Shown piece after piece: positions 1 to 36,336 of a stretch of DNA of 36,336 bases. A program made the position numbers and the translations under genes. Position 1 is the stretch's first letter, and each line of letters begins with the position of its first letter. The notes below the pieces were generated by a model. The model had not been told where the DNA came from. It saw only the letters and a list, made by a program, of their open reading frames with translations, and searched no databases. Source of the DNA: Candidatus Saccharimonadota bacterium (GTDB lineage Bacteria > Patescibacteriota > Saccharimonadia > Saccharimonadales > Saccharimonadaceae); contig JAFRLA010000022.1 of NCBI GenBank assembly GCA_017431465.1, positions 1 to 36,336 of the forward strand, read 5' to 3'.

Positions 1-728
1 TCCATCAACTTCGCCGCCACATCCATCGTCCGCGGCGTCGTCTCATCATTCGAGAACCGATCCGTCTTCGCAATAATCCCCGTAAGAAGCGCCGTCGCCA
101 TCGCCTTATTCAGCTTCACCTTGTCTTTCATCGCATAAGCCAGGTCGGCAATCATCTCCGAAACCGAAGATTTGCCCGGCTCGTTCCATTCGAGCTCCGC
201 AAACTTCCCCGGCTCCTCGTCCGTAATATTAATCGACCCCGCATCATGCATAATTCGGCTGTGCTCATACAGCGCCTTATCAAAATCATCCGTCGTTTGC
301 ACGCCGAGGGCAATCACGAGATCCACGTTATAATCGCCGTGCGAAAATTCGAGATCACCCTCGTCGAGCGTCGTCTTGTATGGAGTAATAAACACTTTCA
401 CATATTCGCCGTCCACCTTATACCGCAGGTGATCAGCTTTGTCCTTATTCAGCGCAATGATAAAATCTTGCAAACTGTTAGTATTGGACTCAAAGGTCTT
501 TTCCGGGCTCAAAAACTCAATCATATCCGGAGTTTTACCAGAATAAATCGCCGTCGCGTGCTTCCCGATACTATCCAGCATCATGGTCAGCCCCAACGCA
601 GCCGAAAGCTCATCCGCTGTCGGATCCTTCGAAACCGCAACTAAGATATTGCTGACATTGTCGATTTTCTCTACGACCTTTTTCAGCGTATCATTAGTTG
701 GCTTAGTTTGTGCTTTTTCTTCTGGCAT
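1..728 (-). CDS. Degenerate DHH-family phosphoesterase-like protein (3' end outside window)
   Basis: This reading frame runs off the left edge; 242 residues are visible from an ATG at 728. The fold resembles the NrnA-type DHH family: VDLVIALGVQ (136-143) matches the usual FDLVIVVD strand, GKSSVSEMI (186-193) matches the SSTSEM segment, and TGIIAKTDRFSNDETTPRT (216-234) matches the TGI..DTG.F....TTPRT segment. The catalytic motifs are eroded: motif I reads SKDPTAD (33-39) rather than HxxPDGD, the motif II aspartate is Gly142, and the DHH signature is replaced by HDAGSINI (161-168). Family members cleave nanoRNA, pAp or cyclic dinucleotides; this copy probably cannot do so in the usual way. A strong divergent promoter lies just upstream, shared in a short gap with rpsT. 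Family call fairly sure, function unknown. Confidence 0.8.
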   Translation of the reverse strand, partial: MPEEKAQTKPTNDTLKKVVEKIDNVSNILVAVSKDPTADELSAALGLTMMLDSIGKHATAIYSGKTPDMIEFLSPEKTFESNTNSLQDFIIALNKDKADHLRYKVDGEYVKVFITPYKTTLDEGDLEFSHGDYNVDLVIALGVQTTDDFDKALYEHSRIMHDAGSINITDEEPGKFAELEWNEPGKSSVSEMIADLAYAMKDKVKLNKAMATALLTGIIAKTDRFSNDETTPRTMDVAAKLM

Positions 729-754
729 TTTTATTTTTTGACCTTTATACCCCT

Positions 755-783
755 AATTTACCATAAGAATTTTTGTTTGTCAA
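755..783 (-). promoter_or_regulatory. Promoter of the DHH-family gene
   Basis: A perfect -35 TTGACA (778-783) is separated by 17 bases from TAAATT (755-760), reading leftwards. It is one of the few promoters in the window with a consensus -35. An AAAGGTC stretch before the ATG at 728 may serve as ribosome binding site. Confidence 0.7.
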
Positions 784-792
784 CACTTTTTC

Positions 793-821
793 TGGACTTT
801 TTTTAGAAAATAATGTATAAT
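793..821 (+). promoter_or_regulatory. rpsT promoter
   Basis: TATAAT at 816-821 with a weak -35 TGGACT at 793-798 (17-base spacer). The leader of about 30 bases ends in TTAGGAAAAAT before the ATG, so this gene has a normal leader with an AGGA ribosome binding site. Confidence 0.65.
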
Positions 822-857
822 AAGCAAAAGTTAATAATAATTTAAGTTAGGAAAAAT

Positions 858-1208
858 ATGCCGATTATTAAATCTGCTAAAAAAGCCGCTCGGAAGGCTG
901 TCAAAAACACCGAGCATAATAAAGAAATCAAGAAGTCGATTAAGCTCGCTTTGAAAGAGTTTAAAGCAAATCCAACTGCCGCGAACTTATCCAAGGCTCA
1001 GTCCGAATACGACAAAGCCGCGAAAAAAGGCTTGATTAAGAAGAATACCGCTTCTCGCCGCAAAGCCGCGCTTGTTAAAATCGCCAAGGCCGCCGGTGTA
1101 AAGCCTGCGAAAGCCGCCGCGAAGAAAGCTCCGGCAAAGAAGCCAGCCGCTAAGCCAGCCGCTAAGAAAACTACAGCGAAGAAACCTGCAGCAAAAACGA
1201 CGAAATAA
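858..1208 (+). CDS. rpsT: 30S ribosomal protein S20 with lysine/alanine-rich tail
   Basis: Small-subunit protein S20, which binds 16S rRNA. The first ~80 residues fit the family: MPIIKSAKKAARKAVKNTEH, a basic helical core, then KKGLIKKNTASRRKAALVKI. Typical S20 ends at 85-90 residues; this one has 116, the extra ~30 being a histone-H1-like run of Lys, Ala and Pro (KKAPAKKPAAKPAAKKTTAK). The tail probably gives additional rRNA contacts. The start is set by AGGA upstream and by the family N-terminus. The last 38 bases overlap the antiparallel 3' end of holA. Confidence 0.95.
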   Translation: MPIIKSAKKAARKAVKNTEHNKEIKKSIKLALKEFKANPTAANLSKAQSEYDKAAKKGLIKKNTASRRKAALVKIAKAAGVKPAKAAAKKAPAKKPAAKPAAKKTTAKKPAAKTTK

Positions 1209-1830
1209 GCGCCCAAGGCTCTATTGTCGACGTTTTCATCTGCATATCGAGATCGGAAAGCCCCTTAAGAACTCTCCGGTCTCCTTTTTTTAGCGCCTGC
1301 GAAACTAACAGCCCAAAGAACATATATGGATCATTGTCTTTCTTAATCTTTTCGACCATTCGTACCGCCGCCGGCCCATCAAACCGCGCCGTATCTAAAA
1401 TTTCAAACACCACCCCCGCGTCCGCCGGCCTCATAGCGTCATATTTCTTCGTCTGAACTTTTGGCGACTTAATGAAATCCTTATATGATTTCTTCCGCGA
1501 CAAATTAGTCTCCCAAATTACTACCGTATGCGGTGTATCGACATATTCCAAAAGCTCCGCATAGTAGTCCACGTCCCCTCCCGGCGCGCTAACATTTTCC
1601 GCCGAATCAGCCTCGCTACTCCCCTCTGCCTCTTTCTTACTTGGCGCCGGCGTCAAATCTTTAATCAAAATTTTGCGCTCTTTTGAAAACAACGTCGTCC
1701 CCCGAAAAATATTCATCAAATCTTGAACGTTAAGTTCAGAACCCTCAAAAACTTCATACGAAGCCCCCAAAATCTTCACGACCGCCTCGCCAATTTTTAC
1801 CCGATCCGAGCCCGACAAAACATAGATCAT
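1171..1830 (-). CDS. holA: DNA polymerase III delta subunit (short form)
   Basis: Clamp-loader delta subunit, about 219 aa against about 340 in E. coli. The N-terminus MIYVLSGSDRVKIGEAVVKI resembles the AAA+ module opening, with LMNIFRGTTLFSKERKILIKDL following; the C-terminal part (DPYMFFGLLVSQALKKGDRR) resembles the helical collar domain. I chose the ATG at 1830 because it overlaps the mutM stop as ATGA, implying coupled translation; an upstream start would lie inside mutM. It is the last gene of the kinase-polA-mutM-holA cluster. Its last 38 bases lie opposite the rpsT tail, so the two genes converge and overlap. The call rests on N-terminal pattern and context. Confidence 0.8.
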   Translation of the reverse strand: MIYVLSGSDRVKIGEAVVKILGASYEVFEGSELNVQDLMNIFRGTTLFSKERKILIKDLTPAPSKKEAEGSSEADSAENVSAPGGDVDYYAELLEYVDTPHTVVIWETNLSRKKSYKDFIKSPKVQTKKYDAMRPADAGVVFEILDTARFDGPAAVRMVEKIKKDNDPYMFFGLLVSQALKKGDRRVLKGLSDLDMQMKTSTIEPWALISSFLLQVSSL

Positions 1831-2681
1831 TTTTGACACTCCGGACAATAATGCGTGCCTCGACCCGCGACCCGCGTTTTCAAAATTTCCGCCCCACATC
1901 TCTGACATTCCAGCCCCTGCCGATTAAACACTCGCGCAAAAAGTTCCAGATAGTCACCCTTCGTCCCGTCCGCCTTGACATAAGTCGCCATCGTCGAACC
2001 GCCAGACTCGAGCGATCTTTCCATCGCGTCCCGCGCTCCCTCTACAATCTTCAGCGCCTCTTCTTTCGAAACTTCGCCCGCCTTCCTCGCCGGAGAAACG
2101 CCAGCAAAATATAGCGCCTCGTCCGCATAAATATTCCCAATCCCCGCGATAATTTTCTGGTCCAGAATCACCGCTTTGATCGGCGACCCCTTACGTTTCT
2201 GCAACTTCTCATATAACTCGTCGCCCGTAATCTCCCAAGGCTCCGGCCCAAGGCTCGCGATAAATTTGTCTAGAGAGACCTCGTCCGTCGGCAAAACTTT
2301 CAAAAAGCCAAACTTCCGCTGGTCGTTAAAAAATAGTCGCGCTCCGTCTGCAAATTCTAAAAACACTCTCGTCTGTTTATTTGGCAGCTCATCCACAAAA
2401 TTATCCGACGGATGACCACCGGCAAAAACTCCCGTATTCATCCCTCGGTATATCAGCTGTCCCGTCATTCTTAGATGTATCATAATCGTCAGCCCATTAT
2501 CAAGCTCGACCAAAAGTGCCTTCCCTCGCCGTCGAATCTCCGAAATCTCCGCCCCCAGAATCGCCTCGGAAGGCCCAATAAACGACTTGTCGCAGAGAAC
2601 TTTTACTCGCTTAATTTTTTTGCCGACACAAAAATCCAAAAGTCCGCGCCGAATCGTTTCTACCTCAGGCAACTCCGGCAC
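1827..2681 (-). CDS. mutM: Formamidopyrimidine-DNA glycosylase (Fpg/MutM)
   Basis: Base-excision repair enzyme removing 8-oxoguanine and formamidopyrimidines, with lyase activity. After the initiator comes PELPEVETIRRGL, whose Pro2 is the catalytic nucleophile and Glu3 the acid; the conserved lysine region reads RGKALLVELDNG, and HLRMTGQL follows. The helix-two-turn-helix includes KAVILDQKIIAGIGNIYADE. A C-terminal zinc finger is intact (CQRCGAEIL...THYCPECQK). Length 284 is normal. The start codon is GTG, fixed by the need for Pro at position 2; a GGGGAGAG stretch lies upstream in the end of polA, 3 bases away. The stop overlaps the holA start (ATGA). Confidence 0.96.
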   Translation of the reverse strand: MPELPEVETIRRGLLDFCVGKKIKRVKVLCDKSFIGPSEAILGAEISEIRRRGKALLVELDNGLTIMIHLRMTGQLIYRGMNTGVFAGGHPSDNFVDELPNKQTRVFLEFADGARLFFNDQRKFGFLKVLPTDEVSLDKFIASLGPEPWEITGDELYEKLQKRKGSPIKAVILDQKIIAGIGNIYADEALYFAGVSPARKAGEVSKEEALKIVEGARDAMERSLESGGSTMATYVKADGTKGDYLELFARVFNRQGLECQRCGAEILKTRVAGRGTHYCPECQK

Positions 2682-2684
2682 GGC

Positions 2685-5036
2685 TTACAACTCTCCCCAA
2701 TTCTGCCCACTCGTTACCTCAACCGCCAAAGAAATCGCCAGCTCCGGCGCAATTCCCTCCATTACCTTTCTCAAAATCTCCGAAACCTCCGCCGCCTGCT
2801 CCTCCTCACATTCCACAATTAGCGAATCATGAATTTGCAACACTAGCGAGGCCTTTTCCGGCAAAGTTTTGTCGACTAAAATCATGGCCCGTTTCATCAA
2901 ATCCGCTTCCGTTCCCTGAATTGGCATATTCTGCGCCGCCCGCTCTGCGCCCATCCGGACCATAAAATTAGCCGATTTCACATCTGGCGTCGGACGTCGC
3001 CGCCCATAAAAAGTCTCAACATGTCCTTCTTCGCGCGCCTGCTTCAAAACCTTATCCAAAAATTCCCGAATCGGCCGCCGCACCTCAAAATAATCATCAA
3101 TAAACTTTTTCGCCTCTGGGACACTCATTTTTGCCGCCTCCGCCAAACCCTTTGCGCTCATCCCATACAAAACGCCGAAATTAATCACTTTCGCCGCCCG
3201 TCGTTGCGCCTTAGTAACCTGGTCAAACGGCACGCCGAACACATCGGATGCTGTTTTTGTATGAATATCAACTCCCGAATTAAAATCCGAAATCAAAGCT
3301 TTATCCCCCGCAAGTACTGCCGCCAAGCGCAATTCAAACTGGGAATAATCCGCCGAAACGAACACTCTCCCCGCGCCCGCAACAAACCCTGCCCGAATCC
3401 GCTTGCCCTCCTCCGTTCGTACCGGAATATTCTGCAGATTCGGATTCACGCTCGAAAGCCGCCCGGTCGAAGTTACGTCTTGCGTAAACGTCGTATGAAT
3501 CCGATTCTTCGAGTCAGCCAAAGCCGGCAGCGGCGTAATGTACGTACTAAGCAATTTTGCCGCCTCGCGATATTCTCGAATTGCCGGCACGATCGGGTGC
3601 ATATCTTGCAGTTTTTCTAACTCTTTCGCCCCGGTCGAATACCCGCGCGACGTCTTCTTTATCCCCTTAGTTGGAATCCCCAAATCAGTAAACAAAACCT
3701 CCGCTAACTGATACGGCGAGTTAACATTGAACTCTTTCCCAGCTAGTGTATAAATTTTTTGTTCAATTTCCGAAACCTCTTTTTTATACTCCTTAGCTAG
3801 CCCCTCAAAATATTCGCGCGAGATCTCAATTCCCTTCTTCTCCATCTTAAAAAGCACCGGGATCAGCGGCAAATCATACTCCTGAAAAATCTTATACAAT
3901 TTCGGGTTCTTCTCAAATTCCTCTTTCTGCCGCAGATATTCCTCGGCGTCTTCCACCTCCAAATCAAGGTCTTTCCTCGCCCCCGATTTTAGCGGATTCA
4001 ACAAAAACGCCCCTTGATTTAGGTCCCAAAACTTCGCGCCTCCCAATATCTTCTCGGCCAAAGCCTCGTCCTCATGCATAGCCATCTTAATATCTTTTCT
4101 GACTATCAAATCCTCTGGGACTTTCTTCAAATCGACCGGGGCCGAAGCAGGCCGCTCCTGCTTTTCCGGCTCCCCTAGAACTTTCTCAAATTTCCGAATC
4201 AACGAATTAAACTCTAGACTACGCAGCTCCTTAATAATCTTTTGCCCATCCACTACTAAATTCGGCATATCCGAAAGTTTTACCGGAGCATCAAGCATAA
4301 TCTTCCCTAACTTGTAGGACATGTACGCAGAGTCCTTCCCCGCGACTAACTTGTCGTGAACCGAGCCCGAAATTTTATCAATATTATTATAAACCCCGTC
4401 GAGCGAGCCATATTCGTTCAGCAATTTCACCGCTGTCTTCTCGCCCACTCCCGGCACGCCCGGGATATTATCCGACGCATCGCCTTTTAGCGCCTTCAGA
4501 TCCAAAAACTGCGCTTTTAAAATACCGTACTTTTCCTCAACCGCCGGAACATCCATCTCTTCCAACTTCGAGAATCCCTTAAGCAATCTGTACATTTTCG
4601 TATTCTGGTCCACAATCTGCAACATATCAAGATCAGACGATATAATAATTGTCTCATAATCCCCTTCCTCGTCTGCTTGCCGAGCCAGAGTCCCAATAAT
4701 ATCATCCGCTTCATAATCGTCACACTCCACAAACGCCCAGCCCAGCGCCGCTACCAATTCCTTCAAAAGCGGAATTTGCGCAAAAAAATCCTCAGGCGGC
4801 TTCTGTCGCCCTGCTTTATATTCCGCATAGATCTCTTTGCGCTTGGAGATAGACGTTTTGGCCTTATCCCAAGCCACTACTACCTTGTCCGGCCGAATCT
4901 GCGAAATCAACTCCATCGCAATCGTCGCAAAACCATAGACCCCGCCAGTTGGCGTGCCATCCGCCCGCGACAGATTGCCCATCGCATAATACCCTCGGTA
5001 AAATACACTCTTACCGTCAATAATTACTAGCTTCAT
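2685..5036 (-). CDS. polA: DNA polymerase I, proofreading domain reduced
   Basis: Repair and Okazaki-fragment polymerase, 783 aa (E. coli 928, Taq 832). Residues 1-290 are the 5' nuclease: MKLVIIDGKSVFYRGYYAM, DDYEADDIIGTLARQ, GDASDNIPGVPGVGEKTA. The next ~100 residues are a shrunken remnant of the 3'-5' exonuclease: the DxE motif is absent and only KFWDLNQGAFLLNPL is recognisable, so proofreading is very likely lost. The polymerase domain is complete: motif A DYSQFELRLAAVLAGD, O-helix RRAAKVINFGVLYG, motif C QIHDSLIVECE. Its ATG overlaps the upstream kinase stop by one base (TAATG), indicating coupled translation. Confidence 0.97.
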   Translation of the reverse strand: MKLVIIDGKSVFYRGYYAMGNLSRADGTPTGGVYGFATIAMELISQIRPDKVVVAWDKAKTSISKRKEIYAEYKAGRQKPPEDFFAQIPLLKELVAALGWAFVECDDYEADDIIGTLARQADEEGDYETIIISSDLDMLQIVDQNTKMYRLLKGFSKLEEMDVPAVEEKYGILKAQFLDLKALKGDASDNIPGVPGVGEKTAVKLLNEYGSLDGVYNNIDKISGSVHDKLVAGKDSAYMSYKLGKIMLDAPVKLSDMPNLVVDGQKIIKELRSLEFNSLIRKFEKVLGEPEKQERPASAPVDLKKVPEDLIVRKDIKMAMHEDEALAEKILGGAKFWDLNQGAFLLNPLKSGARKDLDLEVEDAEEYLRQKEEFEKNPKLYKIFQEYDLPLIPVLFKMEKKGIEISREYFEGLAKEYKKEVSEIEQKIYTLAGKEFNVNSPYQLAEVLFTDLGIPTKGIKKTSRGYSTGAKELEKLQDMHPIVPAIREYREAAKLLSTYITPLPALADSKNRIHTTFTQDVTSTGRLSSVNPNLQNIPVRTEEGKRIRAGFVAGAGRVFVSADYSQFELRLAAVLAGDKALISDFNSGVDIHTKTASDVFGVPFDQVTKAQRRAAKVINFGVLYGMSAKGLAEAAKMSVPEAKKFIDDYFEVRRPIREFLDKVLKQAREEGHVETFYGRRRPTPDVKSANFMVRMGAERAAQNMPIQGTEADLMKRAMILVDKTLPEKASLVLQIHDSLIVECEEEQAAEVSEILRKVMEGIAPELAISLAVEVTSGQNWGEL

Positions 5037-5611
5037 TACGCCCCCTCGATTTCTGCCAAAACCGCCGCAATCCGTTCGTGCAACTCAGCAATACTGCCGT
5101 CATTCAAGACGTAATAATCCGCCGCCGCAATCGGCCCACCTTTCTCCAAATTCTCAATCTCGCTCTTATCGCGATCTCTAATCTCTTGCAAATTAAACGG
5201 CCGCTCAATCCTCTCGGCGACCCGTTTATATCTCATTTTTTTCGGCTCCACAATCGCCACGAACGTAATCTGTCCCGGCTCAGAAAACTCTTTTTTAAGT
5301 ACCTTATATTCAGTCCAAGAATAAACCCCGTCTAAAACAATTTTCTTCTGCCCGGCCTCAATCAGCCGACGCACTTCCTCAATCACCTGCTTAACAACCC
5401 ACTCTTTCCCTTCAGTCTCTCTAATCATCTCGCGAAATTTCTTCTCGCTCTCCGCAGTGCGTTCAATCCCCCGCCTCTCCATCTCTTTCAAAATCATTCC
5501 CCCGAAGTAAACTTTCGGCCAGCCTTTCTCCGTCATGTAATCAACCGCGACACTCTTACCACTTCCGCTCATGCCGACAAAAGCAACAATTCTTACCTCT
5601 TTCTTATCCAT
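5036..5611 (-). CDS. P-loop nucleoside/dephospho-CoA kinase-like protein (UPF0200-like)
   Basis: A 191-residue P-loop NTPase. Walker A is GMSGSGKS (residues 13-20); the pattern FGGMILKEMERRGIERT, then KKIVLDGVYSWTEYKVLKK and AAADYYVLNDGS near the end, is close to the archaeal UPF0200 family and to CoaE-type kinases. A LID-like basic stretch (KKMRYKRVAERIERPF) is present. The substrate cannot be read from sequence. It is the first gene of the polA-mutM-holA cluster and ends TAATG into polA. The -10 box ends six bases before the ATG, so the operon mRNA appears leaderless. Confidence 0.75.
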   Translation of the reverse strand: MDKKEVRIVAFVGMSGSGKSVAVDYMTEKGWPKVYFGGMILKEMERRGIERTAESEKKFREMIRETEGKEWVVKQVIEEVRRLIEAGQKKIVLDGVYSWTEYKVLKKEFSEPGQITFVAIVEPKKMRYKRVAERIERPFNLQEIRDRDKSEIENLEKGGPIAAADYYVLNDGSIAELHERIAAVLAEIEGA

Positions 5612-5617
5612 ACCTCT

Positions 5618-5626
5618 ATTATACCA
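5618..5626 (-). promoter_or_regulatory. Extended -10 promoter of the kinase-polA-mutM-holA operon
   Basis: TGGTATAAT read leftwards; TATAAT covers 5618-5623. Only 6 bases separate it from the ATG at 5611, so transcription should start at or next to the start codon. Confidence 0.75.
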
Positions 5627-5638
5627 CGATTTACTAAA

Positions 5639-6562
5639 CTACTTCCGGCAAATCACCGCGACCGGACTCGCCGCCTTTCGAATCTCAATCTCCCGACACT
5701 TCTTTCGCTCATATTCCCCCTCCGCCTGAATCTCTACCTCATACGGCTTCGAGAAAGCCAGCCTAACCGAATCCGCGACCTTCCCTGGTACTCGCCTAAT
5801 AATACTCCTCATCATAAACCAACCTATCGCAAAAAATCCCGACAACTTCTGCTTACTCGCCAAAAAACCGATCTCCGAGAATGCCAAATCAGCATCCCCC
5901 TTCATTATTTTCGCCACGCTCCGACCATTTATTGCCAGCACGTCCGTCGCCGGAAAATCTTCCGGGAAAAATTGCTTCTTTCGATTTTTCCGCCACCACG
6001 AAAACAGCGTCAGCCCCGAGAAAAATACTGACCGCTTCCCTGAAATTAGGCTCTTCCTTACTCTCGTATTATTAAATGCCTCTGTACTCTCCGCAAACAT
6101 CCCGACCGTAAAATAGCACGCCGCATACCGAAAATGTTTACCATTAACCAACATCTCCAGAGGATAAAGTTCCCTCGTCCGCTCATCCAAATCTAGTCTG
6201 CCTAAAATATCCGCGAGCTTCCGCACCCCAAACAACCTTGCTGTATCGTTGAAATTCCCGTACGGCAACGCCGAAAAACGCACGCCAGTTTTCCCCGACA
6301 AAATCACCCCGTTTAATGTCGCAGTCGCCGTCCCATCGCCTCCGGCTGATATTACAATATCCTTATCTCGGACTACTTTCGCCAGTCTTCTCGCATTAGC
6401 TAGAACGCTTGCCTGCTTAATCTCGAACTCGCACAATTCCAACTTCCGCCCCTGAATCGAGAAATCACCCCGACGAATCGGCTCTAAAACCTCGCTAGAA
6501 ATTTCTCGAAATCGCGACGAACGCTTGTTGTAACAAACTACAATTCGCTGCGCTAAGCTCAT
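5639..6562 (-). CDS. Diacylglycerol kinase-family lipid kinase-like protein
   Basis: 307 aa with the DAGK/NAD-kinase-like nucleotide site: DIVISAGGDGTATATLNGVI (residues 88-107), the GGDGT loop being diagnostic. Family members (YegS, DgkB) phosphorylate diacylglycerol or related lipids at the inner membrane face. RIVVCYNKRSSRF at the N-terminus matches the usual opening strand, and SALPYGNFNDTARLFG matches the LPxGTxNDxA region, with YGNFND instead of GTxND. It starts 4 bases after the pilin-like gene with GGGAG upstream, so it is probably co-transcribed with it. The lipid substrate is not determined. Confidence 0.82.
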   Translation of the reverse strand: MSLAQRIVVCYNKRSSRFREISSEVLEPIRRGDFSIQGRKLELCEFEIKQASVLANARRLAKVVRDKDIVISAGGDGTATATLNGVILSGKTGVRFSALPYGNFNDTARLFGVRKLADILGRLDLDERTRELYPLEMLVNGKHFRYAACYFTVGMFAESTEAFNNTRVRKSLISGKRSVFFSGLTLFSWWRKNRKKQFFPEDFPATDVLAINGRSVAKIMKGDADLAFSEIGFLASKQKLSGFFAIGWFMMRSIIRRVPGKVADSVRLAFSKPYEVEIQAEGEYERKKCREIEIRKAASPVAVICRK

Positions 6563-6566
6563 GAAA

Positions 6567-7190
6567 TTAGCTATCTCCCGTAGCTCCGAAAATTCCGCCC
6601 GGAATCAAGAAGTTCAAACCAACATAAAGCACCGCAAAAATCGCAAGCCCAATGACAATTTGCAAAATCCGTTGCTTTGCCTTTGCGACCTGTTGTTCGT
6701 TGTCCCGCGCCGTAATGTAAGTGATGCCTGAAATTACCAAGCCAACTACGCCAAGTACCCCTACGCCCGCAGTCAGGATGTTCAAAATGATCAACAAAAT
6801 TTCATAAACGCCGCTTCCCTTGCCGTCATCCGTATAACACCCGCCATTGCCAAGAATCGAAGTTTTTACGCCATTTGCACAGTCCGCATCAGTAGTCGTC
6901 GTACTCGCAGAAGAACTTTCTGCTTTTGTAAAACTCTTCCATTTACAGACTAATTTTCCCTCTTTTTTGGATGCAGTACCTCCGGCATCTTCACATTTAG
7001 TCGCTTTTTTCTTTGTATATTTTTTTACCGTACAAGTCTTGCCGCCAAACTCCCCGCCCATATCTTTACAGATTTTCTTCGCTTCGGTTTTAGTAGTCGC
7101 GCTAACCTCTCCCACAGGCAAAACCGTTGTAAAAGTAAGTACAGCAACTACCGCTGCTAAACCTGTTAAAATCTTTTTTCGCGCGCCCAT
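6567..7190 (-). CDS. Pilin-like membrane protein (T4SS_pilin type)
   Basis: 207 aa, secreted or membrane inserted. An N-terminal hydrophobic signal segment (ILTGLAAVVAVLTFTTVLP, ~7-25) ends near VSA. A Lys-rich middle with six cysteines follows (ICKDMGGEFGGKTC, KCEDAGG, LVCKW), then two hydrophobic helices (~130-153 and 172-196). The segment VISGITYITARDNEQQVAKA followed by a second helix is typical of VirB2-like pilin proteins common in CPR genomes. Start fixed by AAAGGAGG just before the ATG. It lies 12 bases after rpoD with no promoter seen between them, so it is probably co-transcribed with rpoD. Confidence 0.72.
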   Translation of the reverse strand: MGARKKILTGLAAVVAVLTFTTVLPVGEVSATTKTEAKKICKDMGGEFGGKTCTVKKYTKKKATKCEDAGGTASKKEGKLVCKWKSFTKAESSSASTTTTDADCANGVKTSILGNGGCYTDDGKGSGVYEILLIILNILTAGVGVLGVVGLVISGITYITARDNEQQVAKAKQRILQIVIGLAIFAVLYVGLNFLIPGGIFGATGDS

Positions 7191-7202
7191 AAACCTCCTT
7201 TA

Positions 7203-8174
7203 TTATTTTAAGTATTCGTGCAGTTTCTTCGTGTCTTTGTGCTTACGAAGTTTAGCCAAAGCCTTCGCTTCGATCTGGCGAATACGCTCCCTAGTAACTG
7301 CAAATTCCGCCCCAACCTCTTCCAAAGTATGCGGTCTTCCGCCGCCAATCCCAAAACGCAACTTAATAATTTTCTGTTCTCGCTCCGAAAGTGTCGTAAT
7401 AATTTCAGCCAATTGCTCTTTCAAAAGTTGGTTCGCAGCCGAATCCTCTGGCGTCGCCCGCTCTTCGTCTTCAACAAAATCGCCGAGCACCGAATCTTCA
7501 TCGTCGCCATCTCGACCCACACTCTGGTCCAAAGAAGCAATATCTTGTTTAATTCGCATCACTTGCTCAACCTTCTCCGGCTCCATATCTAACTCTTTTG
7601 CAATCTCTTCCAAAGTCGGTTCGCGGTTCAATTCCTGGGTTAACTTTCGCGTTACCCGCAGGGTCTTGTTAATCGTTTCGACCATATGTACCGGAATACG
7701 AATCGTCCTCGCCTGGTCCGCAATCGCCCGCGTAATCGCCTGGCGAATCCACCAAGTCGCATACGTCGAAAACTTAAAGCCCTTCGAAGGATCAAACTTA
7801 TCTACCGCGCGCAAAAGCCCAGTATTTCCCTCTTGGATCAAATCCAAAAGATCTAGCCCCCGCCCGGTATAACGCTTCGCAATAGACACGACCAGACGCA
7901 TATTCGCCTCGACCATCTTGTCTTTCGCTTTTTTATCGCCTTTTAAAATCTTTTGCGAAAGTTTATGCTCCTCTTCCAAAGTAAGCAGCGGAACTTTACC
8001 AATTTCTCTAAGATACATTCGGACCGAGTCGTCCGCAAACGCATCTACATTATCAACCGTAATCTCTAGCTCTTCATCCGAGAGCTCTTCCTCGTCCGCC
8101 AACTCGTTATCACTCGGGTCCTCTTCTGGCAAATGCGAGGTTTTCAACAAAATATCATCTTTTTCGCTATTCAT
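7203..8174 (-). CDS. rpoD: Primary RNA polymerase sigma factor (sigma-70)
   Basis: Housekeeping sigma factor, 323 aa, lacking region 1.1. An acidic N-terminus (residues 10-45) precedes region 1.2 ([17 protein letters not shown]). Region 2: [20 protein letters not shown] and [20 protein letters not shown], the -10 reading and melting helices. Region 3: [20 protein letters not shown]. Region 4.2: [20 protein letters not shown], the -35 reading helix. Promoters here rely mostly on TGn-extended -10 elements. It follows dnaG, as in the classical macromolecular synthesis operon, but has its own promoter 7 bases before the ATG. Confidence 0.97.
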
Positions 8175-8181
8175 TCCCTAA

Positions 8182-8187
8182 ATTATA
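8182..8187 (-). promoter_or_regulatory. rpoD -10 box, leaderless arrangement
   Basis: TATAAT read leftwards lies 7 bases from the ATG at 8174, inside the 19-base gap after dnaG. No TGn extension (the preceding bases read TTG). rpoD may be transcribed on its own as well as from dnaG. Confidence 0.6.
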
Positions 8188-8193
8188 CAAAAC

Positions 8194-9849
8194 TTAACTC
8201 TTTTTTTCAACCTTTTTAAGCTTTGAGATCTCTCTCAAAATCTCTTTTTGCTTATCAAGACTTGCTTCGTCGTCTTTATCTTCATACTCCTCGAGCTCTT
8301 GCGAAAGCTCAGCGACCTTTACCCGCCTAAGTTCCTCTTCTCGCCGAGTCCATAAATCTTTCGCTTCTTTTCTTAGCGCCGAAGTTTCCCAATCTTTATA
8401 TCTTGTCTCGAAAATCACCGAGAGTTCATCTAACTTCATCTCGTCTTCCGGAACTTCTAGCTGGATCTTCGCTCCAGCCTCCCCGCCATAAATCATAATC
8501 GCCAACAAATCATCTTCAATTCCCTGAAGCACCCGCGTATCGTTAGCCGAAAAATCCCCATTCTTCACAGTCTTAAGCCGCCGAACTCGCGAGATCTCCG
8601 ACACGTTTTTTGCCAACAAATCTTCGACCGAAACATCCAAAATCTTCGCTACTTTCTTCGCATAATGCTTTTTCTCAACCGGGTCCTTTAAATACGAAAT
8701 CAGCCGCATCGCCACGTCTGAATATTCCCGCTTCCCTTGCCCCGAAGTAATATCCAGCTTCTCTTCATACTTATCCAGCAGCCAATCTACCGCTGGCCGA
8801 AAATTTGAAACTGCTTCCTTCCAAAGTTCTGGTGATTTTTGAATCAACTCGTCTGGATCCTTCGCCCCATGATAATCCGAAATCACTGATAAATTCACGC
8901 CAATACCCCCCGCCAAATTTATCGCTCGCTCAGTCGCTTTTATTCCGGCGTCATCGCCATCATAAGCCAACCGAATATCATTCGAGAGTCTCGACAACGC
9001 CTTGAGCTGATATTCCGTCATCGCCGTGCCGCTCGTCGCTACCGCCTGTTTTACCCCCGCCTGATGCGACGAAATCACGTCCATATTCCCTTCTACAATT
9101 ACAATAAATCCTTCCTGCCGAATCGCTTCTTTTGCCTGATAAAAACCAAAAATATACCGCGACTTATTAAACAAAAACGTTTCCGGCGTGTTCAAATATT
9201 TTGGCTCACCCTTATCCAAAATTCGCGCTGTAAACCCAATCACCGCGCCACTAGTATCAATGAACGGCACCATCATCCGCCCGCGAAACAAATCGCGATC
9301 ATACTGTGTCAAAACCCCCGCATCCCTCATCTCGCGAATCGTATAACCTTTTTTCTTCAAAAACTCAGTTAAGGCCGCTCCCGAACTTGGCGAATAGCCG
9401 ATCCTAAAATCCTTAGCAGTCGCCCGGTTAAGATTCCGCTTATAAAATATATAATCAATCGCGGCTTTATTTTTTGTCATCGCCACCTGATAAAACTTAC
9501 AGGCTAACTCATTAATTTCTTTCGCCCGAACCTTTCGTTTCGCCTGCTCCTCGTCGCTCTTTGAGTATTTTTTTAGTTCAACCCCAGCCTGCGCCGCCAA
9601 TTTCTCTAACGCCTCGCGAAAAGAAATCCCCTCAACTTCCATAATAAACGTAAAAATATCCCCGCCCTTATTCGCCGAAAAATCATGCCAAATATTTTTA
9701 TCAGGAGAAACCATAAACGAAGGAGTCTTATCGACGCCCCAAGGCGACCGCCCTTTCAAATTCCTCCCGGCTCTTTTCAGCTCAATATACTGACCCACCA
9801 CATCTTCAACTGGAAGCCGAGATTTAATTTCCTCCTTCACATCTTCCAT
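8194..9849 (-). CDS. dnaG: DNA primase lacking the zinc-ligand residues
   Basis: Replicative primase, 551 aa. The N-terminal domain is recognisable (VEDVVGQYIELKRAGRNLKG, then KTPSFMVSPDKNIWHDFSAN), but the four zinc ligands of the CHC2 finger are gone: the CPFH motif reads SPWG (35-38) and CFGC reads DFSA (56-59). The catalytic core is intact: the RNA polymerase fold (IGYSPSSGAALTEFLKKKGY) and TOPRIM motifs IVIVEGNMDVISSHQAG and RLAYDGDDAGIKA. The C-terminal ~150 residues are acidic and helical, like helicase-binding domains. The finger normally takes part in template recognition, so this enzyme must manage without zinc. The -10 box ends 6 bases before the ATG. Confidence 0.93.
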   Translation of the reverse strand: MEDVKEEIKSRLPVEDVVGQYIELKRAGRNLKGRSPWGVDKTPSFMVSPDKNIWHDFSANKGGDIFTFIMEVEGISFREALEKLAAQAGVELKKYSKSDEEQAKRKVRAKEINELACKFYQVAMTKNKAAIDYIFYKRNLNRATAKDFRIGYSPSSGAALTEFLKKKGYTIREMRDAGVLTQYDRDLFRGRMMVPFIDTSGAVIGFTARILDKGEPKYLNTPETFLFNKSRYIFGFYQAKEAIRQEGFIVIVEGNMDVISSHQAGVKQAVATSGTAMTEYQLKALSRLSNDIRLAYDGDDAGIKATERAINLAGGIGVNLSVISDYHGAKDPDELIQKSPELWKEAVSNFRPAVDWLLDKYEEKLDITSGQGKREYSDVAMRLISYLKDPVEKKHYAKKVAKILDVSVEDLLAKNVSEISRVRRLKTVKNGDFSANDTRVLQGIEDDLLAIMIYGGEAGAKIQLEVPEDEMKLDELSVIFETRYKDWETSALRKEAKDLWTRREEELRRVKVAELSQELEEYEDKDDEASLDKQKEILREISKLKKVEKKS

Positions 9850-9855
9850 ATCTAT

Positions 9856-9864
9856 ATTATATCA
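9856..9864 (-). promoter_or_regulatory. dnaG extended -10 promoter, leaderless
   Basis: TGATATAAT read leftwards (TATAAT 9856-9861), 6 bases from the ATG at 9849. Confidence 0.75.
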
Positions 9865-9884
9865 CGCCAAAACATCCTAAAATA

Positions 9885-9893
9885 TGCTATAAT
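9885..9893 (+). promoter_or_regulatory. Extended -10 promoter of the one-pass membrane protein gene
   Basis: TGCTATAAT, with TATAAT at 9888-9893. Six bases separate it from the ATG at 9900. An ATG at 9894 would lie upstream of the transcription start and is therefore not used as the start here. Confidence 0.75.
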
Positions 9894-9899
9894 ATGCTT

Positions 9900-10514
9900 A
9901 TGGATAACATGGCGTATCTAAACCAGATTTCGGCGAGCAACCGCCCGGCCAAAACTTCTTCTGGTCCCTTCCCATTTTCGCCCAAGATCATGATCGGTCT
10001 TGGCGCGGCTATCGGTGCAATTATCCTTATTATAATTATTGGCTCAATTTTCGGCGGCGATAAAAACAGCGAGCAAACGCTCGTCCAGAAACTAAATCTC
10101 CGCTCCGAAAACCTTTCCCGTACTATCGAAGAATACAATCGCGATGTAAAATCCTCAAAACTCCGTTCTATGGGCAGCTCTCTGCGTACCGTCCTGAATG
10201 AAGCTTCCTCCCGTACTTCTGCTATTCTCGAAGAAGACTTTAGCTCCAAGAAAACCGACAAAAAAGTCGAGGAATCTGAAGCAACTTATATCGAAGAAGT
10301 CAATACTGCTCTCGAAGACGCCAAATTAAACGGCCTTCTAGACCGCGTATTTGTCCGCGAGATGACTTACCAAATTGGAATCTTGATGTCCATGGAATCT
10401 AACATCTCCAACAAAACCAAAAAATCCGACCTAAAAGATTTCCTAAGCGGCTCCTATTCAAACTTAGAAAACCTTTATAGCGAATTCTCAGAATACTCAG
10501 ACGAGACTACCTAG
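9900..10514 (+). CDS. Hypothetical one-pass membrane protein
   Basis: 204 aa, not recognised. A 30-residue Pro/Ser-rich N-terminus is followed by one strong hydrophobic helix (IMIGLGAAIGAIILIIIIGS, ~29-48) and then by ~150 charged, mostly helical residues with coiled-coil character (KLNLRSENLSRTIEEYNRDV). This suggests a membrane-anchored protein with a helical domain, though which side of the membrane it faces is not clear. I chose the ATG at 9900 because the -10 box ends at 9893. It lies 35 bases upstream of mscL, which has its own promoter, and is divergent from dnaG. Confidence 0.7.
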   Translation: MDNMAYLNQISASNRPAKTSSGPFPFSPKIMIGLGAAIGAIILIIIIGSIFGGDKNSEQTLVQKLNLRSENLSRTIEEYNRDVKSSKLRSMGSSLRTVLNEASSRTSAILEEDFSSKKTDKKVEESEATYIEEVNTALEDAKLNGLLDRVFVREMTYQIGILMSMESNISNKTKKSDLKDFLSGSYSNLENLYSEFSEYSDETT

Positions 10515-10531
10515 ACTCCCCTGTTAAGATA

Positions 10532-10540
10532 TGCTATAAT
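10532..10540 (+). promoter_or_regulatory. mscL extended -10 promoter
   Basis: TGCTATAAT (TATAAT 10535-10540), 9 bases before the ATG at 10550; the leader would be at most 2-3 bases. Confidence 0.72.
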
Positions 10541-10549
10541 TAATCTATT

Positions 10550-11014
10550 ATGAAGATTAGAGATAGCAAATTCATCAAAGAATTTAAAGAGTTTATTAAT
10601 CAAGGTAGCGTGATGGACCTCGCCGTCGGTATGGTCATCGGGGCTGCCTTTTCCAAAATCGTCAGCTCTCTCGTTGCCGATATTGTTATGCCGGTCGTCG
10701 GTATTCTGATCGGTGGCGTTGATTTCTCAGATTTAGTCATTAAAATCCCGAATTTCTTCGGTGGTGATACCGCCGCCCGCATCCAGGTCGGCAATTTTCT
10801 CCAGAACGTTGTCGATTTCCTCGTCGTCGCCATGGCCCTATTTATCGTCATTCGCGGAATTAACCGCATGAAAGAGCGCGCGGCAAAACGCCTAGGCAAA
10901 GTCGCAGCTGAAAAAGAAGAAAAGAAAGAAGAAAAAGCCGATAAACAAAATGAAGACACCGACAAAATCTTAAAAGACATTCTTGCTGAATTAAAAAAGC
11001 AGAACAAAAAATAG
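10550..11014 (+). CDS. mscL: Large-conductance mechanosensitive channel
   Basis: Osmotic safety valve in the cytoplasmic membrane, 154 aa. The N-terminal amphipathic segment (SKFIKEFKEFINQGSVMDLA) and TM1 (VGMVIGAAFSKIVSSLVADI) match the family closely, including the pore-lining GxxIGAAF pattern; TM2 is VVDFLVVAMALFIVIRGINR. The cytoplasmic tail is longer and more charged than in E. coli (136 aa), ending in a Lys/Glu-rich helix (EKEEKKEEKADKQNEDTDKI, LKDILAELKKQ). A hairpin overlapping the stop codon ends the transcript. Confidence 0.97.
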   Translation: MKIRDSKFIKEFKEFINQGSVMDLAVGMVIGAAFSKIVSSLVADIVMPVVGILIGGVDFSDLVIKIPNFFGGDTAARIQVGNFLQNVVDFLVVAMALFIVIRGINRMKERAAKRLGKVAAEKEEKKEEKADKQNEDTDKILKDILAELKKQNKK

Positions 11015-11043
11015 ATAAATCCCGCTTTCGCGGGATTTATCTA
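11012..11043. terminator. Bidirectional hairpin between mscL and the YjbR-like gene
   Basis: A perfect 14-bp stem (arms TAGATAAATCCCGC and GCGGGATTTATCTA) with loop TTTC. The left arm includes the mscL stop codon. There is no long T tract, but it sits exactly between two convergent genes. Confidence 0.75.
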
Positions 11044-11052
11044 CAACGGTAA

Positions 11053-11373
11053 CTATTGGTCACTTAAATTATAGCTCAATCTCACCAAATCCGCAAGTTC
11101 TTCTTCCGACAATTGTCCCGATAAAACTACTTCTATTCCGCCGCGCCCAAAATAGCGGCTTTCCATTACGCTTTCGTATTTCTCGCGAAGCAATCCCCCA
11201 AGTTTCCGATCCGTCCGAACCTCTATCGTGTTTTTTCTTACAACCAGAAATGCCTTTCCCTCTTCAGAAACTTTACAAACTAAAACTTCTTCAGTATCAA
11301 CACCTTCTCCAACAGTTTTTTTCTCTTCAAAAAAACTACCAAGTCCGCCTACTTTAGAAACGTCAAATACCAT
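11053..11373 (-). CDS. MmcQ/YjbR-like protein
   Basis: 106 aa. The second half fits the YjbR (CyaY-like fold) pattern: FLVVRKNTIEVRTDRKLGGL, REKYESVMESRYFGRGGIEV and LSEEELADLVRLSYNL, corresponding to LR..Y..V......W..V.L......eL..L...SY. Family members are small putative DNA-binding proteins of unclear role. The ATG lies inside the end of orn (25-base overlap) and has GGGGAG five bases upstream, so translation is probably coupled. Third gene of argS-orn-yjbR. Confidence 0.65.
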   Translation of the reverse strand: MVFDVSKVGGLGSFFEEKKTVGEGVDTEEVLVCKVSEEGKAFLVVRKNTIEVRTDRKLGGLLREKYESVMESRYFGRGGIEVVLSGQLSEEELADLVRLSYNLSDQ

Positions 11374-11909
11374 TTCAGCTCCCCAATAGAACCTTTAATA
11401 TCTGCCAACGCTCGGTGATCCTCGCGCTTTGTGTACCTCAAATGTTTCGCACCTTCGAAATACAATTTCCACGCCGAAACATCCAACATCCGATAATGCA
11501 ACTTCTTCGACAACTCCGGCCACTCAATATCAATAAACTTTCGATCTTGGTGAATCGAATTGCCAGCAAGAATAATCTTTCCTTTATACTTCGATTCTCC
11601 CGGTATCGCCGATTCAGCAAAATTCTTAGTAATCCAATTGAGCAAATCTTTTTCAACTTCCTCCGCAGATTTTCCTTCATCATTTTTCGAAACTAAAGCT
11701 TTGTATGATTCCGGATTCTCATCCCAGAATTTTCCAACCATCCGCTCTTTCACGATCTCCGGATCAACTTTTACTGTCGCAGTAAACTCGGCCGTCGGCT
11801 CCAAATCCCAACCCGTCGCCACCGCCGCAACTTCCATAATTTTATCTTTGCCCGGCTCAAGCCCGGTCATCTCTAAATCTACCCAAAGCAACGTCGCTGT
11901 TTTTGCCAT
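11349..11909 (-). CDS. orn: Oligoribonuclease
   Basis: 3'-5' exonuclease that degrades two- to five-base RNAs in the cytoplasm. DEDDh motifs are all visible: LLWVDLEMTGLE (Exo I, residues 7-18), AGNSIHQDRKFI (Exo II), the YRMLDVSAWKLY strand, and HRALADIKGS (Exo III with catalytic His and Asp). 186 aa, normal length. Its ATG overlaps the argS stop by one base (TAATG), with GAGGAG upstream. Together with a degenerate NrnA-like protein at the left edge, this is the only clear nanoRNase in the window. Confidence 0.95.
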   Translation of the reverse strand: MAKTATLLWVDLEMTGLEPGKDKIMEVAAVATGWDLEPTAEFTATVKVDPEIVKERMVGKFWDENPESYKALVSKNDEGKSAEEVEKDLLNWITKNFAESAIPGESKYKGKIILAGNSIHQDRKFIDIEWPELSKKLHYRMLDVSAWKLYFEGAKHLRYTKREDHRALADIKGSIGELKWYLTFLK

Positions 11910-13582
11910 TACATCTCCTCCGAGACCTCAATCCCCATTAAATTTAACCCGTGCGTCATCACGCTAAGATAAACTGCCACTATATTTGTTCTCATCGCCT
12001 CTTCTTCACTTCCCGCAACTTTCACATTCTCGTAAAACCTCGAGAACTCTTGCGAGACTTCAAACAAATAGTTAGCCAACTTGTGCGGTGCAAGCTCCGT
12101 CACCGCCTCAGAAAGCACTTCCTTATATTCAAATACTTTCCGCAGTAGCGTCTTCTCATACCCATTCAAAACTGCCCCGCTTGCCAACTCGCCCGTCACG
12201 TTCCCAACCGCCGCCAGAATCTTTTTGGCACGCACCGCCGAATACTGCAAATAAACGCCGCTATTCCCCGTCGTAGAAACGCTCGCCTTAGCATCAAACT
12301 CAATATTCCCGCCAACTTTATACTTCAAAAACGCATATTTAATCGCGCCTAACGCTACCTGAAAATCTGTAGGCACTAGCTCCGAAACCTCGTCTAATAC
12401 ATCAACCGCACGAATAAAATTCCCCTTCCTAGATGACATTTTTTCATTCCCCGGCAACCGCACATTCCCATGCGTAATATGCTTCGTTTTCTCAACCAAC
12501 TCTGGCGCATAAAGCGAAATCGACTTCAAAACCACCTTCATATAATCAATAATATCGTTGCCCGTAATCACTACCGACTGATCAAAATGATAATCATCCC
12601 ACTTCGTAAAAATCAGCCCAACGTCCTTTGCCTCGTACGTCGGCAAACCCTCCTTATTAATGAACACGCGTGTGTGCAAATCATATTTCTCGCCCGGGAA
12701 AATCACCGCCCCGTCCGAATCCTCATAGACTTCGCCGACGTGCTTACGCACCTCATCCAACCCTCGCTTTGCGACCATGGATTCCGGATAATATTTATCA
12801 AATTTTACTCCAATCCGCGCATAAAAATCGTTAAAATACTGATAACTGACCTCTCGTCCGCGCCAATAAAGCTCCGCCAACCGAGCCATCTCCGCATCAT
12901 CCCAATCAAACTCCGTTCCTTTTTCCGCGATCTGATAAATCTTTTTATTCAGTTCAACAATTTCTGCTTTAGCCTTCTCATCTTCTTCGTATGCCCGAGT
13001 CCCTTCAACATAACATTTCGCGATCGTTTCAATATTCTCTGTATCCTCGTCATTCTTCAAGACAGCATACAAAGTTTTCGCAACGTGTAACCCAACATCT
13101 CCGCCAAAATTCGCCCGAATAACCTTCCCGCCAGCGAATTCTACTAGCCGCGACATCGCATCGCCAACAATAGAAGTATAAAGATGCCCAACGTGCAAGA
13201 CTTTAAACGGGTTTGGATCCGAAAATTCACAAACCACAGTTTTCCCAGAATATTCATCTCGTGATATATTTTTTTCAAAATTATCCTGAAAATCCGCCAA
13301 TTTTGTTACATAATATTCATCAAATGCTATAAAATTCAAGAATCCCGGCCCCGCGACCGAAACTGAAAACGGGAAATTCGAAGGAAGCTCAGAAATAATT
13401 TTCTCCGCCACTTCCCGCGGCGCCGCATGCACCTTTGAGGCCAGCTGCATCGCCACATTCGACGAAAAGTCCGCACCAGAACCTTCCGGCGCCAAAGTTA
13501 CTTCTACCAAAAAATCATCCGACAACGCCTCGCCAAAAACCTGCCGCGCCGCCAAATTTAACTTCTCACGAATCTCTTCCAT
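11909..13582 (-). CDS. argS: Arginyl-tRNA synthetase
   Basis: Class I synthetase, 557 aa. N-terminal Add1-type tRNA-binding domain (1-~110), then the HIGH-type motif NPFKVLHVGHLYTSIVGDAM (HVGH), KMSSRKGNFI for the KMSKS loop, and a C-terminal anticodon-binding helical domain (SGVYLQYSAVRAKKILAAVG, HKLANYLFEVSQEFSRFYEN). The latter signatures are typical of ArgRS DALR domains. First gene of a three-gene cluster; the -10 box ends 7 bases before the ATG. Confidence 0.96.
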   Translation of the reverse strand: MEEIREKLNLAARQVFGEALSDDFLVEVTLAPEGSGADFSSNVAMQLASKVHAAPREVAEKIISELPSNFPFSVSVAGPGFLNFIAFDEYYVTKLADFQDNFEKNISRDEYSGKTVVCEFSDPNPFKVLHVGHLYTSIVGDAMSRLVEFAGGKVIRANFGGDVGLHVAKTLYAVLKNDEDTENIETIAKCYVEGTRAYEEDEKAKAEIVELNKKIYQIAEKGTEFDWDDAEMARLAELYWRGREVSYQYFNDFYARIGVKFDKYYPESMVAKRGLDEVRKHVGEVYEDSDGAVIFPGEKYDLHTRVFINKEGLPTYEAKDVGLIFTKWDDYHFDQSVVITGNDIIDYMKVVLKSISLYAPELVEKTKHITHGNVRLPGNEKMSSRKGNFIRAVDVLDEVSELVPTDFQVALGAIKYAFLKYKVGGNIEFDAKASVSTTGNSGVYLQYSAVRAKKILAAVGNVTGELASGAVLNGYEKTLLRKVFEYKEVLSEAVTELAPHKLANYLFEVSQEFSRFYENVKVAGSEEEAMRTNIVAVYLSVMTHGLNLMGIEVSEEM

Positions 13583-13589
13583 CTCTTAT

Positions 13590-13598
13590 ATTATAGCA
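13590..13598 (-). promoter_or_regulatory. argS extended -10 promoter, leaderless
   Basis: TGCTATAAT read leftwards (TATAAT 13590-13595), 7 bases from the ATG at 13582. It lies in the 19-base gap after pyrG. Confidence 0.75.
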
Positions 13599-13601
13599 GC
13601 T

Positions 13602-15242
13602 TTAGAGTAAACTCTCAACAAACTTCATGAACAGCGGGTGGACATCTAGCGGCCGCGATTTAAACTCTGGGTGCGCCTGTGTCGCCATAAAGAATTTACA
13701 CTTCGGCGCCTCGATAAATTCAACTAACTTGCCATCCGGCGAAGTACCAGAAACCTCAATGCCACCCTTAGAAATTGCCTTTAAATATTTCTGATTGACT
13801 TCGTAACGGTGACGGTGACGCTCGATAATATTGCCATTGAACTTCGGATCTTTCTTAAATGCCCCATCACGATAAACCGCGTAAGTCTTCGAACTCTTTT
13901 TCAGTTTTGCCGGATAATCACCTAGCCGCATCGTCCCACCAGTCGACTCTTTCCCCGCCTGGCCATCCATAATGTAGATAATATTTTCGAAATTTCTTGG
14001 CTTCTTAAAGTCGGCATCTTTCAAAAACTCTTCCGAGCCAGCCCCAGAAAGTCCGCCACGCCGCGCCGCCGCAACACACGCCATTTGCATACCCAAACAA
14101 AGCCCAAGATATGGCTTGTCATTTTCGAGCGCAAACTCCGCCGCCCTAATTTTTCCTTCGCAACCGCGTACACCAAATCCGCCTGGCACAACCAGTCCGT
14201 CGACTTTTTCAAAGTCCTTCTCAGTCGCCTTCTCCGCATTGATCCACTTAATCTCAAGGTTAACATCATTCCACGCCGCCGCTGCCTTAAGAGCCTCGGT
14301 TACACAAATATAAGTGTCGTCATTCCCGACATATTTCGCAACCAAACCAACTTTAACAGTCTTATCGTACTTCGTATTTCGCCGCTCGGAAAATTCTTCC
14401 CATCTCCTCATGTCCGGCTCAGAATCATCATCCATAAAATCGTTCAAAATATTTAGAACGCCCGACTTCAAAACATTAAACGGCACATCATAAACCGAGT
14501 TAATGTCCGGCAGATTTACCACCGCATCCGAAGAAATACCTGCGAATTTCGCAATCTTCTCACAAATCGCCCTCGGCGCCGGCTTTTCCGTCCTAACACA
14601 TACGATGTCCGGAATAATCCCAAATCCCCGAAGGTCGATCAGCGCATTTTGCGCCGGCTTTGTCTTCAGCTCTTTAGAAGTATTGATCCACGGCACATAA
14701 ACCACCGAGAGATACAGACAATTTCTCTTCCCAACCATATTCGCAAACAACCGAATCGCTTCAATAAACGCCATTCCCTCAAAATCACCAACCGTTCCAC
14801 CAATCTCAACGATATGAACGTCCGACCCAGCACTCGCTTTTGCAATTTTCTCCTGAACAAGATCCGTAAAATGCGGAATTAGCTGAACGGTCTTTCCGCG
14901 AAAGCCGCCAGAACGTTCTTTTTCAATTAGCTCTTTATAAATTCCACCAGAAAGCGTAATCGAATATTTTGACGTCTCAAAATCAAGAAATCTCTCATAA
15001 TGTCCGAGGTCCAAGTCCGTTTCCACGCCATCATGCGTAACGTAACATTCGCCATGCTCCACTGGATTTAAAAGTCCCGCATCAACATTAAGATACGGGT
15101 CGCATTTCTGCATCGTAACCTTGTAGCCCTTAGCTTTCAAAATCGCACCCATTGATGCTGCTGTAATTCCCTTCCCGACGCCAGACAAGACTCCGCCAGT
15201 CACGAAAATATACTTACACTGTTTATTTTTCTTTGCGGACAT
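13602..15242 (-). CDS. pyrG: CTP synthase
   Basis: Makes CTP from UTP, ATP and glutamine, 546 aa. Synthetase domain: KYIFVTGGVLSGVGKGITAA (P-loop), QKCDPYLNVDAGLLNPVEHG, ETDLDLGHYERFL, VHIVEIGGTVGDFEGMAF. Glutaminase domain: GLVVPGGFGVRGCEGKIRAA, nucleophile Cys in YLGLCLGMQMACV, and catalytic His/Glu in TQAHPEFKSRP. Preceded by a leader of ~40 bases with a strong ribosome binding site (AGGAGGTG), unlike its leaderless neighbours. Confidence 0.97.
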   Translation of the reverse strand: MSAKKNKQCKYIFVTGGVLSGVGKGITAASMGAILKAKGYKVTMQKCDPYLNVDAGLLNPVEHGECYVTHDGVETDLDLGHYERFLDFETSKYSITLSGGIYKELIEKERSGGFRGKTVQLIPHFTDLVQEKIAKASAGSDVHIVEIGGTVGDFEGMAFIEAIRLFANMVGKRNCLYLSVVYVPWINTSKELKTKPAQNALIDLRGFGIIPDIVCVRTEKPAPRAICEKIAKFAGISSDAVVNLPDINSVYDVPFNVLKSGVLNILNDFMDDDSEPDMRRWEEFSERRNTKYDKTVKVGLVAKYVGNDDTYICVTEALKAAAAWNDVNLEIKWINAEKATEKDFEKVDGLVVPGGFGVRGCEGKIRAAEFALENDKPYLGLCLGMQMACVAAARRGGLSGAGSEEFLKDADFKKPRNFENIIYIMDGQAGKESTGGTMRLGDYPAKLKKSSKTYAVYRDGAFKKDPKFNGNIIERHRHRYEVNQKYLKAISKGGIEVSGTSPDGKLVEFIEAPKCKFFMATQAHPEFKSRPLDVHPLFMKFVESLL

Positions 15243-15289
15243 TAAGACACCTCCTTCCCACCGCTTAACTTAATAAACCTCTTATCTCT

Positions 15290-15298
15290 ATTTTACCA
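15290..15298 (-). promoter_or_regulatory. pyrG extended -10 promoter
   Basis: TGGTAAAAT read leftwards (TAAAAT 15290-15295), followed by a ~40-base leader carrying AGGAGGTG before the ATG at 15242. Confidence 0.65.
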
Positions 15299-15300
15299 CA

Positions 15301-15711
15301 TTAATCACGCCGCGGCCTTAAAATCTTTTGCAAAAAATATCCAACAATCCCGCCCGCGCAGTTCAAGAGAATGTCGTCAACATCAAACACTCGCCCAATT
15401 TGTTTCTGCGCAAATTCAATCCCAACCGGCACGCCTAAAATTAAAATCATCGCAATAAAGAACCCAAAAAATCCCCGCCCCGAGAAATATCCCACAAAAA
15501 ACCCAAACGGCAAAAACATTACAACATTCCCAACCACGTTCAGCCAAAAATCAATACTTGAAACCGGGTACCGCTGAATCGTCGAAAATAAAGTATAGTT
15601 CACGCCACCATCATAATCATTCAGATCGCCCTTAAACACAATCATCGCGATTAGGAGTACATACGCCGCAAACGCGATAAGCGCCAAAACTCGCAAAATT
15701 AACTTAATCAT
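15301..15711 (-). CDS. VanZ-like membrane protein
   Basis: 136 aa with four hydrophobic helices. [20 protein letters not shown] and [20 protein letters not shown] followed by [15 protein letters not shown] are the classic VanZ signatures (N..GN...F.P.G and E..Q.....R..D..D...N..G...G). VanZ proteins are linked to teicoplanin resistance and envelope functions in Firmicutes; the role here is not known. Ends one base before the -10 region of pyrG. Leaderless promoter 7 bases before the ATG. Confidence 0.85.
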
Positions 15712-15718
15712 TATCTAT

Positions 15719-15727
15719 ATTATATCA
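15719..15727 (-). promoter_or_regulatory. VanZ-like gene promoter, leaderless
   Basis: TGATATAAT read leftwards (TATAAT 15719-15724), 7 bases from the ATG at 15711. It abuts the T tract of the tRNA-Ser terminator. Confidence 0.72.
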
Positions 15728-15748
15728 AAAAAACGGCCAGGATGCCGC
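15727..15748 (-). terminator. Terminator of tRNA-Ser(GGA)
   Basis: Read leftwards: GCGGC, loop ATCCTG, GCCGT (five pairs, one G-U), then seven T. It starts six bases after the tRNA CCA. Confidence 0.6.
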
Positions 15749-15753
15749 TTAGA

Positions 15754-15843
15754 TGGCGGTAGAGACAGGATTCGAACCTGCGATACGGTTTCCCGCATAC
15801 ACGCTTTCCAAGCGTGCGCCTTCAACCACTCGGCCACTCTACC
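15754..15843 (-). tRNA. tRNA-Ser (anticodon GGA)
   Basis: 90 bases including an encoded CCA. Acceptor GGTAGAG pairs with CTCTACC, discriminator G. The anticodon stem is CACGC/GCGTG with loop TTGGAAA, giving GGA (reads UCC/UCU). A long variable arm typical of serine tRNAs and the TTCGAAT T-loop are present. The -10 box ends 10 bases upstream of the first base, so the 5' leader is only about 3-4 bases. Confidence 0.96.
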
Positions 15844-15853
15844 ATGCTTTTCT

Positions 15854-15862
15854 ATTTTATCA
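15854..15862 (-). promoter_or_regulatory. tRNA-Ser(GGA) promoter
   Basis: TGATAAAAT read leftwards (TAAAAT 15854-15859), 10 bases before the tRNA 5' end at 15843. Confidence 0.65.
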
Positions 15863-15886
15863 TAAACCCACACGATATTCTACCCC

Positions 15887-15915
15887 TTGCATTTTCCCTT
15901 AAAGTGTGCTATAAT
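15887..15915 (+). promoter_or_regulatory. Promoter of the ABC exporter operon
   Basis: TTGCAT (15887-15892), 17-base spacer ending in TGC, then TATAAT (15910-15915). Leader of ~38 bases with GTGTGGAG before the ATG at 15960. Confidence 0.75.
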
Positions 15916-15959
15916 AAATCCAATACTAATCCGGGTGGCGTAAAAAGTGTGGAGAAACG

Positions 15960-16763
15960 ATGGTTGCAGACAACAGCGTCATTATCGATTTGAAAAAAAT
16001 CTGTAAACGTTACGGCTATGGTGACGCTGCCATCTTTGCGCTTCGCGATTTTGACTTACAAGTAAAACAGGGCGAATTTATTATGATCATGGGGCCGTCC
16101 GGCTGCGGCAAAACGACCCTCCTAAATGTCCTCGGCTTGCTCGATAAGGCCAGCGATGGGACTTATTACCTAAACGGTACCCCTGTCGATCGCATCAGCA
16201 ATCGCAAAAAAGCCAAATTCCGAAGTCGTAAAATCGGCATCATCTTCCAAGATTTTAACCTTATCCCGACCTTGAATATTCTTGATAATGTTACGATGCC
16301 GCTCGTCTACTCCGGCTTTACTAAACCTCGCCGCGAGAAAAAAGCTGACGAAGTTTTAAGTCGCTTTCATCTCCAACCGAAAGAATATTATATGCCAAAC
16401 CAGCTTTCCGGCGGCCAAAAGCAGCGCGTTGCTATCGCTCGCTCACTCATCGCCGAACCAGAAATTATTCTCGCCGACGAGCCGACTGGCAACCTCGATT
16501 CTCGCTCCGCTCATATCGTAATGGAAGGGCTAAAAGCCATTCACGAGGAAGGCAATACTATTATAATGGTGACTCATAACCCGAGTTTGACGACTTATGC
16601 CACTCGCGTAATTCATATGCTAGACGGTCAAATCGACACTGATATTAAGACTGTTGCGGATAAAGATCTGCCTGAGCCAGTATCAGTCCACTTCCATAAA
16701 CATCCAAAGAAGACCGTTGTCGAAACCAACACAACAGTCGTCGAAGAGGAGGATCTACTGTAA
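15960..16763 (+). CDS. ABC transporter ATPase, MacB/LolD type
   Basis: 267 aa. Walker [11 protein letters not shown]-loop [17 protein letters not shown], signature [17 protein letters not shown], Walker [14 protein letters not shown] and switch His in IIMVTHNPS are all intact. This is the LolD/MacB subfamily, which powers mechanotransmission exporters rather than classical channel transporters. The C-terminal ~45 residues are an extension with repeated Thr/Val/Glu. The stop overlaps the permease ATG (TAATG), preceded by GAGGAGGAT. Substrate unknown; peptides, lipoproteins or antibiotics are typical. Confidence 0.94.
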
Positions 16764-18019
16764 TGGCCATGCTTTTTAGAACCCACTACGAACTTGCCCG
16801 CGACTCCATCCGCGAAAACCGGACCCGCTCTTTCTTAACTTGCCTCGGTATCGCCATCGGCGTCGCTTCGATTATTCTAATTCTCTCCTTAATGGGCAGT
16901 ATCAAAAATCTCGTTTCAAATCAGGTCAAATCCGCCGGCTCAAGCCTGATGCTTGTTCGCCCAAGCGCCGAGAAAAACACCATCGATTCAGTCGTCGAAC
17001 AACTTACTTCCTCAAACCAATATCTAAAAAGTAACCTCAGTCTAAAAGACGTCTCGACAATTAGCGCGCTCGACGAAGTCGCCGCTGCTGCGCCTATTGC
17101 TAAAGGCTCCGCGACTTTGACCGCTAAACGTCTGAATGATGAAGGCGGAACTTATACTGTCGAAGTTGGCTCTGCGCCGGTTGTCGCTACAAACCACGAT
17201 TTCGCTAAAATTCAGAACCTTTCTATCTCTTCCGGCTCCTTCCTCGGCGAAAAATCCGGCAAAAATACCGCTGTTATCGGCCGCAGCCTCAGCCTTTCCC
17301 TCTTTGGCACGACTGAGCCAGTCAGCAAAACCTTCACGATGCTCGGTCAACGCTTTATCGTCGTCGGTGCTCTGCCTGAAGCTGATGACCCAATTAACTT
17401 TAACAATGTAGATTTCGACAACTCCGTTTTCGTCGACGCTAGTTATCTCGAATCTATCCACGAAAATCTTCAGATCCAACAAATCAATATTAAGGCCAAA
17501 AATACCGACAAAATGGCCGAATTATCTCAAAAGATCCACGAAGAAATTACCGCCGACCACGCTGGCGATACTAACTTTACTGTTCTCTACGGTGACGAAA
17601 TCACTCACCCAGCCTCCGGCCTCTTCATGATCGTTTCCGGGATCTTAACCCTCGTTGCTAGCATTTCGCTCATCGTCGGCGGCATCGGTATTATGAATAT
17701 CATGCTCGTTTCCGTCGCCGAGCGCACCCACGAAATCGGCATCCGAAAATCCGTCGGCGCCACTTCCGGCAACATCCTGCTCCAATTCCTCATCGAATCG
17801 CTAATTCTCTCCGGCATCGGCGGCTTCTTTGGCCTCGTCCTCGGCTACATCATCGCCTTCCTAATTTCTATCGTCACCCCATTTGCCCCTTATATCGACC
17901 TCCAAATTCTCGGCATCACCCTCGGTACTTCGCTTACCATCGGCCTCGTCTTCGGCATCTACCCAGCCCTAAAAGCCGCCCGCAAAAACCCAATCGAATC
18001 TCTCCGCCGCATGCGCTAA
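16763..18019 (+). CDS. ABC transporter permease, MacB/FtsX type
   Basis: 418 aa. N-terminal TM helix (RSFLTCLGIAIGVASIILIL), a long extracytoplasmic MacB_PCD domain (~45-285), then three TM helices forming the FtsX domain, containing SLIVGGIGIMNIMLVSVAER and THEIGIRKSVGATSGNILLQ, the best-conserved MacB segment, and ending YPALKAARKNPIESLRRMR. Partner of the preceding ATPase and translationally coupled to it. No membrane-fusion protein gene is adjacent, so it may act alone in a single-membrane envelope. Confidence 0.94.
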   Translation: MAMLFRTHYELARDSIRENRTRSFLTCLGIAIGVASIILILSLMGSIKNLVSNQVKSAGSSLMLVRPSAEKNTIDSVVEQLTSSNQYLKSNLSLKDVSTISALDEVAAAAPIAKGSATLTAKRLNDEGGTYTVEVGSAPVVATNHDFAKIQNLSISSGSFLGEKSGKNTAVIGRSLSLSLFGTTEPVSKTFTMLGQRFIVVGALPEADDPINFNNVDFDNSVFVDASYLESIHENLQIQQINIKAKNTDKMAELSQKIHEEITADHAGDTNFTVLYGDEITHPASGLFMIVSGILTLVASISLIVGGIGIMNIMLVSVAERTHEIGIRKSVGATSGNILLQFLIESLILSGIGGFFGLVLGYIIAFLISIVTPFAPYIDLQILGITLGTSLTIGLVFGIYPALKAARKNPIESLRRMR

Positions 18020-18029
18020 TTATTATTTG

Positions 18030-18038
18030 TGGTATAGT
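18030..18038 (+). promoter_or_regulatory. tsaD extended -10 promoter, leaderless
   Basis: TGGTATAGT (TATAGT 18033-18038), 6 bases before the ATG at 18045. Confidence 0.7.
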
Positions 18039-18044
18039 ATCTAT

Positions 18045-19193
18045 ATGAACATCTTAGCAATCGAAAGTTCTTGCGACGAAACCGCAGCAGCGATTCTTTC
18101 TGGCGACCCGAAAAATCCGAACAACAAAACACCCGAGCTACTTTCTAACGTCGTCGTTTCTCAGATCGACATTTTCAAAGCCTACGGCGGGGTTATTCCC
18201 GAAGTCGCGGCCAGAAATCATCTCGACGCAATTTTGCCCGTCATCAAAAAGGCTTTCAAAGACGCCAATTTTCTCGATAAGAACGGCGACGAAAACTGGG
18301 ACAAAATCGACGCCATCGCCGTAACCCACACTCCTGGCCTGCTCGGCTCCCTCCTCGTCGGCACCTTGACCGCCCGCACTCTCGCAATTCTCCATAACAA
18401 ACCCCTCTACGCCGTCCATCATTTGAAATCTCACATCTACGCCAACTGGCTCGAGACCAACAACCCGCCGAAATTCCCACTCCTCGCCCTCGTAGTTTCC
18501 GGCGGACATACTCAGATTATTTACATGAAAGAGCATAATCATTTCGAAATTATCGGCACGACCAGAGACGACGCCGTCGGCGAATGTTTTGATAAGGTCG
18601 CAAAGATTCTTGGCCTTCCCTACCCTGGCGGCCCGGCTATTACGAAAGCCGCCGAAGGCAAAATCGAAAACGCAGATGGCACCGATACTACAAAAGTCCG
18701 CCCTGGCGATCCCGAAAAATATAAGTTCCCACATCCAAAGCTTACTTCCGCCCCACGAAATCCCAATACACCAAATAACCCTTCCTACGATTTCAGCTTC
18801 TCCGGCCTAAAGACTGCGGTTCTAAGAACCGCCCAGGAAGTCGCTGGCGTCCCAATTTCTACACCAAGCTACGAACTAAAAAATCTACTCACTCCAGAAC
18901 AAAAAGCCGATCTTGCCGCTTCATTCGAAAAAACTGCCGTGGACATCTTGCTCGAAAAACTAGACCTCGCCTACGAAAATTACCCCGACGTAAAATCCAT
19001 CGCCATCGCCGGCGGCGTCAGCGCGAATGCTAGACTCCGAGAAGAAGCAAGCGATGCTTTTTCCCCAGAACCTCGCTTCTCCGGCGACAACGCCGCCATG
19101 GTTGGCGCTGCCGCCTTCTACGAAATCATGAGCGGCGTAAAACCGACTAACCCATATTCTTTAGACATCATGCCTCGCTCAGAAATATATTAA
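18045..19193 (+). CDS. tsaD: tRNA N6-threonylcarbamoyladenosine transferase TsaD
   Basis: Transfers threonylcarbamoyl to A37 of ANN-decoding tRNAs. 382 aa: NILAIESSCDETAAAIL at the N-terminus, metal-binding histidines in VHHLKSHIYANW, GGHTQIIYMK, DDAVGECFDKVAKILGLPYPGGPAI, FSFSGLKTAV, SIAIAGGVSANARLR and FSGDNAAMVGAAA. A ~35-residue insertion rich in Pro/Asn sits between GGPAI and FSFSG, making it longer than E. coli TsaD (337). A further in-frame upstream start exists, but the -10 box at 18033 rules it out. Partners TsaB/C/E are not in the window. Confidence 0.96.
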   Translation: MNILAIESSCDETAAAILSGDPKNPNNKTPELLSNVVVSQIDIFKAYGGVIPEVAARNHLDAILPVIKKAFKDANFLDKNGDENWDKIDAIAVTHTPGLLGSLLVGTLTARTLAILHNKPLYAVHHLKSHIYANWLETNNPPKFPLLALVVSGGHTQIIYMKEHNHFEIIGTTRDDAVGECFDKVAKILGLPYPGGPAITKAAEGKIENADGTDTTKVRPGDPEKYKFPHPKLTSAPRNPNTPNNPSYDFSFSGLKTAVLRTAQEVAGVPISTPSYELKNLLTPEQKADLAASFEKTAVDILLEKLDLAYENYPDVKSIAIAGGVSANARLREEASDAFSPEPRFSGDNAAMVGAAAFYEIMSGVKPTNPYSLDIMPRSEIY

Positions 19194-19201
19194 GGACCAA
19201 A

Positions 19202-19801
19202 ATGAAATCCATCGCCGACGCCCCCGAACAAGTGACCAAAACCGAAACCGAAATTTTATTAAGTTTCGCTAAGACCGCTCTGGCTCAAACCCAGACCGGC
19301 GACCTCGCCGAATTCGGCTGCTACCGCGGCGACACTTCCCTCCTGCTCCAAAAATTGCTCCAAAACTCGGCGACAAGACGCCTCTGGCTCTATGATTCAT
19401 TTGCCGGCCTACCCGAAAAATCGCCCGAAGACCGTTCGGCCGCCGGCGACGCCTTCAAACAAGGCGAGCTAAACGTTACCAAACGTGAAGTCATCGAAAA
19501 ATTTAAACGCCACAACTTAAGACTCCCTATCATCAAAAAGGCTTTTTTCGAAGATCTCCAGCCAACTGACCTTCCCGAAAAAATTGCCTTCGCCTTCCTA
19601 GATGGCGATCTTTACGCCTCGATCAAAATCAGCCTAAAACTCACCATTCCAAGACTAGCTGAAAATGGCATTATTATCGTCCACGACTATAATAACCCCG
19701 AACTCCCCGGCTCCGCCAAAGCCGTCGATGAATTCCTAAGCACTCATAGAAATCTGAAACTAGAAGTTCGCGAAACCCTAGCAATAATCCGCCAAAACTA
19801 G
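19202..19801 (+). CDS. TylF/macrocin O-methyltransferase-like protein
   Basis: 199 aa SAM-dependent methyltransferase. GDLAEFGCYRGDTSLLLQKL is the SAM-binding motif I; RRLWLYDSFAGLPEKSPED, KIAFAFLDGDLYASIKISLK and GIIIVHDYNNPELPGSAKAV match the TylF family, including the metal-binding Asp region (LDGD, HDY). Family members methylate sugars or small molecules; the substrate here cannot be inferred. It follows tsaD by 8 bases with AAGGA before the ATG, so it is in the same transcript. Its stop overlaps tatD's stop in the palindrome CTAG. Confidence 0.85.
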   Translation: MKSIADAPEQVTKTETEILLSFAKTALAQTQTGDLAEFGCYRGDTSLLLQKLLQNSATRRLWLYDSFAGLPEKSPEDRSAAGDAFKQGELNVTKREVIEKFKRHNLRLPIIKKAFFEDLQPTDLPEKIAFAFLDGDLYASIKISLKLTIPRLAENGIIIVHDYNNPELPGSAKAVDEFLSTHRNLKLEVRETLAIIRQN

Positions 19802-20553
19802 ATTCCGAACAAATCTTGGGCATTTTTAGTCGTAATTCTAGCAATTTCCTTAACGTCAACCCCGTGTTTCTCTGCCAAAAACTCTGCGATAAACGGTACA
19901 TAACTCGGTTCATTGACTCTCCCCCGAACCGGCACCGGCGCAAGAAACGGCGCGTCAGTCTCGAGCAGAGTCCGCGAAAGCGGCGGCGTCGGCAAATCCG
20001 TGAATGTCGCAAGCCCATTAACCCCGATATAAAATCCGCGATCAAGCGCCTTCTTTAAATTTTCCTCACTATCCGAAAAAGAATGAATGACCGCACGCTC
20101 AACCCCCAGCTCGTCAACAATCGGCCAAAAATCATCAAACGCATCTCGGACGTGAAAAATCAAAGGCAAGTCTCTCGTCTTAGCAAAACCAATCATCATC
20201 CTCAACATTTTTATCTGAGCCTCACGACAGTCCGTACCATTATGATAATCCAGCCCAACTTCCCCAATAGCTACCGGATTATCTACTGGTTCGCTTAGGC
20301 CATATTCTTCGGCTTCATCAGGATGAACCCCCCAGCTCCAGTACACATCCTTCTCTGCCGAAGCAAAATCTCGCGCCAACAACGAATCCTTTTCGGACGT
20401 CCCCACTACTATCATTTTCCGAACATTGTTATTCCGCGCTCGCTTAAGAATCTGCCTCGGAGAAAAGTCCTCCTCCGACTTTTTTTGTTGACGCGAAATC
20501 GCAAAATCATACGTCTCGCGATCATGAATATGGCAATGTGTATCAATAAACAT
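19798..20553 (-). CDS. tatD: TatD-family metal-dependent deoxyribonuclease
   Basis: 251 aa TIM-barrel hydrolase. Metal ligands visible in order: DTHCHIHD (HxH, residues 4-11), AIGEVGLDYHNG (Glu), LIFHVRDAFDDF (His), VIHSFSDSEENL (His) and LLETDAPFLAPVP (Asp). Family enzymes act as 3'-5' DNA/RNA exonucleases or quality-control nucleases. The C-terminal AEKHGVDVKEIARITTKNAQ is also typical. It converges with the methyltransferase gene, sharing CTAG. The -10 box ends 6 bases before the ATG. Confidence 0.95.
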   Translation of the reverse strand: MFIDTHCHIHDRETYDFAISRQQKKSEEDFSPRQILKRARNNNVRKMIVVGTSEKDSLLARDFASAEKDVYWSWGVHPDEAEEYGLSEPVDNPVAIGEVGLDYHNGTDCREAQIKMLRMMIGFAKTRDLPLIFHVRDAFDDFWPIVDELGVERAVIHSFSDSEENLKKALDRGFYIGVNGLATFTDLPTPPLSRTLLETDAPFLAPVPVRGRVNEPSYVPFIAEFLAEKHGVDVKEIARITTKNAQDLFGI

Positions 20554-20559
20554 ACCTTA

Positions 20560-20568
20560 ATTTTACCA
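20560..20568 (-). promoter_or_regulatory. tatD extended -10 promoter, leaderless
   Basis: TGGTAAAAT read leftwards (TAAAAT 20560-20565), 6 bases from the ATG at 20553. Confidence 0.7.
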
Positions 20569-20571
20569 TAC

Positions 20572-20598
20572 AAAAAGCCACCGCAAAAAACGGTGGCT
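20572..20598 (-). terminator. Terminator of the unrecognised gene upstream of tatD
   Basis: Perfect 8-bp stem AGCCACCG/CGGTGGCT with loop TTTTTTG (read leftwards), followed by five T. It lies 8 bases after the gene's stop and just upstream of the tatD promoter. Confidence 0.85.
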
Positions 20599-20605
20599 CG
20601 AATGG

Positions 20606-21091
20606 TTAGTCAAGAATGCGAACTGCAGCAATTACCGGCATTACATTTTCCGAAGTTTCCGCCGCAGACATCGCCTCAGTAATTTCCTGCACCGCCGGAT
20701 GGCGAGACACTTCCTTGTAATTGCAAGTCCATTTAGCCGTCAGCCCTGCGCTCTTTGGCAAACTCGCCAAGTCGGCTTTTCGCATCGCCATGTCACGGAA
20801 CTCTACCGGATTGAGAATATAGATTTCCTTGTCGAACTCTACCTCAACCCAAGCAGCATATTCGCCACAAAACCTGCCGTAAGACAGTTGTGCATTATAT
20901 TCCCCCTCAAGCGCAATCATCACCGCAATCGCCGTGGCCAAATAGAACTTATCTCGGGAAGGCGTCTTCTTGATATTCTCAAACAACCCTCTCGCCGCTG
21001 CTTCTGCGAAGTTTTCTCCGTTAATGTATGTGCCCGGAGTGGCAAATCGTACCATCTTCCATTTTTTCTTTGACACTCTCAGCTCCAACAT
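20606..21091 (-). CDS. Hypothetical protein, family not recognised
   Basis: 161 aa, no family recognised and no membrane segment or signal peptide. It looks like a compact mixed alpha/beta protein, with helical stretches FAEAAARGLFENIKKTP and YLATAIAVMIALEGEYNA, a strand-like EIYILNPVEF, and one cysteine each in GRFCGEYAAW and KWTCNYKEV. The ATG is supported by AAGGAGGTGGTTAG just upstream and a ~55-base leader, and the gene has its own promoter and terminator, making it a monocistronic unit between tatD and typA. Confidence 0.7.
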   Translation of the reverse strand: MLELRVSKKKWKMVRFATPGTYINGENFAEAAARGLFENIKKTPSRDKFYLATAIAVMIALEGEYNAQLSYGRFCGEYAAWVEVEFDKEIYILNPVEFRDMAMRKADLASLPKSAGLTAKWTCNYKEVSRHPAVQEITEAMSAAETSENVMPVIAAVRILD

Positions 21092-21153
21092 CTAACCACC
21101 TCCTTATAAAACTACTAGCCTTGCTAAAAAGCAAAAAGCTCCTACATTTTCCT

Positions 21154-21162
21154 ATTATACCA
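21154..21162 (-). promoter_or_regulatory. Promoter of the unrecognised gene upstream of tatD
   Basis: TGGTATAAT read leftwards (TATAAT 21154-21159), ~62 bases from the ATG at 21091; the leader carries AAGGAGGTGG. Confidence 0.72.
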
Positions 21163-21214
21163 CACTTTTCCTATAAAGTCAATATGCTTATCTTTTTCCG
21201 AAGCGCCAAAACGC

Positions 21215-23029
21215 CTACGCCGCCCGCGCCTCGCGCTTTCGCTTAATCGGATCAAGCTGACGTTTACGCAAACGCAAAGACTTCGGCGTAACTTCCAGCA
21301 GTTCATCATCCAGCAAAAAGTCTAGACACTGCTCCAGCGAAAGTTGCGTGCGTGGCGTCAACTGAATCGCCCCGTCCGACGCGTGCGTCCGCATATTCGT
21401 CAGCTGTTTCTCGCGACAAACATTAATATCGAGATCATCTTTTTTATTAGAAAGTCCTACAATCATTCCCTGATAGACATCGACCTGCGGCGGGATATAC
21501 AAAGTCCCACGCGCCTGTGCCGCGTCGAGCGCATAAGCCGTCGAAACGCCCGTCTCAAAACTAATCAGCGCCCCATTCCGTTCCGGTTTATATTTCGAAT
21601 CCGCCGGCTTATATCCGCTCGGAATCGACGACATAATTACCGTCCCTTTCGTCGCCGTCAGCAAATTGTTCCTAAGCCCAATCAAAGCCGCCGTCGTAAT
21701 CTCATACTCAAACCGTGTCGAGCCAGTCGAAGTCAACTCTTGCGATTTCAACTCCGCCTTCCGCACCCCCATTTCCTGCGAAACCGGCCCCACAAATTCC
21801 GAATCAACCTCAATCGTCAAATCCTCAACCGGCTCCATCCGCACACCATCTTCTTCCTTATAAACCACTTCCGGCCGGCCAGCTTCCAGTTCATACCCCT
21901 CACGTCGCATAGTCTCGATCAAAACGGACAAATGCAACTCCCCTCGCCCAGAAACTTTATAACCCAGTCCATCCGGCTGAATTTTCAAAGCAATATTCGT
22001 CTCAAGTTCCTTCTCTAGCCGCTCAGCAATCTGTCGCGAAGTCGTGAACTCTCCCTCTTTGCCTTTTAGCGGCGACGTGTTCGGCCCAATATAAATCGAG
22101 AGCGTCGGCGATTCCAACTCAATCGTCGGCAAAGCCTCCGGACTGTCGCCAGTCGCAATCGTATCGCCAATATTCGCCTCAGAAACTCCCGTTAAGGCAA
22201 CAATATCGCCCGCCACCGCCTCGTCAGTTTCCTCTTTTCCAAGCCCACGATAGGTAAAAATCCGATCAATCTTTCCTGCTTTCGCACCCTCGGAAGACAG
22301 TACCTTTACATTCTCACCCTTCTTTAATTTTCCGCGTACAATCTTCCCAATCGCATATTTCCCAAGATAATTATCCTGCGCCAAAGCCGCCACCAAAAGT
22401 TGCGCCCCTTTCGAGGCTTCCTCATCAATCTTCGGCGCCGGAATATCGTTAATAATCGACTCGAAAATCACTTTCAGGTCGTCATCAAGTTCCGTAGTTT
22501 TCCCTGCTCGACCCTCGCGCGCAATCGCATAGTAAATCGGATAGTTAAGCTGCGATTCGTCCGTCGCAAGCTCCAAGAAAAGGTCCGCAATCTCGCCCTC
22601 GACCTCATCAATCCGCGCCGCCGGCTTATCAATTTTGTTAATCACCACGACCGGCTTCAATTTCAAATCCAGCGCTTTTTGCAAAACAAATTTCGTCTGC
22701 GGCATCGGCCCCTCCTGTGCATCAACAATCAAAAGCACCCCATCCGCCATATTCAAAGTTCGCTCAACCTCGCCCGAAAAATCTGCATGGCCCGGCGTAT
22801 CAATAATGTTAATTTTGTAACCATCGTAAAACACGGCAGTCTGTTTCGCAGTAATCGTAATTCCCCGCTCGTGTTCCTGATCACCCGAATCCATGATCAG
22901 TGTCTGCGACATTTCCGCTTGATTCTCACGAAAAGTATGGGACTGTTTTAAAAGCCCATCAACAAGCGTAGTCTTCCCGTGATCAACATGCGCAATAATC
23001 GCCACATTTCTGATTCTATCTTTTGGCAT
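21215..23029 (-). CDS. typA: Translational GTPase TypA/BipA
   Basis: Ribosome-associated GTPase, 604 aa. G1 [20 protein letters not shown]2 region [14 protein letters not shown]3 [17 protein letters not shown]4 [16 protein letters not shown]. The following domain II ([16 protein letters not shown]), EF-G-like domain ([20 protein letters not shown]) and the C-terminal domain ([39 protein letters not shown]) are complete and match the family. Needed for ribosome assembly at low temperature and stress in other bacteria. The -10 box lies 9 bases before the ATG. Confidence 0.97.
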
Positions 23030-23038
23030 AACTTTGTC

Positions 23039-23047
23039 ATTATAGCA
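23039..23047 (-). promoter_or_regulatory. typA extended -10 promoter, near-leaderless
   Basis: TGCTATAAT read leftwards (TATAAT 23039-23044), 9 bases from the ATG at 23029. Confidence 0.72.
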
Positions 23048-23097
23048 TATTTACAGGGAAAAGAAAAGCGCTTATGCTAGAAAAACTACGCCATTTA

Positions 23098-23106
23098 TGC
23101 TAAAAT
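23098..23106 (+). promoter_or_regulatory. Promoter of the YbhN-type membrane protein, leaderless
   Basis: TGCTAAAAT (TAAAAT 23101-23106), 6 bases before the ATG at 23113. Confidence 0.7.
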
Positions 23107-23112
23107 GGACCC

Positions 23113-24147
23113 ATGGACAAAGACATGATTAAGACTTTTAAACGACTCGCCGGAAACATGGTGATTTTCGCAGTTTTAATCGTCCTGACTTTCTGGTTTG
23201 TTTTTAAAGACCAAGATCTCGGCAAAATCATGGCCAGTATCGGCGAAACCAACCTGTTTTTTATTCTGCTTGGCCTTGCCGTAATGTTTGGCTATTTCCT
23301 CGTTGAATCCTGGAATGTCCGCACGCTCCTAGCTTCCTTCGGCGAAAAAATCTCCATGAAACAGGCCCTAAAATATACTTTTATCGGCTTCTTTTTCTGC
23401 TCGGTTACCCCTGGCGCCAGCGGCGGCCAGCCCCTCGAAATTTATTATATGTCTAAAGACGGTATTTCTAGCGCCAACGCCACAATGGCAATTTTGATCC
23501 AAACTTGCGGCATCCAAGTCGCCGTCATGAGCCTTGGTATTATTTTCTTAATTTTCTCGCCCGAAATCGCCGCCGGCCCAGTAATGAGCCTCTTTATGCT
23601 CGGTGTTTTAATTAACGGCGTGGCACTCGTTGCACTTTTAACCGCAATTCTTTCGCCAAAACTCGCAAAGAAAATGATCAACGGAATCCTCGATCTTCTA
23701 AAGAAAATCCATATCAAACGTTTTGAAAAAAATCGCAAAAGTATCAACCAATCTCTGGCTCAATATGGCGAGACCTCGGCTTATATTAAGAGCCATAAAG
23801 CCGAATTCCGCAATGCCCTTCTTCGCTCCGTCCTCCAAATGACGCTCTACTATCTCGTCCCATATTTCATCTACCTTTCCTTCGGCCTCAGCGAAATGAC
23901 CGCTCTCGGCATCGTTGCGATGCAATCGGTCCTCTTCATCGCCACTTCTGGTCTGCCAATCCCCGGCGCCATCGGTGCTAGCGAAGCTGTGTTCCTCGGT
24001 CTTTACAGTGCCGCCTACGGCGCCGACCACGTCGATAGCGCGCTACTCTTGACCCGCGGTTCAAACTTCTATCTCTTCGTCATTATTGCGATGATCGTCG
24101 CAATTTTAAACATCGTTCGCCTCCAAAAACAATCCATCAAAAAATAA
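23113..24147 (+). CDS. Flippase-like membrane protein (LPG synthase TM / YbhN family)
   Basis: 344 aa with about seven to eight hydrophobic helices. Signature segments of the UPF0104 / lysylphosphatidylglycerol synthase TM family are clear: WNVRTLLASFGEKISMKQAL, FFFCSVTPGASGGQPLEIYY and GLPIPGAIGASEAVFLGLY. The soluble aminoacyl-transferase domain of MprF is absent, so this is the membrane half only, as in YbhN, which is thought to move lipids. Divergent from typA; both promoters are packed in 83 bases. Confidence 0.88.
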   Translation: MDKDMIKTFKRLAGNMVIFAVLIVLTFWFVFKDQDLGKIMASIGETNLFFILLGLAVMFGYFLVESWNVRTLLASFGEKISMKQALKYTFIGFFFCSVTPGASGGQPLEIYYMSKDGISSANATMAILIQTCGIQVAVMSLGIIFLIFSPEIAAGPVMSLFMLGVLINGVALVALLTAILSPKLAKKMINGILDLLKKIHIKRFEKNRKSINQSLAQYGETSAYIKSHKAEFRNALLRSVLQMTLYYLVPYFIYLSFGLSEMTALGIVAMQSVLFIATSGLPIPGAIGASEAVFLGLYSAAYGADHVDSALLLTRGSNFYLFVIIAMIVAILNIVRLQKQSIKK

Positions 24148-24170
24148 CTATTTATTTTTCAGCAACAATG

Positions 24171-24179
24171 TGCTATAAT
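24171..24179 (+). promoter_or_regulatory. Likely promoter of tRNA-Lys(UUU)
   Basis: TGCTATAAT (TATAAT 24174-24179). If it drives the tRNA, the transcript has a ~112-base leader that contains the direct repeats at 24189-24246 and the hairpin at 24262-24287. Confidence 0.65.
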
Positions 24180-24188
24180 AACGACGTT

Positions 24189-24246
24189 GGGTCGGTAACG
24201 CTTCGCGTTTCCGAGTCCCAAGGGTCGGTAACGCTTCGCGTTTCCG
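24189..24246 (+). repeat. 25-base direct repeat copying the tRNA-Lys 5' end
   Basis: Two identical 25-base copies (24189-24213 and 24222-24246), 33 bases apart. Each begins GGGTCGGTA, exactly the first nine bases of the downstream tRNA-Lys (24298-24306), and contains an imperfect hairpin GGTAACGC/GCGTTTCC with loop TTC. Confidence 0.85.
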
Positions 24247-24261
24247 CCCCTCGTTCAGGAT

Positions 24262-24287
24262 AAATTCAAAAGCCAGCTTTTGAATTT
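24262..24287. repeat. Perfect AT-rich hairpin upstream of tRNA-Lys
   Basis: 11-bp stem AAATTCAAAAG/CTTTTGAATTT with loop CCAG, ending 10 bases before the tRNA. It belongs to the hairpin cluster around this tRNA. Confidence 0.75.
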
Positions 24288-24297
24288 CCCTCCACTT

Positions 24298-24374
24298 GGG
24301 TCGGTAGCTCAGCTGGTTAGAGCACGGGCCTTTTAAGCCCGGTGTCGAGGGTTCGAGCCCCTCCCGACTCACCA
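24298..24374 (+). tRNA. tRNA-Lys (anticodon UUU)
   Basis: 77 bases with encoded CCA (24372-24374). Acceptor GGGTCGG pairs with CCGACTC (one G-U). The anticodon stem CGGGC/GCCCG encloses CTTTTAA, giving UUU. T-loop TTCGAGC. Embedded between duplicated copies of its own 5' end and a three-hairpin array. Confidence 0.97.
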
Positions 24375-24378
24375 CGGA

Positions 24379-24440
24379 AAAATGCGCAAAGCGCATTTTC
24401 TGTTTGCCAAAGGCAAACAGAGGCAGGCAAAGCCTGCCTC
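24379..24440. repeat. Array of three contiguous hairpins with AAA loops
   Basis: Three back-to-back perfect palindromes of 21 bases: arms AAAATGCGC/GCGCATTTT (24379-24399), CTGTTTGCC/GGCAAACAG (24400-24420) and GAGGCAGGC/GCCTGCCTC (24420-24440, sharing one base with the second). Each has a 9-bp stem and the loop AAA, with no spacer, though the arm sequences are unrelated. The first has T runs on both strands and may serve as a bidirectional terminator between tRNA-Lys and the converging DUF308 gene. Confidence 0.85.
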
Positions 24441-24447
24441 ACCACCG

Positions 24448-25026
24448 CTATTTCTTCTTACCCGAAAAACTCGCCTTCAAATTTTTCGCAAGATCGTTGA
24501 TATTGTGCTTCAAAACCGCCGCATCGACGAGCGAAGACGCGCCGTAAATAATCATCATGATCCCCGAGAAAGTCACCATCGCAATCTGGCCGCCCCACGG
24601 GTTAACGATTAGAAGAATCCCACAAATAAACGCTAAGATCGTTGTGACAATCGCGTAAGTTCCTGCCGCCGTCCCGCGAAGCACCGCCGAAAACCGACCA
24701 GACGCCACCGCGCTAACGATAAACCAAATCCCAAGTACAATCGGGAAAATATCCATAATTTCTGGGCGCACTGCAAACAAAAGCCCCAGAATTAACAGCA
24801 AAATACCAACCATAGATGTCGAAAGCAACGAAACTTTTTTCTGTTTCACATCCGAAGCAAGCAAATACGCCCCCGATGCCAAACAGAATATCGCAATAAT
24901 CCAGCGAATCATATCAAGCGATGTACCCGGAAAAACCAAGAACACAATCCCAAGAACAACCAACAGCACCGACGAAAACATCGCTGTATTGATAAATCCA
25001 TTTACTTTCTTTTGAACATCTTTCAT
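24448..25026 (-). CDS. DUF308/HdeD-family membrane protein
   Basis: 192 aa, six hydrophobic helices in three hairpin-like pairs, each opening with G and P landmarks (FSSVLLVVLGIVFLVFPG, LLILGLLFAVRPEI, ICGILLIVNPWGG), the pattern of the DUF308 repeat found in HdeD acid-resistance proteins. The C-terminus is a short basic tail (LKASFSGKKK). The ribosome binding site TAAGGAGG precedes the ATG; leader about 21 bases. Function in CPR bacteria unknown. Confidence 0.85.
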   Translation of the reverse strand: MKDVQKKVNGFINTAMFSSVLLVVLGIVFLVFPGTSLDMIRWIIAIFCLASGAYLLASDVKQKKVSLLSTSMVGILLLILGLLFAVRPEIMDIFPIVLGIWFIVSAVASGRFSAVLRGTAAGTYAIVTTILAFICGILLIVNPWGGQIAMVTFSGIMMIIYGASSLVDAAVLKHNINDLAKNLKASFSGKKK

Positions 25027-25054
25027 TAAAAACCTCCTTAAAACTTATGCTTAT

Positions 25055-25063
25055 ATTATAGCA
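25055..25063 (-). promoter_or_regulatory. Promoter of the DUF308 gene
   Basis: TGCTATAAT read leftwards (TATAAT 25055-25060), short leader with TAAGGAGG. Confidence 0.72.
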
Positions 25064-25083
25064 CAAAAATAAGTATTCTATAG

Positions 25084-26079
25084 CTAGCCCTCAAGCAACT
25101 TACAAATCAAACTTACAATCAACTCTTTTTCGCTCGGCTTACTCTCCGCGACCAAAAGCGCAATCGCCGTCAGCGCCCGATCCGAGATTTTCGTTTCCCC
25201 CGAAGCAGTCAGATGACAATCATTCATCGTCAAAAACACCACGAAAAGGAGCGACCCAATTCGCTTGTTCCCGTCATAAAACGGGTGGTCCTTAATCACG
25301 AAATATAGGAGATTCGCCGCCTTTTCCGGTACGCTCGGATAAAGCTCCTTCCCTGAAAAACTCTGGTAAATCGAAGCTAGGCTCCCTTCAAAGCCGCCAC
25401 CCCGCTTCTTCCCAAAAAGCTCTCCCGCATCCAAACTCTCGCGCAAATTCTCAATCATCACCTCGCACATCGCCGGCGTCAAATCCTTCTGCTTCCGCTT
25501 CTGCGAATTTAAGCCCCGAAGATCAATATGTCCATCGTCATACTCTTTCAGCGCCTGAAAACTCCCAGCATATTTAGAGATTACCTCTAAAACGCCATTC
25601 GCCTCGCCCGCGTCTAGCTCATATCGCGCGGTCAACCTCCGAACCACCCCCATCATTTCCTCGACCTCATGCAGCCGCTTCGTATCAAGCTGTGAAAGTC
25701 GCCGCTCATTCACTGCAAGGCCGGAGGTCAGATATTGCTTCAAAGTCCTCGTCGCCCAAATCCTAAAATCCGTCGCCTTCCTCGAATTCACCCGATACCC
25801 AACCGAGATAATCATGTCAAGGTTATACATCTGCACCTGATAGACCTTGCTATCCGGACCAGTATGTGCATTTTTTGCACATACTCGTTTTTCTTCTAGT
25901 TCCCCATCTTTTAAAATATTCCGGATATGCCGTCCAATAACTGTTCGATCGACCCCAAACACCTGTGCAATCTGTGCCTGCGTCGCCCAAATCGTCTCCC
26001 CCTCCGCATCGACATCAAAAACTACTTCCCCTCTCGCCCCCTTATAGATTTCAATTCCCGTCTCTGTCTTGTCAGCCAT
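25084..26079 (-). CDS. RhuM-Fic fusion protein
   Basis: 331 aa from the ATG at 26079 (AAAGGA upstream; a TTG 24 bases earlier is less likely). N-terminal RhuM domain (~1-110): IWATQAQIAQVFGVDRTVIG, MYNLDMIISVGYRVNSRKAT, FRIWATRTLKQYL. A helical linker leads to a Fic domain (~190-331) with the complete motif HPFYDGNKRIGS, so AMP-transfer or a related activity is possible. I see no inhibitory [S/T]xxxE[G/N] helix and no antitoxin gene next to it. Such fusions occur as accessory genes with a death-on-curing-like role; whether this one is a toxin is an inference. Confidence 0.88.
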   Translation of the reverse strand: MADKTETGIEIYKGARGEVVFDVDAEGETIWATQAQIAQVFGVDRTVIGRHIRNILKDGELEEKRVCAKNAHTGPDSKVYQVQMYNLDMIISVGYRVNSRKATDFRIWATRTLKQYLTSGLAVNERRLSQLDTKRLHEVEEMMGVVRRLTARYELDAGEANGVLEVISKYAGSFQALKEYDDGHIDLRGLNSQKRKQKDLTPAMCEVMIENLRESLDAGELFGKKRGGGFEGSLASIYQSFSGKELYPSVPEKAANLLYFVIKDHPFYDGNKRIGSLLFVVFLTMNDCHLTASGETKISDRALTAIALLVAESKPSEKELIVSLICKLLEG

Positions 26080-26122
26080 ATTTGTTTCCTTTCCGCCCAC
26101 CAATTTTAGTTTACTTATTTCT

Positions 26123-26131
26123 ATCTTATCA
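26123..26131 (-). promoter_or_regulatory. Promoter of the RhuM-Fic gene
   Basis: TGATAAGAT read leftwards (TAAGAT 26123-26128), ~37-base leader. Confidence 0.6.
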
Positions 26132-26151
26132 CATCAACCACCAAACCCCAA

Positions 26152-26186
26152 CCTGTGGAAAACTTATGCCCACCCTGTGGAAAACT
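26152..26186 (+). repeat. Tandem CCTGTGGAAAACT boxes between divergent promoters
   Basis: Two identical 13-base copies at 26152-26164 and 26174-26186, 22 bases apart (about two helical turns). They sit between the RhuM-Fic and FemAB promoters. The core on the other strand is TTTTCCACA, similar to a DnaA box. They may be operator sites for either gene. Confidence 0.6.
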
Positions 26187-26213
26187 CCCATTCTTCCCTG
26201 TTATTTCGCGGTG

Positions 26214-26222
26214 TGATATAAT
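26214..26222 (+). promoter_or_regulatory. FemAB-type gene promoter, leaderless
   Basis: TGATATAAT (TATAAT 26217-26222), 7 bases before the ATG at 26230. The ATG at 26221 overlaps the -10 box and cannot be in the mRNA. Confidence 0.72.
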
Positions 26223-26229
26223 GGAAAAC

Positions 26230-27285
26230 ATGAACGAGCATCTTTTGCAGAGCAAAATTTGGGAAAAATACGAAAAATTAGAGGGTAAAACCACTTTTCG
26301 CCTGACCGGCGACGATTTTGACTGCCTAGTGACGAAAGGCGTGACTCCATTTGGCCCATATCTCTATCTTCCCTACGGCCCGACTTTGAAATTCCCAAAA
26401 AATACTAAAACATCCCAAAAATCGGCCAGTCCGACGAGGACCCAGGCCAAAAAAGCCCTGAAAAACGCCCTGAAAGCCCTTCAGACGCTCGCAAAGGACC
26501 AAAATGCTTATTTTATCCGCATTGAACCCACTTATGCTTTCAGCGCCGCGGATATCGCTTCCTGCGCAAAATCCGCTAATACCGACAAATCCGCCAACGA
26601 AACTAGCGCCAAAATCACCAAGACAAAAAAATCCCACGACCTCGATCCGCATTATACCTGGATTTTGGACCTAAAAACCGCGAGCGAAGAAGATCTGTTG
26701 AAAAATATGGAAAGCAGAAAAGTTCGCTACTGGCGAAATGCCGAGAAAAAAGGCATCACGCTCCGAACGACCAAAAATCCCGAAGAAATCACAATTTTAA
26801 CCGATTTTCTCAAAAATCTCGGCGAAAAAGATAAATTTATCCCTCAGACCGAGCAGCACCTCAAAAATCAGCTAGAATCCGGTGATTTCGCGACCCTATA
26901 TATCGCGGAATATCAGGACCCCGCCGACGAAACCGCTAAAAAAATCCCCATCGCCGCGGCCCTCGTTTACGATTTCAAAGACACCCGCTATTACGCCCAC
27001 GCCGCGACCGACTTCGAACACCGCAAATTCCAAGCCGGCAGCATCATCTTAATCCAGTTAATTCTAGACGCCAAACGAGACGGCAAAAAAATCTTCGATT
27101 TCTGGGGTATCACGAAGTCTGAAGACAAAAATCACCCTTGGTACCAGTTCACCCAGTACAAAAAATCCTTCGGCGGCCGCGAGGTCGAATATTCCGGGAC
27201 CTATGATCTAATTTTGAACCCTGTAAAATACCGCCTCTACCAACTAGCCCGAAAAGCCAACCGCCTAATCCGAAAAGCCCGCTAA
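26230..27285 (+). CDS. FemAB/FemX-type aminoacyl transferase
   Basis: 351 aa. Two GNAT-like halves typical of the peptidoglycan bridge family: YFIRIEPTYAF; LLKNMESRKVRYWRNAEKKG (the usual M..K.R..I..A...G); DFATLYIAEY; YDFKDTRYYAHAATDFEHRK; IFDFWGITKSEDKNHPWYQF; and QYKKSFGGREVEYSGTYDL at the end. These enzymes add amino acids from aminoacyl-tRNA to lipid II. A Lys/Ala/Thr/Ser-rich insertion (~residues 108-134) is unusual. Start chosen from the -10 box position. Confidence 0.9.
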   Translation: MNEHLLQSKIWEKYEKLEGKTTFRLTGDDFDCLVTKGVTPFGPYLYLPYGPTLKFPKNTKTSQKSASPTRTQAKKALKNALKALQTLAKDQNAYFIRIEPTYAFSAADIASCAKSANTDKSANETSAKITKTKKSHDLDPHYTWILDLKTASEEDLLKNMESRKVRYWRNAEKKGITLRTTKNPEEITILTDFLKNLGEKDKFIPQTEQHLKNQLESGDFATLYIAEYQDPADETAKKIPIAAALVYDFKDTRYYAHAATDFEHRKFQAGSIILIQLILDAKRDGKKIFDFWGITKSEDKNHPWYQFTQYKKSFGGREVEYSGTYDLILNPVKYRLYQLARKANRLIRKAR

Positions 27286-27313
27286 AGCCAACAGACCCAG
27301 CGAGCCTATCTCC

Positions 27314-27508
27314 CTAATCCGGCAAATCAAATAGCGGCACTCTTCCCTCATTTTTCACCGCCTCTGCCTTCCGCATCAGTTTTTTGATTCCCTCTTCAGA
27401 TCTCGCCGAACCAATATGCACGGTTTTCACAACTTTTCCCTGCTCCTTGTAGCAGACCTGAATCCCCGTCGCCCCCGAGCCAGTCTTGAATTTCCGCACA
27501 TACGCCAT
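27314..27508 (-). pseudogene. N-terminal remnant of an IS1634-like transposase
   Basis: 64 aa. MAYVRKFKTGSGATGIQVCY followed by VVKTVHIGSARSEEGIKKLM is the N-terminal module of IS1634-type DDE transposases (MAYVR...SGA.AVQ......V....HIGSAH...EL..L). A full-length transposase is several hundred residues; here a stop follows at once and the FemAB gene occupies the next sequence, so the catalytic domain is missing. No terminal inverted repeats seen. A well-formed -10 box (TAAACT) 6 bases before the ATG suggests it may still be expressed, so domestication as a small DNA-binding protein is possible. Confidence 0.7.
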
Positions 27509-27514
27509 AATCTT

Positions 27515-27523
27515 AGTTTACCA
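27515..27523 (-). promoter_or_regulatory. Promoter of the transposase remnant, leaderless
   Basis: TGGTAAACT read leftwards (TAAACT 27515-27520), 6 bases from the ATG at 27508. Confidence 0.55.
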
Positions 27524-27628
27524 CAATTCCCTCTCCTATGCCACCGCCCAAAAATCGCAATTCCTTCCCGTTTTTCCACTTTTACACAGGACTTTTCCCT
27601 GCTTAAACACCTTATGCTTAGAAACCTA

Positions 27629-27657
27629 TTGACTTAGCAACCCGCTCGTGCTAAAAT
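27629..27657 (+). promoter_or_regulatory. Strong promoter of a non-coding transcript
   Basis: TTGACT (27629-27634), 17-base spacer ending in TGC, then TAAAAT (27652-27657). No credible gene follows; the transcript should begin near 27664. Confidence 0.78.
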
Positions 27658-27663
27658 AAACGT

Positions 27664-27904
27664 AACAATTATCAAGGTCATAAGCAAGATAATTGGGAAA
27701 CAACAAAACAAGGGTGGAAATCGCAAAAGAGCAACTGTCAAAAACTCTTCTGCGCATTTTGTCAAGCATAGTACAATTTCGCTTGGCAAAAATCAATTTA
27801 TTTCACAGACCGCTTCGCGTAGTGCAGGTTTTTGCGTCTCAAAAACAATAGGGAAAGCAAGCCTCGCAAGAATTGTAAAAACAGGGAGTAATCACCCTGT
27901 TTTT
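27664..27904 (+). ncRNA. Candidate structured RNA, ~240 bases (plus strand)
   Basis: A full promoter (27629-27657) and an intrinsic terminator (27877-27904) bracket ~240 bases without a convincing gene. Visible pairings: ACAATT near the 5' end (27665-27670) with AATTGT just before the terminator (27871-27876), closing the molecule; AATTATC with GATAATT; and an 11-bp stem TTTTGTCAAGC/GCTTGGCAAAA (one G-U) around a 13-base loop. I could not match it to 6S, tmRNA, SRP RNA or RNase P RNA by their conserved motifs. A 45-codon frame from a GTG at 27714 lacks a good ribosome binding site. Confidence 0.6.
27877..27904. terminator. Shared bidirectional terminator between two converging RNAs
   Basis: Perfect 10-bp stem AAAAACAGGG/CCCTGTTTTT with 8-base loop AGTAATCA. 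The A and T runs give a T tract on either strand. Confidence 0.85.
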
Positions 27905-28010
27905 CATCTTTAAATAAAGTATCCTCCGCCAGACCAGGGCGGGGGATTGTCGAGGAGGACAGAATAACCTGTCCATGGGATGGTACTTAGGTGGTTGCCG
28001 CACCTACAAC
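27877..28010 (-). ncRNA. Candidate structured RNA, ~130 bases (minus strand)
   Basis: Transcript predicted from the TGATATAAT box at 28017-28025 to the shared terminator. It holds an unusually GC-rich, palindrome-rich stretch: AGGTG/CACCT around seven bases (27990s), GGACAG/CTGTCC around AATAAC (27957-27974), and a 10-bp stem between 27921-27930 and 27938-27947, bracketed by AAGTA/TACTT, which would make a three-way junction. The 10-bp stem contains a G-U on the plus strand but C-A on the minus strand, so the functional strand might instead be plus. No known RNA family recognised. It has no gene downstream, so a riboswitch is unlikely. Confidence 0.5.
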
Positions 28011-28016
28011 ACCTTA

Positions 28017-28025
28017 ATTATATCA
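28017..28025 (-). promoter_or_regulatory. Promoter of the minus-strand candidate RNA
   Basis: TGATATAAT read leftwards (TATAAT 28017-28022), 53 bases after the valS stop; predicted start near 28010. Confidence 0.6.
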
Positions 28026-28077
28026 GAAAACCAGAGAAAAAGCGAGCATAACCGAAATCAACAGGGAACCAAAGATC

Positions 28078-30645
28078 CTAGATCGCCTCGCGCTCCTGCT
28101 TTAAACGCACAATCAGAGACTCTTTCTCCGCAATCGCACGCCGCGTTTCCTCAACCAACTCCGCTGGCGCCTTATCGACATAGCGCGGGTTCATCATCCT
28201 CGCATTAAGCCCATCAAGCTCGCGCCCAACCGCCAAAATCCGCTCCTCCAAAGACGAGGCATATTCCGCAACCACCTCAGAAGGTACATCAAGATAAACC
28301 TCGCGACCAGAAAGCGCCAACCGAATCCCTCGCGGCTGCCCCTCACAAGACACTACCGACGGCGCCTTCGTCAAAGACTGAATCAAAAGCTGGTTATCGT
28401 CCGCCAGGGAATCATCACCAAACAAAACCGGCCAGCGTTTTCCACCCGGAATCGCAACATAAGTCTTCCGGATTTCCGAAACGACCACAGCCACATTGTC
28501 AAACTCTGCCGCCGAAATCGGATCGTATTTCAAACGCTCAGGCCAGTGAGCCTCGATAATCATACCATCCGTAAAGCTCAGATTTTGCCAAATCGCCTCC
28601 GTCACAAACGGCGCAAACGGATGGAGCATAACCAAAATGTCCGTCAAAGTCCGCTTCAGAAGCGGCACATTTTTATAAATCTTCTGACTCTCAATAAACC
28701 AGTCCGCATACTTATCCCAAATCAGCGAATGCAAAGTCTCCACCGCCTCGGCGAACCGATAAGTTTTCATCTGCTTCTCAATCGCCGACCGACAAGTATC
28801 AATCTCCCGACAGATCCAGTCCTCCCCCATATTCAAAGTCCGTACCTTATCGTCCCCCTCATACTCATCAACCATGCTCTGAACTAGTCTTGACAAATTC
28901 CACAGTTTATTGCATAAATTACGTCCAGAAACCACCGAATTCTCGGAAAATGCCTGGTTCATACCCGCCGAGCGACCTCTTAAAATCCCCATCCTAAACG
29001 CATCGGAACCATACTTGGAAACCAGCTCAACCGGATTAAGCACGTTCCCCTTAGATTTACTCATCTTCTGGCCATGCGCATCCAAAACCAGCCCGTGTAG
29101 ATAAACCTCGCGGAAGGGAACTGAGCCCGTCACATAAAGCCCCATCATAATCATCCGCGCCACCCAGGCAAACAGAATGTCCGCCCCTGTTTCCATCACG
29201 TTCAACGGATAGTACGGGTTAGGCAAACCTTCTTCCCAGTCCGTACAGACAATCGGCCAATGCGACGACGAGAACCAGGTATCAAAAGTATCCTCATCCC
29301 GCACATACTTCGCCCCGCCGTACTCAATCTCGGAAAGCTCCGTCCGCATATCGAAAATCCACTCCGGCGCATCAGAAGCTCCGCCATCAGAGGAAACCTT
29401 ATGGAACATCGGTATCGCAATCCCCCACGGTATCTGCCTTGAAATATTCCAGTCTTTAAGTCCCTTAAGATAATTCAACAAAACCTTCTTCTTCGAAGCA
29501 GGGAAGAACTTAATCTCGCCCGCCGACACCGCCGAAATCGCCGCCGCCGCCAGCTTCTCCACGTTAATGAACCACTGCTCCTTCAAGGTCGGCTCAATCA
29601 CCGTGCCACATTTATAACAATGCGCCACCGCATGAGTAATCTTGTGTTCACCACGGAGCAACCCTGCTTCCTCAAGATCATGTAAAACCTTCTTCCGGCA
29701 CTCCGCCGTCGAAAGTCCGTCATATTCCGGCCCACAACCCGTCATCATCCCCGCATCATCAATCACTCGAATCCGATCAAGCCCATGTCGCTCACCAACT
29801 TCAAAGTCGTCGTAATCGTGCGCCGGCGTAATCTTCACCGCCCCCGTCCCATACTCCGGATCCGCATGCTCATCGTACACAATCGGAATCTCACGGTCGG
29901 TCAAAGGTAACTTCAAAAGCGCGCCCTCACACCCCTCATATCGCGAATCGGACGGGTTAACCGCCACCGCCGTATCGCCAAACAAGGTCTCCGGCCGCGT
30001 CGTCGAAACAATCACCTCGCCCGAACCATCCGCATACGGATAAGCGATGTCCCAGAGATGACCCTTCTCGTCCTTATGCTCAACCTCAATATCCGCAAAC
30101 GCCGTCTGGTGCTTCGGGCAATAATTAACCAACTTCTCACCCCTGTAAATCATCCCGTCGTTCCACATTTTCTCAAAAGTCTTATAAACCCGACGGACAA
30201 CTTTCTCGTCTAAAGTAAACGTCTCCGAGCCCCAATCACAAGACGCCCCCAACGACCGGACCTGGAGTTCCATATTACTCTTCTGCTGATGCACAAAATC
30301 CCAAACCTGTGCATAAAGTTCCTCGCGCGAATAATCAAAACGCGAACGACCCTGAGATTCCAAAACTCGCTCATAAACTACCCAGGTCTCGAACCCAGCG
30401 TGATCCGCCCCTGGAATATACCAAGTCGATTCACCACGCAATCTATAATATCGCGTCAAAGAATCTTCGAGCGCAACCGTTAACCCATGCCCAATGTGTA
30501 AATTCCCATTCGCATTCGGTGGCGGCATGACAATCGAATAAGCTTTCTCGTCGTCAGCGGCAGGCGAAAACACTCCGCTAGACTCCCACGCAGCATAAAT
30601 CTCACTCTCGAACTTATCCGGCTCATACGCACTCGAAAACTTCAT
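28078..30645 (-). CDS. valS: Valyl-tRNA synthetase
   Basis: Class Ia synthetase, 855 aa. HIGH motif in PPPNANGNLHIGHGLTVALE, editing domain STTRPETLFGDTAVAV and DPEYGTGAVKITPAHDYDDF, zinc-type YCPKHQTAF and HCYKCGTVIEPTLKEQWF, KMSKS in LDAHGQKMSKSKGNVLNPVE, anticodon domain NLCNKLWNLSRLVQS, and a C-terminal coiled coil (SLEERILAVGRELDGLNARM) typical of ValRS. GWV-type substrate loop reads FETWVVYERVL. The leader is ~25 bases with TTTGGAG. Confidence 0.97.
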   Translation of the reverse strand: MKFSSAYEPDKFESEIYAAWESSGVFSPAADDEKAYSIVMPPPNANGNLHIGHGLTVALEDSLTRYYRLRGESTWYIPGADHAGFETWVVYERVLESQGRSRFDYSREELYAQVWDFVHQQKSNMELQVRSLGASCDWGSETFTLDEKVVRRVYKTFEKMWNDGMIYRGEKLVNYCPKHQTAFADIEVEHKDEKGHLWDIAYPYADGSGEVIVSTTRPETLFGDTAVAVNPSDSRYEGCEGALLKLPLTDREIPIVYDEHADPEYGTGAVKITPAHDYDDFEVGERHGLDRIRVIDDAGMMTGCGPEYDGLSTAECRKKVLHDLEEAGLLRGEHKITHAVAHCYKCGTVIEPTLKEQWFINVEKLAAAAISAVSAGEIKFFPASKKKVLLNYLKGLKDWNISRQIPWGIAIPMFHKVSSDGGASDAPEWIFDMRTELSEIEYGGAKYVRDEDTFDTWFSSSHWPIVCTDWEEGLPNPYYPLNVMETGADILFAWVARMIMMGLYVTGSVPFREVYLHGLVLDAHGQKMSKSKGNVLNPVELVSKYGSDAFRMGILRGRSAGMNQAFSENSVVSGRNLCNKLWNLSRLVQSMVDEYEGDDKVRTLNMGEDWICREIDTCRSAIEKQMKTYRFAEAVETLHSLIWDKYADWFIESQKIYKNVPLLKRTLTDILVMLHPFAPFVTEAIWQNLSFTDGMIIEAHWPERLKYDPISAAEFDNVAVVVSEIRKTYVAIPGGKRWPVLFGDDSLADDNQLLIQSLTKAPSVVSCEGQPRGIRLALSGREVYLDVPSEVVAEYASSLEERILAVGRELDGLNARMMNPRYVDKAPAELVEETRRAIAEKESLIVRLKQEREAI

Positions 30646-30669
30646 AAAAACTCCAAATTATTTAAGAAA

Positions 30670-30678
30670 ATTATACCA
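30670..30678 (-). promoter_or_regulatory. valS extended -10 promoter
   Basis: TGGTATAAT read leftwards (TATAAT 30670-30675), 24 bases before the ATG at 30645. Confidence 0.72.
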
Positions 30679-30682
30679 CATC

Positions 30683-30711
30683 TTGCAAAAAATCGTATTC
30701 TGTGCTATAAT
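30683..30711 (+). promoter_or_regulatory. Promoter of the 30792 gene
   Basis: TTGCAA (30683-30688), 17 bases ending in TGC, TATAAT (30706-30711). The ~74-base leader contains a small hairpin GGGAG/CTCCC (30740-30756) and GAGGAGGTG before the ATG; this is the longest 5' leader of a protein gene here. Confidence 0.78.
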
Positions 30712-30791
30712 AGACAGGTTGTCTATAAACTAACGTTTTGGGAGATAAATACTCCCCGGCAAAGCACTCAAAAACACGAGGAGGTGTTCAG

Positions 30792-31457
30792 ATGTCAAAA
30801 GCATCAAAGCGTAACCTAGAGAAAATCACGCCAGTAAATGGTGTCAAGAGCGTAGAGCAGCCCCAGGCTGCTAAATACGATTCTGCCGGCCGAAAAACTG
30901 GTCAGGTTGCTAGCTATTTCAGCTGGTGGATGGCAGTAGCTCAAGATGGTACCGGAACAGTTCTAAACTATCTTCAAGTACTCTATGAGGTAGAAGGGAA
31001 CGGAGAGCTTCAATTGATCGGCGAAGCCCGAAGCGGCCGTCTGATCCACTCTGTCTTAAAAGCAGAGAAAAAGGCAACCGGAATCATCTCTGTAACTCTA
31101 GAGGATAACACCAATGTCACCCTTTACCCAAATTTGCAAATTACTCCAGGTTCAGTTGAAATTCAGCACTATTGGATCAAAGATCAGGAAAGCGGTAAAG
31201 AGCTACTTTTCCCAGATTTAGAGTTTGACGAAACTGGAAAAGTCGGCAATCATAATCGCGAAGAGCTCTTTGAGATTCATGGCCAATTGATTGACAACAG
31301 AGAAACAACCGTACCGGTCGCCGAAATCATTGCTCTCGACGAGCAGCGCGCCGGCAATTGTCTTGCTGTCGGGAACTATGGTCGTTATCTGTTACATAAC
31401 CCAACCAATTACGCAGAAGTTCAAGCTTACAGGGCCAGAGAAAAGCGCGCCATATGA
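30792..31457 (+). CDS. Hypothetical protein, family not recognised
   Basis: 221 aa, soluble, no signal or membrane segment. The N-terminus is basic (MSKASKRNLEKITPVNG). The remainder looks beta-rich with alternating hydrophobic strands: QVASYFSWWMAVAQDGTG, VLNYLQVLYEVEGNGELQLI, TGIISVTLEDNTNVTLYPNL, SVEIQHYWIKDQESGKELLF. No catalytic pattern is evident. The ATG at 30792 is chosen for GAGGAGGTG upstream; an in-frame TTG at 30738 is in the leader hairpin. Monocistronic with its own promoter and terminator, like the unrecognised gene at 20606. Confidence 0.7.
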   Translation: MSKASKRNLEKITPVNGVKSVEQPQAAKYDSAGRKTGQVASYFSWWMAVAQDGTGTVLNYLQVLYEVEGNGELQLIGEARSGRLIHSVLKAEKKATGIISVTLEDNTNVTLYPNLQITPGSVEIQHYWIKDQESGKELLFPDLEFDETGKVGNHNREELFEIHGQLIDNRETTVPVAEIIALDEQRAGNCLAVGNYGRYLLHNPTNYAEVQAYRAREKRAI

Positions 31458-31466
31458 ACATCCTAA

Positions 31467-31478
31467 CCCCCCCCCCCC
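31467..31478 (+). repeat. Run of twelve C
   Basis: A 12-base poly-C tract 9 bases after the stop of the preceding gene, abutting the terminator stem. Confidence 0.9.
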
Positions 31479-31506
31479 AGCGCCGAGTTGAATCTCGGCG
31501 CTTTTT
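31479..31506 (+). terminator. Terminator of the 30792 gene
   Basis: Perfect 9-bp stem AGCGCCGAG/CTCGGCGCT, loop TTGAAT, then TTTT. Confidence 0.9.
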
Positions 31507-31581
31507 CATATCCAAGGATCAAGGGTCTCCGAAAAAATGCTCTAAAACCCTCCTAAAAGCTTCTCTAATAAGCGAAAAACC

Positions 31582-31962
31582 TTAAGCGGTAACCTTCAGC
31601 CTCTCCGCCAAATCAGCCATCTCAGCGTCGCTTAATTTAACCGTACGCCCATGTTCCCAAGTCTCGTCATACGGTAGAAGGTGAATATGCGCGTGCGGCA
31701 CGTCCGTCCCAATGACCTTAAACAGCGTCCTGGAACCCAAAACTTTCTCCATATTAGCGGCCAACTTCCGCGCCGTCGCCCAAACCGCCTGATAATCCTC
31801 GTCTGATAGCTCATAAATCTTGTCCACCTCTGTTTTCGGCACCACTAGCGTATGCCCCGGCGTTTCTGGCGCAATATCAAGAAACGCAAAAGTCCGTTCA
31901 TCCTCATAAATCTTATAACAGGGAATCTCCCCCTTGATAATCTTCGTAAAAACTGTAGCCAT
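31582..31962 (-). CDS. HIT-family nucleotide hydrolase
   Basis: 126 aa. The histidine triad is PHAHIHLLPYDE (HxHxH), preceded by the N-terminal signature FTKIIKGEIPCYKIYEDERT, FAFLDIAPETPGHTLVVPK. This fits the HinT/Hit branch, which hydrolyses AMP-linked substrates such as adenosine phosphoramidates. The usual leading cysteine/zinc site is absent. ATG preceded by AAAGGAGGAATT. Confidence 0.93.
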   Translation of the reverse strand: MATVFTKIIKGEIPCYKIYEDERTFAFLDIAPETPGHTLVVPKTEVDKIYELSDEDYQAVWATARKLAANMEKVLGSRTLFKVIGTDVPHAHIHLLPYDETWEHGRTVKLSDAEMADLAERLKVTA

Positions 31963-31979
31963 AATTCCTCCTTTCCTCT

Positions 31980-31988
31980 ATTCTACCA
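31980..31988 (-). promoter_or_regulatory. HIT gene promoter
   Basis: TGGTAGAAT read leftwards (TAGAAT 31980-31985); short leader containing AAAGGAGGA. Confidence 0.62.
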
Positions 31989-32003
31989 CATCAGATCCAA
32001 CTA

Positions 32004-32031
32004 TTGACAGGCCCACTCCTAGTGCTAAAAT
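32004..32031 (+). promoter_or_regulatory. Promoter of the Thr-rich membrane protein gene
   Basis: Perfect TTGACA (32004-32009), 16-base spacer ending TGC, TAAAAT (32026-32031); leader with AAGGAGGA before the ATG at 32059. Confidence 0.8.
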
Positions 32032-32058
32032 TAAAGTAAACAACTTAAGGAGGATCCT

Positions 32059-32742
32059 ATGAGCACATCAAAGCAAAAGGCCAAGAAGCCAGTTTACAAA
32101 TGTTGGTGGTTTTGGACTATCATCGGGGCAGCCGTCGCAACCATCGCTATAGTTCTTTTCCTAATCTTAAAAGGCCCATCCTTCGCCAAAACCGATATTA
32201 ACGGTTTAAGCATTGACAAAGCTTGCGAAGAAGTCCGCAAAAACGGTTGGGACGTCCTTGACGTCCGCAACGGCAACAACGAAGACGAGTACTCTAACTG
32301 TCGAAACACCGACAACAAGGTCGTGGCCTATGTCTACCGCGACAATGTTCAGAAGGTCAGCATCTGGTATGACGGCGAAAAACCTGAGAAAGACGAGAAG
32401 ACCGAGCAGAAAGAGGAAACTACTACAAAAGAGACCACTACAACGACTTCTACTCCGGCCTCAACGACAACCTCGACTTCTAGCCCTTCATCCAACTGGA
32501 AGCAAATTCTCAGCGACTACGAAGCCTGGGTGGATCAATATGTCGCCTTCATGCAGAAGTACAAAAACGCCAGTGCTTCCGACATGACGAGCATGTACAA
32601 CGACTACATCAAACTAACCGGCCAGATCTCAGATTGGACCACTAAACTTAACAACGCCCAGGGCTCCCTCTCTGGCAGCAACCTAACTGAATATCTAAAC
32701 ACTTTAAACCGCATCAACGCCAAAATGGCATCAGTTAACTAA
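32059..32742 (+). CDS. Thr-rich one-pass membrane protein
   Basis: 227 aa. A Lys-rich cytoplasmic start (MSTSKQKAKKPVYK) precedes a TM helix (WWFWTIIGAAVATIAIVLFL, ~16-37). Outside: a PASTA-like small domain (DINGLSIDKACEEVRKNGWD, ~46-105), a Glu/Lys then Thr/Ser/Pro linker (~106-146), and a helical domain (WKQILSDYEAWVDQYVAFMQ, NAQGSLSGSNLTEYL), a pattern seen in DUF6591-like lipoprotein-type proteins. Looks like an extracellular anchored protein with a stalk; binding role possible. It has a strong promoter and canonical ribosome binding site. Confidence 0.75.
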   Translation: MSTSKQKAKKPVYKCWWFWTIIGAAVATIAIVLFLILKGPSFAKTDINGLSIDKACEEVRKNGWDVLDVRNGNNEDEYSNCRNTDNKVVAYVYRDNVQKVSIWYDGEKPEKDEKTEQKEETTTKETTTTTSTPASTTTSTSSPSSNWKQILSDYEAWVDQYVAFMQKYKNASASDMTSMYNDYIKLTGQISDWTTKLNNAQGSLSGSNLTEYLNTLNRINAKMASVN

Positions 32743-32754
32743 TTTTATGCAGAA

Positions 32755-32763
32755 TGATAAAAT
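32755..32763 (+). promoter_or_regulatory. C45 hydrolase gene promoter, leaderless
   Basis: TGATAAAAT (TAAAAT 32758-32763), 6 bases before the ATG at 32770. Confidence 0.65.
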
Positions 32764-32769
32764 AAGCTT

Positions 32770-33807
32770 ATGAACAAATTTGCTGGAAGCTATGCTGAGT
32801 TTGGCGAATATCTCGCCAAAAAACTTGCGGAGAGAAACCACGATTTTGATACTCGCGTGAACAAGCGAACCCTAAATAAACAACTCAAAATCTACAAAAA
32901 GTATTGGCCAGAACTTTTGGAAGAATCCAAAGCCGTTGCTCATTTTCTAAATATGCCCGAGGATGAGATTCTCTACGACGAAATTGCATCTACCATTGAT
33001 AACCAAAAACGTCACGTCAAAAATGCTCACGACTCAAAGACTGACGCCTGCACAATTTTTGCTATTAAGGAAAATGGCAAAACTTTTGTCGGTCGCAATT
33101 ATGATTGGGACCCCTCTGCACGTAATTACTTCCAAACGTATAATCTTAAAATTGGCAACTCCTATCATTATTATGCCTTTTCAGATGAGGGTACATACCC
33201 CGGACATTACGGACGTTGTACATGGAAGCTCTACATGGAAGATGCCATTAACGAACATGGTCTCTATATCGGTCTCACCGCTTCTAAGCTTCGTGAAAAA
33301 TATTGGAATTATGGCTTTTCGTCTTATCATATTATCCGTTACATTGCTGAGCATTGCAATACTACTAAAGAAGCATTGGCGATTTTTCGCAAAGTCCCGG
33401 TCGCTGTGCCTAAAAATTTTCTAATTGCAGACAAATCTGGTGATATTGCTATTATTGAACACGCTGCAAAAGATTACCGAATTTTACGCCCTAAGACTTT
33501 TGCCGATGCAAAATATATCGTCCATACTAACCACTGTCTGTCGCCAGAATACAAAAAAGTTGATCCTGTCCTTGAAAGTAATGCACAAGCAGACACCTAT
33601 CTACGCTACGAAGAAGCAGATTATTTAATTCGCCAAGAATTGCCAAACTATAATTTTACAGATACAGGCCGCATCCTTAGGAATTCTCACTACATCTACA
33701 ATCAAAACACCATCTGGTCGCTTGCCTTGGAACTCTCTGAGTCTCACCTCACATATTACTACGACACCACTGAAGGCCAAAAAGAGGAGCGCCTTTCATT
33801 CGACTAA
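32770..33807 (+). CDS. C45-family Ntn hydrolase / acyltransferase-like protein
   Basis: 345 aa. Probable N-terminal nucleophile hydrolase: Cys94 in TDACTIFAIKENGKTFVGRN matches the self-cleavage site of the acyl-CoA:6-APA acyltransferase (C45) group, followed by YDWD. Later landmarks: AINEHGLYIGLTAS, PKNFLIADKSGDIAIIEHAA and KYIVHTNHCLSPEY (the usual HTNH). Residues 1-93 would be the propeptide. Such enzymes cleave or transfer amide-linked acyl groups from small molecules. No signal peptide, so probably cytoplasmic. The gene is richer in A/T than its neighbours, with codons such as ATT, TTT and GAT preferred, suggesting transfer. Confidence 0.85.
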   Translation: MNKFAGSYAEFGEYLAKKLAERNHDFDTRVNKRTLNKQLKIYKKYWPELLEESKAVAHFLNMPEDEILYDEIASTIDNQKRHVKNAHDSKTDACTIFAIKENGKTFVGRNYDWDPSARNYFQTYNLKIGNSYHYYAFSDEGTYPGHYGRCTWKLYMEDAINEHGLYIGLTASKLREKYWNYGFSSYHIIRYIAEHCNTTKEALAIFRKVPVAVPKNFLIADKSGDIAIIEHAAKDYRILRPKTFADAKYIVHTNHCLSPEYKKVDPVLESNAQADTYLRYEEADYLIRQELPNYNFTDTGRILRNSHYIYNQNTIWSLALELSESHLTYYYDTTEGQKEERLSFD

Positions 33808-33859
33808 GCCACAAAAAATGGCAGAAGTATCTGGACAAAGTTCGAACCAATTTGACAGC

Positions 33860-33888
33860 TGGACAAAATCACCAAAGTCTGTTATAAT
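33860..33888 (+). promoter_or_regulatory. Promoter of the beta-solenoid gene
   Basis: TGGACA (33860-33865), 17-base spacer, TATAAT (33883-33888). Leader of ~50 bases with AAGGGAGG before the ATG at 33946. Confidence 0.72.
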
Positions 33889-33945
33889 AATGTTTAGATT
33901 TGGAATTATATACCAGGTAGCATTTTAAGAAGGGAGGCTAAGCAA

Positions 33946-34605
33946 ATGAAGTACAAATTTGTAAAAGATGACGCACGGTCATGGAAGGGTAGAACTATCC
34001 GTCGAATAGTCGCTATTCGGGATTTTGGTGATGTAAAGGAAGGCGATCTGGGTGGATACATAGAGAGCGAATCCAACCTGTCACAAGAAGATACCTGCTG
34101 GATCTACGATGAAGCCAGGGTCTATGGTGATGCCAGAGTCTGTGGTGATGCCAGAGTCTATAGTGATGCCAAAGTCTGTGGTCGCGCTGAAGTCCGTGGT
34201 AATGCCAAGGTCTATGGTGATGCCGAAATCTATGGTCGTGCTGAAGTCTATGGTAATGCCGAAGTTTATGGTCGTGCTGAAGTCTATGGTGACGCCAAAA
34301 TATATGGTCGTGCTGAAGTCTATGGTGACGCCAAAGTCTATGGTCGTGCTGAAGTCTGTGGTGATGCCGAAGTTTATGGTGATGCCGAAGTTTATGGTGA
34401 TACTGAAGTCTACGGTCATGCCAAAGTCTACGGTGACGCTGAAGTCTATGATGACGCCAAAATATATGGTCGTGCTGAAGTCTATGGTGACGCCAAAGTC
34501 TATGGTCCTGCCAAAGTCTATGGTGATGCTGAAGTCTATGGTGACGCCAAAGTCTGTGGTGGTGCCGAAGTCCATGGTGAAGCCATAATCCGTGGTGGCG
34601 CCTAA
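33946..34605 (+). CDS. Hexapeptide-repeat beta-solenoid protein, cut by an in-frame stop
   Basis: 219 aa to the first stop. The head (MKYKFVKDDARSWKGRTIRR, then DFGDVKEGDLGGYIESESNL and EDTCWIYDEA) matches a family widespread in gut bacteria and phages, followed by ~27 six-residue repeats of type VYGDAE/VYGRAE, predicted to form a beta-helix. The frame continues past the stop (TAA at 34603-34605) with 22 more codons (VYSRTEIYGNTKV, then a charged end, TAA at 34672-34674), still in repeat phase. One base change of GAA or AAA to TAA explains it. The protein is thus shortened by ~10% or read through. Start set by GGGAGG. Confidence 0.85.
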   Translation: MKYKFVKDDARSWKGRTIRRIVAIRDFGDVKEGDLGGYIESESNLSQEDTCWIYDEARVYGDARVCGDARVYSDAKVCGRAEVRGNAKVYGDAEIYGRAEVYGNAEVYGRAEVYGDAKIYGRAEVYGDAKVYGRAEVCGDAEVYGDAEVYGDTEVYGHAKVYGDAEVYDDAKIYGRAEVYGDAKVYGPAKVYGDAEVYGDAKVCGGAEVHGEAIIRGGA

Positions 34606-34650
34606 GTCTATAGTCGTACCGAAATCTATGGCAACACTAAAGTTGACGAC
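34111..34650 (+). repeat. 18-base repeats encoding the hexapeptide coils
   Basis: About 30 imperfect copies of an 18-base unit of the type GTCTATGGTGATGCCGAA, often alternating as 36-base pairs. The array extends ~45 bases past the TAA at 34603. Confidence 0.9.
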
Positions 34651-34689
34651 GACAAAAAAGCTTTTAGCCAGTAACCTACTACTTTTATA

Positions 34690-34713
34690 GCGCCCACTAG
34701 TGGGCGCATTTTT
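34690..34713 (+). terminator. Terminator of the beta-solenoid gene
   Basis: An 18-base perfect palindrome (arms GCGCCCACT and AGTGGGCGC) followed by ATTTTT. Its T tract also forms the left arm of the next hairpin (34707-34727). Confidence 0.82.
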
Positions 34714-34816
34714 GACAAACAAAAATGGCGGAAGCGCTCGCATAGCGGACAGCTTCCGCGTTTTTTCAAAGAAAAAACACCGGACCTCCGGTCCGGTCGC
34801 GAGTCGAAGACTCGTG
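34707..34816. repeat. Ladder of contiguous hairpins ending in tRNA-Ser(CGA)
   Basis: Five hairpins in a row: CATTTTTG/CAAAAATG (34707-34727), GCGGAAGC/GCTTCCGC (34728-34759), GTTTTTTC/GAAAAAAC (34760-34778, loop AAA), ACCGGACC/GGTCCGGT (34779-34797, loop TCC) and CGCGAGTC/GACTCGTG (34798-34816, loop GAA, one G-T). The last three are exactly 19 bases each, 8-bp stem plus 3-base loop, without spacers. The last overlaps the CCA of the tRNA. An 11-base copy of the tRNA 3' end, TGGCGGAAGCG, occurs at 34726-34736 and again in the tRNA (34815-34825). Confidence 0.85.
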
Positions 34817-34904
34817 GCGGAAGCGAGAGGATTCGAACCTCCGAGACGGTCACCCGCCCACACGATTTCGAGTCGTGCGCCTTCAACCACTCGGCCACGC
34901 TTCC
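34815..34904 (-). tRNA. tRNA-Ser (anticodon CGA)
   Basis: 90 bases with encoded CCA (34815-34817). Acceptor GGAAGCG/CGCTTCC, discriminator G; anticodon stem CACGA/TCGTG with loop CTCGAAA, anticodon CGA (reads UCG); long variable arm; T-loop TTCGAAT. The -10 box ends 7 bases before the first base, so the primary transcript probably begins at tRNA position 1 or -1. Confidence 0.96.
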
Positions 34905-34911
34905 ACCTCCG

Positions 34912-34920
34912 ATTATATCA
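34912..34920 (-). promoter_or_regulatory. tRNA-Ser(CGA) promoter without leader
   Basis: TGATATAAT read leftwards (TATAAT 34912-34917), 7 bases from the tRNA 5' end at 34904. Confidence 0.75.
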
Positions 34921-34962
34921 CAAAAACCCCGTCTCTGGAAACTCTCCCCCGACCACCACCTA

Positions 34963-34990
34963 GAAAAACAGGCCAACAGGCCTGTTTTTC
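34963..34990 (-). terminator. dnaK terminator
   Basis: 12-bp stem GAAAAACAGGCC/GGCCTGTTTTTC with a 4-base loop, lying 16 bases after the dnaK stop; T run on the minus strand. Confidence 0.9.
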
Positions 34991-35006
34991 CAACAAGAGC
35001 AGGGAA

Positions 35007-36336
35007 TTATTTATCTACGACTTCGCCTTCTACTGGCTCATCGTCAGATTTGTCATCACCAGATTTGCTCTCAGACCCCTCTGAATCACCCTTAGAGCCC
35101 TCTTTGCTTGCTTCCTGGTATAACTTAGCCCCAATCGGCATAATCTTCTCTGAAAGCTCCTTAGCGGCCTTCTCCAGCGCGTCCTTATCGTCGGCAGAAT
35201 CAGACAGAACCTTCTTCGCCTCAGAGACAGCTTCCTCAATAGTCTTCTTATCATCATCAGAAATCTTGTCTTTGTATTCCGAAGGCATCTTCTCTGCCTG
35301 ATAAATCGCGTTCTCGAGCTGATTTTTCGCATCAATCGCCTCGCGCTTCTTCTTATCTTCCTCAGCGTGTTCCTCCGCCTCGCGCGCAGCCTTCTCGATA
35401 TCCTCTTTGCTCATATTCCCCGAGTTCTGAATCGTGATCGACTGCTCTTTGCCAGTCCCCTTATCTTTCGCAGTCACGTTCAGAATACCGTTCGCATCTA
35501 GCGAGAAAGTAACTTCAATCTGCGGAATCCCGCGCGGCGCCGGTGCAATCCCATCAAGGATAAATCGCCCCAGCGACTTGTTATCAGAGGCCATTTCGCG
35601 CTCACCCTGAAGCACGTGAATCTCTACCGACGGCTGATTATCCGAAGCAGTCGAAAATACCTCAGATTTCGAAGTTGGAATCGTGGTATTGCGATCAATC
35701 AGCGGCGTTCTTACTCCGCCCATCGTCTCAATCCCCAGCGTCAAAGGTGTAACATCAAGCAGCAAAACGTCCTTGACATCACCCTGTAAAACGCCACCCT
35801 GGACCGCCGCACCAACCGCAACGACCTCATCTGGATTAACGCCCTGCATCGGATCTTTACCAAAGATCGACTTCACTTTCTCAACCACTGCTGGCATTCG
35901 GGTCATACCCCCGACCATCACAACTTCATCAATGTCGGACGCCTTCAGTTTCGCATCTTTTAGAGCTTTCTCAACCGGCTCTGCCAAACGATCGAGCAAT
36001 GGCTGGACCAACTCCTCTAGTTTCGCGCGGGTTAGAGTATATTCAAAATGCTTTGGACCATCCGCATCGGCGGTCAAAAACGGCAGGTTAATATCGGTCG
36101 AAGTCGCCGAAGACAGCTCTTTTTTCGCCTTTTCTGCCTCGTCCTTAATTCGCTGCATCGCCGTTGCGTCGCCTTTAATATCGACACCCGACTCTTTCTT
36201 AAACTCATCGCAGAGATAGTTCACGATGATATTATCGAAGTCCTCACCCCCAAGATGTGTATCACCATTCGTGGACTTTACTTCAAATACGCCGTCCCCA
36301 AGTTCAAGGATCGACACATCAAAAGTACCACCACCA
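35007..36336 (-). CDS. dnaK: Chaperone DnaK (5' end outside window)
   Basis: Hsp70 chaperone, 443 residues visible; the frame continues beyond the right edge ([20 protein letters not shown] is the usual internal ATPase segment). Visible: [54 protein letters not shown], the linker [20 protein letters not shown], the substrate-binding domain ([36 protein letters not shown]) and the helical lid. The acidic C-terminus ends [12 protein letters not shown]. Transcription ends at the terminator 16 bases downstream. Confidence 0.97.

What the first reader, a model, noticed from the sequence alone, without database searches (positions are those of the whole stretch)
34690..34825. Ladder of back-to-back hairpins of fixed geometry next to tRNA-Ser(CGA)
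After the terminator palindrome, hairpins follow one another. The last three occupy 34760-34778, 34779-34797 and 34798-34816: each is 19 bases, 8-bp stem and 3-base loop (AAA, TCC, GAA), with no spacer. Their arm sequences are unrelated (one is all A/T inside, one G/C-rich), so they are not copies of one repeat; only the shape is repeated. Chance formation of three abutting palindromes is very unlikely. Possible roles: a multi-stem RNA element, recombination or integration substrate, or stacked transcription barriers between the solenoid gene and the tRNA. I know of no described element of this form.
Basis: seen in the sequence. Interest (0 to 1): 0.82.

Follow-up and report, generated by a model that had tools for sequence, protein, structure and literature searches.

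The report
Hairpin cassette anchored on tRNA end
In a group of tiny gut bacteria (Saccharibacteria), many tRNA genes are followed by short inserted pieces of DNA that fold almost completely into abutting hairpins and end in a fresh copy of the tRNA's own tail; the reported hairpin ladder is one of them, and no described element of this form was found.

Summary
The ladder is real: three abutting 19-nt hairpins at 34760-34816. It is one case of a larger phenomenon. About 602 kb of this Saccharibacteria genome holds four runs of three abutting hairpins with stems of 7 bp or more, all directly at tRNA 3' ends; shuffles gave none. The ladder plus an 8-bp stem (the tRNA's own 3' strand paired with an inverted copy) is a spacer-free four-way junction. 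A covariance model found it at tRNA-Phe, -Ser and -Asp ends of other genus members, with 23 of 29 pairs changed on both sides. The junction lies in an 89-bp unit (34726-34814) ending in a second copy of the tRNA end, CGCTTCCGCCA. Relative G117 lacks the unit; two further occupied/empty pairs exist, one with a 1-kb gene-bearing insert and both flanks conserved. Units, mostly 50-120 bp, ending in the host tRNA's tail follow tRNAs of 18 amino acids in the genus, sometimes in tandem; one core motif, in arms matching each host tRNA, lies behind tRNAs in 20 of 22 database hits. Most likely these are site-specific insertion units; here hairpin 2 plus its T-tract also serves as the tRNA's terminator. 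The inserting enzyme is unknown.

The parts
34815..34904 (-). tRNA-Ser(CGA) gene with encoded CCA
   Evidence: ARAGORN; Rfam RF00005 58.7 bits
34815..34825 (-). T1: tRNA 3' end CGCTTCCGCCA; 34817-34824 is the 5' arm of the closing stem
34726..34814 (-). whole inserted unit (89 bp) between the tRNA and the ancestral trailer; absent in G117
34798..34816 (-). H1, first ladder hairpin in tRNA sense, loop TTC; outer two bases are in the tRNA CCA
34779..34797 (-). H2, G+C-rich hairpin followed by GTTTTTTC: intrinsic terminator of the tRNA
34760..34778 (.). H3, A/T hairpin; its arms are the T-run of H2 (minus strand) and the T-run of the opposite terminator (plus strand)
34752..34759 (-). T': inverted copy GCGGAAGC of the tRNA 3' end; pairs with T1 (four-way junction) or with T2 (hairpin)
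34737..34751 (-). apex between T' and T2 (TGTCCGCTATGCGAG)
34726..34736 (-). T2: second, direct copy of the tRNA 3' end CGCTTCCGCCA
34728..34767 (+). opposite-direction terminator-like site: T2/T' hairpin GCGGAAGC...GCTTCCGC then GTTTTTTC
   Evidence: the inner part is listed
34707..34727 (-). ancestral tRNA trailer hairpin CATTTTTGTTTGTCAAAAATG; in G117 its counterpart follows the tRNA directly
34690..34714 (+). terminator of the plus-strand beta-solenoid gene, conserved in G117
24379..24439 (+). second ladder: three abutting hairpins with AAA loops 3' of tRNA-Lys(TTT)
24298..24374 (+). tRNA-Lys(TTT)
24433..24444 (+). imperfect copy (10 of 12) of the tRNA-Lys 3' end closing the second ladder

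Best explanation
The ladder is the main part of an 89-bp structured insertion unit seated exactly between the CCA end of tRNA-Ser(CGA) and the tRNA's ancestral trailer. It belongs to a lineage-specific class of units that use a tRNA 3' end as their insertion site and end in a new direct copy of it. SHOWN by sequence: unit order T1 - hairpins - T' - apex - T2; a four-way junction with a covarying structure at several tRNAs; three occupied/empty comparisons; tandem arrays; tRNA-end copies at tRNAs of 18 amino acids in the genus. INFERRED, well supported: H1+H2+T-run terminates the tRNA transcript, so the insertion does not cost the tRNA its terminator, and the T2/T' hairpin plus T-run blocks transcription from the opposite side. 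INFERRED, weak: the units are inserted site-specifically at the tRNA end, probably as folded single-stranded DNA in which T' can pair with either T copy, somewhat as integron cassettes insert at attI, with the recombinase supplied in trans. Local template switching (T, inverted T', T) is the main alternative for how units arise and explains the tandem copies that also repeat the trailer.
For: All four strong triple runs in 602 kb lie at tRNA 3' ends. Model R1 over 174 genomes: of the eight hits of 42 bits or more, three are the model's own sequences and the five new ones are at tRNA-Phe (G097, G125, G122) and tRNA-Asp (G054), each starting 7 nt inside the tRNA 3' end, and at a tRNA-Ser-type end on a contig edge (G119); the next hit (36.7 bits, G119:C10) begins at a tRNA-Met 3' end. 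Ten loci folded singly give the same junction, z -5.9 to -9.6; tRNA-Lys gives the three hairpins with only a weak 3-bp closure. Covariation 23/29 pairs, 0/500 shuffles, collapse on sliding. Empty sites: G117 for this unit; G144 (1016 bp with a 258-aa ORF) versus G007, flanks 88% and 93% identical on both sides; G119 versus G060 at tRNA-Ser(TGA). Homologous unit with the same junction at tRNA-Ser of G133. tRNA-end copies within 300 nt: 5/42 tRNAs here, 8/30 at Ser/Arg loci of 22 genus genomes, 0 for reversed ends. GRWGCGTCCCAAGGGGCAAACG in 84,980 genomes: 22 hits, titled Saccharibacteria apart from one genome titled only 'uncultured bacterium'; 20 lie 19-107 nt behind a tRNA, followed by tRNA 3' sequence and preceded by its complement. 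Tandem units of 53/53, 72/72, 90/90 bp. Terminator scan.
Against: No enzyme was found. The only tyrosine recombinase in this genome is Xer-like and lies elsewhere; no IS200-type transposase in 39 of 40 relatives. G117 shares only the tRNA and its 3' side with the window, not the 5' side, so loss there is possible. Many copies lack a clean T' (14 of 69 with 8 bp or more against 6% of control positions). 13 of 72 units repeat the trailer too, which suits local duplication better than insertion. 400 kb of G060 has none at 1 mismatch. In G101 the terminator part is kept while the rest has decayed, so only the terminator may matter to the cell.
Confidence: 0.62

Rival explanations
1. Two ordinary convergent intrinsic terminators placed back to back, between tRNA-Ser (minus) and the solenoid gene (plus); the A/T hairpin is just their two T-runs, and the rest is coincidence.
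For: H2+T-run and the plus-strand sites are terminator-like; the genes are convergent here, and at tRNA-Lys as well.
Against: Does not explain H1, the closing stem matching the tRNA, the second tRNA end, the same junction 3' of tRNA-Phe where a promoter and start codon in the same direction follow, the covariation of the closing stem or the empty site in G117.
Confidence: 0.15
2. Local replication error: snap-back template switching (tandem inversion duplication, T-T'-T) at palindromic trailers repeatedly copies the tRNA end inverted and direct; no mobile element is involved.
For: Order T, inverted T', T; 13 of 72 units repeat the trailer with 17/20 identity or more; inverted triplication at short inverted repeats is a known outcome (PMC4689423).
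Against: In the window and in G144 and G119 the sequence between T copies is not a copy of the flank; a constant core is found inside arms matching many different tRNAs; some inserts carry genes.
Confidence: 0.25
3. Remnants of tRNA-targeted integrative elements (prophages, islands): T copies are att sites left after deletion of the element body.
For: Direct repeats of tRNA 3' ends; gene-bearing segments between copies; a phage-like beta-solenoid gene next door.
Against: No integrase in the inserts examined; the inserts are fairly uniform in size (mostly 50-120 bp), self-complementary and structurally conserved, unlike random deletion remnants; tRNAs of 18 amino acids used.
Confidence: 0.2
4. 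A selected RNA structure for tRNA 3' processing or stability, acting in the read-through pre-tRNA.
For: Covariation compatible with RNA; H1 abuts or includes CCA.
Against: The terminator in H2 should stop the RNA before H3's second arm and T' are made; the closing stem would unfold the acceptor stem; absent from most tRNAs and from G117.
Confidence: 0.12

Closest known systems
Integrative elements and genomic islands inserted at tRNA 3' ends
   Same: Direct copy of the tRNA 3' end on both sides; empty site in relatives; tRNA left intact
   Different: Units mostly 50-120 bp without integrase, folded over nearly their whole length, sometimes tandem, at tRNAs of 18 amino acids, with an inverted tRNA copy inside
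Integron cassette arrays (attI/attC; PMC4792948)
   Same: Tandem small cassettes, each ending in a hairpin whose 3' arm carries the insertion-site sequence; attC is conserved in palindromic structure rather than sequence and acts as folded single strand
   Different: The anchor is a tRNA gene; no IntI; no attC core tested; most units carry no gene
REP/BIME palindromic repeats with RAYT transposases
   Same: High-copy short hairpin repeats between genes (CGTCCCAAGGGG, up to 20 copies per genome)
   Different: No Y1 transposase in 39 of 40 genomes; arms differ by host tRNA; ladder stems share no sequence
Double-hairpin and repetitive hairpin-forming elements of mitochondrial genomes (PMC2800124)
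   Same: Adjacent hairpins in variable intergenic positions
   Different: Those are sequence families; here three hairpins are closed by a tRNA end into a four-way junction
Tandem inversion duplications / inverted triplications (PMC4689423)
   Same: T - inverted T - T order with short hairpin junctions
   Different: Scale of 10-100 bp, constant core motifs, non-copied insert sequence
[quoted passage not shown]
   Same: Short palindrome at a fixed place behind many tRNAs
   Different: A single conserved sequence, one hairpin, no tRNA-end copy reported

Membership tests
Intrinsic transcription terminator | G+C-rich hairpin followed directly by a T-run, on the tRNA strand | tested here: met
   34797-34779, 8 bp with 6 G-C pairs, then GTTTTTTC; six terminator-like sites in 34000-35100 against 1.0 in shuffles
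tRNA-targeted integrative element | direct repeat of the tRNA 3' end bounding the insert | tested here: met
   CGCTTCCGCCA at 34815-34825 and 34726-34736
tRNA-targeted integrative element | empty site in relatives | tested here: met
   G117 (3' side only), G144/G007 (both sides), G119/G060
tRNA-targeted integrative element | integrase encoded by the element | tested here: not met
   89 bp without a gene; the single PF00589 protein in the genome is Xer-like and on another contig
Integron cassette array | integron integrase IntI in the genome | tested here: not met
   best integron-integrase score 129.7 bits against a cut-off of 265 (TIGR02249)
Integron cassette array | attC site with AAC crossover triplet and L/R boxes | not tested
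   units end in an imperfect hairpin but no attC model was available
REP/RAYT | Y1 (IS200-like) transposase in genomes with the repeat | tested here: not met
   PF01797 absent from 39 of 40 genomes, including those with 15-20 core copies
Rfam RNA families | match to a described RNA family over the ladder | tested here: not met
   only tRNA reaches the gathering score
Conserved structured element | compensatory changes across homologues | tested here: met
   23/29 pairs with changes on both sides, 95% of cells paired, 0/500 shuffles (alignment fitted to the model)
Tandem inversion duplication | the sequence between T copies is an inverted or direct copy of local sequence | tested here: inconclusive
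   T' is an inverted copy and 13/72 units repeat the trailer, but the window's unit and the gene-bearing inserts are not copied from the flank
Casposon/CRISPR-type insertion | Cas1 integrase | not tested
   no search was made for Cas1

The most novel reading that the evidence does not exclude
A new class of mobile DNA: miniature cassettes that insert at the 3' end of almost any tRNA, copy the host tRNA's tail in direct and inverted form to build arms around a fixed core or a hairpin ladder, form a four-way junction as single strands, bring their own tRNA terminator, and build gene-carrying arrays with the tRNA as anchor, driven by an unidentified enzyme acting in trans.
Probability: 0.35. Interest if true: 0.92.

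Novelty: new variant of a known kind. Interest (0 to 1): 0.8.

Why it matters
tRNA 3' ends are the classic landing sites of mobile DNA, but the known elements are kilobases long and carry an integrase. Here streamlined episymbiont genomes carry units of mostly 50-120 bp whose arms match whatever tRNA they sit behind. That calls for either an unknown insertion machinery or a hitherto unseen, frequent replication error at tRNA genes; both are testable. The units also give a natural series of evolved four-way junctions with near-complete base pairing, and occasional gene cargo suggests a cassette system for gene gain in organisms with few known mobile elements.

Tried and rejected
RAYT/REP: no Y1 transposase. 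Known RNA family: none. Phage or plasmid carriage: no similar DNA in the phage or plasmid collections; the 14-mer hits in viral contigs come from a pattern too short to exclude chance and were not used. A MAFFT alignment of the Pro ladder with the others failed, so R1 was built from three trimmed sequences. A MAFFT-only covariation count on Phe orthologues was dropped because the structure string did not fit the alignment. Tandem tRNA pseudogene: T' copies the 3' strand and discriminator, not the 5' strand, so rejected. The full T-T'-T anatomy was not found at every copy, so it is not claimed as universal.

Full report
CHECK. In tRNA sense (minus strand) the order after the CCA of tRNA-Ser(CGA) is H1 CACGAGTC-TTC-GACTCGCG, H2 ACCGGACC-GGA-GGTCCGGT, H3 GTTTTTTC-TTT-GAAAAAAC, each 19 nt, no spacer. 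H1's second pair is A.C on this strand, and its outer bases belong to the CCA. Shuffles of the window never give three abutting hairpins with stems of 8; the window has two such runs, the other 3' of tRNA-Lys at 24379. In 405 kb of the genome there are four runs with stems of 7 or more, at tRNA-Ser, -Lys, -Phe and -Pro, all directly 3' of the tRNA, and 20 shuffles give none; 602 kb adds none of this strength. If position were random, four of four within 100 nt 3' of a tRNA would be about 3e-9.

ANATOMY. One search's minimum-energy fold pairs the tRNA's own GCTTCCGC with GCGGAAGC beyond H3. Taken alone, the 73 nt fold as DNA into a four-way junction with no free base at the junction except the mismatched end of H1 (z -6.5). 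tRNA-Phe (GAGCCA closing with TGGCTC) and tRNA-Pro (CGAGAACG with CGTTCTCG, both strands downstream of the tRNA) do the same; tRNA-Lys has the three hairpins but only a weak 3-bp closure. In Ser and Phe the closing strand is the tRNA 3' end itself. After the inverted copy T' the Ser unit has a short apex and then a second direct copy of the tRNA end, CGCTTCCGCCA, at 34736-34726. T' can therefore pair either with the tRNA end or with the second copy. On the plus strand, T2/T' plus the T-run of H3 is terminator-like; on the minus strand, H2 plus T-run is. The A/T hairpin is thus two facing T-runs.

RELATIVES. The genus is gut and rumen Saccharibacteria, judging from the record titles of genomes sharing the core motif. 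Orthologous tRNA-Ser loci vary greatly 3' of the tRNA. G117 shares the solenoid gene, its terminator and the trailer, but there they abut the tRNA (84% identity over 131 nt up to the tRNA end; 78% over 924 nt): the 89-bp unit is missing. G133 has a homologous unit with the same junction but altered stems, placed after another unit that also ends in CGCTTCCGCCA. A covariance model from G000 Ser, G133 Ser and G000 Phe, run over 174 genomes, found high-scoring junctions at tRNA-Phe of G097, G125 and G122, at tRNA-Asp of G054 (and, weaker, G053), each starting 7 nt inside the tRNA 3' end, and at a tRNA-Ser-like end on a contig edge of G119. The hit at 36.7 bits begins at a tRNA-Met 3' end of G119. 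Hits below about 31 bits are mixed and, apart from G053, were not used. Ten loci folded one by one give the same topology. On the model-fitted alignment of nine, 23 of 29 pairs have changes on both sides and 95% of cells pair; sliding the partners collapses the score. The fit to the model inflates this, but the single-sequence folds do not depend on it.

THE WIDER CLASS. Copies of a tRNA's last 11 nt (1 mismatch or fewer) 8-300 nt downstream occur for 5 of 42 tRNAs here, 0 of 20 in 400 kb of G060, and 8 of 30 at Ser/Arg loci of 22 genus genomes; reversed ends give 0 everywhere. Among all fetched loci, 72 units were seen behind tRNAs of 18 amino acids, mostly 48-122 bp (this pool is biased because many loci were fetched for a motif). 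Tandem arrays have identical or near-identical lengths: 53/53 Met, 72/72 Ala, 90/90 Pro, 90/89 Met. The motif CGTCCCAAGGGG recurs in many of these hairpin tips and in other hairpin repeats: 84 of 174 genus genomes, up to 20 copies, rare outside the genus. A longer form, GRWGCGTCCCAAGGGGCAAACG, gave 22 hits in 84,980 species genomes; 20 lie 19-107 nt behind a tRNA (Asp, Leu, Met, Pro, Trp, His, Thr, Gly), with flanking arms complementary to each other and taken from that tRNA's 3' part. The window's own Ser unit has another apex, so it shares the plan and not this core.

INSERTION OR DUPLICATION. G144 carries 1016 bp (a 258-aa ORF without known family, then a 76-bp unit) between the tRNA-Ser CCA and a trailer that follows the tRNA directly in G007, with both flanks aligned at 88% and 93%. 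G119 has a 79-bp unit at tRNA-Ser(TGA) where G060 has none. These and G117 look like insertions bounded by tRNA-end copies. Against that, 13 of 72 units also repeat the trailer, as local template switching would. I keep insertion as the better general account and template switching as the main rival; both may act.

ENZYME. This genome has one tyrosine recombinase, Xer-like, lying next to a reverse transcriptase on another contig. IS200-type transposases are absent. Nothing similar was found in phage or plasmid collections. The enzyme is therefore unknown.

LITERATURE. Full-text searches found no paper joining Saccharibacteria, tRNA gene, hairpin and palindromic, nor integron, tRNA gene, attachment site and Patescibacteria. 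The library holds open-licence papers only, so absence is weak evidence. Integron attC sites are the closest functional parallel: palindromic structure conserved rather than sequence, used as folded single strands (PMC4792948). Inverted triplication is the closest mutational parallel (PMC4689423).

LIMITS.

Noticed in passing
window 24379-24444: A second ladder, three abutting hairpins all with AAA loops, directly 3' of tRNA-Lys(TTT), ending in an imperfect copy of the tRNA end.
   Followed up: partly
L151 (G000:C4), 2-910 and 1456-2265: A reverse transcriptase (RVT_1) lies beside the genome's only tyrosine recombinase; its motifs (NLTSQ, YVDD) resemble diversity-generating retroelement enzymes (judged by eye).
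   Followed up: no
L158, L161 (G051, G054): The CGTCCCAAGGGG hairpin sits beside a CIRCE-like element, with direct and inverted copies of the CIRCE arm around it, the same plan as at tRNAs.
   Followed up: no
L103 14212, L112 13935, L165 and other loci: CGTCCCAAGGGG also forms the tip of long hairpin repeats away from tRNAs, whose outer arms differ by locus.
   Followed up: no
L252 4242-5181 (G144), L268 1451-2208 (G098), L262 1244-1553 (G051): Gene-bearing segments between tRNA-end copies encode proteins of 258, 125 and 59 aa without Pfam or PHROG match.
   Followed up: partly
window 33946-34605: Beta-solenoid repeat protein (YdcK repeats, bactofilin-like end) with strong matches to phage families PHROG 5070 and 7964, next to the tRNA insertion site.
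   Followed up: partly
L257 223-440 (G088): At tRNA-Gly(TCC) one unit carries the core motif in the opposite orientation.
   Followed up: no
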